From: Chitinibacter sp. SCUT-21
GTDB taxonomy: Bacteria; Pseudomonadota; Gammaproteobacteria; Burkholderiales; Chitinibacteraceae
DNA length: 64,000 bases
Direction: 5' to 3'
NCBI GenBank assembly: GCA_041874755.1
Contig: CP102611.1
Coordinates: 930,001-994,000, forward strand
The notes under the pieces were generated by a model. It made no database searches. It saw nothing but the letters and a program-made list of their open reading frames with translations, and was not told where the DNA came from. Positions 1 to 64,000 of this stretch are shown piece by piece (position 1 is the stretch's first letter; the number at the start of each line of letters is the position of its first letter). The translations under genes were made by a program, and so were the position numbers.

Positions 1-2
1 GT

Positions 3-1706
<1,704 letters not shown>

Positions 1707-1726
1707 ATGAAGTAAATCGTTGAGTA

Positions 1727-1756
1727 AGCCCCTTATTGCGCGTGTGATAAGGGGCT
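1727..1756 (+). terminator. Hairpin after leuS
   Basis: Perfect 10-bp inverted repeat AGCCCCTTAT / ATAAGGGGCT around a 10-nt loop, 21 nt past the leuS stop. Only GTTT follows, so as a rho-independent terminator it is weak. It may also act as an attenuator or mRNA 3' end stabiliser before lptE. Confidence 0.55.
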
Positions 1757-1802
1757 GTTTCACCCAGCAGTTTGTCCAATCGTTGTATCTTTAGGAGTTG
1801 GT

Positions 1803-2327
1803 ATGTCCTTGCGCACCCTATTTGCCGCCTTGCTTGCGCTGAGCCTGATGGCGTGTGGATTTCATTTGCGTGGCCATGGCCCAAACTCAACGCTGCCGTA
1901 CAGCAGCGCCAAACTCGTTGGCAACGGTGGTGCTTACCAAGAATTAAGTCGCTTATTAGGCCTGCTGAAGGTTGATTTAAACTCGCCGGAACCACAAATT
2001 ACCATTCAAATTTTATCTGAAGGCGCTGATAAGCAAGTGCTCAGCGTTAACAGCAGCGGCCAAGTTTCCGAATACCGCCTCTTCTACCGGATTCGCTTTA
2101 GCGCCAGCAAAGCGGGCGAGATGATTATTGAAGACAATGCGATTTCTTTGCAGCGCAATATCTCCTGGGACGAGAACAGCGTGCTATCGAAAGAAAATGA
2201 AGAAGCTAGTCTGATCCGCGAAATGCAACGCGACGGTGCATCTCAGATGATCCGCCGCATCAATGCGGCATCCAAAAAACTGGCGGGCAATGCCTCGAAC
2301 GCGTCTGCAACAAGCACTGCACAATAA
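1803..2327 (+). CDS. lptE: LPS-assembly lipoprotein LptE
   Basis: Outer-membrane lipoprotein that plugs and assists folding of the LptD translocon, which inserts lipopolysaccharide into the outer leaflet. The 174-aa product starts with a lipoprotein signal peptide (MSLRTLFAALLALSLMAC) whose lipobox LMAC makes Cys18 the acylated residue, followed by the family hallmark GFHLRG. The length is normal for LptE. An AGGAG ribosome site sits 5 nt before the ATG. It lies between leuS and holA, the order found in many beta- and gammaproteobacteria. Its stop overlaps the holA start by one base (TAATG), which implies translational coupling. The O-antigen locus in the same window makes LPS that this translocon would export. 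Confidence 0.93.
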   Translation: MSLRTLFAALLALSLMACGFHLRGHGPNSTLPYSSAKLVGNGGAYQELSRLLGLLKVDLNSPEPQITIQILSEGADKQVLSVNSSGQVSEYRLFYRIRFSASKAGEMIIEDNAISLQRNISWDENSVLSKENEEASLIREMQRDGASQMIRRINAASKKLAGNASNASATSTAQ

Positions 2328-3358
2328 TGCGACCCGATGATGTAGCCAAATCACTGCAGCGCGGCCTAGCCCCGCTGTATGTGATTCATGGCGATGAATC
2401 TTTACTCGCACTCGAAGCCGCGCAACTTATTCGCGACGCGGCTAGAGCGGCGGGTTATAGCGAACGCAAAGTGTTGACGGTAGAAAATGCGACGCACTTT
2501 CAATGGTCACAATTGATCAGCTCGGGTGCATCGATGTCGCTGTTTGCCGAATTGCGAATTCTGGAATTGCGCATCCCCAATGGCAAACCTGGAACTGAAG
2601 GGGGTAAAGCGCTAGAGAGCTTTGCCAGCAATCCTCCTAGCGACATACTCACCATCATCACCCTACCCAAGCTTGACAAAACCGCACTGAATAGCAAGTG
2701 GATGCAAACGCTTGCTAAAGCGGGTGAAGTGATTGAAGCCAAATTGATCGAACGCACAGCACTGCCACAATGGATCAAGCAACGGCTAGCACAACAAGGC
2801 CAAAGCTTAAGTATTGACGCAATGGATTGGCTGGTTGATCGGGTTGAGGGTAATTTATTCGCTGCGCACCAAGAAATTCAAAAGCTCGCGCTGCTCCACC
2901 CCAAAGGTGAATTAAGCCTTAGCGACTTGGAAGCCGCTGTCGCCAACGTCGCGCGCTACGATGTGTTTAGCCTTGGCGAAGCGGTTTTAACGGGCGATGC
3001 TGGCCGTGTTTGCCATATGCTCGATGGCCTGCGCATGGAAGGCGAATCGCCAGTTTTAGTACTCTGGGCCTTGGCCGAAGAAACTCGCACTCTGTACAAA
3101 TATGCCCAAGGGCGCTCCCGCGGTACCGCCGCTGCGCAACTGACGAAAGACTTGCGCATTTGGGGCAATAAACAACGACTGATTGAAGACGCGCATACGC
3201 GCGTCAACGCCAAGTGCTTAAAGGCTGCTTTGCAGCATGCACGCAAAATCGATGGTTTAATCAAAGGTATCGGCGACGGTGAGGTTTGGGCGGAACTGAC
3301 CGACCTCGCGCTGCTGCTCATCAATCCAAGCCGCAATAAAACACAAAGAAGCCGCTGA
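2327..3358 (+). CDS. holA: DNA polymerase III delta subunit
   Basis: Delta is the clamp-opening wrench of the replicative clamp loader; it binds the beta clamp and opens one interface. The 343-aa protein has the usual length and architecture. An N-terminal domain begins with LAPLYVIHGDESLLALEA, equivalent to the degenerate AAA+ region that carries the beta-binding helix. A helical middle follows (VEGNLFAAHQEIQKLALL), then the C-terminal collar domain with the DVFSLGEAVLTGD and LWALAEETR stretches. No canonical Walker A motif is present, as expected for delta. It overlaps lptE by one base and is followed after a single base by rng, so lptE-holA-rng probably share a transcript. Confidence 0.95.
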   Translation: MRPDDVAKSLQRGLAPLYVIHGDESLLALEAAQLIRDAARAAGYSERKVLTVENATHFQWSQLISSGASMSLFAELRILELRIPNGKPGTEGGKALESFASNPPSDILTIITLPKLDKTALNSKWMQTLAKAGEVIEAKLIERTALPQWIKQRLAQQGQSLSIDAMDWLVDRVEGNLFAAHQEIQKLALLHPKGELSLSDLEAAVANVARYDVFSLGEAVLTGDAGRVCHMLDGLRMEGESPVLVLWALAEETRTLYKYAQGRSRGTAAAQLTKDLRIWGNKQRLIEDAHTRVNAKCLKAALQHARKIDGLIKGIGDGEVWAELTDLALLLINPSRNKTQRSR

Positions 3359-3359
3359 G

Positions 3360-4811
3360 ATGAAAGAACAAATCCTAGTCAACATCACCCCGCAAGAAAC
3401 CCGCGTAGCCACCATCGAAGACGCCGTTGTACAGGACATTCATATCGAGCGCACCGCGCATCGCGGTTTGGTCGGCAATATTTATCTGGGTTTAGTCAAA
3501 CGCGTGCTACCCGGCATGCAAAGCGCATTTATTGAAATCGGCCTAGAGCGCGCCGCATTTTTGCACATCGCCGACGTGATCCAGCAGCGCCAAAACCCCA
3601 ATGAAGTGCAACGTATTGAGCGCATTTTGCACGAAGGCCAAGCGGTGATGGTGCAAGTCATCAAAGACCCGATCGGTACCAAAGGTGCACGCCTCTCGAC
3701 GCAAATCAGCATCGCTGGCAGATTCTTAGTCTTTTTACCGCAAGATAATCATATTGGCATTTCGCAAAGGATTGGTGATGATGCCGAGCGCGACCAATTG
3801 CGTAAACGCATGGAGACGCTACTGCCAGGGGACCATTGCGGTTACATTATCCGCACCAATGCCGATCATGCGTCCGATGAAGAATTACGTGCCGACATCG
3901 ATTACCTGAATCTAATTTGGGCCGATATTAAACAAAGCGCCCAAACCAAACCCGCTAAATCGCTGCTATTTCAAGATTTATCACTGCAATTGCGCGTATT
4001 ACGCGACATGGTCACCGAAGAAATTGAAACCGTTCATGTAGATAGTCGCGAAAATTTCGTTCGTATGACCGACTTTGCCTCACGTTTTGTCGCCGACGTA
4101 TTGCCAAAAATTCAGCATTATTCGGGTGAGCGCCCGCTGTTTGAACTCTATGGCGTTGAAGCCGAGATTGAACGCGCACTCAGCCGACGCGTAAACCTGA
4201 AATTTGGTGGCTATTTAATCATTGACCAAACCGAGGCAATGACGACCGTCGACGTCAACACCGGCGGCTTTGTCGGGACACGCTCGTTTGACGATACGAT
4301 TTTCAAAACCAATCTGGAAGCCACGCAAGTCATCGCGCGCCAGCTTCGCCTGCGCAACCTAGGCGGCATTATCATCGTCGATTTTATCGATATGGATAAT
4401 GAAGAGCATAAAACGGCGGTCATCGCAGAACTGAAAAAAGCGCTCGCGCGCGACCGCACCAAAATCACCGTTAGCGGCTTTACCAGTTTGGGACTGATCG
4501 AAATTACGCGCAAACGCACGCGCGAATCACTCGCCCACATCCTGTGCGAACCCTGCCCAACTTGCCAAGGTCGTGGTGAAGTCAAAACACCACAAACAAT
4601 TTGCTATGAAATATTGCGCGAGATTTTGCGTGAAGCGAAGCAATTTAACGCCAGCGAATACCGCATATTGGCATCACAAGCGGTCATTGATATGTTTCTG
4701 GATGAAGAATCAGCCAACCTAGCGCAATTGGTCGACTTTATCGGTAAGCCGATCTACCTGCAGGTAGAAACGGCTTACTCACAAGAGCAGTTTGATGTGG
4801 TACTAGTCTAA
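3360..4811 (+). CDS. rng: Ribonuclease G
   Basis: Endoribonuclease of the RNase E/G family that matures the 5' end of 16S rRNA and turns over selected mRNAs. The 483-aa protein has an N-terminal S1 RNA-binding domain (about residues 35-125, GNIYLGLVKRVLPGMQSAFIEIG). The RNase H/DNase I-like catalytic region carries the metal-binding aspartates in TTVDVNTGGFVG (about 300) and VDFIDMDNEEH (about 345). The zinc-link motif CEPCPTCQGRG comes near 400. There is no long C-terminal scaffold, so this is RNase G and not RNase E. In many relatives rng follows maf; here it directly follows holA with a one-base gap. Confidence 0.96.
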   Translation: MKEQILVNITPQETRVATIEDAVVQDIHIERTAHRGLVGNIYLGLVKRVLPGMQSAFIEIGLERAAFLHIADVIQQRQNPNEVQRIERILHEGQAVMVQVIKDPIGTKGARLSTQISIAGRFLVFLPQDNHIGISQRIGDDAERDQLRKRMETLLPGDHCGYIIRTNADHASDEELRADIDYLNLIWADIKQSAQTKPAKSLLFQDLSLQLRVLRDMVTEEIETVHVDSRENFVRMTDFASRFVADVLPKIQHYSGERPLFELYGVEAEIERALSRRVNLKFGGYLIIDQTEAMTTVDVNTGGFVGTRSFDDTIFKTNLEATQVIARQLRLRNLGGIIIVDFIDMDNEEHKTAVIAELKKALARDRTKITVSGFTSLGLIEITRKRTRESLAHILCEPCPTCQGRGEVKTPQTICYEILREILREAKQFNASEYRILASQAVIDMFLDEESANLAQLVDFIGKPIYLQVETAYSQEQFDVVLV

Positions 4812-4869
4812 GGAATTAACACGAAAGCCTTTTTATAAAAAGCTGCCAGAGCTGTACCAGGACTTAACA

Positions 4870-6768
4870 CTACTGATCGGCAAACTCGTATAAATGGTCG
4901 CGCACATCCTGGTCTGGCTTAAAGCCCGACACACAGCGCTGCAAAATATTGATAATTGTGCGCGCATCATTCGCCACACAAGCCACCCCCAGATCGGCAA
5001 CTATTTGTTCAAATTCATCGCGAGTTAAATAACTTTCATTGGCCTTCATAATGCGCGGATGTTCGGTGCCACTGACATTATCACCAATCAGTAGCTCTTC
5101 GTAGAGCTTTTCACCAGGGCGCAGTCCGGAAAACTCAATCGCAATATCACCATTCGGATTAGCTTCATCACGAACGCGATAACCACTCAGGTGAATCATG
5201 CGGCGTGCCAAATCAACAATGCGCACTGGCGAGCCCATATCGAGCACAAAAACTTCGCCATTCCCCCCCATTGCGCCAGCCTGAATCACGAGTTGCGACG
5301 CTTCGGGAATCGTCATAAAGAAGCGATTGATTTCTGGGTGAGTCACCTTCACAGGGCCACCCGCTGCAATTTGCTTGCGAAATAGCGGCACCACTGAGCC
5401 ACTAGAGCCCAATACATTACCAAAACGTACCATGCTAAAGCGTGTTTTTACACTTGGGTCTTGCGCATAGGCCTGCAGCGCCAGCTCGGCCATGCGTTTG
5501 CTGGCCCCCATCACATTGGTCGGGCGCACCGCTTTATCGGTAGAAATCAGCACAAATGATTCAACACCCGCCTCAATCGCCGCCGCAGCAGCTGAACGCG
5601 TACCAAAAGCATTATTTAAAATACCCTCGGTAATATTGAATTCGACCAACGGAACGTGTTTATACGCCGCAGCGTGATAAACCGTCTGAACCTGATAGCG
5701 CGCCATGATCGCTGCCAAGCGCATACTATTTTGTACCGAGCCTAATACCGGATGCACCTCAATAGTCAAACCCTGCTCACGAATAATATGGCTTAACTCT
5801 TGTTCAATTGAATACAGCGCAAATTCGGATAATTCATATAAAACCAAAGCAACAGGCTGATTCTTGATAATTTGGCGACACAGCTCAGAGCCAATAGAAC
5901 CACCCGCGCCCGTCACCATCACCACTTTGCCTGCAATATTGCGCGCCAGTAGTTCCTTGTTAGGTGGAACCGGCTCACGGCCTAAAAGCTCATCAACCCC
6001 CACCTCGCGTGCATCGGCTAGGCGCACTTCACCACTAACCAAATCAGCCATTCCTGGCAATATGCGCACTTCAACCGCCAAAGGTTCTAGCTGATTGACT
6101 AGCTCAATCTGACGAGCGCGCGGCGCAGATGGAATCGCCAGCAAAACTTGATCAATTTGTCCAGCAGCAATTTGCTCGCGCATTTGCTGATTGCTAAGAA
6201 CAGCCAAACCACCTATTTGCAAGCCTTGCTGATCCCGTGCATCATCAACAAAACCCACCGGCTCGTATTCCTGCCCCGTACGCAACGCCACCGCTAACTG
6301 ACGGCCAGCGCTGCCTGCGCCATAAATTAATACGGATTTTCTTTCGCTAGAGAGCGGCGCCAACTTGCGCAGCAGACTACGGGCAGCAAAACGACTGCCA
6401 ACAATAATCCCCATCGCTAGCAACCAAAAAATCAGCACCGAGCCCCGAGGAACCCCAGTAATTTGTAGCAACTGCAACGCAGCAACAAAACCCAAAGTCG
6501 CCAACGTAACCGCTGCCGCAATCGTGACCACGGCTTTATCCTCGATATATCGAATCACCGCCCGATACAGGCCAAAGCGAATAAAAATGGGTGCGGCAAT
6601 TACAGATGGCAAAAAGAATAACCACCACGCAAATTGCATGGGGTAATCCCAATCATCCAGACGCAAGGCAATTGCCGTCCAAAGGGCAATAGGCAGCAAT
6701 ACAAAATCTGCAGCCAGAATAATTAAACTTTTAACAGTACGCGGCAAACCGATTGCTTTAGTAAGCAT
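4870..6768 (-). CDS. WbpM/CapD/PglF-type UDP-HexNAc 4,6-dehydratase, membrane-anchored
   Basis: Last gene of the O-antigen locus. The 632-aa protein has about four N-terminal transmembrane segments (residues 12-120), a first Rossmann-like domain with VLIYGAGSAGR (about 147), and a second, catalytic SDR domain with VTGAGGSIGSE (about 285). Members of this family convert UDP-GlcNAc to the 4-keto-6-deoxy intermediate used for QuiNAc, FucNAc or bacillosamine-type sugars. The STDKAV...NVMGASKR segment places Met where most SDR enzymes have the catalytic Tyr, which is typical of the WbpM/FlaA1/PglF group. Pairing with the epimerase/reductase at 7505 and the sugar transferase at 6814 suggests that the first O-unit sugar is a 6-deoxy-HexNAc. 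The gene converges on rng. Confidence 0.9.
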   Translation of the reverse strand: MLTKAIGLPRTVKSLIILAADFVLLPIALWTAIALRLDDWDYPMQFAWWLFFLPSVIAAPIFIRFGLYRAVIRYIEDKAVVTIAAAVTLATLGFVAALQLLQITGVPRGSVLIFWLLAMGIIVGSRFAARSLLRKLAPLSSERKSVLIYGAGSAGRQLAVALRTGQEYEPVGFVDDARDQQGLQIGGLAVLSNQQMREQIAAGQIDQVLLAIPSAPRARQIELVNQLEPLAVEVRILPGMADLVSGEVRLADAREVGVDELLGREPVPPNKELLARNIAGKVVMVTGAGGSIGSELCRQIIKNQPVALVLYELSEFALYSIEQELSHIIREQGLTIEVHPVLGSVQNSMRLAAIMARYQVQTVYHAAAYKHVPLVEFNITEGILNNAFGTRSAAAAAIEAGVESFVLISTDKAVRPTNVMGASKRMAELALQAYAQDPSVKTRFSMVRFGNVLGSSGSVVPLFRKQIAAGGPVKVTHPEINRFFMTIPEASQLVIQAGAMGGNGEVFVLDMGSPVRIVDLARRMIHLSGYRVRDEANPNGDIAIEFSGLRPGEKLYEELLIGDNVSGTEHPRIMKANESYLTRDEFEQIVADLGVACVANDARTIINILQRCVSGFKPDQDVRDHLYEFADQ

Positions 6769-6813
6769 AAGACAGGAAAACCCAATTCAAAAAAACAGCT
6801 ATAAAACTGACGA

Positions 6814-7377
6814 TTAGTGCGTAATACCATCTCGCCGCACTACTTTGACCGCAGTCAAAAACATAATTTTCAGATCAAACCAAAAGCATCTGCGCTGTAG
6901 ATACTCAACATCAAAGCCAACTTTAACAGGTATTGGCAATTCATCACGACCATTAATCTGCGCCCACCCCGTTAGGCCGGGGACTAATTCATGCACGCCT
7001 TTTTCAGTGCGCAATGCAATTAAATCATCCTGATTAAACAAGGCAGGACGCGGCCCCACAAAACTCATATCTCCAATCAAAATACACCACAATTGTGGTA
7101 ATTCATCCAGACTGGATTTACGCAAAAAACCACCAATCGGTGTTAGGCACGCTTTGGGATCTGCCAATAAATGCGTTGCCACCGCTGGCGTATCAGTCCG
7201 CATTGAACGAAATTTTGGCATTTTGAATATCTCGTTCCGAATACCAACGCGATCAGACCAATACAAAGCGGGCCCTTTAGAAGTTAGTTTGACTAAAATT
7301 GCAACTAACAAAATAGGAATAAGAAATGCCAAAAGCAGAATCAACGCCAATAAAAAATCAAAACTACGCTTCAACAT
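6814..7377 (-). CDS. Initiating sugar-phosphate transferase (PglC/WcaJ family)
   Basis: Transfers a sugar-1-phosphate from a UDP-sugar to undecaprenyl phosphate at the inner membrane, the committed first step of O-unit assembly. The 187-aa protein is the short, PglC-like form. It has one N-terminal hydrophobic re-entrant helix (residues 8-33, LLALILLLAFLIPILLVAI), the KFRSM motif, the catalytic Asp-Glu pair in SLDELPQLW (about 90-98), the FVGPRP motif and the LVPGLTGWAQINGR segment. It lacks the extra TM bundle of WcaJ. The neighbouring WbpM-type dehydratase and SDR point to a UDP-QuiNAc or UDP-FucNAc donor, as in WbpL/WbpM/WbpV loci; the donor itself is inferred. Confidence 0.9.
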   Translation of the reverse strand: MLKRSFDFLLALILLLAFLIPILLVAILVKLTSKGPALYWSDRVGIRNEIFKMPKFRSMRTDTPAVATHLLADPKACLTPIGGFLRKSSLDELPQLWCILIGDMSFVGPRPALFNQDDLIALRTEKGVHELVPGLTGWAQINGRDELPIPVKVGFDVEYLQRRCFWFDLKIMFLTAVKVVRRDGITH

Positions 7378-7504
7378 AAAAATCCAAATAATTTTAGCGG
7401 ATTAACAGGGGTATCATCAGGTTCCCGAGCAAAGTGGGAAGCTATACGATAATACCCCTAAACTCATCACACCAGAACGGTACTAAATCATGCCAGGAGC
7501 AAAA

Positions 7505-8452
7505 TTAAAAATGCTTCCTGTCCAAAAATGCACGGGCTGTTTTTAGCAATGCCTCATCCACGCTGACGGGCGGCTGCCAGCCCAATAATTCACGCGCCTT
7601 GCTAATATCTACCTGCAATGAGCCACAAAGCCGTTGCGCCATATCGGATTTACCCAACAGAGCAGCCCCTGTTTGCAGCATCCACATTGGCACCGGAATC
7701 AAACGGCTGGCAACCCCCGAGGCTTTTGCCATACGCTGCAATAGCTCAGTGGTTGATAAATCCTCACCGTCACTAGCCAGAAAGATCTGATTAGCAGCCG
7801 CAGGATGCTGAACACATGTCCAGATCAAATCAACCAGATTATCTAGTGCAACCAAACTGCGTTTGTTTTGGACAGCCCCCAAAGGCAGCGGAACCCCTTT
7901 ACATAACCATTTCATCATTGATGCAAAATTAGCCTTTACCCCTGGGCCATAGACCAAAGGCGGGCGAATAATCACCACCTCCAGCCCCGTATCATTTGCC
8001 AACTGCAGCAACCCCTGCTCTGCTTCAGATTTGGAGATGCCATAGGGATCAAGCGGTGCGGCAATATCATCAGCACGAAATGGCTGTCCCAGCTTTGTGC
8101 CTTCGCCATTGACTTTAATCGAGCTGATAAAGACAAAACGGCGCACGCCAGCCGCCACTGCTTGTCGTGCCAAGTTTAGAGTGCCATCAACATTGACCTT
8201 TCGAAATTCTGCAAGTGGGTCGAGCGAGGCATCATTCATAATATGAACGCGTGCAGCTGTGTGCACAACAACAGCAACATCAGCCAAAGCATCAGACCAA
8301 TCGGTTGTTTCATCAATATCACCAACAGCCCCACCCCCACCTTCCCCTCTTCTTGTAACTGCTCGAAAGAATGTCTTTTGCTGCAAGAGGCGAGAGCATA
8401 AAGCGCGGCCAATAAAACCATTAGCACCAGTAATTAGGATAATATTATTCAT
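7505..8452 (-). CDS. NAD-dependent epimerase/reductase of sugar nucleotides (WbpV-like SDR)
   Basis: Extended short-chain dehydrogenase, 315 aa, with the NAD(P)-binding glycine motif ITGANGFIGRAL at residues 7-18 and the catalytic YGISK (Tyr-x3-Lys). The middle stretch VRRFVFISSIKVNGEG fits the GalE/WbpV branch. In loci with a WbpM-type dehydratase and a PglC/WbpL-type transferase, this SDR usually reduces or epimerises the 4-keto intermediate to UDP-QuiNAc or UDP-FucNAc, which I infer here. The 3' end lies 127 bp before the sugar transferase. Its start overlaps the end of the glycosyltransferase at 8445 by 8 bp. Base composition changes sharply just upstream, towards A+T-rich DNA. Confidence 0.85.
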   Translation of the reverse strand: MNNIILITGANGFIGRALCSRLLQQKTFFRAVTRRGEGGGGAVGDIDETTDWSDALADVAVVVHTAARVHIMNDASLDPLAEFRKVNVDGTLNLARQAVAAGVRRFVFISSIKVNGEGTKLGQPFRADDIAAPLDPYGISKSEAEQGLLQLANDTGLEVVIIRPPLVYGPGVKANFASMMKWLCKGVPLPLGAVQNKRSLVALDNLVDLIWTCVQHPAAANQIFLASDGEDLSTTELLQRMAKASGVASRLIPVPMWMLQTGAALLGKSDMAQRLCGSLQVDISKARELLGWQPPVSVDEALLKTARAFLDRKHF

Positions 8453-9353
8453 ATTTTCGCAGCATCATAACAAAAACAATAAAACCTAAGCGATCTCTAA
8501 AACGCCTGCGACATTTTGCTACAGATAAAATCAATTTAAATTTATTCAAGAGTGAAGGATTTGCAACCCAGCAAATTGGCGGCACATCAAGTGCATCAAT
8601 GGAAGATGCTATAAGCTTGATCTGATTTAAATACCAACCATCACGCAATTTGTTAAAGCGAGATTTTGCAGCCGAAACACCATTATTAACCCCAACCACA
8701 TTAGCGGCATGCTGCCGATAACGCATACTGGGGACTGGATCAATAAACCAACGAAGGCCATTATGCCTCGCCCAAGCGTAAATAAACCAATCATGCAGTG
8801 CAATTTCTTTCATCTCGGATACATTATCAATAATCATTTTTTTTAATTGACTAGCAATTAAAACTGGCATTACATAAGTACACCCTGGACCTGCAGCTTC
8901 AAAATAATGGTCCCATTTTTTCTGCGACTGCGCCTTATTAATCAACATTTGACGTCCGTCGGGCCAGAAAGCGGTCACATTACTTGAATAGACATCAGTT
9001 TTATACTCATCGAGCGCACTAATCGCGCGTATTAGTTTATTCTCATCCCAAATATCATCTTGATCAGCAAAGGCAACATAATCAAACTCACTAAAATTAA
9101 CGTCCCTTATTAGTCGAAAAAAATTGGCCCCAGCACAACCAGACCTCATGCTTGGTAAAATTTCAAAATCACACGAAACTCTGCTACTAATTACTTCAAC
9201 GCTACGATCAATAGACCCATCGTCACTAAAAAAAATCTTAACTCTGACATGCTTCTGCGTGGCCAGTGATGCAATTTGTTCTACAATGTTTTCCTCACCA
9301 TTAAAAACAGCTAATAATATAGCAACGCGAGGAAGTGAAAAATCACACGACAT
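8445..9353 (-). CDS. Family 2 glycosyltransferase
   Basis: 302-aa GT-A glycosyltransferase that probably adds a sugar to the undecaprenyl-linked O-unit on the cytoplasmic face. The N-terminal VAILLAVFNGEENI is the nucleotide-binding start. FFSDDGSIDRS supplies the first Asp motif and FADQDDIWDENKL the DxD-like metal/donor site (about 100). A histidine in ALHDWFIYAWARHNG follows in the acceptor half. No TM segment is evident until a weak C-terminal hydrophobic stretch. The sequence resembles rhamnosyl- and other deoxysugar transferases, but donor specificity cannot be read from it. The gene is A+T-rich like its upstream neighbours and unlike the rml genes. Confidence 0.85.
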   Translation of the reverse strand: MSCDFSLPRVAILLAVFNGEENIVEQIASLATQKHVRVKIFFSDDGSIDRSVEVISSRVSCDFEILPSMRSGCAGANFFRLIRDVNFSEFDYVAFADQDDIWDENKLIRAISALDEYKTDVYSSNVTAFWPDGRQMLINKAQSQKKWDHYFEAAGPGCTYVMPVLIASQLKKMIIDNVSEMKEIALHDWFIYAWARHNGLRWFIDPVPSMRYRQHAANVVGVNNGVSAAKSRFNKLRDGWYLNQIKLIASSIDALDVPPICWVANPSLLNKFKLILSVAKCRRRFRDRLGFIVFVMMLRKYE

Positions 9354-9360
9354 AAGCCAC

Positions 9361-10263
9361 CTACAATTTCCACGTCAATTTCGGACGGTTCAAAATACCA
9401 TCAAGGACACCAACAATCCAAGATCTGAAATAGAGGCTAAAACTTCTTGTAGAAAAAATTAAAATTGCCTGATATACAAAAGAAGAAAATATCTCTTGCA
9501 ACGCCAATACTTTTGGTACATGGGGCAGCTTCAATAAATAGAATGAATTCCTCACTCTATAATATCGCCTAAAAGCAGAGTGGACAGGCACCCTCCAGAA
9601 CAAAATCTTAATTGAGCTATCACCAATTGCGTGCTCCATTTTGGCTTTGGGCGCAATCACGATAGAATACCCGTTAGAAATTGCGCGCAAACACCATTCA
9701 GTATCAACATAGTCAATAAAAAAGTCCTCATTCATACCACCAATATCCTTCAGAGCATCTACAGATATGCACGAACCTGAGGATATGACTAAACTCACAT
9801 TGAATAGTTCTTTTTTATTAGACGGTTCAATTTTTCTTCTAAACCCATATTTATTTACTTCTATCAAGGGATAATAGAAACCATACCGACTATCCACGAA
9901 AACCGGGGCTACGCACGCAACTTTCTTTGCAGGGGGTGTAGCTTGAAAAGCTAAAGTTAACTCATCCACAAAGCCAGATTCAATCGAGCTATCCTGATCA
10001 AAAAATACAATGTATTCTGCCCCAGAAGCAGCTGCACTACGTATTCCGAAATTTTGCGCGGCAGCAATACCATGATTGCAAGCCAGCTTCATTAATTCTA
10101 CTCTCTCAAACTTGGCAACGCATGCAGCTAAGTCGACTTCATTAACGCTTCCATTATCAACTACAACTACTCCATTTACTTGCTCCGTCAATTGCCGCAA
10201 TAGAGATTCAACATTGGCAATCACTGGATTGAATGTAACAATAACAGAATAAACACTCATCAA
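9361..10263 (-). CDS. Family 2 glycosyltransferase, rhamnosyltransferase-like
   Basis: 300-aa GT2 enzyme. It begins VYSVIVTFNPVIANVESLL, with VVVVDNGS and an EYIVFFDQDSSIESG segment as the Asp motif. It then has SSGSCIS and FIDYVDTEWCLRA, the pattern seen in many rhamnosyltransferases of the WbbL/RfbN type. Because the same operon makes dTDP-L-rhamnose, this is the best candidate for the rhamnosyltransferase; that assignment is inferred. A C-terminal hydrophobic patch may bring it to the membrane. It lies 7 bp upstream of the other GT2 and 8 bp after wzy. A+T-rich. Confidence 0.85.
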   Translation of the reverse strand: MMSVYSVIVTFNPVIANVESLLRQLTEQVNGVVVVDNGSVNEVDLAACVAKFERVELMKLACNHGIAAAQNFGIRSAAASGAEYIVFFDQDSSIESGFVDELTLAFQATPPAKKVACVAPVFVDSRYGFYYPLIEVNKYGFRRKIEPSNKKELFNVSLVISSGSCISVDALKDIGGMNEDFFIDYVDTEWCLRAISNGYSIVIAPKAKMEHAIGDSSIKILFWRVPVHSAFRRYYRVRNSFYLLKLPHVPKVLALQEIFSSFVYQAILIFSTRSFSLYFRSWIVGVLDGILNRPKLTWKL

Positions 10264-10271
10264 ACCGCCCT

Positions 10272-11390
10272 TTACTTGAACAACAATCGGTTAAATTTAT
10301 ATTTTGCCGAGGCGGCCAATAATATTGAAATCAAAAAAATACCCATAGGCGTCAATAAAAAAGGGTTCGTAAATGAAACACAAAAAACAAAAACTATTGA
10401 CACCACAGAAAAATTTGAATTTCTACAACACTTAACACACAGAAAGAAAATAAAAGCAAAAAACAAAACGGAAAAAATACCGCACTTAGCCAGCATTTCC
10501 AAATAAACCACTTCAATTCTTTCTCGCCCAGAAATTAAATAACCAAAACCCTTCCCAAAAACAAAGTCGAACAACGATAAATTTTCATATAAAAAGTCAA
10601 AGTCAGCAACCCTAACAGCATTCGACTCACCACCTCTCGCCGAAAAAAAACTAAACATTCCAATCAAGGCTGTCACCCCAACTGCAGCAATAATACTGGC
10701 AAGAAAGTAACGACGTTCAAGAAGCAGTAACAATTCTATGCAAATCAAAACTGAAAGAAAAACACCGCGCGATCCACTCAAAACGATTGCCGATAGACAC
10801 AACAAAAACAATGCATAGTTAGATCTATGAAAAAAAAACAACGCCCCTATTGCCACAAAGAAAAATCCCTTGTAAAAAAACATACCATCTGAATCAGGTC
10901 TAAATATAAATTCTGAACTACTTCCCAAAGTATGGTATGCAATTCCCGAGCTCACAACCCCCAGAGTCATGCAGACAAAATACATAACATAGGTAATCGA
11001 CATAAAGAAAGCGCTCCAGGCAAGAATTTTCTGGAAGAAGTGCAGTAGTTCAATTTCCTTCGACAACATAGATAGCCAAACAACCACAATAAAGTACAAC
11101 AAAGGCTGGACATCAAACATCCAATTTTCGGAGGACCCTATTATTACTGACAAAAAAACACCATACAGAATGAATAAAACAAATGCAAAAACAAAATAAA
11201 GTGTCGATTTTTTTATACAAAGACCAAGTGCTGTCAGATAGAGGGTACGAAGAAGTACAATTAGAAATAACATTTGCCGCAAAGGGATTTCAGCAATAAC
11301 AAATACACGACCTCCGCCACCAAGCACCATCTCAAAAGTAACAAAAAACAACAAAAAAACATCAAAACCACTTAATCTTCTACTAGTCAT
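10272..11390 (-). CDS. wzy: O-antigen polymerase (Wzy-like)
   Basis: 372-aa, very hydrophobic protein with about ten predicted transmembrane segments and a larger hydrophilic loop near residues 150-180 and another near 230-290. This is the layout expected of Wzy, which joins undecaprenyl-linked O-units in the periplasm. Sequence conservation in this family is poor, so the call rests on topology, on the position between wzx and the glycosyltransferases, and on the SGSRGVFLS motif of the O-antigen ligase/polymerase superfamily near residue 205. WaaL ligase is the main alternative, but WaaL is rarely inside an O-unit locus. Among the most A+T-rich genes in the window. Confidence 0.8.
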   Translation of the reverse strand: MTSRRLSGFDVFLLFFVTFEMVLGGGGRVFVIAEIPLRQMLFLIVLLRTLYLTALGLCIKKSTLYFVFAFVLFILYGVFLSVIIGSSENWMFDVQPLLYFIVVVWLSMLSKEIELLHFFQKILAWSAFFMSITYVMYFVCMTLGVVSSGIAYHTLGSSSEFIFRPDSDGMFFYKGFFFVAIGALFFFHRSNYALFLLCLSAIVLSGSRGVFLSVLICIELLLLLERRYFLASIIAAVGVTALIGMFSFFSARGGESNAVRVADFDFLYENLSLFDFVFGKGFGYLISGRERIEVVYLEMLAKCGIFSVLFFAFIFFLCVKCCRNSNFSVVSIVFVFCVSFTNPFLLTPMGIFLISILLAASAKYKFNRLLFK

Positions 11391-11413
11391 GGAGCATATC
11401 CAAGTAGGATAAT

Positions 11414-12655
11414 TTATCTGAATTGCCTAACAAACAAGTTCAAGAGCAAACAATCAAAAAACACTCGAATCACCCACGCAAACGCAGCCCCAACAAGCCC
11501 ATAGCTTGAAACTAAAGCATATAGCATTGCAAGATATGGCAACACCTCAAACATATGAATTATTGCCGTAACTTTCGCATGTCCACGCGCCTGAATTTGA
11601 GTAAATGGGATATGAGCCAAAGCATTAAAAACAAAGCCAATCAAAAGCATTCTAAAAACCAACACAGAATCAGCGACATCACTCCACCCCATCCAATAGT
11701 ATAAAACCTTATCGGCGAATATAAAAAATGGAAGAACAATGCACAAGCAAGCAAACAACATGGCAAAATAACTATGGCGCAAACTTTTTTTATATTCAAA
11801 TAATGAGGTTTCTTTGCTAATCCTCGGAAATAAGGCCTTAACAATAGCACCAGGAATAATTAACAATCGTGAAACCACGTCAGAAGGCGCTGTATAATAA
11901 GCCACATTTTGTGCTCCAGTTAAATTTGAAAGCACAAACCGATCAAAATATACCATAATGGGGCTAATAATATTGCTAGCTGTAATCCAGCCACCAAAAC
12001 TAACCAATCGATTCAAAACCAATCTACTATATTTTTTTCTACCACTGGGTAGATAATAAGCGGTGACGCTATAAACAATGATAGCAGAGACGAAGCGTCC
12101 AGCAATCAACCCTAAAATGGCACCATGTAAGCCGCCGCCATAAAAAAAACAAAGCAAAGGGGAAATCGCAACAATTGAATTAATTATCGTTTTTAGAACA
12201 TTTAATTCTGCAAATAACTCAGCCCCTTCAAAGTATGCTAACCAGACTTGGACAAGTAAAAATGTCGGAATACACAAAGCCAAAAGTTGGAAACTATGAA
12301 CAACTTCATCATGCAAACCGGGGCTAACATTTAAAAAATCAATTAGATAAAATGCACTATAAAAAATAAGCACTGACGAGAACATACTCAAAACCAAAAC
12401 AGCCACAACTGAAGTGCCTATCGTTTGACATATTTCCTCAGTACTATTTCTATAAATTGCAACTTCTCTGACTACAGCTCTAGACAAGCCAGCATCGAAA
12501 ATACTTGCGTAACCTATTAACGCATATGCAATAGTAAATATACCAAATGCTTCGACCCCTAACGTCCTAGCAAGCACACCCATAGCAGGAATCGCAATTA
12601 ATGTAGGGATGATTACCCCGCCGACATTCCAAATACTATTCTTCAAAATGCTCAT
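11414..12655 (-). CDS. wzx: O-antigen flippase (Wzx-like)
   Basis: 413-aa membrane protein of the polysaccharide-transport/MOP superfamily with about twelve predicted TM segments. Landmarks are the N-terminal NSIWNVGGVIIPTLIAIPAMGVLARTLG, typical of Wzx/RfbX, then AFGIFTIAYALIGYASIFDAGLSRAVVRE. It flips undecaprenyl-linked O-units to the periplasm for Wzy and Wzz. The start codon overlaps the end of rmlC by 4 bp (ATGA), so the two are probably translationally coupled. The A+T-rich part of the locus starts here, immediately after the more typical rml genes. Confidence 0.88.
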   Translation of the reverse strand: MSILKNSIWNVGGVIIPTLIAIPAMGVLARTLGVEAFGIFTIAYALIGYASIFDAGLSRAVVREVAIYRNSTEEICQTIGTSVVAVLVLSMFSSVLIFYSAFYLIDFLNVSPGLHDEVVHSFQLLALCIPTFLLVQVWLAYFEGAELFAELNVLKTIINSIVAISPLLCFFYGGGLHGAILGLIAGRFVSAIIVYSVTAYYLPSGRKKYSRLVLNRLVSFGGWITASNIISPIMVYFDRFVLSNLTGAQNVAYYTAPSDVVSRLLIIPGAIVKALFPRISKETSLFEYKKSLRHSYFAMLFACLCIVLPFFIFADKVLYYWMGWSDVADSVLVFRMLLIGFVFNALAHIPFTQIQARGHAKVTAIIHMFEVLPYLAMLYALVSSYGLVGAAFAWVIRVFFDCLLLNLFVRQFR

Positions 12656-13200
12656 AAAAATATTTCTGAGCTTTTAAAATTACTCGCCTTGGTTGAGTCT
12701 TTCACTGACAATTGAGGTTCGCCATCGAGTCTCCATTCGATGGCTAAATCAAGATCATTCCACAGCATACTTCGTTCAAACTCCGGATACCAATAATCTG
12801 TCGTTTTGTATAAAAACTCAGCTACCTCACTCACCACCACAAAGCCATGCGCAAAGCCTTCGGGGATCCATAGCTGTCTTTTATTTTCTTCACTCAGTGT
12901 CACACCGACCCACTTGCCAAAGGTCGGCGAAGACTTTCGTAAATCCACTGCGACGTCGAACACTTCGCCACGGGTGCAGCGAACTAGCTTGCCTTGTGGA
13001 TGTTGAATTTGATAATGCAGGCCACGCAAAACGCCTTTGACTGATTTGCTGTGATTGTCTTGCACGAATTTCACTTCGCGACCAATCGCCTCCTCAAATT
13101 TAGCGTGGTTAAAGCTCTCGTAAAAAAAGCCTCTCTCATCGCCAAACACTTTCGGTTCGATGATTTTGACATCGGGAATAGCTGTATCTATCACATTCAT
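12652..13200 (-). CDS. rfbC: dTDP-4-dehydrorhamnose 3,5-epimerase
   Basis: Third step of dTDP-L-rhamnose synthesis: epimerises C3 and C5 of dTDP-4-keto-6-deoxy-glucose. The 182-aa cupin protein shows the family core VKIIEPKVFGDERGFFYESF, then FVQDNHSKSVKGVLRGLHYQ, which carries the catalytic His and substrate-binding Arg and Lys, and later WIPEGFAHGFVV. The length is normal. It lies 2 bp downstream of rfbA and overlaps wzx by 4 bp. All four rml genes are present and intact in the order B-D-A-C. Confidence 0.96.
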   Translation of the reverse strand: MNVIDTAIPDVKIIEPKVFGDERGFFYESFNHAKFEEAIGREVKFVQDNHSKSVKGVLRGLHYQIQHPQGKLVRCTRGEVFDVAVDLRKSSPTFGKWVGVTLSEENKRQLWIPEGFAHGFVVVSEVAEFLYKTTDYWYPEFERSMLWNDLDLAIEWRLDGEPQLSVKDSTKASNFKSSEIFL

Positions 13201-13202
13201 GC

Positions 13203-14087
13203 TTAGAACACCTTCTCAGCAATCATGCGCAATAGGTATTGCCCATAGGCATTTTTCTTCAACGGTTGCGCGAGTTGCTCTACTTGTCCAACATTAATCC
13301 ATCCTTGACGGTAGGCGATTTCTTCCGGGCAGCATACTTTCAGACCTTGGCGTGCTTCAATCGTTTGGATGAACTGACTGGCTTCGAGCATGGATTCGTG
13401 TGTGCCGGTATCAAGCCACGCGTATCCACGACCCATGGTTTGCACGTCAAGTTGGCCACGCTTGAGGTATTCGCCGTTGACGTCGGTGATTTCCAATTCA
13501 CCACGCGGTGATGGTTTGATGTTTTTGGCGATTTCAACGACCTTATTGTCGTAGAAATAGAGGCCAGTGACGGCATAGTTTGATTTTGGCTTCGCAGGTT
13601 TTTCTTCGATTGATAGCGCTTTGCCACTGGTGTCAAAGTCGACAACGCCGTAGCGTTCAGGATCATGCACGTGGTAAGCAAAGACGCTAGCGCCACTTTC
13701 TTTGGCTGCGGCCGCTTGCAGCAGTTCAGCAAACTCATGCCCGTAGAAAATATTGTCACCCAACACCAGCGCAACATCGGCTTGACCAATAAATTCTTCA
13801 CCGATGATAAATGCTTGCGCCAAACCATCTGGACTTGCTTGTACGGCGTATTGCAGCTTGATACCCCACTGGCTGCCATCACCAAGCAATTGCTCAAACC
13901 GCGGCGTATCTTGTGGGGTAGAGATAATCAAAATGTCGCGAATACCCGCCAGCATTAAGGTGCTGAGTGGATAGTAGATCATCGGTTTGTCGTAGATCGG
14001 GAGCAATTGTTTTGAGACTGCGATAGTGGCTGGGTACAGACGCGTACCTGAACCACCGGCGAGGATAATGCCTTTGCGATTGGCCAT
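13203..14087 (-). CDS. rfbA: Glucose-1-phosphate thymidylyltransferase
   Basis: First step of dTDP-L-rhamnose synthesis: glucose-1-phosphate plus dTTP gives dTDP-glucose. The 294-aa protein has the nucleotidyltransferase signature [12 protein letters not shown] (residues 8-19), then [17 protein letters not shown], and the metal-binding LGDNIFYG near 110. [20 protein letters not shown] near 165 binds the sugar phosphate. It is full-length. Its downstream neighbour is rfbC, 2 bp away, and its upstream neighbour is rfbD, 37 bp away. Confidence 0.97.
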
Positions 14088-14124
14088 GTGTGTTTTTCCT
14101 AATTTCAGTATTCGTTTAGTTTGC

Positions 14125-15039
14125 CTAAGCCTGTTTGAGCAACGTCATCACTTGCCCTACGCCTTGTTGCCAGCTGGGCAACGTTAAACCAAACGTGGTT
14201 TGTAGTTTTTGTGTGTTCAGACGCGAGTTGGCTGGGCGCGGCGCGGGTACAGGGTAGTCACTGGCTGGAATGGCTTTGATCTCTTGACTAGTTACTTTTA
14301 GGGTATAGCCCTGCTGAGCAGCAAGATCATTTACTAGCGATGCATACCCATGCCAGCTAGTTTCACCGGCGGCGACAAGATGGTAAGTGCCATAGGCAAA
14401 ATTAGCATTGTCAGTGCTGCGCAGGTACTGTGCGATGATTTGCGCGGTAACATCGGCGAGTAGGCTCGCAGCGGTAGGCGCGCCGAATTGATCAGCCACT
14501 ACGCTGAGCACATCGCGTGTTTGCATCAGCTTGAGCATGGTTTTTAGGAAGTTACCGCCGTGTGCACCAAAGACCCAGCTAGTGCGGAAGATCAAATGCC
14601 GCGGATTAGCAGCCACTACGGCCAGCTCCCCCGCTAATTTGGTTTTGCCATACACCGATTGTGGATTGGGCGTGTCGGTCTCAACGTACCAACCGTCTTT
14701 GCTGCCATCAAACACGTAGTCAGTCGAATAGTGAATCAACAAAGCGCCTAGCTTGGCGGCTTCTTCGGCGAACACTTGCGGCGCGGTCGCATTCAGAGCC
14801 GTGGCGAATTCGACTTCGGATTCGGCTTTATCGACCGCCGTGTGCGCAGCAGGGTTGACGATGATGTCGGGGCGAATGCGCTGTACCAGCTCACGAATCG
14901 CCGCCGGGTTCGATAGATCACATTCTTCGCGATCAACCGCAACCACCTCGCCGAGCACGGCGAGGCTACGTTGTAATTCAAAGCCAACTTGGCCGTTTTT
15001 ACCCGTCACCAATATCTTGGGTATTGCATGAGAGGCCAT
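14125..15039 (-). CDS. rfbD: dTDP-4-dehydrorhamnose reductase
   Basis: Last step of dTDP-L-rhamnose synthesis: NAD(P)H reduction of dTDP-4-keto-L-rhamnose. I place the start at the ATG at 15039 (MASHAIPK), because a GGAG ribosome site lies 7 nt upstream; a longer GTG start would overlap rfbB by 28 bp. The resulting 304-aa protein begins with the Rossmann motif [13 protein letters not shown]. It also has [23 protein letters not shown] and the catalytic YGKTK. The stop of rfbB lies just before the start (TAATCATG), which suggests coupled translation. Confidence 0.95.
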
Positions 15040-15041
15040 GA

Positions 15042-16103
15042 TTAGGCTCCGTATTGGGTTGATACCCACTCGCGGTATGCACCACTGGTCACATTACCTA
15101 CCCAAGCTTGGTTGCCCAGATACCACGCCACCGTTTTGCGGATGCCTGATTCAAACGTCTCGGCTGGTTTCCAGCCCAGCTCGCGCTCGAGTTTACGCGC
15201 GTCAATCGCGTAACGGCGATCGTGGCCAGGACGATCGGTCACGTAAGTGATCTGCTCTGCATAGCCTTGGCCATCGGCGCGTGGCTGCAATTCATCGAGC
15301 AAGGTGCAAATGGTCTTCACCACATCGAGATTGGCTTTTTCGTTCCAACCGCCGACGTTATACGTCTCGCCGACTTTGCCCGCGTCCAATACGCGACGAA
15401 TTGCAGAACAATGGTCTTTCACATACAACCAATCGCGGATTTGCTGACCATCGCCATAAATCGGCAGCGGCTTGCCATTGAGCGCGTTCAAAATCACCAG
15501 TGGAATCAATTTCTCTGGGAAATGGTAGGGGCCGTAGTTGTTTGAGCAGTTGGTGGTCAACACTGGCAAACCATAGGTGTGGTGCCATGCGCGAACGAGG
15601 TGATCCGACGCAGCTTTAGAAGCAGAGTACGGGCTGTTTGGCTCGTAAGTGTTGGTCTCAGAAAACGGCGGATCGTTGGCTTCCAACGTGCCGTACACTT
15701 CGTCAGTCGAGACATGCAGGAAACGGAACGCAACCTTCTCATCAGCAGGCATCTCATTCCAGTAAGCACGAACACTTTCGAGCAGATTAAAAGTACCCAC
15801 CACATTAGTCTGGATAAAATCGCCCGGTCCGTGAATTGAACGATCGACGTGCGATTCGGCAGCAAAGTTAATTACGGCACGAGGTTTATGTTCAGCCAAC
15901 AATTTACCAATGACTTCGCGATCGCCAATATCGGTACGTACGAAAATATGACGGGCATCGCCATCTAATGACTTGAGGGTATCGAGATTGCCTGCATAGG
16001 TCAGCTTATCAACGTTAATGACAGTCTCATCACTACCTGCGAGCCAATCCAATACAAAATTACCACCGATAAAACCGGCACCACCAGTTACTAAAATAGT
16101 CAT
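15042..16103 (-). CDS. rfbB: dTDP-glucose 4,6-dehydratase
   Basis: Second step of dTDP-L-rhamnose synthesis: converts dTDP-glucose to dTDP-4-keto-6-deoxyglucose with bound NAD. The 353-aa protein has [15 protein letters not shown] at the N-terminus and [12 protein letters not shown], then [12 protein letters not shown] with the catalytic Thr-Asp-Glu, and the YSASK Tyr/Lys pair. Normal length. It is the first of the rml genes and lies 58 bp downstream of wzz. The rml genes have a base composition close to the genome backbone, unlike the wzx-wzy-GT2 genes that follow. Confidence 0.97.
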
Positions 16104-16161
16104 TCCAATATTCTTCCAAACAGTTTTTGATGCAACACAAGAATTAAGCTTATGGTTTAAT

Positions 16162-17226
16162 TTACTGCGCTCGCCATGCTGCTACGATTTTATCCATCAA
16201 GGCCGTTGAGTTTTGATCTTCGCGCGACTTAATAAAAGCTTCGCTAATAAATGCCCACAGAACAGCACCAAACAGAGCGGCAAATGCGGACAACAAGACA
16301 ATGAGACTACGTTTCGGCCCCGATTTTTCATCAGGTACTTCAGCAGCGGTCATTTTCAGCTCATCAAGCTCTTGCTTTTTCAGCAAATCAATACGGCGAT
16401 CCAATCTCTCAATCAGTGCGTCCCAATACGATTGCTGTTGTAAAGCATCAACTGATGCAATCCATAAGCCAGTATTTGCCGCAGAGGATTGCTTTTTCAT
16501 CCCATCCACAACCAAACGCTGCAGACTCGCGAGCTGATCCTGCATACGCACCAACTCATTTTGCATCAGGTCAGAAACCCCACCTTGCAAGGTAGATTCA
16601 GCCTGAATCGCGGCTAGACTTGTAATACCATACTGATCGGCAGGCGAAAGTAAGGCTATCGTCGCGGCCATTTCTGGCTTTTTAATTTCAACATCAAACT
16701 TGGCTTTATTTTTTAACGCGATTTCACGGCGAGACTCGAGATCATAGCGAGACTTTGATTGATCAAGCAGACGCATGGTATACAGGTTTTCTTGCAAGGC
16801 ACTTCCCATTCGGTTAGCCAGCTTTGCGGCAAACTCAGGGTTTTCATCGGTTACATTGACATCTAGGTACGCGTCTTTCGCATTCAACGTCACTTTGACA
16901 TTTTTGCTCATTTCTTTACGTGTAGCTTTACGACCCTTGGTATCGTAATGCTCAGCCAGCTTCATTTCTTTGGAAATATCTTCCAAAACTTGATCGTTCG
17001 TCAAAACCCAGTTGTACACGGCTGCATTTTTCGACGGCGCAATTTTAAGCGTCGCCGTGTATTCATTAGGCACACTAAATGTCACCGCAGCAGCAACTAA
17101 ACCCGCGACAATTGGTAAACCAATAATTAATTTTTTATGTTTGGCCAGAACTAAAACCAAGTCGAGCAACGATATATCATCTGCCGTCGCGTTCGCTGGC
17201 GCAGTTGGTTGTGATTCAATACTCAT
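16162..17226 (-). CDS. wzz: O-antigen chain-length determinant (Wzz family)
   Basis: Inner-membrane polysaccharide co-polymerase that sets the modal chain length made by Wzy. I choose the ATG at 17226 (MSIESQPT), preceded by GAAGAAGAA at ribosome-site distance; a TTG 33 bp upstream lacks such a site. The 354-aa protein has a cytoplasmic N-terminus, TM1 near residues 32-54 ([18 protein letters not shown]), a long periplasmic domain rich in charged helices, and TM2 near 308-330 ([21 protein letters not shown]). This is the two-TM Wzz plan. There is no C-terminal tyrosine kinase domain. It heads the O-antigen operon, so its upstream region (17227-17311) probably carries the operon promoter. Confidence 0.92.
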
Positions 17227-17311
17227 TAGATGTTCTTCTTCAGACGATTTAGACAACAATTACATTAGCAAGATTATAACGAAGGACATACAAGCAGTGT
17301 TGCACTGTAAG

Positions 17312-17340
17312 AAAAAACCCGCCAAACAGACGGGTTTTTT
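17312..17340 (-). terminator. Rho-independent terminator after the PCMT-like gene
   Basis: Perfect 10-bp inverted repeat AAAAAACCCG / CGGGTTTTTT with a 9-nt loop. The T run on the minus strand ends transcription from the methyltransferase gene at 17372 before wzz. The structure is symmetric and could work in both directions. Confidence 0.85.
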
Positions 17341-17371
17341 CAATTAATTTGATGTTTATTTGATCAATTTT

Positions 17372-18013
17372 TTACAGCATAAAGTTTTTACACTGCGCTT
17401 TTAAACGCGGCAAATTGTAATCAAACACTTCTCGGCTAACTTGCTTACCAGCGCCATCCACCGTCACAACCACTGCGTGCATGATCGGTTCTTCACCCAG
17501 AACGGTAATCAAGCGGCCACCAGCAACTAATTGCGCAGTTAATTCCGCTGGCACGGCATCAAAAGATGACGCTGCAATAATCGCATCAAATGGGCCTTGC
17601 TTGCTAGTCAGGGTTGTTCCTACTTCAATGCTGACATTTTTAATGCCCGCCACTTTCAATGCGGCATTGGTTTGTTCTGCTTGCTTAGTGTCTGCCTCGA
17701 TCACCACCAATTGCGCACAGAGGCCAGCGGCCAGAGCGGCAAGGTAAGCAGTACCCGCACCAACGATCAACACTTTGTCCGTAGTTTTCAGCGCCACTTC
17801 TTGTAGTAAACGCGCTTCTACTTTGGGAGCCAGCATCAAAGCGCCGTTACCCAATGGCAACTCTACGTCAACAAAAGCCAATTCTTTTTTGTCTTGAGGT
17901 ACGAAGTCTTCTCGGCGGGTATTAAGGATGCGTTCTAGCACTGCCGAATCTAAAACATTCCATGGGCGAATTTGTTGTTCTACCAGAAAATATCGTGCTT
18001 TTTCCCAATCCAT
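17372..18013 (-). CDS. PCMT-like SAM-dependent methyltransferase
   Basis: 213-aa protein of the protein-L-isoaspartate O-methyltransferase superfamily. The N-terminal WEKARYFLVEQQIRPWNVLD and RREDFVPQDKK match the subfamily often found upstream of tolC in beta- and gammaproteobacteria. Motif I for SAM binding is VLIVGAGTAYLAALAA (about 83-98), and motif II contains LVVIEAD. The segment that in true PCMT reads GQTISQP is LGNGALMLAPKVEA here, so the substrate-side Ser and Thr are not conserved. Isoaspartyl repair activity is therefore doubtful and the substrate unknown. It is a single-gene unit between the thiC region and wzz, with its own terminator. Confidence 0.8.
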   Translation of the reverse strand: MDWEKARYFLVEQQIRPWNVLDSAVLERILNTRREDFVPQDKKELAFVDVELPLGNGALMLAPKVEARLLQEVALKTTDKVLIVGAGTAYLAALAAGLCAQLVVIEADTKQAEQTNAALKVAGIKNVSIEVGTTLTSKQGPFDAIIAASSFDAVPAELTAQLVAGGRLITVLGEEPIMHAVVVTVDGAGKQVSREVFDYNLPRLKAQCKNFML

Positions 18014-18111
18014 GTTTGTGTCACCTCAAAGCTTGGCCACTTAAGGGCCTATGTTAGACGAATAGATCTTGCAATTATCCCACAACTCTTTTAATTTCAC
18101 ATTCATTCATA

Positions 18112-20233
<2,122 letters not shown>

Positions 20234-20252
20234 ACTTTCGAAATAACAACAA

Positions 20253-20277
20253 AAAGCCACGCTTAATGCGTGGCTTT
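20253..20277. terminator. Terminator hairpin after thiC
   Basis: Perfect 10-bp inverted repeat AAAGCCACGC / GCGTGGCTTT with a 5-nt loop. On the plus strand it ends thiC transcription with only a short T run; on the minus strand the tail is TTTTTGTTGTT, so it is stronger for leftward transcripts such as the acyltransferase at 20421. Confidence 0.75.
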
Positions 20278-20420
20278 ACTGCATCAAACCAATTACAAAA
20301 ATACTCATGGCAACATCAATCGCGATGTTGCAGATGGTCAACATAAGTCTGGCCTAGATATTGCCAGCCGAACACTAGAACTCGACTTCAGTAAAAATGC
20401 CAACCCCCTTAACAATCCCA

Positions 20421-21539
20421 TTATTTCTTTGAAAAAAAAGGATACTCAATAAACCTAAATGAACAAACAGAAAGTACATAAACAATTGCAAAAACAAGCC
20501 CAGCTTTCAACAAAAAAAGGTCAATCGATTTCCACTGCGTAAAAATTACATAGATAACAATCCCATGCAACAAATACATGGAATAACTAATCAACCCAAT
20601 CATCCTTGCAGAAACAGATGAAAGACCCCCAAAGAAGTCTTGACCTAACGCAACAGGAAAAAAAATTAAAAACATTGGTCCCAGAGCAACAAGAGAGTAC
20701 GCACTATCGGAGAGAACATAAAAAGAACTCAAGCCAACTAGCAGCACAACGAGACCAACTATACCTTGCATTTTTACTCGCAACCATTCAACCCTATACA
20801 AAAAGGCCACAATCGCGCCAAGAAAAAAATAATTTATAAAAAAATAATCAGGCACACTTCCAATAAAATAATAAACCAACAAACCCAAAACAAGAAAATA
20901 CCACCTTAATATAAAAACAGAAAAAAAAGGGAGCAACAAATAAAAAAGAGCTTCGTACTTAAGCGTCCAAAAAACGTACGCATTCACCACCCCTGTATTT
21001 TTTAAACCATTAATATCAGGAGCCCCCAAAAAACCAAGAGCAAGCCAAGCAGAAACCTGCTCGATCAATTGATTAAAATCAACAGAAAGAACCCAGTTCG
21101 TTTCCCAGCCGACCACAAAAAAAATCAACGCAACAGATGTTAAAAACGCAGGTAAAACTCTATTCAATCTAGCCACATAAAATTCTTTAACTGCTCCAAA
21201 ATCACCTTTATTTAAAATACGCCCCCAAAAAAGAAACGCAGTCATCATAAAAAATCCTGCCACAGCCCCCTGACCTATCAAGGTATAAAATCGAGAATCA
21301 GGAATTTTCCATGCGCCGTCTAAAAAATGATATCGATATGCAATAATCAAATGATGATAAACAACTAAAAATGCCAACACGCCACGAAAACCATCCAATG
21401 ACAAATAGCGAGATGGCACCATTTCCGCAGCAACTTGCAACTTAAAGAAACCACTAAACTTACAAAAAAAGTGTGAAAGAAGCAATAGAACAAAATATAA
21501 CAATGGAACTAAAATTGGGTTATATACTGAAAAATTCAT
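20421..21539 (-). CDS. Acyltransferase 3 family membrane protein (OafA-like)
   Basis: Multi-pass inner-membrane O-acyltransferase with about ten TM segments. The family signature RYLSLDGFRGVLAFLVVYHH near residue 45 includes the Asp, the Arg and the His that acyltransferase-3 proteins conserve, and the C-terminal half contains SYSMYLLHGIVIY. Members transfer acetyl or other acyl groups to O-antigen, peptidoglycan or exopolysaccharide. I prefer the ATG at 21539 (372 aa); a GTG 45 bp upstream is also open and neither start has a clear ribosome site. The gene is strikingly A+T-rich, stands alone, and is probably acquired. Modification of the O-antigen encoded a few kilobases away is plausible but unproven. 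Confidence 0.85.
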   Translation of the reverse strand: MNFSVYNPILVPLLYFVLLLLSHFFCKFSGFFKLQVAAEMVPSRYLSLDGFRGVLAFLVVYHHLIIAYRYHFLDGAWKIPDSRFYTLIGQGAVAGFFMMTAFLFWGRILNKGDFGAVKEFYVARLNRVLPAFLTSVALIFFVVGWETNWVLSVDFNQLIEQVSAWLALGFLGAPDINGLKNTGVVNAYVFWTLKYEALFYLLLPFFSVFILRWYFLVLGLLVYYFIGSVPDYFFINYFFLGAIVAFLYRVEWLRVKMQGIVGLVVLLVGLSSFYVLSDSAYSLVALGPMFLIFFPVALGQDFFGGLSSVSARMIGLISYSMYLLHGIVIYVIFTQWKSIDLFLLKAGLVFAIVYVLSVCSFRFIEYPFFSKK

Positions 21540-21584
21540 TGCATTGTTACTCACTAAAATACACCAAAACCAACTCAACAGCAC

Positions 21585-21861
21585 TTATTCTATACAAACA
21601 GCTTAAGTCAGAATAAATTCAGCTAAAAACAATTTGCAACACCCCTAGTTGCACTATTAATAAACAATTAAGAAAGCAAACTCAACTAGTATTATACATT
21701 ACCCTCTTTACAACATTAAATGCAATCCATATTTAACTCAGCAAGAAGAAAGAATACAAGAAAGCAAAATATTGCGCCAACAAACAGCAAAAAAGAGAAT
21801 GGATTACACACAACTCAGATCTTGCTATACTAATTTCATCCAACTCAATTACAGTATCAAA
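21585..21861. other. A+T-rich intergenic stretch without a gene
   Basis: Between the acyltransferase and the nap terminator. It is rich in A-tracts and short poly-A runs, and I see no convincing gene. It probably contains the acyltransferase promoter on the minus strand, but no -35/-10 pair stands out enough to place. Confidence 0.4.
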
Positions 21862-21893
21862 AAAAAAGCGATGCATCATTGCATCGCTTTTTT
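21862..21893 (-). terminator. Rho-independent terminator of the nap operon
   Basis: 14-bp perfect inverted repeat AAAAAAGCGATGCA / TGCATCGCTTTTTT with a TCAT loop, 19 bp beyond the napC stop. It is nearly symmetric, so it may also stop rightward transcripts. Confidence 0.9.
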
Positions 21894-21911
21894 ACTTCAT
21901 TACCGCCAAAC

Positions 21912-22583
21912 TTATTCAATCCCTGCAATATCCTCCGATACGGCCGAGGCTGAATTTGACGTATCGTATTGTGGGTGCATCACTTTCGGGTCAATGGCTT
22001 CTCGATCATCGTTACCAATGTGTTGATTTACATTCGGCAAATGGTGCGCAATCCCTTTGTGGCAATCGATACACGTCATGCCGGTACTTAAGCCTTTTTG
22101 GTGCGCGTTGGCCGAGCGGCGGTTTTGCTCCATATAATCGAAGTATTCGTACTTATGGCAATTACGACATTCTTGCGAATTATTGGCTTTCATCCGCTTC
22201 CATTCGTTTTGCGCTAACACAATACGGTGCTCAAGGAATTTTTCGCGGGTATCAATCTTGCCTGTTAACTTACCCCATACTTCTTTGGAAGCCTGAATCT
22301 TGCGAATCATTTTCGGGCCCCACTCGTGCGGCACGTGGCAATCAGGGCACGTCGCGCGCACGCCAGAACGGTTGGTGTAATGCACGGTTTCTTGATACTC
22401 AGGAAACACATTGTCCGCCATCTCGTGGCAGCCTAGGCAAAATTTCTCAGTATTGGTCATTTCCAAGGCGGTATTAAAACCACCCCAGAAAATAATACCC
22501 AGCGCAAACATCCCGACTAGCCCCCAAAAGCCGAGGCGAACTGCGCGGATTTTCTGCCACTTTGTTTTTATCCAGTTGATCAT
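21912..22583 (-). CDS. napC: NapC/NirT-type tetrahaem cytochrome c
   Basis: Membrane-anchored quinol dehydrogenase that passes electrons from the quinol pool to the periplasmic nitrate reductase NapAB. The 223-aa protein has one N-terminal TM anchor (residues 18-40, [19 protein letters not shown]) and then a periplasmic domain with four CXXCH haem sites: CLGCH, CPDCH, CRNCH and CIDCH. That is the NapC pattern. It is the last gene of napFDABC and lies 11 bp after napB. Haem attachment needs the Ccm system, which is encoded in this same window. The operon has no napG/napH, so NapC is the only visible quinol route. Confidence 0.96.
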
Positions 22584-22594
22584 GGTGCTTTTCC

Positions 22595-23041
22595 TTATTT
22601 AACCAAGCCAGTCGCTGGTTTAAAGGTGTTATCCACCAATGGTTTGGCATCAGTTTGTGGCACGTGGCATTGCGTACAGAAATAGCGACGCGGCGACATA
22701 TTGGTCAGCTCTTTGCCTTCGCGGGTTTTAAAGTGCGTCACAGAAACACGTGGCGCACCTGAGTCGGCGGCACGATCCCAGCTATGGCAATCGAGGCATT
22801 TATTAAATTCTTTGGTAATTAAATAGCCTTTCGTTGTATGCGGAATCAACGGTGGTTGCTGTACAAACTGGCGCTGTTGCGCTGCTCGATCACGCTCATA
22901 ACGATAGTTTTCAGATGGCACATCGCCCTTCACCGCCTCGGTACCACGCAGCGATTTTAAACCTTCAGCAAAAACTGCTGTATTGATTACACCCAAGCCC
23001 AAAGCTAACAGCACCCCCAATATACAGGCCAGCTTTTTCAT
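22595..23041 (-). CDS. napB: Periplasmic nitrate reductase dihaem subunit
   Basis: Small electron-transfer partner of NapA, 148 aa, exported by a Sec signal peptide ([25 protein letters not shown]). Two c-type haem sites are visible, CLDCH and CTQCH, with a conserved HTTKGY stretch that supplies an axial histidine. It takes electrons from NapC and hands them to the NapA Fe-S cluster. The gene is separated from napA by 149 bp, longer than the other gaps in the operon, and is followed closely by napC. Confidence 0.95.
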
Positions 23042-23190
23042 TTTTCACTCCTTAGAATTCTTCTCGACGGCGTGGTGATCAGCATTATTTACCCCGTCAC
23101 CACATCGTCATACATAAACCATTCGCTCAATACCTAGGCCAGTATCAACCCCAAAGCCAATTAAAAAATAAGCTTTGGGGTTATACCCAG

Positions 23191-25734
23191 CTAGACTTTG
23201 ATCACTTTAACGGCACATTTTTTATAATCGGTTTCTTTTGAAATTGGGCACGTTGCATCCAAGGTCAATTTATTCACCAAACGGCCTTCGTCAAAGAATG
23301 GAATAAAAATCAGCCCTTTCGGTGGTTTGTTACGACCACGGGTTTCTAGGCGAGCGGTGATTTCGCCGCGGCGCGATTTCACTTTCACCAACATCCCACG
23401 CTGCAAGCCTCGTTTTTTCGCTTCATCAGGGTGCATAAACACCATCGCCTCAGGCACGGCTTTATGCAGCTCAGGTACACGGCGCGTCATCGTGCCGGTA
23501 TGCCAGTGCTCCAGTACACGACCGGTACACAACCACAAATCGTATTCTTTATCCGGGCTCTCGGCCGCTGGCTGGTATGGCAAGACAAAAATATTCGCTT
23601 TGCCATCTTTATTACCGTAGAAGCGAACGCCCTCGCCTTTTTTAACGTAGCTATCATAGCCTTCGCGGTAGCGCCATTTGGTTTCTTTGCCGTTCACCAC
23701 AGGCCAGCGCAAGCCACGCGCTTGGTGGTAGGTATCAAACGGCGCTAAATCATGGCCGTGACCGCGACCGAACTCAGCGTACTCTTCAAACAGACCTTTT
23801 TGCAGATAGAAACCAAAAGCCTTAGCTTCCAAGTTTTCGTGACCTTTTTGCAATTGGTCGTTTTTAAATTTATTAACCTTGCCGTTGGCGTACAAGATGT
23901 CAAACAAGGTTTTGCCTTTGTACGCTGGCTTTTTAGCCAACAAATCAGCCGGCCATACTTCGTCAACTTTGAAGCGTTTTGAAAACTCAACCAATTGCCA
24001 CAAATCTGATTTGGCCTCGCCAGGGGCATTCACTTGTTGGCGCCAGAATTGGGTACGACGCTCGGCATTACCAAAAGCGCCCTCTTTTTCGACCCACATC
24101 GCGGTTGGCAGCACCAAATCAGCCGCCAAAGTCGATACCGTTGGGTACGGGTCTGATACCACAACGAAAGCTGTTGGGTTGCGCCAGCCTGGGTAGAGCT
24201 CTTCATTAATATTCGGGCCGGCTTGCATATTGTTATTACACATTTGCCAGTAGAACTTAATCTTGCCGTCTTTCAGTGCCCGCGCCATGGCCACGGCGTG
24301 CAAACCGATCTTGTCTGGAATCGTGCCATCGGGCAGTTGCCAAATTTCTTCGGCGTGTTTGCGGTGTTCTGGATTAGTCACGACCATATCGGCCGGTAAA
24401 CGGTGCGCAAAAGTACCCACTTCACGCGCGGTACCGCAGGCTGAAGGCTGACCAGTCAGCGAGAATGGGCTATTGCCCGGCTCTGCGATTTTGCCCACCA
24501 GCAAGTGGATGTTGTAAATCATATTGTTCGCCCACGTACCACGGGTGTGCTGGTTAAAGCCCATGGTCCAGAACGACGTTACTTTGATTTTTGGATCGGC
24601 GTATAGCTCTGCCAAAGCTTTGAGTTTGTCTTCGGATACGCCCGACAGTTTGCTGACCTTATCAACCGTGTATTCCGAAACAAACTTGGCAAACTCTTCA
24701 TAAGTACTTGGTTTGGCTTCATTCGGATTGGTTTTTGGCTTGCCGTCAGCGCCTGGATAGCCATTGGCTTTGGCATTTTTTTCCAGGGCATGATTAGGGC
24801 GCAAACCATAACCAATATCGGTTTCGCCCAATTTGAAGTTCACGTGTTTTGCGACGAAATCTTTATTCACGCGACCAGTGCTAATGATGTGGTGGCAAAT
24901 AAAGTTCATGATCGCCAAATCGGTTTGCGGCGTGAACACCATACCGTTATCGGCTAGCTCGAACGAGCGATGTTCAAACGTCGACAAGACAGCGACTTTG
25001 GTTTTTGGATTACTCAAACGGCGATCGGTGATGCGGCTCCACAAAATCGGGTGCATTTCGGCCATATTTGAGCCCCACAGCACGAAAGCATCTGCGGCTT
25101 CGATGTCGTCGTAACAGCCCATCGGCTCGTCCATACCGAAGGTGCGCATAAAGCCAGTCACGGCTGATGCCATACAGTGGCGAGCATTCGGGTCAATATT
25201 ATTGCTGCGGAAACCCGCTTTAAATAATTTAGCCGCGGCGTAGCCTTCCCACACCGTCCACTGGCCAGAGCCAAACATTGCAATTGACGTTGGGCCGGTG
25301 GTTTTCAGCGCTTCTTTGGCTTTTTGCTCCATGATGCCGAACGCTTCGTCCCAGCTCACAGGCGTGAATTCACCATTTTTGTCGTATTTGCCGTTTTTCT
25401 TACGCAGCAGTGGCTGGGTTAAACGATCGCCCCCGTACATAATTTTTGACAGGAAATAACCCTTAATGCAGTTCAAGCCGCGATTAACGGGAGCTTCAGG
25501 ATCACCCTGTGTGGCAACGACACGGCCATTTTGCGTGCCTACCAACACCGAACAGCCGGTACCACAGAATCGACAGGGCGCTTTATCCCAACGCACGGTA
25601 TTGTCGCCGGCTTTACTGGCTGCGTTATCAGCCGCTTTTTTTGGCGCAGCATCTGCCACCAAAGGAATGCCGACACTGGCCGCCGCAGCGCTGACGGCGG
25701 TCGCCTTAATAAAATCACGACGATCAATACTCAT
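23191..25734 (-). CDS. napA: Periplasmic nitrate reductase catalytic subunit
   Basis: Molybdoenzyme that reduces nitrate to nitrite in the periplasm. The 847-aa protein starts with a twin-arginine signal ([19 protein letters not shown]) ending near residue 29. Next is the [4Fe-4S] ligand set CRFCGTGC...NCIKGY, and the Mo-bis-MGD domain with [17 protein letters not shown], whose Cys coordinates molybdenum. The C-terminal domain binds the second pterin. Length is typical of NapA (about 830). NapD, encoded directly upstream, chaperones its Tat signal; NapB, encoded downstream, is the redox partner. No internal damage is visible. Confidence 0.97.
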
Positions 25735-25778
25735 TGGATATCCTCCCTCAAACTACTTTTTTCAATAACACCGTGCAA

Positions 25779-26030
25779 CTACGCGTTTTCACTCGGTGTT
25801 AACTCATCATCACAATACTCATAAGCCAAAGTAGACGACGTAATGCCGTCAAACCCTTGAATCGTCGCCAAGGCATCGCTGGTTCGATAGCCCGGCACAT
25901 CCTCCACCGTCACAATCAAGCGCCCTTCGTGCTCTTGGTGTATTTCAAGGCCGGGAATCGTCAGTAATTGCGCTTTAACATGGTCCATTTGGCCTGGTAG
26001 TGCGCGCACCACTAAGCTGTAAATATTCAT
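25779..26030 (-). CDS. napD: NapD chaperone
   Basis: Cytoplasmic 83-aa ferredoxin-fold chaperone that binds the NapA Tat signal and delays export until the molybdenum cofactor and Fe-S cluster are inserted. The opening MNIYSLVVRALPGQMDHVKAQL and the segment GRLIVTVEDVPGYR are typical of the family. The gene lies between napF and napA with 13-bp and 44-bp gaps. Confidence 0.92.
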   Translation of the reverse strand: MNIYSLVVRALPGQMDHVKAQLLTIPGLEIHQEHEGRLIVTVEDVPGYRTSDALATIQGFDGITSSTLAYEYCDDELTPSENA

Positions 26031-26043
26031 TGTCTTGCTATCC

Positions 26044-26526
26044 TTATTTAGCCTGCAGCATCTGAATCGCCGCAGTGGGGCAGCTTGTCATGCAAGCTCC
26101 ACAGCCGGTACAGGCATCTATATTCAATTGAGGCTGTGCTACCGTGCCAACTTGTAGCGCAAACTTGATGGCAGCGGTATCGCAAACCTCGCCACAAACA
26201 CGGCAATCCACTCCTGAATAAGCAATGCATTGAGCACCAATCTGTACATGTCGGTGCCATGGGTCTTCCGCGGAGAGCGCTTTCGGCTGGCATACATCAC
26301 GGCATTCACCACAGAAAGTGCATTCGCCATATTTATAGTCGATTTCAGGAAAACCTGCATCTCCTTTTACAATAACCTGACTCGGACACACAGTGATGCA
26401 CTCAGCACAACGAGTACAAATGTCGGTAAACCGTTCATTAGCCCAAGGGGGGCGAAAAACATTCACCGGCTCTTGAGCGGGCTTGCGACCAAAAAGTAAA
26501 CTGCGTCGCGATAAATCGACAGACAT
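26044..26526 (-). CDS. napF: NapF ferredoxin-type protein
   Basis: Cytoplasmic iron-sulfur protein, 160 aa, that interacts with NapA during cofactor assembly. It has three typical CX2CX2CX3C clusters (CTRCAECITVCP, CTFCGECRDVCQ, CTGCGACMTSCP) plus a fourth Cys group (CIAYSGVDCRVCGEVC). The N-terminal RRSLLFGRKP is a NapF hallmark. It is the first gene of the nap operon; NarL/NarP-like heptamers lie 54-76 bp upstream of its start. Confidence 0.94.
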   Translation of the reverse strand: MSVDLSRRSLLFGRKPAQEPVNVFRPPWANERFTDICTRCAECITVCPSQVIVKGDAGFPEIDYKYGECTFCGECRDVCQPKALSAEDPWHRHVQIGAQCIAYSGVDCRVCGEVCDTAAIKFALQVGTVAQPQLNIDACTGCGACMTSCPTAAIQMLQAK

Positions 26527-26579
26527 ACCAAACCCTCTTCATGACAGTAAGACTAGGCGTTCACACCGCAACCGACAAT

Positions 26580-26602
26580 TACCCCTAAGGGGTACTACCC
26601 CA
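26580..26602 (-). promoter_or_regulatory. NarL/NarP-like heptamer cluster upstream of napF
   Basis: TACCCCTAAGGGGTA (26580-26594) is a perfect inverted repeat of TACCCCT, which matches the NarL/NarP heptamer TACYYMT in both arms, spaced by one base instead of the usual two. A third near-match, TACCCCA, follows at 26596-26602. It lies 54-76 bp before the napF start, a good activator position. Binding is inferred. Confidence 0.6.
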
Positions 26603-26740
26603 CTCAGTCATGGTAAAAATGCCTCGCAAATTCGCCAATGTTTCAAATAAAATCAATAATTTACTGCGCAACACCTTGGAAGAGAAGCACACACCATCCG
26701 GCCAATGGTCAGCGCGCCGACAAACACTGCACCACATAGA

Positions 26741-26756
26741 TACCTATTCCTAGGTA
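26741..26756 (+). promoter_or_regulatory. NarL/NarP-like 7-2-7 site upstream of the sensor kinase gene
   Basis: TACCTATTCCTAGGTA has the 7-2-7 layout known for NarP and NarL dimers: TACCTAT fits TACYYMT fully and the opposite arm reads TACCTAG. It lies 70-85 bp before the TTG start of the kinase gene, which suggests autoregulation. No clear FNR-type TTGAT-N4-ATCAA box was found in this 299-bp intergenic region. Confidence 0.6.
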
Positions 26757-26825
26757 TATAGTCTCTGTTGTGCGCATCAGAAAATAGCAACCCAGCGCAA
26801 ATACATAACCTTAATAGGGAATCAA

Positions 26826-28769
26826 TTGTCTAGCCACTTTACTTTCACCAACCAACGCTCAATTGTTGCGCGACTGTCTCTAGCCTTGCTTTTATTGGTA
26901 TTGCCCAGTGTTTTAAGCCTGTTTATGAGTGGCTGGATTGCGACTGCGTCGTCTGGTGGGGGTGAAGCCATCAATATGGCGGGCTCTTTACGTAAGCAAT
27001 CGTATTTAATCGCCGCCACGGCCCTTGCCCCAGCGGATCCAATTCCAGGGGCGCACCCCAATTTAGATGAAGTCGTCGCCGAATTTGAACGACGCCTGTA
27101 TCACCCTAGCATCCAAAATGTATTGCCCAGCGATATGTCGAACCCAGTTCGGGTGCGTTTTAATCAAATTGAATCACGCTGGCGCAATGAAATTCGACCC
27201 AGCCTCGAAAGAGATGACGAGTTGTATGCCAGTATTTTGTTGCCCAATACGCACCACTACGTGCATGAGATCGATCAATTTGTCGATGCACTCGAGCGCG
27301 AACATGAAGAGCGCCTTCTGGCGCTTGTTCGCTTACAATGGGTATCGCTACTCATTATTTTAGGGGTATTCTTTTCTATATTAGTCTGGGCTTATCGCAA
27401 AATAACATACCCACTAGCTAGCATGGCCAAAGTAGCCAATGAAGTGCAAGCTGGTGAATATCGGGCCCGGGTGGATGTGCCTGCAACGGGCGAGATTGGC
27501 ACGCTGAAAACCGCGCTCAATCGCATGCTTGATGAGCTGGAAACCAGCTATAGCCAACTTGAAAATCGTGTTGCGGAAAAAACCGCCGAGTTGGAGCAAA
27601 ATCAAACTGCGCTGCAACTGCGCTATCGGATCAAAGCTTTACTCGCCGACAACGAACCCGATCAAGCCATTTTTGACGCGGTACTGAAAGTGCTGGGCGA
27701 ATTTGTTCCGCTGCAAAATGCGGCGGTTTGTCTCACCGAAAGCACCCCACGCGAAACGCCAATCAAAACTGCATTTAAGCTGGCCAATAATCAGCAGCAA
27801 GGCATTCGTGTCGGGTGTTTAGAACAAGACTGCGCCAGTTGCGTAGAACACAGCAGCGATCACCCCAAACCGACGCGCAAAGAGCTGGTGTTCCCGCTAC
27901 TCGATAGCGGCATCACCTATGGCATTATGCCGCTAACCTTACAAGATGGCGTCTCGCTCGCGCCGTGGCAAATGCAGGTATTGGAAGACGTTAGCCGTAA
28001 TCTGGGCTCGGCCCTCGCGGGTTCGCGTCGCAAGCAATCGCTGCACCGCTTAGCACTATTTGAAGAACGTTCGGTCATTGCGCGCGAATTGCACGACTCA
28101 CTCGCGCAAGCCTTGTCGTATTTAAAAATCCAAGTCGTTCGGCTGCAAAGCCAAATCAGCGACAAACCCGATGATGCGCAAGCCACCTTGCAAGAGCTAC
28201 GCGAAGGCTTGAACGCGGCGTATCGCCAACTGCGCGAATTACTCACCACCTTCCGACTGCAAATCAACCAAGGCGGGCTCAATAGCGCGCTAGAAGCCAC
28301 GGTGAAAGAATTTTCCGAACGCACCGGCATCGAGATCAAACTGGCCAACCATTTGCTCGGTGTGGAACTTGCCGCCGAGGAAGAAATCCACGTGCTGCAG
28401 ATCGTACGCGAAGCGCTCGCTAATGTGCACCACCACGCGCGAGCTAACAGCGCACAAGTGCATTTGGCGTGGATAGGCAATGAAATCGTCGTTAGCATCA
28501 GCGACGACGGTAAGGGATTGGGCCCCAACCCCGAACGCGCTCAGCACTATGGGCTGACCATTATGCGTGACCGTGCACGTAGCCTAGGAGGGAGTATTGA
28601 GTTACAAGCCAATAACCCCAAGGGTACGCAAGTGATACTGCGCTTTATACCTAGCACCCCGTTTTCCAACCTAGCCTCTGCTGCCAGCGCATTCAATGAA
28701 TTAGAGAGCGCTGCAGCCCAGAATACTAATTTCAACGCGCCCGAGCGCAACGCCCCCACAGAGGAATAA
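26826..28769 (+). CDS. NarX/NarQ-type nitrate/nitrite sensor histidine kinase
   Basis: 647-aa membrane sensor kinase. The start is a TTG with AGGGA 5 nt upstream; no better start is available. TM1 lies near residues 16-37. A P-box-like nitrate-binding segment follows (INMAGSLRKQSYLI, about 49-62), then a periplasmic four-helix region and TM2 near 167-190. Next come a HAMP linker (about 190-240), a coiled coil, a GAF-like domain with a CX4CX2C group (CLEQDCASC, about 323-331), the HPK7-type phosphoacceptor (His423 in RELHDSLAQ), and an ATPase domain with VREALANVHHHARA and SDDGKGLG. It is divergent from nap and overlaps the regulon sites. Ligand specificity for nitrate is inferred from the P-box and context. 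Confidence 0.9.
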   Translation: MSSHFTFTNQRSIVARLSLALLLLVLPSVLSLFMSGWIATASSGGGEAINMAGSLRKQSYLIAATALAPADPIPGAHPNLDEVVAEFERRLYHPSIQNVLPSDMSNPVRVRFNQIESRWRNEIRPSLERDDELYASILLPNTHHYVHEIDQFVDALEREHEERLLALVRLQWVSLLIILGVFFSILVWAYRKITYPLASMAKVANEVQAGEYRARVDVPATGEIGTLKTALNRMLDELETSYSQLENRVAEKTAELEQNQTALQLRYRIKALLADNEPDQAIFDAVLKVLGEFVPLQNAAVCLTESTPRETPIKTAFKLANNQQQGIRVGCLEQDCASCVEHSSDHPKPTRKELVFPLLDSGITYGIMPLTLQDGVSLAPWQMQVLEDVSRNLGSALAGSRRKQSLHRLALFEERSVIARELHDSLAQALSYLKIQVVRLQSQISDKPDDAQATLQELREGLNAAYRQLRELLTTFRLQINQGGLNSALEATVKEFSERTGIEIKLANHLLGVELAAEEEIHVLQIVREALANVHHHARANSAQVHLAWIGNEIVVSISDDGKGLGPNPERAQHYGLTIMRDRARSLGGSIELQANNPKGTQVILRFIPSTPFSNLASAASAFNELESAAAQNTNFNAPERNAPTEE

Positions 28770-28772
28770 GCC

Positions 28773-29426
28773 ATGCACACCGATCAATACCGCATTGTTG
28801 TCATCGACGATCACCCGCTGTTTCGCAAAGGCGTGGTGCAATTACTGGGGCTGAACCCGCAATTTGTCGTCGTAGGTGAAGCGGCTGGCGGTGTGGATGG
28901 AGTCAAAGTCGTCGCCGAACTGCAGCCCGATTTGGTCATTCTTGATCTGAATATGAAAGACATGGACGGCATCGCCACGCTAAAAGAAATTAAGCAGCTC
29001 GATTTAGATAGCAAAGTCGTGATGCTGACCGTTTCGGATGAAAGCCGCGATTTGGTCAATGCAGTGCGCGCTGGCGCCGATGGGTATCTGCTGAAAGACA
29101 TGGAGCCCGAAGACATTATCGCGCGCCTCTCTGAAGCACTTGATGGGCAAATGGCCATCCCCGAACGCCTAGGCCGCGCGCTAGCCGTTGCGCTGCGCGA
29201 AGACGACACCACCGATCGCAACCAGCAAATCGCGCACCTGACCGAACGCGAACAAGAAATCCTGCAATGCCTAGCGCAAGGCTTATCGAACAAACTGGTT
29301 GGCCGGCAGCTCGGTATTGCTGAGGGTACGGTCAAGGTGCATGTCAAAAGCCTGCTGCGCAAGCTGAACTTTCGCTCGCGGCTCGAAGCAGCGGTGTGGG
29401 CGGTGGAGAATGGAATTAAAGAATAA
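28773..29426 (+). CDS. NarL/NarP-type response regulator
   Basis: 217-aa two-component regulator, 3 bp after the kinase gene. The receiver domain has the acidic pair in VVIDDHP, the phosphoacceptor Asp58 in LVILDLNM, a Thr in MLTVSDE and the conserved Lys in YLLKDME. The C-terminal LuxR/NarL helix-turn-helix is LTEREQEILQCLAQGLSNKLVGRQLGIAEGTVKVHVK in the family pattern, at about residues 150-186. It should bind TACYYMT heptamers, which are present before napF, its own operon and ccmA. NarL or NarP class cannot be told apart from sequence alone. Confidence 0.93.
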   Translation: MHTDQYRIVVIDDHPLFRKGVVQLLGLNPQFVVVGEAAGGVDGVKVVAELQPDLVILDLNMKDMDGIATLKEIKQLDLDSKVVMLTVSDESRDLVNAVRAGADGYLLKDMEPEDIIARLSEALDGQMAIPERLGRALAVALREDDTTDRNQQIAHLTEREQEILQCLAQGLSNKLVGRQLGIAEGTVKVHVKSLLRKLNFRSRLEAAVWAVENGIKE

Positions 29427-30252
29427 GACGCTGAATTAATGCGGATTTACCTCCGCATCGAAGGCCGTGGCCTTAGGCCAGCTAATACTGCGCAGTATTA
29501 GCAATGGAATAGCCTGCTTCGCAGGCGGTAAACCATCGTTCGAGCGCCAGACGAATCAGGGGCAGTCTTGCCTTGCCCCTGATAACCCTAACCTGCCCGA
29601 TCGCCGCCAAACCCCGTCCGTCCAGCGTTTGGCAAGGCGACGCGGCAAACTCGCTGCGCGCTAGCGTCGCGCAGCTCAAACAGCCGCATCTTAAAACCCT
29701 GCCAATCGCCTCCCGAACGGCGCGGCTCCACAGGCCTCTCGTCCTAATAAGCTGTAACTGTAGGGTCGGTTTCAGCTGACCCTAAGGGTATATCGAGATA
29801 AGTCAGATACAGATTGCTCTACAGCGCTACACATCGGTATGTATATATCGCAATGGTGAATCTGTGGGAGCTCCCCTTTCATCAAGCCGAGTGAGGAACA
29901 AGCGGTTCGGGGTTTCGGCGAGGATTGTCTGAGGCCGTAGGCCGAGTTCCGCAGCCGCCGAATCGATTGTCCGCAGCGAGGCGTGACGGCTATGCCGTCT
30001 TAGCGAAGGCCGTGGCCTAGGGCTAGCATTTTGCGTAGCAAAACTTGATAAGGGGACGCCTTTGGGGTGAAGGGGTATTTGGCGAAGCAAATATCCCTTC
30101 CCGTTAGCGCGGCGGAACGCGCATCAAAACATCGCGCCAACGGCGCAAAAAACCACAAACAATGTAGACTCGGTTAGTCGCAGGGGCTCCCCCCGCCAAT
30201 ACTGCTTACGCTGCTACAATACAACTAACACCAAAGTCTCAAGCGAAATCAT
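29427..30252. repeat. Structured intergenic region with many short hairpins, no gene
   Basis: 826 bp with no credible gene. It holds at least ten short inverted repeats: 29439-29458, 29461-29474, the perfect 22-bp palindrome 29481-29502, 29512-29526 (GCCTGC-TTC-GCAGGC), 29556-29582, 29653-29675, 29933-29943, 29985-29999 (GACGGC-TAT-GCCGTC), 30006-30018, 30029-30043 (TTTTGC-GTA-GCAAAA) and 30071-30098. The block CGAAGGCCGTGGCCT occurs at about 29459 and again at about 30004, each followed by a GGC-AGC or GGCTAGC stretch and another hairpin. The region separates the regulator gene from an A+T-rich orphan gene and looks like accumulated repeat elements. Confidence 0.65.
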
Positions 30253-30849
30253 ATGAACATTAAATATTTCGAATGTTTTATAGTCTATGAAGAAAAAGGC
30301 TTAAAAAAACAGGCAACCGAATCTATTAGAGAATTTATTGCATCATTTCAAAATACGGCAGAAATCGAGCACTGGGTATGGGAATACCTACCGACTTTAA
30401 AGAAAAACAACCACTCTAGAATTCGGCATGAATTATTTAACGAGCTAATCTACCCAATTTTAAAAACCGGCTATGAAAAACAAGACTTCCAATCCATACT
30501 TTGGCTGGGGAAAGTAGTTCAAAACCTCTATCAATCTCGAAAATTATACAAAGAATTCATTCAAGAAACTGAACTAAGTCTTTTCATAAAAAGCTACAAA
30601 ATAAACCCAGAGAATGATGAAGCTAGATTACTGTTACTTAATGCAACAATTAAATGGCTAAAATATACGGAACACGAATGGCCCTCTGGAATTTTATATG
30701 GAAACGATGGAGCAACGCTAGAAGAGTGTAACGAAATCGATCGAGTAGTAAAGCAAGCTGTAGAGCTAGATAAAGAGCTATTACACCAAGCCTTTATCGC
30801 GGAATACCAAAAGAAATTAAGTGAATATCGATCGTCGTTAGATAATTAA
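30253..30849 (+). CDS. Hypothetical protein, A+T-rich orphan gene
   Basis: 198-aa protein that I do not recognise. It has no signal peptide, TM segment or metal motif. The composition is helical and charged (many Lys, Glu and Tyr), with a helical-repeat look: KNNHSRIRHELFNELIYPIL, then QSILWLGKVVQNLYQ and EARLLLLNATIKWLKYTEHEWP. A soluble alpha-helical protein, perhaps of the kind encoded as an immunity partner or phage/plasmid cargo, is possible but not shown. The base composition is clearly richer in A+T than the genes on either side, and structured repeat DNA flanks it on both sides, so horizontal acquisition is likely. The ATG at 30253 is the natural start. Confidence 0.65.
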   Translation: MNIKYFECFIVYEEKGLKKQATESIREFIASFQNTAEIEHWVWEYLPTLKKNNHSRIRHELFNELIYPILKTGYEKQDFQSILWLGKVVQNLYQSRKLYKEFIQETELSLFIKSYKINPENDEARLLLLNATIKWLKYTEHEWPSGILYGNDGATLEECNEIDRVVKQAVELDKELLHQAFIAEYQKKLSEYRSSLDN

Positions 30850-31191
30850 TTACATTATTTCTGCGTCACAGAAAACAGTAATCTCAGGGATAAAAACCTA
30901 CAGCGCAAGGTCATAAAACATTTCTTCGGCACATGACTACAGAGCACCCAATTTATTTTACTAAACCCTGACCCCATAAATAACCATACACAGCTAGCCG
31001 TAAAAAGACCGCCATCAGCTAATGCCTTTTACTTAAGCCGTTCGTGGTGAGCTTGTCGAACCATGAATGGCGTGCGTAACAGACAAAATGGCCGTTTACC
31101 ACAAGCTCAGGGCGAACGGCCATTTTTTTGCTTAAGTGAACGGTATTACCACCATCCGCACTCTTTTTCGCGTTTCAAATCACACAACAAT
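30850..31191. other. Gene-free gap carrying a REP/MITE-like inverted pair
   Basis: 342 bp between the orphan gene and ccmI with no credible gene. The first 180 bp show nothing notable; the rest holds the inverted repeat pair described at 31031-31137. Confidence 0.5.
31031..31137. repeat. REP/MITE-like inverted repeat element
   Basis: Bounded by the 7-bp inverted ends ACTTAAG (31031-31037) and CTTAAGT (31131-31137). Inside, GCCGTTCGTGGTGAGCTTGT (31037-31056) and the inverse of GCCGTTCGCCCTGAGCTTGT (31101-31120) form a stem with 17 of 20 positions matching. The GTTCG...GAGCTTGTCGAA type of sequence recurs as an intergenic repeat in many proteobacteria. The right half also forms a terminator-like hairpin, AAAATGGCCGTT (31085-31096) with AACGGCCATTTT (31115-31126), followed by TTT. 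Confidence 0.7.
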
Positions 31192-32070
31192 TCACTGCTG
31201 ATGCACGCTCGCGGGTTTCGATGCCGCCTTTTGCGCGTCTTCTTTGACCATGCGAATCTCCTCCGCCAGCCATTTCTCGTCTTCCGAGCCGGGTTCCAGT
31301 AGCGCGAGGAGTTTATTCCACCAAGTGATCGTCGCGTCAAAGTCGCCGCGTTGTAGCGCGGCGCTGCCGGCGAGCATTAGCGCGTCGGGCTCGCTGGCGT
31401 TGAGCTCCAAGGCTTTAGCGAGCAATTGTGTTGGGCGGCCGGCGAAGCTGTTGTCGCGCACGGCGATTGATCCGGCAAAGCGGGCCATTTCGCCGGGGTC
31501 GCGTTGCACGAGTGGCCACGCTTTTTCGTAGGCTTTGACCGCCTCGTCGTAGCGCGCCAAGGTGCGGTAGCTGCGCGCCAGCATCAGCCAACCCTCGTCG
31601 TTATCGGGTTCGAGCGCCAGTTTGGCTTCCAAGCTTTTGACCATGCCCTCGATTTTGGCGGCATCCATCGCCGCGGCCGGTGCTGCTTGGCGGCTCATTG
31701 GGTTCAGCGCTGCGGGGTTGCCGATTTGGAAGTACAGCAAGGCAGCGATTAGCGGCAGGCCGACGCCGACCAAGGCGACGGTGATTTTCTGGCTGCGCGA
31801 GTTGGCCAAGCTATCGGTATTCACGCTGGTGGCGCGCCCTACTTCGGCAACTAGCCGCGCTTCGGCCTCGCTCACGCTGGCGGCATACGCGTCGGCACTG
31901 AGCCGCCCGTTAGTCACATCGGCGTCCAGCTCGGCGATCACGCTGTCGTGCAATTGGTAGCGCGCGCGGCGTAGGTCATCCGCTTGCTGGCGTTGGCGAA
32001 ACAGCGGGTACAGCAGCACCAGCAGGCACAAGACGATCAGCGCGGCGCTGTAGAGGGCAAAGGTATTCAT
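31192..32070 (-). CDS. ccmI: Cytochrome c maturation protein CcmI (TPR)
   Basis: Apocytochrome c chaperone of the System I haem-lyase complex. The 292-aa protein has TM1 at the N-terminus (ALYSAALIVLCLLVLLYPLF), a cytoplasmic helical loop with a leucine-zipper look, and TM2 near residues 98-118 (ITVALVGVGLPLIAALLYF). The periplasmic tetratricopeptide region follows (EGWLMLARSYRTLARYDEAVKAYEKAWPL and further repeats) and presents apocytochromes to CcmFH. It is the last gene of the ccm operon. A 124-bp gap carrying a repeat-like sequence separates it from ccmH, whereas the other ccm genes are tightly packed. Confidence 0.9.
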   Translation of the reverse strand: MNTFALYSAALIVLCLLVLLYPLFRQRQQADDLRRARYQLHDSVIAELDADVTNGRLSADAYAASVSEAEARLVAEVGRATSVNTDSLANSRSQKITVALVGVGLPLIAALLYFQIGNPAALNPMSRQAAPAAAMDAAKIEGMVKSLEAKLALEPDNDEGWLMLARSYRTLARYDEAVKAYEKAWPLVQRDPGEMARFAGSIAVRDNSFAGRPTQLLAKALELNASEPDALMLAGSAALQRGDFDATITWWNKLLALLEPGSEDEKWLAEEIRMVKEDAQKAASKPASVHQQ

Positions 32071-32097
32071 TTTTGATTCTCGCTAGGTCATAAACCC

Positions 32098-32180
32098 AAA
32101 GTGTTCACGCTGCTTCGCCTCGCCGTAACAATGTACTGTCTTCGGCTGTGCGCCTGGCGTGAAGTCGCGGCCTTCGGCAA
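32098..32180. repeat. Repeat-like palindromic element inside the ccm operon
   Basis: The 124-bp spacer between ccmH and ccmI contains an inverted pair TTCACGC (32104-32110) / GCGTGAA (32157-32163). Inside it the GCC-rich arms GCCTCGCCGTAAC and GTACTGTCTTCGGC flank a short centre. It resembles palindromic intergenic repeats ending in GCCGAAGACAGTAC that recur in proteobacterial genomes; I cannot verify the family here. Confidence 0.45.
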
Positions 32181-32194
32181 CCACTTTGATTCGA

Positions 32195-32704
32195 TCACTT
32201 AAATTCTTGACGCAATCTTGCTAGCTCATCGGCATCGGGCTCTATCGCAGGTATATCTTTGGGTTTCTTTTTCAAAACACCTTTGATAAACATACCTACC
32301 GCCAGTATCAACAAGAGCAGCGGCCCTAACCACAGCAGCAAGGTTTTACCCGACCACGGTGGGCGGTAGGTGACAAAGTCGCCATAGCGATCAGTGAGGT
32401 AGCTGACGATTTGCGGATTGCTTTTGCCGCTGCGGATTTGTTCGCGCACTTCGCGGCGCAAATCTTCAGCCAGCGGCGCGCGCGAGCTGGCAAGGCTTTC
32501 GTTTTGGCAAACCAAGCAGCGCAATTCGGCCGAGAGCAAATGCAGGCGCTCTTCAACTTGCGTATCGCTCAAAGAGCTCGTAGCGCTGGCGACGGGCTTG
32601 GCTTGAGAAGCAGCAGATTCGGCGTGGGCGCTAGACGATAAAAAGCCAAGCGCAGCCAATAAAATTGCGGCTAAATTCAGCGAGAAAGATGAATGACAGC
32701 GCAT
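32195..32704 (-). CDS. ccmH: Cytochrome c maturation protein CcmH (thioredoxin-like)
   Basis: Thiol-disulfide component of the haem lyase that keeps apocytochrome CXXCH cysteines reduced for ligation. The 169-aa protein has a signal peptide or anchor at the N-terminus (LAAILLAALGFLSSSAHA) and the family active site LRCLVCQNESLASS with Cys63 and Cys66. A C-terminal TM (LLLWLGPLLLLILAVGMF, about 121-139) ends near a short cytoplasmic tail. This is the short CcmH/CcmL form; the TPR part is the separate ccmI gene, not fused as in E. coli. The start codon touches the ccmG stop (1-bp overlap at 32704). Confidence 0.93.
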   Translation of the reverse strand: MRCHSSFSLNLAAILLAALGFLSSSAHAESAASQAKPVASATSSLSDTQVEERLHLLSAELRCLVCQNESLASSRAPLAEDLRREVREQIRSGKSNPQIVSYLTDRYGDFVTYRPPWSGKTLLLWLGPLLLLILAVGMFIKGVLKKKPKDIPAIEPDADELARLRQEFK

Positions 32705-33240
32705 TATTTCCCCCCCGCTTCCGCGATACGGGCTGCTTGCAAGGCCGGTACGATTTTGTCTTTGAATACTTCGTCGGTGACTGGGCCGGTGTGCTTCAAG
32801 CGAATCACGCCTTGGCCGTCAATCACAAAAGTTTCCGGTACGCCGTAGACACCAAAATCAATACCAACGCGGCCATCACGATCGGCAACGACCACAGCGT
32901 ACGGGTTGCCACGGCTTTGCAGCCATTGCTTGGCATCGGCATCCTGATCTTTGTATGCCAAACCAACCATAGGCGCGCCGAGCTTGTCTTTCCACGCATT
33001 GAGCACCGGATGCTCAACCACACAAGCCGAGCACCACGACGCCCAGACATTCAGCACCCAAGGCTGGCCTTTCAATTCGCTAGCGGCAAACTGGCCCGCC
33101 TGATCGAGTCGCTCCAGCGTAAACGCCGGTGCTGGTTTGCCAATCAACGGCGATGGAATATGGCGCGGATTGAGTCGCAGCCCGTACGAGAGCAAGGCAG
33201 CGAGCGCGACAAAAATAATCAGCGGTAAAAAACGTTTCAT
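32704..33240 (-). CDS. ccmG: Thiol:disulfide interchange protein CcmG/DsbE
   Basis: Membrane-anchored thioredoxin-fold protein that reduces apocytochrome c thiols in the periplasm with electrons from DsbD. I use the ATG at 33240, which overlaps the ccmF stop as ATGA and has GAGGTAG upstream; a TTG 18 bp earlier is less likely. The 178-aa protein has an N-terminal TM (residues 4-20) and the active site WASWCSAC with Cys70 and Cys73. The GVYGVPETFVID segment holds the cis-proline. Normal length and full set of motifs. Confidence 0.95.
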   Translation of the reverse strand: MKRFLPLIIFVALAALLSYGLRLNPRHIPSPLIGKPAPAFTLERLDQAGQFAASELKGQPWVLNVWASWCSACVVEHPVLNAWKDKLGAPMVGLAYKDQDADAKQWLQSRGNPYAVVVADRDGRVGIDFGVYGVPETFVIDGQGVIRLKHTGPVTDEVFKDKIVPALQAARIAEAGGK

Positions 33241-35234
33241 TGCGCTACCTCTGTGCAACTCGGCGCAGCGGTTTTACCCCAGCGCGACAGACGATAGCGG
33301 CGATCAGACAGCGCCAAAATACCGCCCAAGGCCATCAAAATACAGCCGTACCAAATCCAGCCGACCAAGGGCTTGTAATGCGCGCGGATAATCCACGCGC
33401 CGGTAAATGGATTGTCGCCCAAGGGCTCACCCAGCGAGACGTACACATCGTAGGTCGTAGTATGGTGAATTGCGGCTTCGGTCATCGGCATGGCACTGGA
33501 GAAATACTGGCGTTTTTCTGGCTGCAAAACGGTGACGTTTTTGCCGTCCTTTTGCAAAGTCAGCGTACCCTTGAGTGCCGCGTAATTGCTTTGACGCACC
33601 GGTGTGACCCCGTCAAAGCGAATTTGGTAATCGGCAACGGCTAAGGTCTGACCGTGCAGCATCTTCACGTCGAACTCATGCTCGTAGCTCGACACCACCG
33701 TCACCCCGGCGACAAACACCGCGACGCCCAAATGCGCCAAGTGCATGCCGCTAAATGCAGCGGGCAAGGACCAAAATGCGGCCCATAACGATTGCCCCTT
33801 GCGCACGCCGATGGCAATTCGCCCAGCCCAATCGAGCAGCGCGGTTAATCCCACCCAGAATGCAATGCCCAGCGCAAAGGCCACGCCCCAGCGCCATTGA
33901 TTACTCCATAAGAACGGCGAGGCGATACCGAACAAGATCGACGCCAGCACAGGCCAGCGCAAAGTTGCGAAGATTTCGTTTGGCGCGTGTTGCTTCCAGC
34001 GCATCGTGCCAGCCATGCCAACCAAAATCAGCATCGGCAGCATCAGCGGAACAAACACTGAGTTAAAGTACGGCGGGCCAACGGACAATTTACCCATGCC
34101 CAGCGCGTCGATCAGCAGTGGGTACAAGGTGCCAAGCATCACGGTCGCGCACGCCACCGTGAACAGCACGTTATTGAGCAGTAGCAACATTTCACGCGAA
34201 CACCATGTGAAAGCGCCACCGCCCTCCATCTTGGGCGCACGCCACGCGTACAGCGCCAGCGAGGTGCCGATCACCAAGCACAGCAAAATCAGAATAAACG
34301 AACCGCGCGTTGGATCAGTGGCAAAAGCGTGTACCGAGGTCAGCACGCCTGAGCGCACAAGGAAGGTGCCAAGCAAAGATAGCGAGAACGTCGCAATCGC
34401 CAGCAACACCGTCCAATGCTTAAACGCATTGCGCTTTTCGGCCACCGCCAGCGAATGAATCAGCGCGGTGCCGGCCAGCCACGGCATGAACGAGGCGTTT
34501 TCAACCGGATCCCAAAACCACCAGCCGCCCCAGCCTAATTCGTAATACGCCCAAGCGCTACCGAGCATAATACCCAGTGTCAGCGACACCCATGCCGCCG
34601 CAGTCCACGGCCGCGACCAGCGCGCCCATGCGGCATCCAAGCGGCCTGTCAGCAAGGCGGCAATCGCAAACGCAAACGCGACCGAAAAACCAACGTAGCC
34701 CATATACAGCAGCGGCGGGTGAAAAATCAGCCCCGGGTCTTGCAACAGCGGATTCAAATCTTTGCCTTCCAGCGCCGCAGGCAGCAAGCGCTCAAATGGA
34801 TTGGAGGTCAGAATCACAAATAAATGCAGCCCTAAAGATACCCAACCCAATACGCCGAGCACCAAGGCGCGAATGGTCAGCGGCAAGCTGCGACCCACAA
34901 AGGCCACCGCCGCGCTCCAACCCGCCAGCATCCACAGCCACAGCAGCAGCGAACCTTCGTGCCCGCCCCACACTGCGGCAAATTTATAAATATCAGGCAG
35001 CAGACGGTTCGATTGCTTGGCCACATACAGCAGCGAAAAATCATTTTGCAAAAACGCCACCGACAGCAGCGCAAACGAGCTGGTCAGCAAGGCCAATTGC
35101 AAACCGGCGGCGGGGCGCGCCATGCGCATCAAGCCTTGATTACCAAGCTGACCGCCGACAATGCCGCTCGCGCCCATCACCAGCGCGATCAGCGTCGATA
35201 AAATTAAGCAAAATAAACCCAGTTCACCAATCAT
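33237..35234 (-). CDS. ccmF: Haem lyase subunit CcmF
   Basis: Large integral membrane protein that, with CcmH and CcmI, ligates haem to apocytochromes. The 665-aa protein has about fifteen TM segments. The haem-handling WWD motif reads WGGWWFWDPVENASFMPW near residue 235. Conserved histidines lie in flanking loops (HEGSLLLW near 92 and FHPPLLYMGYVG near 173). Length is typical. The gene lies between ccmE and ccmG and overlaps ccmG by 4 bp. Confidence 0.96.
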   Translation of the reverse strand: MIGELGLFCLILSTLIALVMGASGIVGGQLGNQGLMRMARPAAGLQLALLTSSFALLSVAFLQNDFSLLYVAKQSNRLLPDIYKFAAVWGGHEGSLLLWLWMLAGWSAAVAFVGRSLPLTIRALVLGVLGWVSLGLHLFVILTSNPFERLLPAALEGKDLNPLLQDPGLIFHPPLLYMGYVGFSVAFAFAIAALLTGRLDAAWARWSRPWTAAAWVSLTLGIMLGSAWAYYELGWGGWWFWDPVENASFMPWLAGTALIHSLAVAEKRNAFKHWTVLLAIATFSLSLLGTFLVRSGVLTSVHAFATDPTRGSFILILLCLVIGTSLALYAWRAPKMEGGGAFTWCSREMLLLLNNVLFTVACATVMLGTLYPLLIDALGMGKLSVGPPYFNSVFVPLMLPMLILVGMAGTMRWKQHAPNEIFATLRWPVLASILFGIASPFLWSNQWRWGVAFALGIAFWVGLTALLDWAGRIAIGVRKGQSLWAAFWSLPAAFSGMHLAHLGVAVFVAGVTVVSSYEHEFDVKMLHGQTLAVADYQIRFDGVTPVRQSNYAALKGTLTLQKDGKNVTVLQPEKRQYFSSAMPMTEAAIHHTTTYDVYVSLGEPLGDNPFTGAWIIRAHYKPLVGWIWYGCILMALGGILALSDRRYRLSRWGKTAAPSCTEVAQ

Positions 35235-35294
35235 TACTGACCCTTCTTTTTCGTCACTCAGTTCTCGACTTGGTCGAGACTTGCCGCGGAGCTT

Positions 35295-35744
35295 TTACTG
35301 CGCGGCCTTTTTCTCAGCAGCGCGCTGATGCGCTTTATTCACCGCTTCTTGTGCCTCAGGCGGCATATAGTTTTCGTCGTGTTTGGCCAGCACTTCGGTC
35401 GCGGTAAACACCGAGCCATCCCAACTGCCTTGCGCAACGACGCCTTTGCCTTCTTTGAATAAATCAGGCAGCAGGCCTTTGTATTTCACCGTGATGGTTT
35501 TATCGGTGTCGGTCACGGCAAATTGCATCGTGACGCCATCGCTTTCACGCTGTAGTGATTTTTCCGCGACCATGCCGCCAATGCGAAACGCGCGCCCCTG
35601 CGGCGCTTCGCCAGCGATCACCTGCGTCGGGCTATAAAAAAATACGAGGTTTTCGCGAAAGGCATTCACCACAAAAAAAGTGACCAAGGCCAAGGTGAGC
35701 AAGGCTCCGGCAAGCCAGAACATTCGTTTGCGACGTGGCGTCAT
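35295..35744 (-). CDS. ccmE: Haem chaperone CcmE
   Basis: Periplasmic haem chaperone that binds haem covalently and passes it to CcmF. The 149-aa protein has an N-terminal membrane anchor (residues 8-27, MFWLAGALLTLALVTFFVV), the OB-fold core including FRIGGMVAEKSLQR, and the haem-binding site HDENYMPPE with His122 and Tyr126. It is the HxxxY form of CcmE, not the CxxxY form. The start overlaps the end of ccmD by 4 bp (ATGA). Confidence 0.95.
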   Translation of the reverse strand: MTPRRKRMFWLAGALLTLALVTFFVVNAFRENLVFFYSPTQVIAGEAPQGRAFRIGGMVAEKSLQRESDGVTMQFAVTDTDKTITVKYKGLLPDLFKEGKGVVAQGSWDGSVFTATEVLAKHDENYMPPEAQEAVNKAHQRAAEKKAAQ

Positions 35745-35941
35745 TGCGCACCTCCGGCATCATTGATTTTGGCGAGCATTTGCGCACGGCGAATTTGCGC
35801 CAGCGTTTGCGCACGATTAATGCGCAGTAATACCCCTTCTATGCATAGACCTGTAGCGCATACTGCAAATGACCACCAGACATATACCCCGTAGCCACCC
35901 ATGGCAAAAAATTCGGCCCAGCTATTCCAATACAGGTTCAT
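35741..35941 (-). CDS. ccmD: Haem exporter protein CcmD
   Basis: Small single-TM protein that stabilises the CcmABC-CcmE haem release complex. The 66-aa product starts at MNLYWNSWAEFFAMGGYGVYVW; the GGYGxYVW pattern is typical of CcmD. A TM segment follows and the C-terminus is basic. Two ATG codons are in tandem at 35944 and 35941; the second has better spacing from AAGG. An ORF running further upstream is out of frame with ccmC and not real. It overlaps ccmE by 4 bp and adjoins the ccmC stop. Confidence 0.9.
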   Translation of the reverse strand: MNLYWNSWAEFFAMGGYGVYVWWSFAVCATGLCIEGVLLRINRAQTLAQIRRAQMLAKINDAGGAQ

Positions 35942-35943
35942 CA

Positions 35944-36723
35944 TCACACCTTGCTCGTGTTGGCGATTTCGGGCAATTCTTGCACCCAGCGCGTCGCCGC
36001 TTCGCGCTGCAAAATCAGGCAGCGCACGCGGCGCAATGTCGCGGCGATGGCATACATCCACGCCGCCAAGCTCATCAATAACATTGCAATCAGCATGATC
36101 GCCGCCATGCTGCTGCCTTTGGTCGACACCGACGCGCCTTGGTGCAAGGTATTCCACCAGTACACCGAGAAATAAATCACCGGCACATTAAACACGCCAA
36201 CTAGCGCCAAAATCGATCCGGCTTGGTCGCTGCGCTCTGGATCATCAATGCTGCGCGTTAGCGCGATAAAGCCCAGATACAAAAAGAACAGCAGCAACAT
36301 TGAGGTGAGGCGCGCGTCCCACACCCACCACGTGCCCCACATTGGCTTGCCCCACAGCGCGCCAGTGACCAGCGACATCAGCGCCATCCACGCGCCAGTT
36401 GGCGCCAGCGCTTGCGCCATCAGCGCCGACAGCCGCGTTTTCCATACAATATGAATTACTGACCAAAACGCCATCACGACGTAGATAAACATCGCCATCC
36501 AGCTCGTTGGCACATGCAAAAAGATAATCCGATAGCCTTCGCCCTGCTGCGCGTCGCCCGGCGCGATGGCCATACCCAGCCACAGCCCAACGATGGCCAA
36601 CAGCAGCGCTGCCGCGCTAAACCACGGAATCGCCTTGCCCGCCAGCGGGTAAAAAGTGCTCGGCGCGGCAAAGTGAAATAAGTGCCAGCGTTTTTCGGTT
36701 TTTGCAGTCGATGCTGTATCCAT
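35944..36723 (-). CDS. ccmC: Haem exporter protein CcmC
   Basis: Integral membrane protein that delivers haem to CcmE. I start at the ATG at 36723, preceded by AGAAG at 7 nt; longer versions overlap ccmB and translate as its shadow. The 259-aa protein has six TM segments, the tryptophan-rich WWD motif GTWWVWDARLTS near residue 130, and conserved histidines in FLHVPTSWMAMF and in WWNTLHQGAS. It sits between ccmB and ccmD as in canonical System I operons. Confidence 0.95.
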   Translation of the reverse strand: MDTASTAKTEKRWHLFHFAAPSTFYPLAGKAIPWFSAAALLLAIVGLWLGMAIAPGDAQQGEGYRIIFLHVPTSWMAMFIYVVMAFWSVIHIVWKTRLSALMAQALAPTGAWMALMSLVTGALWGKPMWGTWWVWDARLTSMLLLFFLYLGFIALTRSIDDPERSDQAGSILALVGVFNVPVIYFSVYWWNTLHQGASVSTKGSSMAAIMLIAMLLMSLAAWMYAIAATLRRVRCLILQREAATRWVQELPEIANTSKV

Positions 36724-36733
36724 TTTCATTCTT

Positions 36734-37408
36734 CTATTCAATCGCCAGTCGCAGCGCTTTGGCCGCCAACCACGGCGCGAAAAACATCGTCGCGCACGCC
36801 AAGGCGGCGAGTAGCGATAATTCCGCCATCCCCGTTTGCCCCGCCGCCACCGCACCGACTGCGCCGCTACCAAAAATCAACACCGGCGCCAGCAACGGCA
36901 GCACCAGCAAGGCCAGCAACACTTCGCCTTGGCGCAAACCCAAAGTGAGCGCTGTGCCTACACCGCCCAGCGTGGTAATAATCGGCGTGCCGACCAGCAA
37001 ACTCGCCAGCAGCATTAACCATTGCTCGCTCGGCAAACCATATTGGATTCCCAGCAATGGCGCGGCGAGCGCCAGTGGAATACTGGTCGCAAGCCAATGC
37101 GCGGCCATTTTGCCCGCAACCATAATACTGACCGGAAATGGCGCGAGCATTAATTGCTCCAGCGAGCCATCGAGCCAATCGCTATGAAATAAACGCGGCA
37201 AAGCCAATAAATTGGCCAATAGCGCCGCCACCCACAACACGCCAGGGCCGATGCGCAAGAGCCAAGCCGGCTCGGGTCCAACAGCGAGTGGGAACAAGGT
37301 CGCAACCAACACAAAGAACATCAGCCCGACCAATACGTCGCCGCGCTGACGCCACGACAGCAATAAATCGCGCCCAATGATGCTAAAGAAAAAGCCGAAC
37401 GCACTCAT
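36734..37408 (-). CDS. ccmB: Haem ABC transporter permease CcmB
   Basis: Membrane subunit of the CcmAB ABC transporter that powers release of holo-CcmE. The 224-aa protein has six TM segments. The N-terminal FSIIGRDLLLSWRQRGDVL and the central LFHSDWLDGSLEQLMLAP are family landmarks. Normal length. The first codon overlaps the end of ccmA by 4 bp (ATGA). Confidence 0.94.
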   Translation of the reverse strand: MSAFGFFFSIIGRDLLLSWRQRGDVLVGLMFFVLVATLFPLAVGPEPAWLLRIGPGVLWVAALLANLLALPRLFHSDWLDGSLEQLMLAPFPVSIMVAGKMAAHWLATSIPLALAAPLLGIQYGLPSEQWLMLLASLLVGTPIITTLGGVGTALTLGLRQGEVLLALLVLPLLAPVLIFGSGAVGAVAAGQTGMAELSLLAALACATMFFAPWLAAKALRLAIE

Positions 37409-38037
37409 CGCTGCGCTCCGCTGGCGCTGAGCTGCAAAATACTTGGGCTAGGTATTTCATTGGGCAAAGCTTGATGAGAGGTTAGCAGGGCAATACCCCC
37501 TTGCTGTAAATGCGCGGTAATCCAATTGCCTAACTCGCCCTGCCCTGCTGCATCAAGCGCGACAAAGGGCTCGTCCATCACCCAGATCGGCCGTGGCATG
37601 GCGACAAAACGCGCCAAGGTGGCGCGGCGCTTTTGGCCTTGCGACAAATGCCGTACCGCTAAATCCACGCAGCGGCTTAAACCGACTTTGACCAAAGCTC
37701 GCAAGGCCTGCGCTTCATCAAGCGCTACGCCATTTAAGCGCGCGTGTAGACGTAGATTTTCCAGTGGGCTAAGTGTGTCTTTGAGCGCATCGCGGTGGCC
37801 CAAATAATGAAATTGCGCGCCGTACTCGTCACCCCAAGCGGTGATGCTGCGCTGCTGCCAATGCACAGACCCTTGCTGCAGCGGCGAAAGCGCCGCCAGT
37901 ATTTTCAGCAAGGTCGTTTTCCCCACGCCATTGGGGCCTTGCAAATGCAGACATTGACCCGCCTGCAGCGTGAAGGACACATTGGAAAATAAAGGTTTGC
38001 CACCTCGGCTGGCGCCGAGATCTTGCAATTGCAGCAT
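37405..38037 (-). CDS. ccmA: Haem ABC transporter ATP-binding protein CcmA
   Basis: ATPase of the CcmAB transporter. I choose the ATG at 38037 (MLQLQDLGAS), with TAGGA 5 nt upstream; a TTG at 38052 is the alternative. The 210-aa protein shows Walker A GPNGVGKTTLL (about 35-45), the signature motif LSQGQKRR, Walker B PIWVMDEPF, and the H-loop in LLTSHQ. First gene of ccmABCDEFGHI. A NarL/NarP-like inverted repeat lies about 72-87 bp upstream, so nitrate control of cytochrome c maturation is likely. Confidence 0.95.
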   Translation of the reverse strand: MLQLQDLGASRGGKPLFSNVSFTLQAGQCLHLQGPNGVGKTTLLKILAALSPLQQGSVHWQQRSITAWGDEYGAQFHYLGHRDALKDTLSPLENLRLHARLNGVALDEAQALRALVKVGLSRCVDLAVRHLSQGQKRRATLARFVAMPRPIWVMDEPFVALDAAGQGELGNWITAHLQQGGIALLTSHQALPNEIPSPSILQLSASGAQR

Positions 38038-38108
38038 TGGAATCCTAGTCAACTAAACACTGCAGGAGTTTACCCTGCCCTTGCGCGCTATTTTTGGGGA
38101 TTAACGAC

Positions 38109-38124
38109 TACCCCCAAGGGAGTA
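38109..38124 (-). promoter_or_regulatory. NarL/NarP-like 7-2-7 site upstream of ccmA
   Basis: TACCCCCAAGGGAGTA is an inverted repeat of TACYYM-type heptamers with exact 7-2-7 spacing; the last base of each arm deviates from TACYYMT (C instead of T). It lies 72-87 bp before the ccmA ATG and also 150 bp before the divergent ATPase gene at 38278. It could thus govern either, but ccmA is the more sensible target. Confidence 0.5.
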
Positions 38125-38277
38125 CCACGCTATCACGCCCTGTCAGTAAGGAGCTCTCATTTTCGCGCTAAAACTACTGGGTTGGATTGTGACATGTCTT
38201 TCAAAGAAGCCGCAATTTTCTTTGATTAATTCAGGCCGTCTACTTACACTAAAATATCAAATTGCGCAGAGAAGACC

Positions 38278-40404
38278 GTGACTGAAAACTTGCATAGTGA
38301 CCATTTGGCTCAGCTTCGCCGTCTAGTTTGCCTACTCTACCCCGACAAAGATCAAGCGGCTGAGTTAGCGACAGTAGGCAGTATTGCTAGCTTCTGGCGT
38401 AGCTTGGCACACGCCACGGAAAACGATCTCGTCAGTCTGCATTCCGCTGTCGCTAAACATCTGGGAATGGAATGCGTGACGGCGCTTGAACCTGAACCGG
38501 ATGTACTCGTCACCATCCCATCTAGCAAAGCCAGAGAAAGCCAAATTTTGCCGCTCTACCGTGAGGAAGACCAGCTGGTTGTTGCTGTCGCCAATCCTTG
38601 CGATGAGGATGTGATTGATTTTTTACGATTTGGCGTCGAAGGTCGCGTCAAAATGGTCATGGCGCTCCCAGAAGACCTTGAAAGCGCGATTCAGTTTGCC
38701 TATGCCCGAAGCACAATTGAAGGCGGAAATTATTTTACTGGCTCGCTGGTGATTACCAGTGAGGTCATGGATTTCACCAGCGACCAATCGTTAGTCAAAT
38801 TGGCTAAAGAGTTGATTCGCGAAACGATCCGCCTGAAAGCATCGGATCTACACATCCAGCCTTTTTTGGGCGGAGGCGCAATTCGTGTGCGAGTCGATGG
38901 CGTGATGCACCGTATCGCCTTATTACCGGCAGAGGTTTATGAACCCTTATGCCGCTATTTTAAAGCATTGGCCAGCATGGATCCGACCAATGAGCGCATT
39001 CCGCAAGATGGCCGAATTGCACTACAGCATAATCAGCTCGAGTTTGATTTACGAGTTTCCTCCCTGCCGGCACGAGACGGCGAGCGCATTGTTGTGCGCT
39101 TTCTTGAGCAAAATAAAAGTATTCAATTAAGTAGTTGTGGCTTTGCCATCGCTGAAATGCAGAGTATTCGCAAAATGGCCAATCAGCGTTCCGGGCTCAT
39201 TTTGATTACGGGACCAACTGGATCGGGCAAGACCTCAACCCTGGCGGCTTTACTACGTGAACTCAACACAGTTCAGCGAACCATTATTACGGTGGAAAAT
39301 CCGGTGGAGTATGTTATTCCGGGCATTTCGCAAGTCGACGTCAATGACAAGGCGGGCCTCACTTTTGCCAGCGCGCTGCGCAGCGCTTTAAGGCAAGACC
39401 CAGATGTTTTGCTGATCGGCGAAATTCGGGACGAAGAAACTGCGGCAATCGCTTTGCAAGCCTCAATGACGGGGCATTTAGTATTTTCAACTTTGCATAC
39501 CAATGATGCTTGGTCGGCGATCGATCGATTGGTTGACTTGGGCTGCAAGCCTGCTTTGCTCGCCGAAGCACTCAGTGGCATTGTGGCGCAACGCTTGACC
39601 CGTCGCTTATGTAAACACTGTCAAAAACCGGTACAAGCGCCCCTCAGTGTAGAAGAACAAGAATTTGAACGCATCACGGGCATCACGCCTCCATTTCGCC
39701 CCGTGGGCTGCCCTGAGTGTAATTTCAGCGGTTATCGCGGCAGATTTCCAATCAGCGAAATTATTGAGATCACAGGGAAGATTCGTCAGCAAATTGCCCG
39801 TGGGGGCACCGAATTAACCCAACGGCCCGAAATTAGTTTGTCATCACTCAATTCAATGTCCACCTCAGCCATGAATCATATCGCCACAGGGCACACAACC
39901 GTTGATGAGGCCATTTCGGTACTTGGGCAGCATTTTTGGTTAGATCTCGCACAGTTACACAGCGCCCCTCCACCGGATGTGATTTACACAGATTTATCAT
40001 CGGGAAAAACTATGGCTGCAGGTGTACTAGTGATTAGCCGCACACCGTCAACCGAACTTAGTTCACAACTTGAAAATGCCGGATTTAGCGTGTTTTGTGC
40101 ACCGACTGCACGTGATGCCTGCCAATTACTGAAAAGCAATAACAGTATTGTGATGTTATTGGGAGATATTGGTGATGACACTCCTGAAGAGAGTTTGATT
40201 TTAATCATGCAAGATGCTCTGCGTCATTTAGCCTGGAGTAGGCTGCCCGCCATCACCCTACTCCCTCCTGCTTTAGAGCATTGCACCGAATCTTGGCGAG
40301 CCAATGGCATTCATATTCCATACCTAAGCAAACCAATTGTGATTGGTGAGTTAGAGCACCGCATCCGCAAGGCATTAGGTAACTTTAATGGGATAGGCAC
40401 ATAA
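38278..40404 (+). CDS. GspE/PilB-type secretion ATPase with a C-terminal receiver-like domain
   Basis: 708-aa hexameric ATPase of the type II secretion/type IV pilus family. The start is GTG with AGAAG upstream. An N-terminal MshEN/GspE-N region spans about 20-150. The motor domain holds the Asp box VKLAKELIRETIRLKASDLHIQP in family form, Walker A GPTGSGKTS (about 311-319), the His box and Walker B LLIGEIRDEET (about 378). A zinc-binding tetracysteine motif (CKHCQKP and CPECNFSGYRG, about 445-485) follows. After residue 580 comes a receiver-like domain, VLVISRTPSTELSSQLENAGF, ending in LSKPIVIGELEHRI. The usual phosphoacceptor Asp position appears as LLGDIGDD, so its state is uncertain. No GspF/PilC platform gene lies nearby. 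Confidence 0.88.
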   Translation: MTENLHSDHLAQLRRLVCLLYPDKDQAAELATVGSIASFWRSLAHATENDLVSLHSAVAKHLGMECVTALEPEPDVLVTIPSSKARESQILPLYREEDQLVVAVANPCDEDVIDFLRFGVEGRVKMVMALPEDLESAIQFAYARSTIEGGNYFTGSLVITSEVMDFTSDQSLVKLAKELIRETIRLKASDLHIQPFLGGGAIRVRVDGVMHRIALLPAEVYEPLCRYFKALASMDPTNERIPQDGRIALQHNQLEFDLRVSSLPARDGERIVVRFLEQNKSIQLSSCGFAIAEMQSIRKMANQRSGLILITGPTGSGKTSTLAALLRELNTVQRTIITVENPVEYVIPGISQVDVNDKAGLTFASALRSALRQDPDVLLIGEIRDEETAAIALQASMTGHLVFSTLHTNDAWSAIDRLVDLGCKPALLAEALSGIVAQRLTRRLCKHCQKPVQAPLSVEEQEFERITGITPPFRPVGCPECNFSGYRGRFPISEIIEITGKIRQQIARGGTELTQRPEISLSSLNSMSTSAMNHIATGHTTVDEAISVLGQHFWLDLAQLHSAPPPDVIYTDLSSGKTMAAGVLVISRTPSTELSSQLENAGFSVFCAPTARDACQLLKSNNSIVMLLGDIGDDTPEESLILIMQDALRHLAWSRLPAITLLPPALEHCTESWRANGIHIPYLSKPIVIGELEHRIRKALGNFNGIGT

Positions 40405-40418
40405 TTTTAGGAATAAAA

Positions 40419-40862
40419 ATGTCAAAACAAGCCCCCGCACAAAATATCAGCGGTTTGATTCGAGCTGTTGAAATTGAAGAACACACCAAAAAGAGGAAAC
40501 GAGAAAAACTGCTTGCTTTGAGTGAAACAAAAAAAAGAAAAATACTTCCGATTATCAGTGTTTTAAGTTGGATTTGTGCACTTGGTTTATGGGGCTATTA
40601 TTTAAGTCACCAACCAAATATCCATCAGGAACATAAAGATCTAGCACAAGCAATCGAAATGGCAAAAAGCGATATTGATGCTCATCGGGAAATTGATGGA
40701 AGGCTTCCCTCTCAGCTAAGCAATCCAGCACTTGCAGCGATTGTTCAGTATCAAATTGAAGTTAATCAGCATAACACCCAATCCTATCGATTAATTGCAA
40801 GGGCTGGACAGTCGTTTATTGAATGGGAAAGTGCTAGATCACAACAAGAGGCCACACGATGA
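40419..40862 (+). CDS. Single-pass membrane protein with a GspG-like periplasmic part
   Basis: 147-aa protein with a basic cytoplasmic N-terminus (KKRKREKLLAL), one TM near residues 46-65 (ILPIISVLSWICALGLWGYYL), and a periplasmic region containing LAQAIEMAKSDIDAHREIDGRLPSQLS. The aliphatic helix followed by G-x-LP is reminiscent of GspG-type pseudopilins, but no prepilin cleavage motif is present. I do not recognise a named family. It lies 14 bp after the ATPase gene with TAGGAA before its ATG and overlaps the prepilin gene by 4 bp, so the three genes form one operon. It may be an adaptor between ATPase and pilin; that is a guess. Confidence 0.7.
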   Translation: MSKQAPAQNISGLIRAVEIEEHTKKRKREKLLALSETKKRKILPIISVLSWICALGLWGYYLSHQPNIHQEHKDLAQAIEMAKSDIDAHREIDGRLPSQLSNPALAAIVQYQIEVNQHNTQSYRLIARAGQSFIEWESARSQQEATR

Positions 40863-41665
40863 ATAGCCAATATGCTTCACATCAGCATGGATTTACGCTC
40901 ATCGAAACAATGACCGTTGTCGCAATTGTGGGGATTTTAGCGGCAATTGCACTGCCGGCTTATGACTATTACGTTTATAAAGCACGAGCTGCGGAGCTTA
41001 TCGTTCAATACGATCGATTAAGAACAGCCACCGCCATTGTGGAAGTCGACGAAACCAATATTCCGAACTGCCAAGCATTTTTAGAACAGGCTAACGCGGT
41101 CAATATTACTGACCCCTATGTAACACTCACGGTTGGGTTTACCCCATTAGAGGGTAAACCTAATGATTTTCGCCCAGTAATGAATGTCTGCGCCAGTGCG
41201 AGCAAACAATACAGCATGGGCACAGCACAAGCTGCGCTCAGATACTTTCAACGCCTTGGTAAAGTTGAGCCAAATCTGGTAGGACTTTCGAGCATCATGA
41301 GTTACTCGGTAGCACTCAGCGAGCAAGATACCATTGTCTGCCGGGGTGTAGCCCCACAAACTCATGCTGGTTGCGCAGGCGTACCAGAACCTTTGCCTCC
41401 CCAATCTCCCAGCCAGGCGACAACGAGTACTTCAACGCAAGCAACGCCGGCCCCGACTGTTGTGCTTCAGTCATCACCCAAGCCAACAACACAGGCGAGC
41501 CCATTAAGCACACCCACTTCGAATCCAAACCCAACTTCACGTTCAATCAGCCCCTCAACAGCAGCTCCATTACAGAACAATCATAATTGCCCTGCTGGGC
41601 AGTGGTATAACCCGCACAGTCATAAATGTCAGCACGCTCCAGCAGGCGTGGCCAACGGCCATTAG
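40859..41665 (+). CDS. Type IV prepilin-like protein with Pro/Thr/Ser linker and C-terminal Cys module
   Basis: 268-aa prepilin. An 11-residue leader ends in Gly11 before FTLIETMTVVAIVGILAAIALPAY, so Phe12 would be N-methylated and Glu16 is the +5 glutamate. The globular part (about 40-175) has Cys residues in NCQAFLEQ, in VCASASK and in IVCRGVAPQTHAGCAG. Then comes a long linker of about 65 residues made almost only of Pro, Thr, Ser, Ala and Gln. A short tail follows with CPAGQWYNPHSHKC. Such linkers are usual in secreted carbohydrate-active enzymes but unusual on pilins. Cleavage and methylation would need a PilD peptidase encoded elsewhere. Confidence 0.82.
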   Translation: MNSQYASHQHGFTLIETMTVVAIVGILAAIALPAYDYYVYKARAAELIVQYDRLRTATAIVEVDETNIPNCQAFLEQANAVNITDPYVTLTVGFTPLEGKPNDFRPVMNVCASASKQYSMGTAQAALRYFQRLGKVEPNLVGLSSIMSYSVALSEQDTIVCRGVAPQTHAGCAGVPEPLPPQSPSQATTSTSTQATPAPTVVLQSSPKPTTQASPLSTPTSNPNPTSRSISPSTAAPLQNNHNCPAGQWYNPHSHKCQHAPAGVANGH

Positions 41666-41681
41666 GATAAATCACAAGCAA

Positions 41682-43313
41682 TTACTTCAAGTAAATATTG
41701 AACTGCTCTTTACTCTCACCCAGTCGTTGAACCTGCGCCAATAAGGTCCAACGCACTGGAGGCGTCACGTCAGCAGGGCGAATGGCCATTGAACAAGAGT
41801 TTACGTCCTGAGTGCTGATGCTATATGTTCCAAAATAGGCCAATGCCCCTAATGGGGCGCTTGGAATTTGCGTGGCATCTAAGCAATGTGGCTGAAATTT
41901 GACATTGAGCGCTTGTACGGCATCAGCAACTGGGCGATAGGATTTACCAGCATCGATCCAGTTTTGAAATAGGCCAATGAATAAGCACAAGATCAAACTG
42001 ATACCGCAGGTCCAATTCGTTAGGGCTTTACGACCCAAAGCACGGCGACGCAATAAAACACTGCCCCAGAGCACTGTGGCCGCCAAGGCAAATAGTAAAC
42101 CCACCGGAGCAATCTGCATTGGCGCCGTACTGTAGCGATGCAACCGTGCCAACAGATCAGCGGGCTGGCCAATTAGCAACACTAACCAACCACTCCATAT
42201 GAGTATCGCAGCCAAACCAAAAGTTAGAATTGCAAATGAATTCAAGGCTGATGCCGCACCACGACGCAGATCATCTACTCCCGCGACGGCGATGACACTC
42301 ATCACCAATAACAGCGGCAACACATTGGCCTCTGTTGGATGACCCGCGCAGATGACAAACAGTAGATGCGCGCCCGCTAGAGTGCATAATAAATGCCAGC
42401 GAGGATCGGCACGAAAACTATCTCGATTAATCCAGACCGACCAAACCGTCAACGGCAGAACAGGCCAAGTAAACCACGGTAAGGTTTGCGGTAGGAAGCT
42501 AAAATCACCGAAAGTTGCTACAGAACTTGCACCACCGTAAGCCCCCCAAGCAAAATTACGCCACCAAGTATGAAATAAGACGGATGACTCGGTATGCAGC
42601 GCATAGCCCCACAGCGCTGCCAAAGGCAGCGAAATAATCAATGCTGTCGTTAATGTGATGCCATATGCGCTCTTGCGCCAAGCTTTATAGAACATCAGGC
42701 TGACTGAGGCGAGCAACGCCAATAATGCATCTGCCCAGGTAGCGCCTAGCAATAAAATCAAATATGCCAGACCGAGAATCAGACCTGCCCGAAGAGGGAG
42801 GCGTCGTGACAAAGCCAGTGCATACACCATCCATGCGCTAGCGGTTAAAGTTAAAATTGCCGGCGAAATATGATGCCCCCAGACGATTAAGCCCAAGGCC
42901 CCCAGCAAAATCACCACCGCCAATCGACCGTAGCGATGGCCAAATAGCTCGCGCCCTGCCAGCCCTACTCCCCACAGCGCAGCACCCACCCATAAACCAG
43001 TACTTAATCGGGCGGCATCATGCACCGCGACACCAAACCAAGTCAGTGCATTGGCAAATACTGCTGCCACCCAAAAATACAAAGGCGCGGTATCAAAATA
43101 GGGACGATCTGCTAAATGTGGCAGAACCCAATGATTGGAGCGCAAAATATCAACAATTAGCGCAGCAGCTTCGTTTTCTTCGGGCTTCCAAGGATCATGC
43201 CCCATCAAGCCAGGTAAAACCCAAAACAGGCATAACAAAACCAATAGCCAAGGTTTGTCTTGCTCCTTGCTGGAGGCGATTGGTCTTTCAGATTGCGGGG
43301 TGTATGTGAGCAT
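41682..43313 (-). CDS. Membrane glycosyltransferase of the PMT/ArnT superfamily
   Basis: 543-aa integral membrane protein with about twelve TM segments and a C-terminal periplasmic domain of about 130 residues. The first periplasmic loop has GHDPWKPEENEAAALIVDI, where the Asp and Glu correspond to the catalytic acid region of GT39/GT83 enzymes, and later PYFDTAPLYFWVAAVF. These enzymes transfer sugars from polyprenyl-phosphate donors to lipid A, proteins or other periplasmic acceptors. The substrate is unknown; the gene faces the prepilin cluster and could modify the Thr/Ser-rich pilin linker or the LPS. Its start has no very strong ribosome site. Confidence 0.82.
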   Translation of the reverse strand: MLTYTPQSERPIASSKEQDKPWLLVLLCLFWVLPGLMGHDPWKPEENEAAALIVDILRSNHWVLPHLADRPYFDTAPLYFWVAAVFANALTWFGVAVHDAARLSTGLWVGAALWGVGLAGRELFGHRYGRLAVVILLGALGLIVWGHHISPAILTLTASAWMVYALALSRRLPLRAGLILGLAYLILLLGATWADALLALLASVSLMFYKAWRKSAYGITLTTALIISLPLAALWGYALHTESSVLFHTWWRNFAWGAYGGASSVATFGDFSFLPQTLPWFTWPVLPLTVWSVWINRDSFRADPRWHLLCTLAGAHLLFVICAGHPTEANVLPLLLVMSVIAVAGVDDLRRGAASALNSFAILTFGLAAILIWSGWLVLLIGQPADLLARLHRYSTAPMQIAPVGLLFALAATVLWGSVLLRRRALGRKALTNWTCGISLILCLFIGLFQNWIDAGKSYRPVADAVQALNVKFQPHCLDATQIPSAPLGALAYFGTYSISTQDVNSCSMAIRPADVTPPVRWTLLAQVQRLGESKEQFNIYLK

Positions 43314-43421
43314 TGTCGGGTTTCAAGTTTTTTCAAGTTTCTTTCGGCAGTACACCATTTAAAACTGTGTAGTTTGCAGAAAATTTTGAGCATTACTTTT
43401 GATTGTGGCACGAGACAATAA

Positions 43422-43446
43422 AAAAGGCAGCCTATAGCTGCCTTTT
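43422..43446 (-). terminator. Rho-independent terminator of rpmE
   Basis: 10-bp inverted repeat AAAAGGCAGC / GCTGCCTTTT with a 5-nt loop, 18 bp after the rpmE stop. The minus-strand T run (TTTTTTATTG) fits termination of the ribosomal gene. Confidence 0.88.
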
Positions 43447-43464
43447 CTTGATTTGCTCTGAGTA

Positions 43465-43674
43465 TTAGCGAGCAAATTTTGCAAATTTGTTATTGAATTT
43501 CTCAATACGACCTGCAGTATCAACGATTTTTTGTTTGCCTGTGTAGAATGGGTGGCATTCTGAGCAAACCTCTACGTGCAGGGCTTTGCCCAAAGTAGAT
43601 GCAGTTTTGAAAGAGCTACCGCATGAACAAGTCACGTCGATTTCTACATAATTTGGGTGAGTATTTGGTTTCAT
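43465..43674 (-). CDS. rpmE: 50S ribosomal protein L31, zinc form
   Basis: 69-aa ribosomal protein of the large subunit. It has the pattern [22 protein letters not shown] with CSC near residue 17, then [15 protein letters not shown], giving the four cysteines of the zinc-binding C+ form and the typical HPFYTG motif. A C- paralogue, if any, is not in this window. It lies 85 bp downstream of rho and has its own terminator. Confidence 0.97.
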
Positions 43675-43758
43675 AATTTTTCCTAAGTAGTCGGGCGCCG
43701 GGGTTTTGCCGACGCTGCAAAACGAGCATTATGTCGCAGCTCGCTTAAATTCGCAAGC

Positions 43759-45015
43759 TTAGCGGCGCATTGAATCAAAAAAGTCGAGATTAGACTTGGT
43801 TGATTTAAGCTTATCCATCAAAAATTCCATCGCGTCCAAATCGTCCATTGGGTAGAGCAATTTGCGTAGCACCCAAATCCGTTGCAGCTGATCAGCTTTG
43901 ATCAACAACTCTTCACGACGCGTACTTGATTTGTTGATATTGATCGCTGGGAAAATACGCTTTTCGGCCATGCGGCGATCAAGTTGAATTTCGTTATTGC
44001 CCGTGCCTTTGAATTCTTCGTAGATCACGTCATCCATACGGCTACCGGTTTCAACCAGCGCAGTGGCGATAATCGTTAGGCTACCACCCTCTTCGATATT
44101 ACGCGCCGCACCAAAGAAGCGTTTTGGCCGTTGCAATGCATTGGCATCGACACCACCAGTCAACACTTTGCCAGAAGCAGGAATTACGGTGTTATACGCA
44201 CGCGCCAGACGCGTAATCGAGTCAAGCAAGATCACCACGTCTTTTTTATGCTCAACCAAGCGCTTGGCTTTTTCTATGACCATTTCTGCCACTTGAACGT
44301 GACGCGTTGCTGGCTCGTCAAACGTTGAGCTAACCACTTCACCTTTGACCGAGCGTTGCATCTCGGTAACCTCTTCTGGGCGCTCATCGATCAGCAATAC
44401 AATCAGCGTAACTTCAGGATGGTTAGCCGTAATTGCATGCGCGATGTGCTGCAACATCACTGTTTTACCCGATTTTGGCGGCGCCACCAGCAAGGCACGC
44501 TGCCCCTTACCAATCGGCGCCATTAAATCAATCACGCGACCAGTAATGTTTTCTTCTGCTTTGATATCACGCTCTAAATTAAGGCGTTCGGTCGGAAACA
44601 GTGGTGTTAAATTCTCAAACAGTATTTTATTTTTAGCCGCTTCCGGCGCTTCACCATTCACCTTATCGACTTTCACCAGTGCAAAATAACGCTCCCCGTC
44701 TTTCGGGATACGAATTTCACCTTCAATAGTGTCACCGGTATGCAAGTTAAAGCGGCGAATCTGGCTTGGGCTGATATAAATATCGTCAGGCCCAGCCAAA
44801 TACGAGGTATCTGGGCTACGCAGAAAGCCAAAGCCATCAGGCAAGACTTCTAGAGTCCCCTCGCCAAAGATGCTTTCCCCTTTCTTTGCACGGTTTTTGA
44901 GCAAGGCAAAAATCACGTCTTGCTTGCGCATACGGCTGGCACCGTCAATCTCAGATGCAATCGCCATATCAACGAGCTGAGAAACGTGCAGATGTTTTAA
45001 TTCGGACAAATGCAT
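43759..45015 (-). CDS. rho: Transcription termination factor Rho
   Basis: Hexameric RNA-dependent helicase that ends transcription. The 418-aa protein has the N-terminal helical bundle ([16 protein letters not shown]), the cold-shock-like primary RNA-binding domain ([29 protein letters not shown] region), Walker A in [15 protein letters not shown] (about 172-186), the Walker B region [16 protein letters not shown], and the Q- and R-loops in [20 protein letters not shown]. No insertion domain is present. Normal length. It lies between trxA and rpmE on the same strand, an order common in proteobacteria. Confidence 0.98.
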
Positions 45016-45151
45016 AATAATTTACGCTTAGTTTAGATAATTAAGTAAGGGGAAAAACAGCAAGAATAGAGCAAGGGATAAATAGCAGCGAGGCAAAAGC
45101 ACCGCTGCTAAGTCATTAGTGATGCAGACTAAAACAAAAACAACATCAATG

Positions 45152-45478
45152 TCAAATATTACTATCCAAGAAGGCTGTCAATTGTGATTTTGACAATGCG
45201 CCAACTTTCGTTGACTTCACTTCGCCGTTCACGAACAACATCAGTGTTGGAATACCACGGATACCAAATTTCGGTGGCGTAGCTTGGTTTTCATCGATAT
45301 TCAATTTAGCGACTTTCAGACGGCCAGCGTATTCAACCACCACTTCGTCCAAGATTGGCGCGATCATTTTGCAAGGGCCGCACCATTCAGCCCAGTAGTC
45401 CACCAACACAGGACCTGCCGCTTGCAACACTTCCGCGTCAAAACTTGCGTCTGTTACTTGGATAATATTTTCACTCAT
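45152..45478 (-). CDS. trxA: Thioredoxin 1
   Basis: 108-aa cytosolic disulfide reductase. The start is the ATG at 45478 (MSENIIQV), with GGAGA at 8 nt; the longer frame adds 14 non-conserved residues. The active site is WAEWCGPCK, then [25 protein letters not shown] with the cis-proline. Normal thioredoxin length. It lies upstream of rho, as in E. coli. Confidence 0.97.
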
Positions 45479-45625
45479 GTACTGATCTCCGAAAGTGGTT
45501 ATATATGCGCCTAAGGTCAAATGCTAGGAGTAGCGCCGAAAGCTCAATCTTAGCAATAGATAGGGGCGAAAACTGCATTTTCAACAAAAAAATCGTGGCA
45601 AATTTTTTGCCGCAATTTACGTCAA

Positions 45626-46981
45626 TTAAAAAGCAGCATCTACGGCCTGCTCGAGTCGATCAACCGCGACCACGGTCATTCCATCTATCGCCTGCTTAGG
45701 TTTATTGGCTTTTGGAACTATCGCATGCGTAAAGCCAAGCTTGGACGCCTCACGCAAACGCTCTTGTCCGCGCTGAACTGGGCGCACCTCCCCAGCCAAA
45801 CCAACTTCACCAAACACCACCATTTTATTGGGCAGCGGTTTATTTTTAAGCGACGACACAATTGCGATCAACATCGCCAAATCGGCGGCGGGCTCGATAA
45901 TCTTAACGCCGCCCACTGCATTGATAAATACATCCTGATCAAACGCAGCAATACCAGCATGGCGATGCAATACCGCCAATAACAGCGCCAAACGATTTTG
46001 CTCCACCCCAACCGCCAGGCGCTTTACTTGCGCGGCATGTGCATCGTCCACCAGCGCCTGCACTTCAACTAACATCGGGCGCGAGCCCTCTTGTGTCACC
46101 ATTACACAAGAGCCAGGCACGGGCTGATCGTGCTGGCTTAAAAACAGTGCCGACGGGTTAGCGACTTCACGCAAACCTTTGTCGGTCATCGCGAAAACAC
46201 CGAGTTCATTCACCGCACCAAAGCGGTTTTTGATCGCGCGAATCAGGCGAAAACTCGAATGCGTATCGCCTTCAAAATACAGCACCGCATCAACAATATG
46301 CTCAAGCACGCGCGGCCCTGCTAAAGCGCCTTCTTTGGTCACATGGCCAACCAGCAAAATCGACGTGCCGTGGCGTTTGGCAAAGCGCGTTAATTGCGCC
46401 GAACACTCGCGAACTTGTGCAACGCTACCGGGTGCACTGGTTAAGGCCTCGGTATAAATGGTTTGAATCGAGTCAATCACCACAACTTTTGGCGCTTCAC
46501 GCTCGAGCGCTAGTAGGATCTTTTCTAGACTAATTTCAGGATACAAACGCACTTTGGCCGCAGGCACACCAAGGCGGCGCGCGCGCAGTGCAATTTGCTG
46601 TGCCGATTCTTCACCGCTGACGTACAGCACCGGCAAAGACTCCGCCAAGCGCGCCAAGGCTTGCAGTAGCAAAGTTGATTTACCAATCCCAGGATCTCCA
46701 CCGATTAACACCACACCGCCTGGCACTAAGCCACCACCTAATACGCGGTCCAGTTCAGCCAAATGCGTCGGTGTACGCGGCAACTCTTCGGCTTCAACGT
46801 CGGATAAATTTTTGATTGCGCCATCGGCGGCCAAGCTTTGGAAGCGCCCAGTTGTCACCGCAGGCTGCACCACTTGTTCTTCTAAGCTATTCCATTCGCC
46901 ACATTGCGGGCATTGCCCCTGCCATTTGGGAGAAAGCCCCCCACACAGGCGGCAGACAAATTGATTCTTTACTTTACTCAT
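45626..46981 (-). CDS. radA: DNA repair protein RadA
   Basis: RecA-like branch-migration helicase used in recombinational repair. I start at the ATG at 46981 (MSKVKNQFVC); the TTG 27 bp upstream has less support. The 451-aa protein shows an N-terminal C4 zinc finger (CRLCG...CPQCGEW), Walker A IGGDPGIGKSTLL (about 90-102), and the RadA-specific KNRFG motif. The C-terminal Lon-like domain contains DVFINAVGGVKI and NKPLPNKMVVFGEVGL. All family features are intact. It follows flgL after a strong terminator, so it is not part of the flagellar operon. Confidence 0.97.
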   Translation of the reverse strand: MSKVKNQFVCRLCGGLSPKWQGQCPQCGEWNSLEEQVVQPAVTTGRFQSLAADGAIKNLSDVEAEELPRTPTHLAELDRVLGGGLVPGGVVLIGGDPGIGKSTLLLQALARLAESLPVLYVSGEESAQQIALRARRLGVPAAKVRLYPEISLEKILLALEREAPKVVVIDSIQTIYTEALTSAPGSVAQVRECSAQLTRFAKRHGTSILLVGHVTKEGALAGPRVLEHIVDAVLYFEGDTHSSFRLIRAIKNRFGAVNELGVFAMTDKGLREVANPSALFLSQHDQPVPGSCVMVTQEGSRPMLVEVQALVDDAHAAQVKRLAVGVEQNRLALLLAVLHRHAGIAAFDQDVFINAVGGVKIIEPAADLAMLIAIVSSLKNKPLPNKMVVFGEVGLAGEVRPVQRGQERLREASKLGFTHAIVPKANKPKQAIDGMTVVAVDRLEQAVDAAF

Positions 46982-46995
46982 CGCAATCCAATAAA

Positions 46996-47018
46996 AACGG
47001 CCCGCCAAGCGAGCCGTT
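46996..47018 (-). terminator. Rho-independent terminator of the flagellar operon
   Basis: On the minus strand AACGGCTCGC-TTG-GCGGGCCGTT forms a 10-bp stem with one G-U pair and a 3-nt loop, followed by TTTATT. It lies 23 bp after the flgL stop and ends the flgB-flgL transcript. Confidence 0.88.
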
Positions 47019-47041
47019 GATCTCTATCTATTGAGTGAAGA

Positions 47042-48508
47042 CTAAATATACTTGAATAAGCTTAAATCTTGAACCTGAGCAAAAGATTTACGCGCAGCAT
47101 CGAGCACCATTTGGTTTTGCGCAAAATCGCTAATTGCTGCGGCGTAATCCAAGTCCTGCAGCCCTGACAAGGTCTTAGCGTACTGCAACTTCAAATCTTC
47201 AGTGGTATCTTTCACTGAGTCTGTTTCATTTATGCGCGCCCCCAAAAAAGCCCTTACAGTGACAACATTGCTTAGAGAGTTTGAGAGATCAGACAAAGCT
47301 GTGTTTAACTGGTTTTGAAAAGCTGCTTGACCATTACCAGTAGAATCTGTTTTATACGCATTTAAAGCTGACGATAATTTACCGATTGTTGTGAATAAAT
47401 CCACGCTTGTACTTGCCTTTACCGAAAATTCATCAGCCGCCCCTTCTGTCTGACTTGCGGGCAAAGGCGCTGGAATTGGAGTCTTAGTAACGGGGTCAAC
47501 TCCAACAGGCATACCTTTAATACTCATTTTCGCCCCAAAGTCCCACCCCGCAACAGGTAAAACATCAGGCAAAACAGGAGCCGGATCTGTAGCTTGTGCC
47601 TTCAATTCAATATCCCCACCAGGAACATAGGCTCGTAGAGTCGTGATTGAATTAGGGCTAGATGTTGTTCGAGTTATCGCATTAGGCATACCGTCAATCA
47701 TTGAGGTGCCATACTGTGGATCAGCTAACCCCGTCGCAGGATCGTTTTGTCGATTGTAAATAATGTCATATGTTACTGTGGGTTGATCCGGTTTTTGAGG
47801 ATTAGCCACCCAATGAAATTTGATCTTAAAATCCTGCGGATTAGATGCAGACGACCATTTTGTTGGGTCAACCACCTCACCGGGACTAATAATTCCTGAG
47901 CCCGTATTATTTGGAGAATAGGCAGTTACAAACGAACCATTCCCATTTTTGATCCGCTGAAATACATCTGCTCCAGACTCCGAAATCGGCACCTGACGGC
48001 CATCAGAAATTTGCACCAAGCGCTGTCCATCATCACCAAAATAATTGACGTCACCAAAGGCTGCCTCTGTAAAAGGCTTTGTATCTCCTTTAAACCCAGA
48101 AAACAGATAGTTACCCTGACCATCCGTAGTATTAGCTAACGCCAATAGTTCCTGATAACGCCCCTGTAACTCAGCATCCTTCATTTTTTTCTCGTTGGCA
48201 GTTAGTGCGGGATTTCCCGCACTAACTGCCAACTCTTGAACATTGTGAATTAAAGAAACCACTTGCCCCAAAGTGCTCTCGCTCAGGCGCATAAATGAAT
48301 CAGCTGCAGCACTATTGGTGGCATACTGCTCATTGATCGATTTAGCTTGGGTAATATCCAAAATCCGCGCCGATGCAATCGGATCATCGGCAGGAGTTAG
48401 AATTTTACGCATCGACGACAGCTGAGCCTGCAACTTAGCTTGGTCAGATATATGGCTTTGCAGGCTTTGCGCACCAATATTAAAAATAGTCGTGGTAGCA
48501 AGACGCAT
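47042..48508 (-). CDS. flgL: Flagellar hook-filament junction protein FlgL (HAP3)
   Basis: Forms the outer ring of the two-protein junction between hook and filament. The N-terminal helices (MRLATTTIFNIGAQSLQSHISDQAKLQAQLSS region) and the C-terminal helices (DLKLQYAKTLSGLQDLDYA...FAQVQDLSLF) are the conserved coiled-coil domains D0/D1 shared with flagellin. At 488 aa it is well above the about 300-320 aa of enteric FlgL; the extra sequence lies in the middle, surface-exposed part. It lies 19 bp after flgK. Confidence 0.94.
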   Translation of the reverse strand: MRLATTTIFNIGAQSLQSHISDQAKLQAQLSSMRKILTPADDPIASARILDITQAKSINEQYATNSAAADSFMRLSESTLGQVVSLIHNVQELAVSAGNPALTANEKKMKDAELQGRYQELLALANTTDGQGNYLFSGFKGDTKPFTEAAFGDVNYFGDDGQRLVQISDGRQVPISESGADVFQRIKNGNGSFVTAYSPNNTGSGIISPGEVVDPTKWSSASNPQDFKIKFHWVANPQKPDQPTVTYDIIYNRQNDPATGLADPQYGTSMIDGMPNAITRTTSSPNSITTLRAYVPGGDIELKAQATDPAPVLPDVLPVAGWDFGAKMSIKGMPVGVDPVTKTPIPAPLPASQTEGAADEFSVKASTSVDLFTTIGKLSSALNAYKTDSTGNGQAAFQNQLNTALSDLSNSLSNVVTVRAFLGARINETDSVKDTTEDLKLQYAKTLSGLQDLDYAAAISDFAQNQMVLDAARKSFAQVQDLSLFKYI

Positions 48509-48527
48509 GGCAAAAACTCCTTAAAAC

Positions 48528-50711
48528 CTAGCGGCCAATATTCATGATTTCTTGAAACGCACTTTGCGCAATCTGAATCACTTTACTGGCAGCTTGATAT
48601 GCTTGTTGATAGCGCAATAAATTGGCGGCTTCTTCATCCAAATTCACACCCGACACCGAATCACGGCTATTTTCGGCATTGCTGAGTAATTTAGCTTGCG
48701 CCTTACCCATAATCGTCGCTTCATTGGTTTGCGTACCAATCGTACTCACCATCCGACCATACGACTCTTGATAAGTCGCCGAGCCGTTTTCCAAAATTCG
48801 CGTGGTCTGCAATTTCCCTAAGGCCAAAGCATTGCGGTTATCGGCAACACCATTGGTATTAGCGCCCACTGCAATACTATCGCCAGCTGCTGGCGTACCG
48901 TCGAGCTTCATCGTCCAGCCATTCACGCTCAACGTCATCCCCGCAGTATAGGTTTGGGCTGCAGACGTCACCCCAGTCACCGTATCGGTGTAGGTAAAAC
49001 TATTCGCACTGGTAAAATTGATATTAACGGGGTTTTTTACTGCGGGGTTGATCGCACTATCGGTCGAGCTGATTGAAGGCGTATCCACCGTATGCTGAAT
49101 GACCTTTACCGAGCCGGTATTGGTTTTACCCAAAGTCGCTAACATCGGCGCCGCTGCAGCAATCTCACGCGGATCTGTGGTGCGTACTGCCATACTATTG
49201 ATCATGCCATCCAAAGGTTTGATGACAAAGCGATCATTGGCATTCATTACGCCCGAGTCGATCCTCAAGGTCATGCCGTCTTGACTAATCCCTTGCGCCA
49301 TTTGAGCGGCGGAATAAGTAGTCCGCGTGCCATCGCTTTGTTTGTACATGGTGTAGTTTGTACCATCAAAGCTCAGCTCATAGTTACTCGCTGCCAGCTT
49401 ACCCACATCAGAGATGTAACCGCCCAACTGTGCATTACCGGTATTATTGGTATTGAAATTGATTTGCCCAATGGCAGGTGGGAACGAGAAGCCATTTTGA
49501 GCAGGCAAAGTCAAACCCGCTGGCGCAGCTGAAAGCGTTAAACCGGTAACTGGGTCGGTTGCCCCCAAAGCCAAAACGCCGCTGGTGGCATTGTCAGACA
49601 GGCGTTTAATCACGTAGCCACCACCGCTGGCGGTGATCGAAAAATCACTGCTTTCGTTGGTGCCATTGGGTGAGCTAACGCGAATATTCGTGCCACCCAC
49701 ATTAAAATCAACGACGTTGCTGCGCTTAATATCAAACAGGTTTTTGCCCAAATTGCCGTTTAGATCCTGCCCCACTTTGTGTTGCTGGTTAAAGGTATCA
49801 ACAAAACCCAAAGCAGTGCGTTCAAGGCTGTTTTGCGCCAAATCGAGCGATTGATTGCGATAGTCAAGCAAGCCACCGAGCTGACCACCCGAGAGTTGAT
49901 TTTCTGGCAAGAAGATCGTTTGGTTGTTTTGCTGATAGCCCACGGTAATCCGCGTTGGATCAGCCGGATTGGGCTCAGCCGTTAATCTATTCACTACGCC
50001 ACCGACAACCAAGCCTTGGCCGTTGCCGATAAACACATTGATGCTGCCATCATCGAGCGTCAAAGTATTGGCTTTGACCAATTTGTTCAGATCTTTCACC
50101 AGCAAATCGCGCTGATCTAGCAAATCATTGGGCGGCTGACCGGAAGACTGCGCAATCACAATTTTATTATTCAGCTCGGCGATTTGCTCAGAGTAGCTAT
50201 TGATATTGCCAATCGTGTTACTGATTTCGCCATTAAGCGCATTGCGCTGCTCATCCAGACGCTGCGAAAAAACCTGAAAACGATTGACTAAGGTTTGTGC
50301 ACTAGCCAGCATTGCTTGACGCGATGGTGGGCTGGCTGGGTTGGTTGCCACGTTTTGCACATTGCTAAAGAAATCTTGCAGTGCGGGTGAGACGCCGGCA
50401 TTGGGGTCGGCAACGATATTATTAATTTCCGCCAAGTGCGCCAAACGTGTACTTTGGTAGCTAGATTGAGTTTGCGCAACCTCAACCGCTTTAGTTAAAA
50501 AGCGATCATACATCCGCGTAATCGAATCGACTTGCACGCCCAAACCATTAAAACCACTGCCGGATAGCAAAGGATATGGTGCGCTTTGCGCTAAGCGCTG
50601 GCGAGAAAAACCATCGGTATTGACGTTGGCAATATTGTGCCCTGTCGTTGTCAAACCAAGATTCGCTGCATTCAGGCCTGAAACGCCGATACCGAAAACT
50701 GAAGATGCCAT
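48528..50711 (-). CDS. flgK: Flagellar hook-associated protein FlgK (HAP1)
   Basis: Inner junction protein between hook and filament. The 727-aa protein has the conserved N-terminal MASSVFGIGVSGLNAANLGL and NTDGFSRQRL, the FlgK-family IVADPNAGVSPALQDFFSNVQ segment, and a C-terminal coiled coil with GVNLDEEAANLLRYQQAYQA. It is longer than the enteric form (about 547 aa) because of an expanded middle region rich in Thr, Asn and Gly, which likely forms exposed domains. It lies 44 bp after flgJ. Confidence 0.95.
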   Translation of the reverse strand: MASSVFGIGVSGLNAANLGLTTTGHNIANVNTDGFSRQRLAQSAPYPLLSGSGFNGLGVQVDSITRMYDRFLTKAVEVAQTQSSYQSTRLAHLAEINNIVADPNAGVSPALQDFFSNVQNVATNPASPPSRQAMLASAQTLVNRFQVFSQRLDEQRNALNGEISNTIGNINSYSEQIAELNNKIVIAQSSGQPPNDLLDQRDLLVKDLNKLVKANTLTLDDGSINVFIGNGQGLVVGGVVNRLTAEPNPADPTRITVGYQQNNQTIFLPENQLSGGQLGGLLDYRNQSLDLAQNSLERTALGFVDTFNQQHKVGQDLNGNLGKNLFDIKRSNVVDFNVGGTNIRVSSPNGTNESSDFSITASGGGYVIKRLSDNATSGVLALGATDPVTGLTLSAAPAGLTLPAQNGFSFPPAIGQINFNTNNTGNAQLGGYISDVGKLAASNYELSFDGTNYTMYKQSDGTRTTYSAAQMAQGISQDGMTLRIDSGVMNANDRFVIKPLDGMINSMAVRTTDPREIAAAAPMLATLGKTNTGSVKVIQHTVDTPSISSTDSAINPAVKNPVNINFTSANSFTYTDTVTGVTSAAQTYTAGMTLSVNGWTMKLDGTPAAGDSIAVGANTNGVADNRNALALGKLQTTRILENGSATYQESYGRMVSTIGTQTNEATIMGKAQAKLLSNAENSRDSVSGVNLDEEAANLLRYQQAYQAASKVIQIAQSAFQEIMNIGR

Positions 50712-50755
50712 GATGTAAACCCCTTAAACCTATATCGGCTCGTTTGCCGTCAACC

Positions 50756-51697
50756 TTAGGCAAGATCGCCATTTATGCCGAGTTGATCAGCCAGTCGAGT
50801 TGCAACCCGTGTTAATTTTTGTGCGTACAGTGGATCCGTGGCATAGCCACCCGCGACTAAGGCTTTGGCAAAACCGACTGCATCGCTGCCTTGCGCTACC
50901 GCATCGCCATAGCGACGTTTAATCAAACTGGCATAGTCCGCCATTGATTCGGCGTAGGAATCGTAGGCTCGAAATTTCTCAATGCGTTTTTGTGCGATGC
51001 CATCGACGTATTCAGTAGTGAGCACATCCACCGTTTTGCCTTGCCAGCCTGCGCCCGCTTTAATGCCAAACAAGTTATGCGATTCGCTGCCATCTGCAGC
51101 CTTAATGCTTTTTTTGCCCCACCCGGTTTCAAGCGCAGCATGCGCAAGCAGCAAATGCGGCGATAAGCCAAGGCTCGCCGCAGTGGATTTCGCTGCACTG
51201 CCTAATTTGCGAACAAATTCAGGCATCGCATTTTGGTTGGCGCCAGACTGATTAAACGCGGCAACGGGCGAAGCACCTGCGGCAGGTTTTGCCGCCACAG
51301 CGGCAGCGTTGTACGAGGCTATATTGCGCGCAGTCAGCCGAGCATCACTCAACAAAGATGAAGGCGACTGCTGAAGTAGACTTGGATTTTCTTGAATATT
51401 GAGTTGGCGTACGATCATTTTGGCAAAACCAATGCCGCCGCTTTGCGCCCAGTTTTGCGCCAGTTGCTGATCACGCATGCCTTTAAACGTTTGGCTGGCT
51501 GCGCTTTGATCGAATTCATCTTGTGGTGCGGCTTTACGCATGGCGCTGAGCATTTGTTGCAACAATAAAGCTTCAAATTGCTGCGCCACGCCTTGAGTTG
51601 CCGCGCTTTTATTGCTCGACATACTGGCACGCAGGCGATCTAAGCTACGCGGATCGGCGCTGATTCCCTGCGATTCAATCGTGCTACGTGGCAACAT
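50756..51697 (-). CDS. flgJ: Flagellar rod-assembly protein and muramidase FlgJ
   Basis: Periplasmic protein that caps the growing rod and cuts peptidoglycan to let it through. The 313-aa protein has both domains: an N-terminal rod-capping part (VAQQFEALLLQQMLSAMRKA, about 40-60) and a C-terminal glucosaminidase/muramidase domain with LLAHAALETGWGKKS, whose Glu is catalytic, and SHNLFGIKAG. This two-domain form is typical of beta- and gammaproteobacteria. The ORF is complete; a 145-bp gap separates it from flgI. Confidence 0.95.
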   Translation of the reverse strand: MLPRSTIESQGISADPRSLDRLRASMSSNKSAATQGVAQQFEALLLQQMLSAMRKAAPQDEFDQSAASQTFKGMRDQQLAQNWAQSGGIGFAKMIVRQLNIQENPSLLQQSPSSLLSDARLTARNIASYNAAAVAAKPAAGASPVAAFNQSGANQNAMPEFVRKLGSAAKSTAASLGLSPHLLLAHAALETGWGKKSIKAADGSESHNLFGIKAGAGWQGKTVDVLTTEYVDGIAQKRIEKFRAYDSYAESMADYASLIKRRYGDAVAQGSDAVGFAKALVAGGYATDPLYAQKLTRVATRLADQLGINGDLA

Positions 51698-51842
51698 GGC
51701 TTAACTCCAAACGAATTCAAACCATTACAAGCAAAGAGCGTGCCCAAAAAGCAAAAAAGCGCACCACAAAGGGCGCGCTCCAATTAATACGAGGGTATAT
51801 TCATCTAAATAAAATCTAAATTAACCTGCATTCATATACCCA

Positions 51843-52934
51843 TCAGATTACTTCTAATTCAGCCTTCAGAGCCCCTGCGATTTTCATTGCCTGCAAAATC
51901 GCCAGCAAGTCTTGCGGCGTAGCACCCACAGCATTTAAGGCGCGAACCACCTGATTCAAGCTGGTCGCCTTCGGCAAGCGCACAACAGGGCCTTTACCCA
52001 CGTCAATATCAATATCGGCATTTTGCACTTTAGCGGTTTTACCGTTGGCAAACGGCAAGGGCTGTTCCACTTTATTGTCGGCCAAAATGGTGACCGTTAA
52101 ATTACCGTGAGCAATCGCACACGGATCGATGGTCACCGCTTGATTCATCACCACCGAACCGGTGCGCGCATTGATAATCACCTTGGGTGAGACTTCGCCC
52201 GGCGTTACATTCACGCCTTCCAATTTGGCCAGAAAAGCCACGCGCTGATTGGGATCGAGTGGTGCCCGCACCTGAATCACTCGGCCATCCAAGGCCGCAG
52301 CGACCGGGCCAATTTGACTATTAATCGCAGTTACGACGCGGCTAGCTGTGGAAAAATCAGTTTTCAGTAGTTCAAGCTGAACAAACTCACCGTTACCCAG
52401 CGCGGTGGGCACTGCGCGCTCTACCGTCGCCCCAGCGGGAATTCGGCCTGTGGCCAACTGATTGATTTGCGTGCTTGAACCACCGGCAGAAGCGCCAGCA
52501 CCAGCAACCACCAAATTGCCCTGCGCCATCGCGTAGATTTGCCCGTCCGCGCCCTTCAACGGCGCCATCAGCAAAGTGCCGCCGCGCAGACTCTTGGCAT
52601 TACCAATTGACGAGACGACGATATCCAGTGGCTGGCCAGGCCGCGCAAATGGCGGCAGAGTCGCCGTTACCGTCACTGCGGCGACGTTTTTTAATTGCAA
52701 ATTACCGCCCGATGGCACTTGCACCCCAAGATTGGTCAGCATATTGACGACCGATTGCACGGTAAAAGGCGTTTGTGTCGTCTGGTCACCGCTGCCATCG
52801 AGGCCGACAACCAAACCATAGCCGACCAACTGATTATTACGAACGCCAGAAAAGCTGGCCAAGTCTTTTAGCCGCTCGGCATACACAGGCAGCGTATAGA
52901 CACACAGGGCAATAGCTAAAATTAGTTTACGCAT
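51843..52934 (-). CDS. flgI: Flagellar P-ring protein FlgI
   Basis: Builds the bushing in the peptidoglycan layer around the rod. The 363-aa precursor has a Sec signal peptide (MRKLILAIALCVYTLPVYA) and begins mature with ERLKDLASFSGVRNNQLVGYGLVVGL, the standard FlgI start. It also carries FTVQSVVNMLTNLGVQVP and the C-terminal APRDLIAILQ-like sequence TPQDLLAILQAMKIAGAL. Two cysteines are not needed for this call. It lies 9 bp after flgH. Confidence 0.96.
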   Translation of the reverse strand: MRKLILAIALCVYTLPVYAERLKDLASFSGVRNNQLVGYGLVVGLDGSGDQTTQTPFTVQSVVNMLTNLGVQVPSGGNLQLKNVAAVTVTATLPPFARPGQPLDIVVSSIGNAKSLRGGTLLMAPLKGADGQIYAMAQGNLVVAGAGASAGGSSTQINQLATGRIPAGATVERAVPTALGNGEFVQLELLKTDFSTASRVVTAINSQIGPVAAALDGRVIQVRAPLDPNQRVAFLAKLEGVNVTPGEVSPKVIINARTGSVVMNQAVTIDPCAIAHGNLTVTILADNKVEQPLPFANGKTAKVQNADIDIDVGKGPVVRLPKATSLNQVVRALNAVGATPQDLLAILQAMKIAGALKAELEVI

Positions 52935-52943
52935 ATACCCACC

Positions 52944-53621
52944 TTAGAATGGCCAAACCGACAAGAAGAAACGCTGCATCCAGCCCATGGTATTAGCATC
53001 AGAAATCGCGCCCTGCCCCACTTGCTCAATACGCGCATCAGCCACGCGCGTCGATGAAATGGTATTGCCCGCTTTAATATCGTTCGGGTTCACGACACCA
53101 GTAAAGCGCAGCACATTGTTGGAGCCATTCACGACGACTTGTTTTTCGCCGCCGATCGACAAATTGCCATTCGCAAACACATCAACCACGGTCACCGCGA
53201 TGCTACCGCGGAAGGTATTGGTGCTATTGGTTTCACCTTTACCAGCAAATGTATTGCCGCTAGAGACTTCTGCGGTGGCGTTAAACAATTTAGCCAGCGC
53301 CGATGGCATATATGGAATATCAGCCGAGCCACTAAGACTAATCCCGCCATCACGATTGGTGCTGCTATTGGCTTTGTTCACGGCACTGAGATTTTCTTCG
53401 ATCGTCACGACCAAGATGTCACCAATTCGGCGCGCAACTGGCTCTTCAAACAGCATTTTGGCGGTACCGGCTTGAAAAATCGCACCATTATTATTGCCTG
53501 TTACCACCGTGGGTTGCGAGCGCGCTGAAGTAGGCTGCGTCACAATCGATTGCGGCGCAACGCAAGCCGTTAAACTTAAGGCCAACAGCACGACGCCAGC
53601 TTGCAGGATTTTCATCATCAT
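52944..53621 (-). CDS. flgH: Flagellar L-ring lipoprotein FlgH
   Basis: Outer-membrane ring subunit of the basal body. The 225-aa precursor has a lipobox LTAC (about residues 17-20), so it is acylated. The conserved region GDILVVTIEENLSAVNKANSS follows, and the C-terminal part includes VVNGSNNVLRFTGVVNP and ISDANTMGWMQRFF. Three ATGs in tandem at the 5' end make the exact start uncertain by two codons. It lies between flgG and flgI. Confidence 0.95.
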   Translation of the reverse strand: MMMKILQAGVVLLALSLTACVAPQSIVTQPTSARSQPTVVTGNNNGAIFQAGTAKMLFEEPVARRIGDILVVTIEENLSAVNKANSSTNRDGGISLSGSADIPYMPSALAKLFNATAEVSSGNTFAGKGETNSTNTFRGSIAVTVVDVFANGNLSIGGEKQVVVNGSNNVLRFTGVVNPNDIKAGNTISSTRVADARIEQVGQGAISDANTMGWMQRFFLSVWPF

Positions 53622-53631
53622 CTTTTCGTTA

Positions 53632-54417
53632 TTACATCTGCGACAGCTTGGCCAACATTTGATCGGTTGTCGTCACTGCTTTTGAATTCAATTCAAATGC
53701 CCGCTGAGCCTGAATCATATTAATCAACTCTTCGGTCGCGTTTACATTCGATGTTTCGGTATAACCTTGATTAATCGCTCCCAAACCATTCGTGCCTGGC
53801 GTACCCACTGTTGGGGCGCCACTGGCCGAGGTTTCGAGGTATAAATTCCCGCCAATCGACTCTAAACCTGGCGGGTTTATGAAAGTGGCGGTTTGGATAT
53901 TACCGACTTGAATCGGCGCTGCCGCGTCATTATTCACAATCGCCGACACGGTACCGTCCTTGGCAAAGGTAATACTGGTCGTTCCCTGTGGCACTTGAAT
54001 CGCCGGCGAAAGCTCGTAACCACTACTGGTTACAATCGTACCTTGGCTATTAACTTGAAACGCCCCATCGCGGGTATACGCAGTGGTGCCATTCGGTAGT
54101 GCGATCTGGAAAAAACCATCGCCATTGATCGCCAAATCGAGTGGGCCATCGGTTTTTTGCAGGTTACCGACCGAATGATTACGAACCGTCGCCACAATTT
54201 GCGTACCGGTACCCACATACAAACCGCTAGGTAACGAGGTTTGTTGGCTTGAGGCACCACCAGCTTGACGCAGATTTTGGTACATCAAATCTTCAAAAAT
54301 GGCACGCTCACGCTTATAGCCATTGGTATTCACATTGGATAAATTATGCGAAACCACATCAATATTAAACTGCATGGCATCCATGCCGGTTTTTGCAGTC
54401 CAGAGCGAACGCATCAT
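53632..54417 (-). CDS. flgG: Flagellar distal-rod protein FlgG
   Basis: Forms the distal rod that crosses the P and L rings. The 261-aa protein begins MMRSLWTAKTGMDAMQFNID, with VVSHNLSNVNTNGYKRERA, the rod-protein motif, then SNVNATEELINMIQAQRAFELNSKAV at the C-terminus. No signal peptide is expected, because rod proteins leave through the flagellar export gate. It lies 10 bp before flgH. Confidence 0.97.
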   Translation of the reverse strand: MMRSLWTAKTGMDAMQFNIDVVSHNLSNVNTNGYKRERAIFEDLMYQNLRQAGGASSQQTSLPSGLYVGTGTQIVATVRNHSVGNLQKTDGPLDLAINGDGFFQIALPNGTTAYTRDGAFQVNSQGTIVTSSGYELSPAIQVPQGTTSITFAKDGTVSAIVNNDAAAPIQVGNIQTATFINPPGLESIGGNLYLETSASGAPTVGTPGTNGLGAINQGYTETSNVNATEELINMIQAQRAFELNSKAVTTTDQMLAKLSQM

Positions 54418-54444
54418 GATGCTAAATCCTTAAATTATTTTGGC

Positions 54445-55185
54445 TTAACCGTTCAGTGACAATAATGAACTAGCCGAACGAGAGTTCTGCTCGGCGGTAG
54501 TCAGTAACTTGACTTGCATATCAAAGTGGCGCTGCGTTGAAATCATATTCACTAGCTGCTCAACCGAATTGACATTACTACCTTCAATCCCGCCACTAGC
54601 TAAGCGCACTGCAGCATCTGCTTGGGCAACTTCACCACTACGTAAACGAAACAGGCCATCCAAGCCTTTTTCAAGCTGATCATCTGCTGGATTTACCAGC
54701 TTCAAGCGGCCGACTTCGACGGTTTGCGTTGGGTTGGCGATGTCAATTGCAGTGACCGTACCATCAGGCGCAATCGTTGCGCGATTGTTTTCTGGAATAG
54801 TGAGCGGGCCACTTTCGCCCTGCACAATCTCCCCAGAATGCGTCTTTAATAAGCCGGCAGCATCAATAGCAAAACTGCCATTGCGCGTATACGCTTCGCC
54901 CGACGGCGTTTGCACTGCCAACCAACCGTTACCACGAACCGCCACATCTAAATCACGCCCAGTTTGCTGAAATATGCCGGGGCTAAAATCGGCTGAAGCT
55001 GATTGCTGCACCACAAAAGCACGCGTTCCAATACCCGGACCACCTAAAGCCGCCACCGCGCGCGCATTGGCTAATTCAGCACGAAAGCCTGGCGTAGTAA
55101 CATTGGCTAAATTATTGGCAATCGTCGCTTGGCGAGTTTCGCTATTTTTAGCTCCGGACATCGCCACATAAATCAGTCTATCCAT
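54445..55185 (-). CDS. flgF: Flagellar proximal-rod protein FlgF
   Basis: 246-aa rod protein. The N-terminal MDRLIYVAMSGAKNSETRQA and IANNLANVTTPGFRAELAN carry the family ANN-x-ANVxTxGF motif. The C-terminal GIEGSNVNSVEQLVNMISTQRHFDMQ closes the D0 helix. It lies 27 bp upstream of flgG and 15 bp after flgE. Confidence 0.96.
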   Translation of the reverse strand: MDRLIYVAMSGAKNSETRQATIANNLANVTTPGFRAELANARAVAALGGPGIGTRAFVVQQSASADFSPGIFQQTGRDLDVAVRGNGWLAVQTPSGEAYTRNGSFAIDAAGLLKTHSGEIVQGESGPLTIPENNRATIAPDGTVTAIDIANPTQTVEVGRLKLVNPADDQLEKGLDGLFRLRSGEVAQADAAVRLASGGIEGSNVNSVEQLVNMISTQRHFDMQVKLLTTAEQNSRSASSLLSLNG

Positions 55186-55200
55186 AACTTAGCGAGCGCC

Positions 55201-56571
55201 TTAACGTAGATTCACGATCGTTTGCAAGATCGTATCTTGCGCTTTTACCGTTTGCGCATTGGCCTGATAATTACGTTGAGCGGTAATCAAATTCACCAAC
55301 TCCGAAGTCAAATCCACATTCGAGTCTTCAACCGCAGCTGCTTGTAAAAAACCGGTATTACCTTGACCTGGCCCATTGGTTAAAGGCTGCCCAGAACCAA
55401 AAGACTCAGCCCAGCGATTATCCCCCAAGGGTTGCAAGCCTTGCGGGTTGGTGAAGGTAGAGAGAACTACTTTGGCGACATTGCGACTTTGGCCATTTGA
55501 ATAACGGCCTTGCACAACCCCTTCCTTACTCACTGAAATCCCAGTCAAAACACCATCGGTGTAACCATCTTGCGTTAAGGTATTTACATTGTAAGGACTG
55601 CCAAATTGCGTCGACTTATTAAAAAAGAGCTGAAAACTTAACCCATTTGAACCATTATCAATCCCGGTAGGCCCTGCCGTGACATGCAACCAATCATCAG
55701 TAGCAGCAGCCGTAGAACCTGGTGTTGCGGTGATATTCGATGAATAATTTGTATATTTACCATTTGCATCGAAGCTAATCACACCTGCCAACTTCGTCCC
55801 TGGATTTGGCGCCAAGCTCCCATCAACATTCACATCTTTTCCATCGACTGCGTAATAAATATTCCAGCTACCCACTGCTCCCGCAGGTACCGAACCAGGA
55901 TCTTGCTTGCGGAAATACATTGTCTGGGTATGAGCAACCCCCAGTGAGTCAAACACGGTGGCTGAAGTCGAATAATTATAGGTCGTAGGATCTGAAGAAG
56001 AAAAAGCAGCGCCTGGTGCAACTGGATTGGTGGGGTCATTAATAACTTTGTCCGCTGCATTTAGATTAAGCCCGAGTGTTAAACCTGCCCCAGTAACACC
56101 AGACCCTCCTGTTTCACGCGCACCAATATTAGCGAACTGCAATTGAATTGGCTGAGGTACAGCCCCTTCCAGGAAAACCCCCGTACCTTGATCCACCCCC
56201 CAACCAGTTAGAAACTGACCATTGTTGACGATATAGCCGTCTTTATTAAGTTGAAACTGGCCGTTACGTGCATAACTGATACTACCGGATTGATCTTGCA
56301 TGCGGAAAAAACCATTGCCAGTAATTGCGATATCGAGCGGGTTATTTGTTGATGTCGTATTACCTTGCGAAAATTGCTGCGCAATCGTCGTCACTTTCGC
56401 ACCAATCCCCGCAATATTCGAAGCCGTACCAAATGTGCTGGCGTAAATATCGGCAAATTCGGCACGTGAACCTTTAAAACCAACGGTATTAACGTTGGCA
56501 ACGTTATTGCCGATGACGTCCAGATTTTTTGCCGCAGCACCTAGACCACTTAAGCCTTGTTGGAAACCCAT
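55201..56571 (-). CDS. flgE: Flagellar hook protein FlgE
   Basis: 456-aa subunit of the flexible hook. The N-terminal MGFQQGLSGLGAAAKNLDVIGNNVANVNTVGFKGSRAEF is in family register (residues 1-39), and the C-terminal DSNVDLTSELVNLITAQRNYQANA carries the D0 motif. A variable middle domain gives the surface-exposed part of the hook. The length is in the usual range. It lies 52 bp after flgD. Confidence 0.96.
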   Translation of the reverse strand: MGFQQGLSGLGAAAKNLDVIGNNVANVNTVGFKGSRAEFADIYASTFGTASNIAGIGAKVTTIAQQFSQGNTTSTNNPLDIAITGNGFFRMQDQSGSISYARNGQFQLNKDGYIVNNGQFLTGWGVDQGTGVFLEGAVPQPIQLQFANIGARETGGSGVTGAGLTLGLNLNAADKVINDPTNPVAPGAAFSSSDPTTYNYSTSATVFDSLGVAHTQTMYFRKQDPGSVPAGAVGSWNIYYAVDGKDVNVDGSLAPNPGTKLAGVISFDANGKYTNYSSNITATPGSTAAATDDWLHVTAGPTGIDNGSNGLSFQLFFNKSTQFGSPYNVNTLTQDGYTDGVLTGISVSKEGVVQGRYSNGQSRNVAKVVLSTFTNPQGLQPLGDNRWAESFGSGQPLTNGPGQGNTGFLQAAAVEDSNVDLTSELVNLITAQRNYQANAQTVKAQDTILQTIVNLR

Positions 56572-56623
56572 GATACGCTCCTTACCTTAATGACGAAAAA
56601 CCTTAGGCGATTAACCCCGATCA

Positions 56624-57304
56624 TTAACCAGCTGCTGACTGAATCTGGATGATCCCGCCAAAATTGGTTTTATCCCCATTGGCTAAATACACCGCAACAC
56701 CGTCACTACCAAATTCAACTGATTTGGCCACTTGCCAAGTCACCGTGTTCAAAGCAATTTCCTTGCCATCTTTTTGTGCATTAGCAGTTACAGTGTAATT
56801 GCCAGCTGGCAAGGCCGTGCCATCGGCCTTTTTGCCGTCCCACTCTACTTGCACCAAACCTGATTTACTCGTGGTAACCGGCACTTTGGCCACTTCTACA
56901 CCTTTGTCGTCGTAAATCTTCGCCATGCCATTACTAGCACCTTCTGGCACCTCAAAGCGCAAATCAGCCGGTTTAGTACCGTCAAAGCGGAAACCCTTGC
57001 CGGGAGAGAGCACTTCTTTGCCGATCAAATTTGCCGCCTGCATCACTTGCGTGCCGGCGTACAAACTCGTCATTTGCGACATGGATGCATTGAGCTTTTC
57101 AATCCCGCTCACCGTATTAATTTGCGCAATCTGGCTCGTCGTTTGCGCGTTGTCCATCGGGTTCATCGGGTCTTGCGATTGCAATTGTTTGACCAGCAAT
57201 TTCATAAAGCGATCTTGCTGCTCTTCAGTTTGCGTTTTGGTCACCGCTTTACGAGCATTGAGCGAGGTGTAATCAAATTGGCCTGATACTGGATTCGTTG
57301 CCAT
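56624..57304 (-). CDS. flgD: Flagellar hook-assembly cap FlgD
   Basis: Scaffold that caps the growing hook and is absent from the finished flagellum. The 226-aa protein has the conserved N-terminal block QDRFMKLLVKQLQSQDPMNPMDNAQTTSQIAQ (about 30-60), and a tudor/Fn3-like C-terminal part with YDDKGVEV and GLVQVEWDGKKADGTALPAGNYTV. It lies between flgC and flgE. Confidence 0.96.
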   Translation of the reverse strand: MATNPVSGQFDYTSLNARKAVTKTQTEEQQDRFMKLLVKQLQSQDPMNPMDNAQTTSQIAQINTVSGIEKLNASMSQMTSLYAGTQVMQAANLIGKEVLSPGKGFRFDGTKPADLRFEVPEGASNGMAKIYDDKGVEVAKVPVTTSKSGLVQVEWDGKKADGTALPAGNYTVTANAQKDGKEIALNTVTWQVAKSVEFGSDGVAVYLANGDKTNFGGIIQIQSAAG

Positions 57305-57317
57305 GATGCATTACTCC

Positions 57318-57731
57318 TTAAACCTGACCGAGCGACAAAGTGCGCAGCAGCAATGTCTTGGCGGTATTCATAACGTCAATATTGGTTTGATACGAGCGCG
57401 AGGCGGAAATCATATTGGTCATTTCGTCGACCACATTCACATTCGGCATCGCCACATAGCCATTGGCGTCGGCAAACGGGCTTTTGGGGTCGAACACTAA
57501 TTTCGGTGGTGCTTGATCTTCAATTACACCTGCCACTTGCACGCCGACCGATTGCTGGTTTACTGGCGAAATTGGCTGCGCCTGAAACACCACCTGCTTA
57601 GCGCGGTAGGGTTGGCCGTTAGAGCTTGTTACCGATTCAGCATTGGCCAAATTACTTGCCACAGCATTAAGGCGCGCAGACTGGGCGCGCATGCCCGAGG
57701 CGGCTACATCAAAAACACGAAACATCGACAT
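57318..57731 (-). CDS. flgC: Flagellar proximal-rod protein FlgC
   Basis: 137-aa rod subunit. It has [45 protein letters not shown] in family register, with the ANL-ANAES motif near residue 27, and the C-terminal [25 protein letters not shown]. It lies 10 bp after flgB. Confidence 0.96.
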
Positions 57732-57741
57732 CGTTTAATCC

Positions 57742-58146
57742 TTATTGCCCAGTCAGTGCCGTTTTCATCGATTCAATCCGGCGCTGCATAAACGTCACCG
57801 AGGCCTGATAGCGAATCGCGTTATCGGTAAATTCTTTCATCTCGCTATCCATCTCAACGGTATTGCCGTCGATCGAAGGCTGACGCTCATTGCGATACAA
57901 CAGCTCGGGCGAGAAAATATCGATTTTTTGCGAGGGTTGTAGATGGCGCGCATCGCTCGTCGCCAGCGTCGGCATTTGCTGACCTTCGCGCGCAGTTTCA
58001 AACGCGGCCTTAAAATCAAAATCACGCGCTTTGTAGTTTGGTGTATCGGCATTGGCAATATTGGATGCCAAAATTTCTTGGCGATACGAGCGCATTTTCA
58101 GCGCGGTTTCCTGATTGCGAAAATAATCGTCGATTTTGGCCAGCAT
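57742..58146 (-). CDS. flgB: Flagellar proximal-rod protein FlgB
   Basis: First gene of the rod/hook operon. I choose the ATG at 58146 (MLAKIDDYFRNQ), with GGAG at 7 nt; an ATG 12 bp upstream has no ribosome site. The 134-aa protein shows ILASNIANADTPNYKARDFDF and the C-terminal EFTDNAIRYQASVTFMQRRIESM. A sigma-54-type promoter lies 31-45 bp upstream. flgA and flgM are not next to it; speD and its terminator precede the promoter region. Confidence 0.96.
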   Translation of the reverse strand: MLAKIDDYFRNQETALKMRSYRQEILASNIANADTPNYKARDFDFKAAFETAREGQQMPTLATSDARHLQPSQKIDIFSPELLYRNERQPSIDGNTVEMDSEMKEFTDNAIRYQASVTFMQRRIESMKTALTGQ

Positions 58147-58176
58147 GCTGCACTCCATTAGAACGCATTAATACAA

Positions 58177-58191
58177 GCACGATTCATGCCA
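58177..58191 (-). promoter_or_regulatory. Sigma-54-type promoter upstream of flgB
   Basis: Minus strand reads TGGCATGAATCGTGC, which has the invariant GG and GC with exactly 10 bp between and matches 7 of 8 of the fixed bases of TGGCAYR-N4-TTGC. The GC end lies 31 bp before the flgB ATG. Sigma-54 control of rod/hook genes is known from polar-flagellate bacteria. No activator-binding site was identified. Confidence 0.65.
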
Positions 58192-58248
58192 AGCAAATGT
58201 ACCCACTGAATGCCGTTTTTACTGGTTTTGCGGGGGCCAAACGCAAAA

Positions 58249-58271
58249 AAAGCGGCAAGGATTGCCGCTTT
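58249..58271 (-). terminator. Rho-independent terminator after speD
   Basis: Perfect 10-bp stem AAAGCGGCAA / TTGCCGCTTT with a 3-nt loop; on the minus strand it is followed by a TTTT run. It is 105 bp past the speD stop and just upstream of the flgB promoter, insulating the two operons. Confidence 0.88.
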
Positions 58272-58375
58272 GAAGCTTGTCGTATTGCGCCGATAAACTG
58301 GAACACCAGCCTTAAAGACCATCTTTAGGTATTGCTAAGCACAACATATTTTACAATGCATAGCTAGCTATACCC

Positions 58376-58756
58376 CTACGGTGTAAATCCCCGAATCATC
58401 ACTTGCCGCTCAATTCGCTGGGCGCGCAACAATTGCTCTAGCACCGCCAGCGCCGCCTCAGCATTGGCCGCGCCGCACATAAATAAATCGACCGCCGCAT
58501 AGCCGTGCTCGGGCCACGTGTGGATGCTGATGTGCGATTCCATCAGTAGCAGCATGCCGGTGACGCCTTGCCCTGCGCCAAAATGATGGAAGTGCTGCTG
58601 TAGCACTGTGGCTTGGCCCGCTTGTGCCGCCGCGAGCATGGCCTTGGCAATCAGCGCTGGATCGGCCAAGGCGGCTACATCGCAGCCTTGCAAATCGGCA
58701 ATCAAATGACGGCCCACAGCCAAGGCTGGCAGGGGCGGGATAGATTCCAATTTCAT
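58376..58756 (-). CDS. speD: S-adenosylmethionine decarboxylase proenzyme (SpeD-like)
   Basis: Makes decarboxylated SAM, the aminopropyl donor for spermidine. The 126-aa prokaryotic class 1 proenzyme has the self-cleavage site LLMESHISIHTWPE with Glu73-Ser74; Ser74 would become the pyruvoyl cofactor. FMCG with Cys94 supplies the proton-donor cysteine. The start overlaps the lipoprotein gene at 58753 by 4 bp (ATGA). It ends the cluster whose divergent partner at 63719 is a membrane spermidine-synthase-like protein, so the two may share an aminopropyl pathway. Confidence 0.9.
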   Translation of the reverse strand: MKLESIPPLPALAVGRHLIADLQGCDVAALADPALIAKAMLAAAQAGQATVLQQHFHHFGAGQGVTGMLLLMESHISIHTWPEHGYAAVDLFMCGAANAEAALAVLEQLLRAQRIERQVMIRGFTP

Positions 58757-58914
58757 TTATGCCCGCCTCCAGAGCTCCAGCCGCCCGACGATGAGCCGCT
58801 GCTCCAACCACGGCTACTGCTTGAAGAAATAGAATCGCTACACGACGAGAGATTAAATAGCGTACAGATCGTAATAATCGCGATACAGTAAATTTTATAA
58901 AAACCGTTGCTCAT
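58753..58914 (-). CDS. Small Ser/Gly/Trp-rich lipoprotein
   Basis: 53-aa gene between the DUF4178 gene and speD. Its start overlaps the DUF4178 stop by one base (TAATG) and its stop overlaps the speD start by four (ATGA), which strongly supports a coding role. The product begins MSNGFYKIYCIAIITICTLF, a short hydrophobic signal, with lipobox LSSC making Cys25 the acylated residue. The mature peptide SDSISSSSSRGWSSG then continues as Ser/Gly/Trp repeats ending in GGGHK. No known function. Membrane anchoring in the envelope is inferred from the lipobox. Confidence 0.75.
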   Translation of the reverse strand: MSNGFYKIYCIAIITICTLFNLSSCSDSISSSSSRGWSSGSSSGGWSSGGGHK

Positions 58915-60392
58915 TAGTCTGATTCACCTTTATTCAACGGCCAATGCAGCATATACGCCGCCATCCCCGTCCAAAACAGCGCCTCGATCACATCGTGCCC
59001 AAATAAAACCAAAGGCAAATTAATCGCCAGCAAAATCATCGTGTATCGCCAAGCTTGGCTGCGTTGATCGGCTTGTGGCTCAATTGAATCCGATTTGAGC
59101 GTTTGCACGTCTTTTTTGCCAAACCATTGCGCGATCTGCGCATTCATCACTTTTTCGGCTTGGCTCCAGACAATTTCGGCGTTGTTTTTTTCTTTGCACA
59201 ACCGCATCGGGCCGTTTTGGTACTCCCACAATTGCACGCGATCGCCCACGCTCACGCGCCAGTTAAACGCGCCCGCGGCGTAACAGACTTTGGCCGTGTA
59301 GCTGTCGTACATTTTGCTATAACGCAGCCCGCGATATTGCGCATGCGCCTCGCTCCAGCTCTCGGGCATTTCGTTCAGCACTTTTACGCGCGACCAGCCG
59401 TCTTTGGCCTCAACCAGCCATTGAAAGCCATGCTGCCAGTTGTGCAGCAGGTATTCGCTCCAATGCGAGTCTTCGTCGTCGGTTTCGACCATTTCGATCA
59501 AACCGATCACCGTCCACTTTGTGCCATTAATCATTGCTGAATCACCGCAATCCAGCGTCGCATGGTAGCGCTCGGCTTCGGTGTGCTTAGTCAGCACCAG
59601 TGCCCGATCGCCCGAGCAATCGACTTCAGAACCACACGCTGCACACACAATTTGCGTCGCGACACCAGCACGATACTGCAGCTGATTACCGCAATTTGGG
59701 CAATCGAGCACATTCGCCGTGCCTTTGAGTCGCCCCGCGCTGCGCTGAATATCGTCATCGCTACGCAGCAATTGCGCTTGCAGATTTTTTAGCTCGACCG
59801 CCTCGCCAACATAGAGTTGGGGATTGGGTTTGGCCGCATTCACATCGGAATAATCAAGCGTTAGAAAACGATCGCCACTACGGCAATCGACCACTTTGGC
59901 GACATAGCCATTGCCAACCACAAACGGCAATTCACCCTGCCCGCCAACGCACTGCGCAGTGCGTTTATCCGTTACCACATAAGCGCGGCCGCCGTGCTCG
60001 TAGCGCATTTCGGGCGAAAGATATTCAAACGGCTGCGCATTGGCCGCGGCGCCTTCAGGCAGTGGCAGCGTGAACATATACTGCCCACAGGTATCGCCCA
60101 GCCAGCCATACTTACCATCGTCAAACGAGACATACCACTCGTTCCATAATCCGGCATCGTAGCGCAGCTGAATCCGGCCAATCACGGTAAACGCGCGGCC
60201 CACAAATACGCCAGACGTGCCGATCTGGAGCGGCGAATAGTCCTCCAGCACCTTGCCAATTTTGCCGATGTCTTTGACCTCATCGGCACTACGCAACACG
60301 GTGGATTGGCAATACTCGCAGACAGCGATCGCCGAAATGGTCGAGCGAAATAAAACCTCAGCCCCGCACGAGGGGCAAGCGGTACGGAACAT
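58914..60392 (-). CDS. DUF4178 protein with zinc ribbons and C-terminal membrane segment
   Basis: 492-aa protein. I start at the ATG at 60392 (MFRTACPSCG), with GGAAAG upstream and TAATG coupling to the gene before it. The N-terminal zinc ribbon is CPSCG...CEYCQ. A first DUF4178-like unit follows (TVIGRIQLRYDAGLWNEWYVSFDDGKYGWLGD region, about 75-115), a second zinc ribbon (CPNCG...CAACG, about 230-255), and a second DUF4178-like unit (TVIGLIEMVE...WLVEAKDGWSRV, about 293-345). The C-terminus is hydrophobic (MILLAINLPLVLFGHDVIEA). Function unknown; the family occurs beside SPFH, DUF350 and SpeD genes. Confidence 0.8.
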   Translation of the reverse strand: MFRTACPSCGAEVLFRSTISAIAVCEYCQSTVLRSADEVKDIGKIGKVLEDYSPLQIGTSGVFVGRAFTVIGRIQLRYDAGLWNEWYVSFDDGKYGWLGDTCGQYMFTLPLPEGAAANAQPFEYLSPEMRYEHGGRAYVVTDKRTAQCVGGQGELPFVVGNGYVAKVVDCRSGDRFLTLDYSDVNAAKPNPQLYVGEAVELKNLQAQLLRSDDDIQRSAGRLKGTANVLDCPNCGNQLQYRAGVATQIVCAACGSEVDCSGDRALVLTKHTEAERYHATLDCGDSAMINGTKWTVIGLIEMVETDDEDSHWSEYLLHNWQHGFQWLVEAKDGWSRVKVLNEMPESWSEAHAQYRGLRYSKMYDSYTAKVCYAAGAFNWRVSVGDRVQLWEYQNGPMRLCKEKNNAEIVWSQAEKVMNAQIAQWFGKKDVQTLKSDSIEPQADQRSQAWRYTMILLAINLPLVLFGHDVIEALFWTGMAAYMLHWPLNKGESD

Positions 60393-60748
60393 TAAAGGCT
60401 TTCCCAACTAGGTAATTGTTTTTTACGGGCATACGCTCTAATGCATAAAGCATAAATAAAGCAGAAGCACACGAAGAACAAAAGAAAACCAATCGAACTC
60501 CAGGTGGCGCCTCTCATTGCAGAAAAGAATGCTGCGAGTAATAGAACACCAAAACGGAAGCAGCCTTGCAGAGCTTCACCACACAGTGAGTTGAAGTACA
60601 TTGGCTTAGTTCTTAAACCTAAAGCCCACTGAGCTCTGAGCAACCAAGGCCATTGCTCCAAGTATTGCCATTCTGTTTCCGCCGTTTTGGCTTGAAATGC
60701 AGCCAAAGCAGCCGCCTTTTTGCGATCAAACTCTACATCTTGCGCCAT
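60392..60748 (-). CDS. Two-TM membrane protein of unknown function
   Basis: 118-aa protein starting at the ATG at 60748, with a strong GGAGGGG site. A charged N-terminal helix (MAQDVEFDRKKAAALAAFQAKTAETEW) leads to two TM segments (about 65-83 and 90-108, FRFGVLLLAAFFSAM and FLLFFVCFCFIYALCI), and a basic C-terminus ends in KKQLPSWESL. I do not recognise it. It is translationally coupled to the DUF4178 gene and lies 2 bp after the GFA gene, so it belongs to the same operon. Confidence 0.7.
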   Translation of the reverse strand: MAQDVEFDRKKAAALAAFQAKTAETEWQYLEQWPWLLRAQWALGLRTKPMYFNSLCGEALQGCFRFGVLLLAAFFSAMRGATWSSIGFLLFFVCFCFIYALCIRAYARKKQLPSWESL

Positions 60749-60750
60749 TT

Positions 60751-61155
60751 TTAGCCCCTCCCCGGCTGCCATTCTTCGTGCTCGGCTAAACCCTCATACG
60801 CCAGCCACGGTTTGCGATGCGACGCCCAAATATGCTGCTCTGGCCGCGCTTGCGGGTCTTCATCCAAAGTCGCAACGCGCAATACCCAAAGCGGGCGCCC
60901 TTCTTTTTTCGCTAGTAAATGGCTGCCGCAGCCTGAGCAAAAATACCGAATCTTGCCCGCCGACGATTCAAATTGACTGAGCAGGTCTTCACCTTGCAGC
61001 CAGCGAAAATCACTCGGCTCTACGCCCGCCGCCGAATTAAAAGCAGCAGCGTGAGTTTTGCGGCAGGTTTGGCAATGGCAGTGCGCAATTGCGCTCGCTA
61101 ATTTGGCGACTTCATATTTAACCGCACCGCAGGCGCATGAACCTTGCAAGCTCAT
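60751..61155 (-). CDS. GFA/CENP-V domain zinc protein
   Basis: 134-aa member of the glutathione-dependent formaldehyde-activating/CENP-V fold. It carries the zinc ligands in pattern: CAC at residues 7-9, HCHCQTC at 25-31, and FCSGCGSHLL at 72-81. Its partners may be thiols or formaldehyde adducts, but most members have no tested activity. The start overlaps a 35-aa gene by 4 bp. Its place inside a DUF4178-SPFH-DUF350 operon is unusual. Confidence 0.85.
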   Translation of the reverse strand: MSLQGSCACGAVKYEVAKLASAIAHCHCQTCRKTHAAAFNSAAGVEPSDFRWLQGEDLLSQFESSAGKIRYFCSGCGSHLLAKKEGRPLWVLRVATLDEDPQARPEQHIWASHRKPWLAYEGLAEHEEWQPGRG

Positions 61156-61259
61156 TCTTTATCCTTGTCCCGCTTATCGTGATATTCATCAAACGCCCAA
61201 TATGCCCACATCATGCAGATCGCGCCGATCACGCCCAAAATCATCACCAAGGTATTCAT
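61152..61259 (-). CDS. 35-aa single-TM membrane peptide
   Basis: Short gene before the GFA gene, overlapping it as ATGA, with GCGAGA upstream of its ATG. The product has one TM (MNTLVMILGVIGAICMMWAY) and a charged tail (DEYHDKRDKDKE). The composition and the coupling support expression, but there is no family to compare. Its role could be to tune a membrane partner such as the two-TM protein; this is speculation. Confidence 0.6.
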   Translation of the reverse strand: MNTLVMILGVIGAICMMWAYWAFDEYHDKRDKDKE

Positions 61260-61288
61260 TGAATCTCGCTTTAAGTACTGTTGAATGT

Positions 61289-61576
61289 TTAAACCGCTTC
61301 GCTTAGCGTTACTTTGATTGAATCAGTCAAACTCGGCGCAATTTGAATAAAGCGTTGCAAATAATCCTGCTGGCCATGTAATTCAAAATCAGCTTTAGAT
61401 TTAAACCGTTCAATCATCGTGTAGGTTTTGTCGCAATCAACGGCACGATGCAAGGCATAGCTCAGGCAGCCACTCTCAGCGCGGGTCGGCGCGATCAGGC
61501 TTTGCAACTGGGCCTGCAATTCATTTTGCTGACCTTCTTTACTGATAAATTCGGCAATACAAACGATTTCGCTCAT
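61289..61576 (-). CDS. ABM-family protein (antibiotic biosynthesis monooxygenase fold)
   Basis: 95-aa dimeric alpha/beta-barrel protein. The start is the ATG at 61576 (MSEIVCIAEF), with TGGA at 7 nt. The pattern EIVCIAEFISKEGQQNELQAQL, then SGCLSYALHRAVDCDKTYTMIERF, fits the YgiN/LsrG type of ABM proteins, which act on quinones, haem or small carbonyls, or just bind ligands. Function here unknown. It lies between the SPFH gene (17 bp upstream) and the 35-aa gene. Confidence 0.82.
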   Translation of the reverse strand: MSEIVCIAEFISKEGQQNELQAQLQSLIAPTRAESGCLSYALHRAVDCDKTYTMIERFKSKADFELHGQQDYLQRFIQIAPSLTDSIKVTLSEAV

Positions 61577-61593
61577 GTCTATTCCACTCACAA

Positions 61594-62700
61594 TTAGCCA
61601 ATCAATTTTTTCAATACTTCCGCTTTGGCGCTATCGTAATCGGCTTGGCTAATCAAGCCCTGATCGAGCAAGCCTTTGAGCTGGGCTAGCTTGGCTTGTG
61701 GGCTGTTGGGATCGGCTGGCGCAGTACCCTGCTGAGGTACTGGCTGTTGCACTCCTCCTGCCATTACCCCCACGCCCATACCCCCATCGGCACCAATAAC
61801 GACTCCAGCGCCCGCCGGCGCTGCTACGCCGCCTAGCCCCAAAGCATTGGTCATCGCGCCCGCCATCACTTGGCCGACGCCGACACCAGCGGCCATACCC
61901 GCGCCAATGCCTGCCAAACCACCTTCGTTTTGCGCCGCGAGCGGAATGGCGTTGGCGGCTTGGTATTGCGTGTAGGTTTGCATATTGCCGATCATGCCCA
62001 TCGTGATGCGCGTGTCGATAGCTTTTTGCAGTTCTTCAGGCAAGCTGATGTTTTCCACCGCGAAGTTGTCGAGCTCAAGGCCGTATTTGGCAAACACCGG
62101 CGTTAACGCTTCGCTGATTTTCTGGCTCATCAGGCCTTGATTGCCGGCCATATCGAGGAATGGTACGCCTGCGCCACCCAAGGCTGAGGTCATCGTGGCG
62201 ACGACGAGGTTGCGCAATTGCAGTTCTAAATCATCACGCGTGTATACCTCACGCGTGCCGCTGATTTCGCTAAAAAACAGTTTCGGATCGACCAATTTAT
62301 ACGAATACACGCCAAACGCGCGCATCCGTACCATGCCAAAATCAGCGTCGCGTATCGTGATCGGCTGCGGCGTGCCCCATTTACGGCCAAGCTGCAGGCG
62401 GGTACTAAAGAAATAAACGTCCGATTTAAACGGCGACTCGAACAGCTTGTCCCAGTTTTTCAGGTAAGTGAGCACCGGCAGCGTTTGCGTGGTCAGCTTA
62501 TACATGCCCGCGCCAAACACATCGGCGACTTGGCCTTCATTAATAAACACCGCCGCCTGCGATTCACGCACTGTCAGGCTGGCGCCATACTGAATCTCGA
62601 AATCGGCCATCGGATAGCGATACGCCAACACGCCATCGCTGTCCTCATTCCACTGCAGAATGTCGATAAATTGCTTTTTAATAAATGAACCGAGACCCAT
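61594..62700 (-). CDS. SPFH-domain protein with C-terminal SHOCT domain
   Basis: 368-aa protein of the YdjI/virion-core-like SPFH branch. I start at the ATG at 62700, with GGAG at 6 nt. The N-terminal FIKKQFIDILQWNEDSDGVLAYRYPM and SLTVRESQAAVFINEGQVADVFGAGMYKL open the SPFH domain, which runs to about residue 220. A Gly/Ala/Met-rich hydrophobic stretch (about 250-315) follows, then a Pro/Gln linker and a SHOCT helical pair (LAQLKGLLDQGLISQADYDSAKAEVLKKLIG). SPFH proteins assemble into membrane-associated oligomers. It is probably the scaffold of this operon. Confidence 0.88.
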   Translation of the reverse strand: MGLGSFIKKQFIDILQWNEDSDGVLAYRYPMADFEIQYGASLTVRESQAAVFINEGQVADVFGAGMYKLTTQTLPVLTYLKNWDKLFESPFKSDVYFFSTRLQLGRKWGTPQPITIRDADFGMVRMRAFGVYSYKLVDPKLFFSEISGTREVYTRDDLELQLRNLVVATMTSALGGAGVPFLDMAGNQGLMSQKISEALTPVFAKYGLELDNFAVENISLPEELQKAIDTRITMGMIGNMQTYTQYQAANAIPLAAQNEGGLAGIGAGMAAGVGVGQVMAGAMTNALGLGGVAAPAGAGVVIGADGGMGVGVMAGGVQQPVPQQGTAPADPNSPQAKLAQLKGLLDQGLISQADYDSAKAEVLKKLIG

Positions 62701-62745
62701 GATGCGCTCCATCTGCTAGGCAAAAATTAATCAAATACCGTGAAA

Positions 62746-62859
62746 TTAAAAAAGACCACCGAGTAATTCAACAACCCAATCAAGCCCCGATTCCAAACCC
62801 CAATCCAGCGCCTCTTCAACGAAATCAGAATACCAAGACTCTTTCTTTTGCTGTTCCAT
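62746..62859 (-). CDS. Small acidic Trp-rich peptide
   Basis: 37-aa ORF, MEQQKKESWYSDFVEEALDW... ending in VELLGGLF, with AGGG 7 nt before its ATG. The helix is acidic and Trp-rich with an amphipathic look. It sits in the 233-bp gap between the SPFH gene and the protein at 62934 and is transcribed in the same direction. An alternative 60-codon frame over the same bases (62727-62909) is basic and unlike a real protein. Expression is likely but not certain. Confidence 0.5.
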   Translation of the reverse strand: MEQQKKESWYSDFVEEALDWGLESGLDWVVELLGGLF

Positions 62860-62933
62860 CGCGTGCCCTTTTTGCAATCAAACCTCATATGAACAGTGAG
62901 CAACGACACTGGCTGCTCGAAAGCCTGAAAACA

Positions 62934-63254
62934 TTACACTTTAATCACCATACTCATCACGAGGCCTGCGAGAATTAGATTTGCAGCACAACGACTTAAA
63001 GCATGAAATGAAAGGCTGAAAATGACATTACCTAACTCATGTTTACGATCGGTTGTTAATTCAGGTTTTATAAGCAATAAGCTGCCTTGCAAAATTGCAC
63101 CTATCGCTAATGACAAACCTCCCCACGAGAATAAGTCGTAGGTTTTTCCCGTCATAACTAAGCCAAAACTCAATAAAGCCAACCCAAGAACGTAAGCAAA
63201 AATCAAATTCCCACGCGACATTGCAAGTTCATTGTTTGAATTCGATTGATTCAT
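62934..63254 (-). CDS. Three-TM membrane protein of unknown function
   Basis: 106-aa protein beginning MNQSNSNNELAMSRGNLIFA, started at the ATG at 63254 that overlaps the DUF350 stop by one base (TAATG). Three or four TM segments are visible (NLIFAYVLGLALLSFGLVM, FSWGGLSLAIGAILQGSLLL, FSLSFHALSRCAANLILAGLVM). I do not recognise a family. The coupling to the DUF350 gene makes a joint membrane complex plausible. Confidence 0.65.
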   Translation of the reverse strand: MNQSNSNNELAMSRGNLIFAYVLGLALLSFGLVMTGKTYDLFSWGGLSLAIGAILQGSLLLIKPELTTDRKHELGNVIFSLSFHALSRCAANLILAGLVMSMVIKV

Positions 63255-63655
63255 TAAGACAAACACCCCGCATTAATCACACCGACCGCGACCGAAATAC
63301 TCCCTGCCAGTACACCCACAGCAACGTTATTATTCATAATCTGCTCAGGCATACCCTTAATACATTTCACCAAAAAGGCGTAAACCAAAATTTGCATCAG
63401 GCCGGCTAGCGCACCCCAGATGACAAAAAACACCAAGTGATTTAAATGCCAAGCGCTCGAGGCCAGTGCGAATGAAAAGCCGATCAGGGCTCCGGCGAAC
63501 GATAAGGCGGCGGCTACATTGCCTTCGCGCACCAGCTTGATTTCGTCGTACGGCGTGATTTTGATGTACAGCATCGCAAACACAATCAGCATCGCCACGC
63601 CGCTGGCGAGGTAGCTGAAATAGCCAATTAATGGCGGTAGATAGCTTTCTAGCAT
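63254..63655 (-). CDS. DUF350 membrane protein (YjfL family)
   Basis: 133-aa protein with four TM segments and the family sequence KITPYDEIKLVREGNVAAALSFAGALIGFSFALASS (about 33-68), where the I-x-EGN-x-AAALSF part is the DUF350 core. MNNNVAVGVLAGSISVAVGVINAGCLS closes the protein. The biochemical role is unproven. It is the first gene of the minus-strand cluster, and its promoter region (63656-63718) is shared with the divergent spermidine-synthase-like gene. Confidence 0.9.
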   Translation of the reverse strand: MLESYLPPLIGYFSYLASGVAMLIVFAMLYIKITPYDEIKLVREGNVAAALSFAGALIGFSFALASSAWHLNHLVFFVIWGALAGLMQILVYAFLVKCIKGMPEQIMNNNVAVGVLAGSISVAVGVINAGCLS

Positions 63656-63718
63656 GCGTATTCCTTACTAGGTTCAGGCATAATGCTGTCATTCTCTACC
63701 AAACAAATAAAAATATCC

Positions 63719-64000
63719 ATGCGAGAAAAACTGCTGATTCTTTCGGTTTTTATTGTGGCTTCTTGCGGCTTGGCTTACGAGTTGATTGCCGCGGCGCTCG
63801 CCAGCTATTTAATGGGCGATTCGGTGCTGCAATTTTCATCGATTATCGGCTGCTATTTATTTGCGATGGGCATCGGCTCGCATCTGTCTAAATATGTACC
63901 CGAAGCACGCACGCTCGATCGCTTTATTGAAATTGAGCTTTTGGTCGGCCTGATCGGTGGCCTATCGGCGACGATGCTGTTTGTCGTGTTCGCGTGGGCG
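63719..64000 (+). CDS. Membrane-bound spermidine-synthase-like protein, N-terminal part (runs off window)
   Basis: The open frame starts at the ATG at 63719 and runs to base 64000 without a stop (94 codons visible). The sequence begins MREKLLILSVFIVASCGLAYELIAAAL and has the G-x-AYEL-x(4)-S-YL-x-G motif, then SIIGCYLFAMGIGSHLSK, typical of the multi-TM N-terminus of membrane spermidine synthases (SpeE fused to an MFS-like membrane domain). The catalytic aminopropyltransferase domain would lie past the edge. It is divergent from the DUF350 operon and could use the decarboxylated SAM made by the SpeD at 58376. Confidence 0.85.
   Translation, partial: MREKLLILSVFIVASCGLAYELIAAALASYLMGDSVLQFSSIIGCYLFAMGIGSHLSKYVPEARTLDRFIEIELLVGLIGGLSATMLFVVFAWA

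Follow-up and report, generated by a model that had tools for sequence, protein, structure and literature searches.

Clusters combining SpeD with an MFS- or 7TM-spermidine synthase and DUF350 were reportedly described by Li et al. 2019, and E. coli is said to have peptide-spermidine ligases (yjfIJKLMC, YgiBC; Pederick et al. 2023). In the E. coli DUF350 operon, which includes the PspA family protein YjfJ, the ligase YjfC bears the name peptide--spermidine ligase, and its neighbouring lipoprotein ends in GG. Passages of PMC11237479 distinguish an operon group 2 and band-7-SHOCT variants of the 7TM-spermidine synthase/DUF350 clusters, and cite Li et al. 2019 for aminopropylation of other substrates. 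A more distant relative, the fungal enzyme NHMT, is described in passages of PMC10349129 as a 7-TM spermidine-synthase-like enzyme that methylates the N-terminal His of secreted proteins with SAM.

Gene organization

We analyzed a window of 64,000 nucleotides from Chitinibacter sp. SCUT-21 (contig CP102611.1, positions 930,001 to 994,000), for which an operon with polyamine, SPFH and DUF350 genes and a divergent membrane spermidine synthase had been predicted at its right end. All genes named in that original prediction were located from open reading frames and Pfam matches (58376..64000), and the overlaps and the divergent synthase were as it had described them:

58376..58756, minus strand: SpeD, AdoMet decarboxylase, 126 aa (Pfam AdoMet_dc, 2e-36)
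58753..58914, minus strand: 53-aa anchored 'K-tail' protein, with signal/anchor, lipobox LSSC, Ser/Gly tail and His-Lys end
58914..60407, minus strand: DUF4178 protein, 497 aa from TTG (ATG at 60392; Pfam DUF4178, 4e-25)
60392..60772, minus strand: DUF6404 protein with two TM segments, 126 aa (Pfam DUF6404, 2.8e-11; an alternative ATG at 60748 would give a 4-bp overlap with the GFA gene); cargo
60751..61155, minus strand: GFA-domain protein (Pfam, 2.2e-27); cargo
61152..61259, minus strand: 35-aa single-TM peptide; cargo
61289..61576, minus strand: ABM-domain protein (Pfam, 4.4e-15); cargo
61594..62712, minus strand: SPFH (Band_7_1) protein (Pfam, 8.9e-77) with a C-terminal SHOCT (5.7e-6, 26.3 bits, slightly below the Pfam cut-off of 27)
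62746..62859, minus strand: 37-aa acidic/Trp-rich peptide (ATG at 62859); cargo
62934..63266, minus strand: 110-aa membrane protein (weak DUF350 match, E 0.011); cargo
63254..63655, minus strand: DUF350 (YjfL) membrane protein (Pfam, 3.9e-33)
63719..64000, plus strand, continuing to genome position 995230: SpeEtm, 7-TM plus aminopropyltransferase domain, 503 aa (Pfam Spermine_synth, 5.8e-37)

An ATGA overlap joins the 53-aa gene and SpeD, and a 1-bp overlap joins the DUF4178 and 53-aa genes, while the SpeEtm gene is divergent from all others and extends past the end of the window. The 53-, 35- and 37-aa proteins, SPFH and DUF350 had no match in NCBIfam.

The locus resembles the clusters of PMC11237479 and Li et al. 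in its 7-TM spermidine-synthase fusion, DUF350, DUF4178, lipoprotein and linked AdoMet decarboxylase, as well as in the suspicion, voiced in the passages of PMC11237479, of a substrate other than putrescine. The lipoprotein of that paper is Ctha_1186, to which the 53-aa lipobox protein of the window may or may not correspond. The same passages agree with the earlier remark that some of these neighbours had been recorded together in genomic surveys. Unlike group 2 as those passages describe it, the window has SPFH-SHOCT, and a scan of 10 window proteins gave neither a PspA nor a CesT/Tir match. Because SPFH-SHOCT is present and the CesT/Tir-PspA dyad was not matched, we assign the window operon to the band-7 variant rather than to group 2 itself. 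The passages of PMC11237479 contain nothing on an invariant Lys end, a DUF4178 fusion or the lipoprotein as substrate. The E. coli yjfIJKLMC/YgiBC systems likewise combine DUF350 and polyamine chemistry with a lipoprotein whose tail is rich in Ser, Gly and Arg, but an ATP-grasp ligase and a Gly-Gly end are found there, whereas the window has SpeD/SpeEtm and a Lys end; no ATP-grasp ligase was matched among the 10 window proteins scanned.

Core and accessory genes in related loci

Comparison of gene order across relatives, which had been proposed as a check, showed that six core genes occur jointly in 19 of the 21 wide loci (related loci compared), so that their linkage in the operon goes beyond chance. 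The core order is DUF350 > SPFH-SHOCT > DUF4178 > 53-aa protein > SpeD, with divergent SpeEtm. SPFH-SHOCT was present in all 21 wide loci, and DUF350 and homologues of the 53-aa protein in 19 each. The remaining genes were much more restricted: GFA in 8/21, DUF6404 in 5/21, the 37-aa family in 5/21 (L022, L025-L028), the 35-aa gene in 3/21 (L022, L027, L029) plus a fragment in L023, and ABM in 1/21. The 110-aa protein had no tblastn counterpart in any of the other 20 wide loci, and Pfam matched none of seven cargo genes from L025, L028 and L029. The pooled pN/pS was 0.25 for the 53-aa gene (10 loci), 0.49 for the 37-aa gene (5 loci), and 0.50 for the 35-aa gene (4 loci including the L023 fragment, which pushes the value up).

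The genes for GFA, ABM, DUF6404, the 110-aa protein and the two short peptides of 35 and 37 aa form a lineage-specific cargo. The original prediction had given the three short genes equal weight; as equal parts of one system they were rejected, since only the 53-aa gene belongs to the core. Its view of the GFA/ABM additions as specific holds, but this makes them cargo and not machine parts.

A terminal lysine in the tail protein

The 53-aa protein of the window ends in GGGHK, with the Lys codon at 58756-58758 and the stop at 58753-58755. All 19 wide-locus homologues end in HK, while a lipobox Cys was found in 10 of the 19 (L022-L031 only). In a larger set of 141 loci, which are not independent of each other (80 are best matches to one query and 20 belong to one family), a DUF4178 gene was present in 104, and a Lys-ended tail accompanied it in 104/104. 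The tail was the next small gene in 78 of these and fused to DUF4178 in 26. Two DUF4178 proteins that end in K beside a separate tail, apparently by chance (L154, L162), were counted as separate and not fused. Five loci (L139, L144, L145, L146, L165) were skipped by the ORF filter of the position rule and inspected separately; all end in K. A looser position rule chose the wrong frame in L023 (VGK), where the true tail ends in GHK. In five of the 141 loci a tail was not seen, the rest of the genome having been checked too: L084, L101, L105 and L142, which lack DUF4178, and G435, with DUF4178 and no tail.

As a control, the same rule found a Lys-ended frame downstream of SPFH in 5/69, SpeEtm in 4/137, SpeD in 3/81 and DUF350 in 4/57 cases. 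A hydrophobic segment together with an [HGVI]K end was seen in 75 of 78 frames after DUF4178, versus none of the control frames ending in K. The core proteins' own C-termini were K in 3/352, and with a filter ignoring the last residue, K was found 89 times versus 38 for all other residues combined. The tail records come from Betaproteobacteria, Acidobacteria, Bacteroidetes, myxobacteria, Verrucomicrobia, Leptospiraceae and Elusimicrobia, and have little in common but the last Lys; their carriers vary from a 46-66-aa anchor to the C-terminus of DUF4178 and lipoproteins of at least 300 aa.

The E. coli type of tail ends differently. Among 28 DUF1190 loci, 23 with a YjfC-like neighbour were used and 22 tails were inspected (L231 excepted); 17 of the 22 end in GG and none in K. 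The loci left out were L229 (ends in YGG), L240 (ends in EGS), and L241, L243 and L244 (weak matches).

The terminal Lys might have arisen simply from the overlap of stop and start codons in ATGA (AAATGA). This idea was rejected because the other wide-locus homologues mostly stop far short of SpeD, with gaps of up to 144 bp, and because the fused tails end DUF4178.

Although the neighbourhood has been published, we found no mention of a C-terminal-lysine tail in these systems, nor any paper on aminopropyl-lysine or an aminopropylated protein, in a literature search that had most subscription papers and all preprints outside its range. The terminal Lys had also gone unnoticed in the original prediction.

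SpeD, the membrane aminopropyltransferase and DUF4178

The SpeD of the window passes the NCBIfam equivalog TIGR03330 (129 bits, cut-off 75.65), carries an ESHxxxHTWPE motif, which we take to be that of AdoMet decarboxylases, with a Cys downstream, and is the sole AdoMet_dc match in the genome. SpeD was found in 22 of 41 relatives, of which 21 have the system and one has SpeD-SpeE in a single frame.

The AF2 model of SpeEtm (pLDDT 91.4) shows seven long helices followed by an aminopropyltransferase fold, whose nearest solved structure is 1uir, closest to the triamine/agmatine aminopropyltransferase. GGGDG and DxPDP are invariant in all 56 SpeEtm sequences, the acid being D292; according to a passage of PMC10349129, the acid of GxG(D/E)G binds dcSAM. 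The fungal NHMT of that paper is similar in coupling seven TM helices to a spermidine-synthase-like domain that acts on a terminal residue of secreted proteins. It differs in that, as far as the passages go, Ile replaces this acid in NHMT, whereas SpeEtm retains D292 (56/56), is linked to SpeD and has a C-terminal Lys as its proposed target. SpeEtm also passes the NCBIfam polyamine aminopropyltransferase equivalog NF002956 (691.6 bits, cut-off 472), a filing that counts against a protein substrate.

The tail and the SpeEtm catalytic domain are predicted to share one side of the membrane, the periplasmic one. The aminopropyltransferase domain was placed outside because of the seven TM helices and the positive-inside bias. 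The N-terminal segment is basic yet also acidic (mean K+R 2.89, D+E 2.14), and the orientation therefore rests mainly on the loops. If the domain is periplasmic, dcAdoMet would have to cross the membrane through a hypothetical carrier, which counts against modification of the tail on that side. Alternatively, the Lys could be modified ahead of export.

In the DUF4178 protein, a pair of Zn-ribbon/DUF4178 halves is followed by a 2-TM hairpin at the C-terminus. Its AF2 model (pLDDT 83.8) is beta-rich with helices at 448-469 and 473-492, and Foldseek gave no meaningful match for it (best E 5.8e-4, TM-scores near 0.1). We propose DUF4178 as the cytoplasmic partner of the tail and SPFH-SHOCT as the membrane scaffold.

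Discussion

We propose, with a probability of about 0.55, that the locus encodes a dedicated envelope protein-modification system in which SpeEtm, fed by SpeD, aminopropylates the C-terminal Lys of the tail. SpeD would decarboxylate AdoMet to dcAdoMet, and SpeEtm, held at the membrane by its 7-TM domain, would consume it and move the aminopropyl group onto the epsilon-amine of the last Lys of the flexible tail. Since the side chain of Lys is similar to putrescine's butylamine end, spermidine-synthase chemistry could operate with a protein end as acceptor. The acceptor would be the 53-aa lipobox protein in the window, and elsewhere a tail fused to DUF4178 or carried on larger lipoproteins. DUF4178, SPFH and DUF350 may keep the tail close to the enzyme within a patch of membrane, and the lengthened polycationic end might bind envelope polyanions or signal the state of the envelope. 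The pairing of a tiny Lys-ended anchored protein with a membrane polyamine-type enzyme in many bacteria suggests that the enzyme would add a small amine arm to an envelope Lys rather than make ordinary spermidine. Extension of a Lys side chain by an aminoalkyl group has precedents in hypusine/deoxyhypusine and in the lysine-polyamines of silaffin, although these involve other enzymes and internal lysines, and are not bacterial envelope proteins.

A less likely reading is that SpeEtm is an ordinary membrane-bound aminopropyltransferase whose product is free polyamine, possibly destined for the cell surface, and that the Lys tail is an unmodified polyamine mimic that docks or regulates, sensing the product or gating the enzyme. 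The equivalog score and canonical catalytic motifs of SpeEtm fit this reading. However, a mimic need not always be the very last residue, and the fusions of Li et al. 2019 reportedly gave no spermidine and did not complement a spermidine synthase mutant; the citation of that study in PMC11237479 for other substrates also speaks against a plain synthase. Also in its favour, a title on surface spermidine in Pseudomonas is cited in PMC11107197.

It is improbable that the tail is instead a wall anchor, with an L,D-transpeptidase linking its Lys to peptidoglycan and so tying the complex to the wall, while the aminopropyltransferase acts on something else or tunes the link. Braun's lipoprotein is attached in this way, through its C-terminal Lys, and it too is a small envelope lipoprotein; the window protein has both the Lys end and the lipobox Cys. 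Of 30 Lys-tail genomes, 27 carry YkuD-domain genes, among them that of the window (2 matches). However, YkuD is widespread anyway, no match was found in the other three genomes (Ralstonia soli, Saezia sanguinis and an Acidobacteria MAG), and none of the annotated operon genes was identified as a YkuD gene. Unlike Braun's lipoprotein, the tail is Ser/Gly-rich and disordered, bound to an aminopropyltransferase operon, and often without a lipobox Cys; it follows the aminopropyltransferase and is often fused to DUF4178 via an inner-membrane segment.

Aminopropylation of an envelope lipid or other small molecule, with tail and scaffold merely positioning the enzyme, is very improbable. In its favour, the enzyme is bound to the membrane, and membrane patches are organised by SPFH proteins (passages of PMC11237479), but this reading leaves unexplained an invariant terminal Lys that is conserved in position and not in surroundings. 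Of the original suggestion of aminopropyl transfer to an envelope lipid or peptide, the peptide part gained a candidate in the 53-aa protein with its invariant C-terminal Lys, while nothing pointed to a lipid.

We see roughly even odds that aminopropylation of envelope proteins at their C-terminal Lys, perhaps repeated and carried out by the SpeD-fed 7-TM enzyme, is an unrecognised bacterial post-translational modification, carried by a mobile Lys-ended tag and sister to the Gly-Gly/spermidine ATP-grasp system. If so, bacteria would arrive at a polyamine-tipped lipoprotein, one and the same end product, by two chemistries. The proposal specifies a substrate, a residue and a mass shift for the open question of what membrane aminopropyltransferases target. 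It would also assign a role to DUF4178 and DUF350 and account for small genes that are readily overlooked in annotation. SpeD is commonly taken as proof of spermidine synthesis; if the proposal is true, SpeD and the 7-TM 'spermidine synthase' serve protein modification in many bacteria, and polyamine predictions for them would be wrong.

Core and variable genes of the operon

The eleven minus-strand genes and one divergent gene of the original prediction were all found in the window, which covers positions 930001-994000 of a 3.45-Mb, single-contig genome. Two of the descriptions were refined: the protein called two-TM is Pfam DUF6404, and the 110-aa three-TM protein matches DUF350 only weakly. 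The divergent gene encodes SpeEtm, a 503-aa fusion of a seven-TM domain and an aminopropyltransferase domain. The DUF4178 protein, used as a query against 41 genomes (the window's own and 40 relatives), was present in 21, and wide regions around all 21 carriers (L022-L042) were mapped with the window's proteins. The AdoMet decarboxylase SpeD, the 53-aa protein, DUF4178, SPFH, DUF350 and SpeEtm co-occurred in 19 of the 21 wide loci (L022-L040); of these core genes, L041 contained DUF4178 and SPFH only, and L042 contained DUF4178, SPFH and SpeEtm. In L032 (6042-7557, genome G011), SpeEtm was broken into three frame pieces with the remaining operon intact, reflecting either assembly error or decay.

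Among the 21 wide loci, the GFA gene was found in 8, the DUF6404 gene and the 37-aa family in 5 each, the 35-aa gene in 3 (plus one fragment), and the ABM and 110-aa genes in 1 each. Because this cargo was restricted to two sites, DUF350/SPFH and SPFH/DUF4178, and varied between genomes, the operon in Chitinibacter and its nearest relatives comprises a compact core of six genes and two slots of variable content. The DUF350/SPFH slot of L025 (5874-6206), L026, L027 and L029 held a repeat protein of 109-112 aa (KIDGFHLG...KVDGFVFG...), which resembles a bactofilin on visual inspection; two of the four copies were run against Pfam and gave no match. In the SPFH/DUF4178 slot, the place of the window's ABM gene was taken by a protein of 93-97 aa (L025, 7512-7805; L029, 7180-7461) that has a single TM segment, a CxxC...CxxC pattern and no Pfam match.

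A Lys-ended tail accompanies DUF4178

The anchored Ser/Gly tail of the 53-aa protein ended in His-Lys in all 19 wide loci where a homologue was detected, and its gene showed purifying selection (pooled pN/pS 0.25, 10 loci). The lipobox Cys occurred only in L022-L031 (10/19) and was missing from the remaining nine, so the constant traits of this family are the N-terminal anchor, the Ser/Gly tail and the final two residues.

Searching 398 Pseudomonadota genomes with SpeEtm yielded 44 carriers (E ≤ 1e-40), and wide regions were taken at 40 places (L073-L112). At least 575 relatives came up in a GTDB genome scan, and the 80 best (L113-L192) were used; these span beta- and gammaproteobacteria, Acidobacteria, Bacteroidetes, Verrucomicrobia, myxobacteria, Leptospiraceae and Elusimicrobia. 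With the 21 wide loci, the total sample comprised 141 non-independent loci. A filter blind to the last residue, based on the composition of residues -19 to -2 and a hydrophobic stretch and applied outside the core genes, returned 89 frames ending in K versus 38 for all other residues combined.

DUF4178 was present in 104 of the 141 loci and was followed by a Lys-ended tail in all 104, as its own C-terminus in 26 and in the next small gene in 78. His preceded the terminal Lys in 87 loci, Gly in 12, Val in 3 and Ile in 2; one of the Gly assignments came from a wrong frame in L023, where the true end is GHK. Under the same downstream rule, K-ending frames followed SPFH in 5/69, SpeEtm in 4/137, SpeD in 3/81 and DUF350 in 4/57 cases; a stricter rule (hydrophobic segment plus [HGVI]K) gave 75/78 after DUF4178 versus 0 in all four controls. 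The core proteins themselves ended in K in 1/82 (SpeD), 0/70 (SPFH), 0/57 (DUF350) and 2/143 (SpeEtm) cases.

Lys-ended tails were also found in 23 of the 37 loci lacking DUF4178, the least certain being that of L177, ~5 kb from SpeEtm. They belonged to proteins of 273-387 aa, several with a lipobox (...RRGK, ...SRGK, ...RFGGK, ...SRGGK), to one protein of 576 aa (...GRSGK), and to 79-100-aa peptides (GSGK or GGK). In the gammaproteobacterial loci L102-L104 and L106-L112, 319-387-aa lipoproteins with a Lys-ended Ser/Arg tail adjoined SpeEtm; their same-operon neighbours resembled PspA/CesT systems by eye, and one L108 protein from these operons had no match in Pfam. For the 14 loci lacking both DUF4178 and a local tail, DUF4178 lay elsewhere in the genome in 10, adjoined by a tail in 9 (the exception was G435), and neither was found in the remaining 4. 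In total, the tail was not seen in 5 of the 141 loci when the rest of the genome was also searched.

SpeEtm, SpeD and predicted topology

SpeEtm has an aminopropyltransferase fold, its nearest solved structures being those of the T. thermophilus triamine/agmatine aminopropyltransferase (phmmer 5e-34; Foldseek 5.5e-18). GGGDG and DxPDP were invariant in all 56 aligned sequences; dcSAM binding by spermidine synthases requires the acid of GxG(D/E)G, according to a passage in PMC10349129. The AF2 model (pLDDT 91.4, pTM 0.77) contained seven long helices (2-32 to 192-211) followed by the catalytic domain, and acids were kept in the membrane part (E21, 55/56; E73, 52/56; E116, 56/56; D142, 56/56).

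SpeD occurred in 22 of the 41 genomes, namely all 21 DUF4178 carriers and G038, where a single 410-aa frame encodes both SpeD and a spermidine synthase domain. Strong spermidine synthase matches (≥ 96 bits) occurred in the same 22 genomes, and SpeD is tied to the DUF4178/SpeEtm system among the 41. The window's genome (G000) has two further weak frames (273 and 279 aa):

G000:C1:2483558-2483932, weak spermidine-synthase-domain frame, 47.4 bits
G000:C1:2901534-2901902, weak spermidine-synthase-domain frame, 38 bits

Since this weak class also occurs in relatives without SpeD, the donor of these two frames is probably other than dcAdoMet.

Mean K+R across the 56 SpeEtm sequences was 2.89 at the N-terminus, 1.96, 3.04 and 2.91 in loops 2-3, 4-5 and 6-7, and 0.25, 0.82, 1.05 and 1.34 in loops 1-2, 3-4, 5-6 and the segment after helix 7. 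This distribution favours a model with the N-terminus, which is also acidic (mean D+E 2.14), inside and the catalytic domain outside. The small tail proteins have a single anchor with a basic N-terminus, so their tail should be outside. Nine of the 26 fused DUF4178 C-termini were inspected by eye, and the tail was preceded by one membrane segment in seven, three in L122, and two or three in L075. The predictions thus place the tail on the same side as the catalytic domain.

Known systems and proposed mechanism

Li et al. 2019 reportedly found active AdoMet decarboxylases, no spermidine, and fusions that did not substitute for spermidine synthase. The gene neighbourhood is already known: passages of PMC11237479 describe operons that encode PspA and a CesT/Tir chaperone together with DUF350, DUF4178, a lipoprotein and a spermidine synthase fused to a 7-TM domain. 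Variants carry band-7-SHOCT and AdoMet decarboxylase, and the paper, with reference to Li et al. 2019, suggests that polyamines are monitored or other substrates aminopropylated. The Lys tail as the most constant feature, the DUF4178 fusion and the proposed substrate role did not come up in searches of an open-licence library. In PMC10349129, a fungal 7-TM spermidine-synthase-like enzyme is shown to methylate the N-terminal His of secreted enzymes.

In E. coli K-12, RefSeq names the YjfC protein of the DUF350 operon a peptide--spermidine ligase, and the Ser/Gly/Arg tail of YjfM, encoded in the same operon, ends in GG. The 22 DUF1190 genes read beside a YjfC-like gene (within L217-L242) ended in GG in 17, Ser in 5 and Lys in none, and the Gly-Gly end of the YjfM/YgiB family is likely the spermidine attachment end. 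A free Gly carboxylate suits a ligase, whereas a free Lys amine suits an aminopropyltransferase; the last residue of the tail thus fits the chemistry of the neighbouring enzyme. In our view, this contrast is the strongest argument for Lys as the substrate.

Building on the observed linkage, Lys invariance and kept motifs, and on the predicted fold and side, we propose that SpeD would produce dcAdoMet, SpeEtm would move its aminopropyl group onto the terminal Lys, and SPFH, DUF350 and DUF4178 would arrange the membrane patch. One weak point is the route of dcAdoMet to a periplasmic site, on which the acids within the 7-TM domain may, speculatively, bear; alternatively, modification would precede export. 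Another is Braun-type anchoring, in which an L,D-transpeptidase would join the terminal Lys to peptidoglycan, but a YkuD match was missing in 3 of 30 tail-bearing genomes, which counts against it. Aminopropylation of the terminal Lys, if found, would be a new protein modification.
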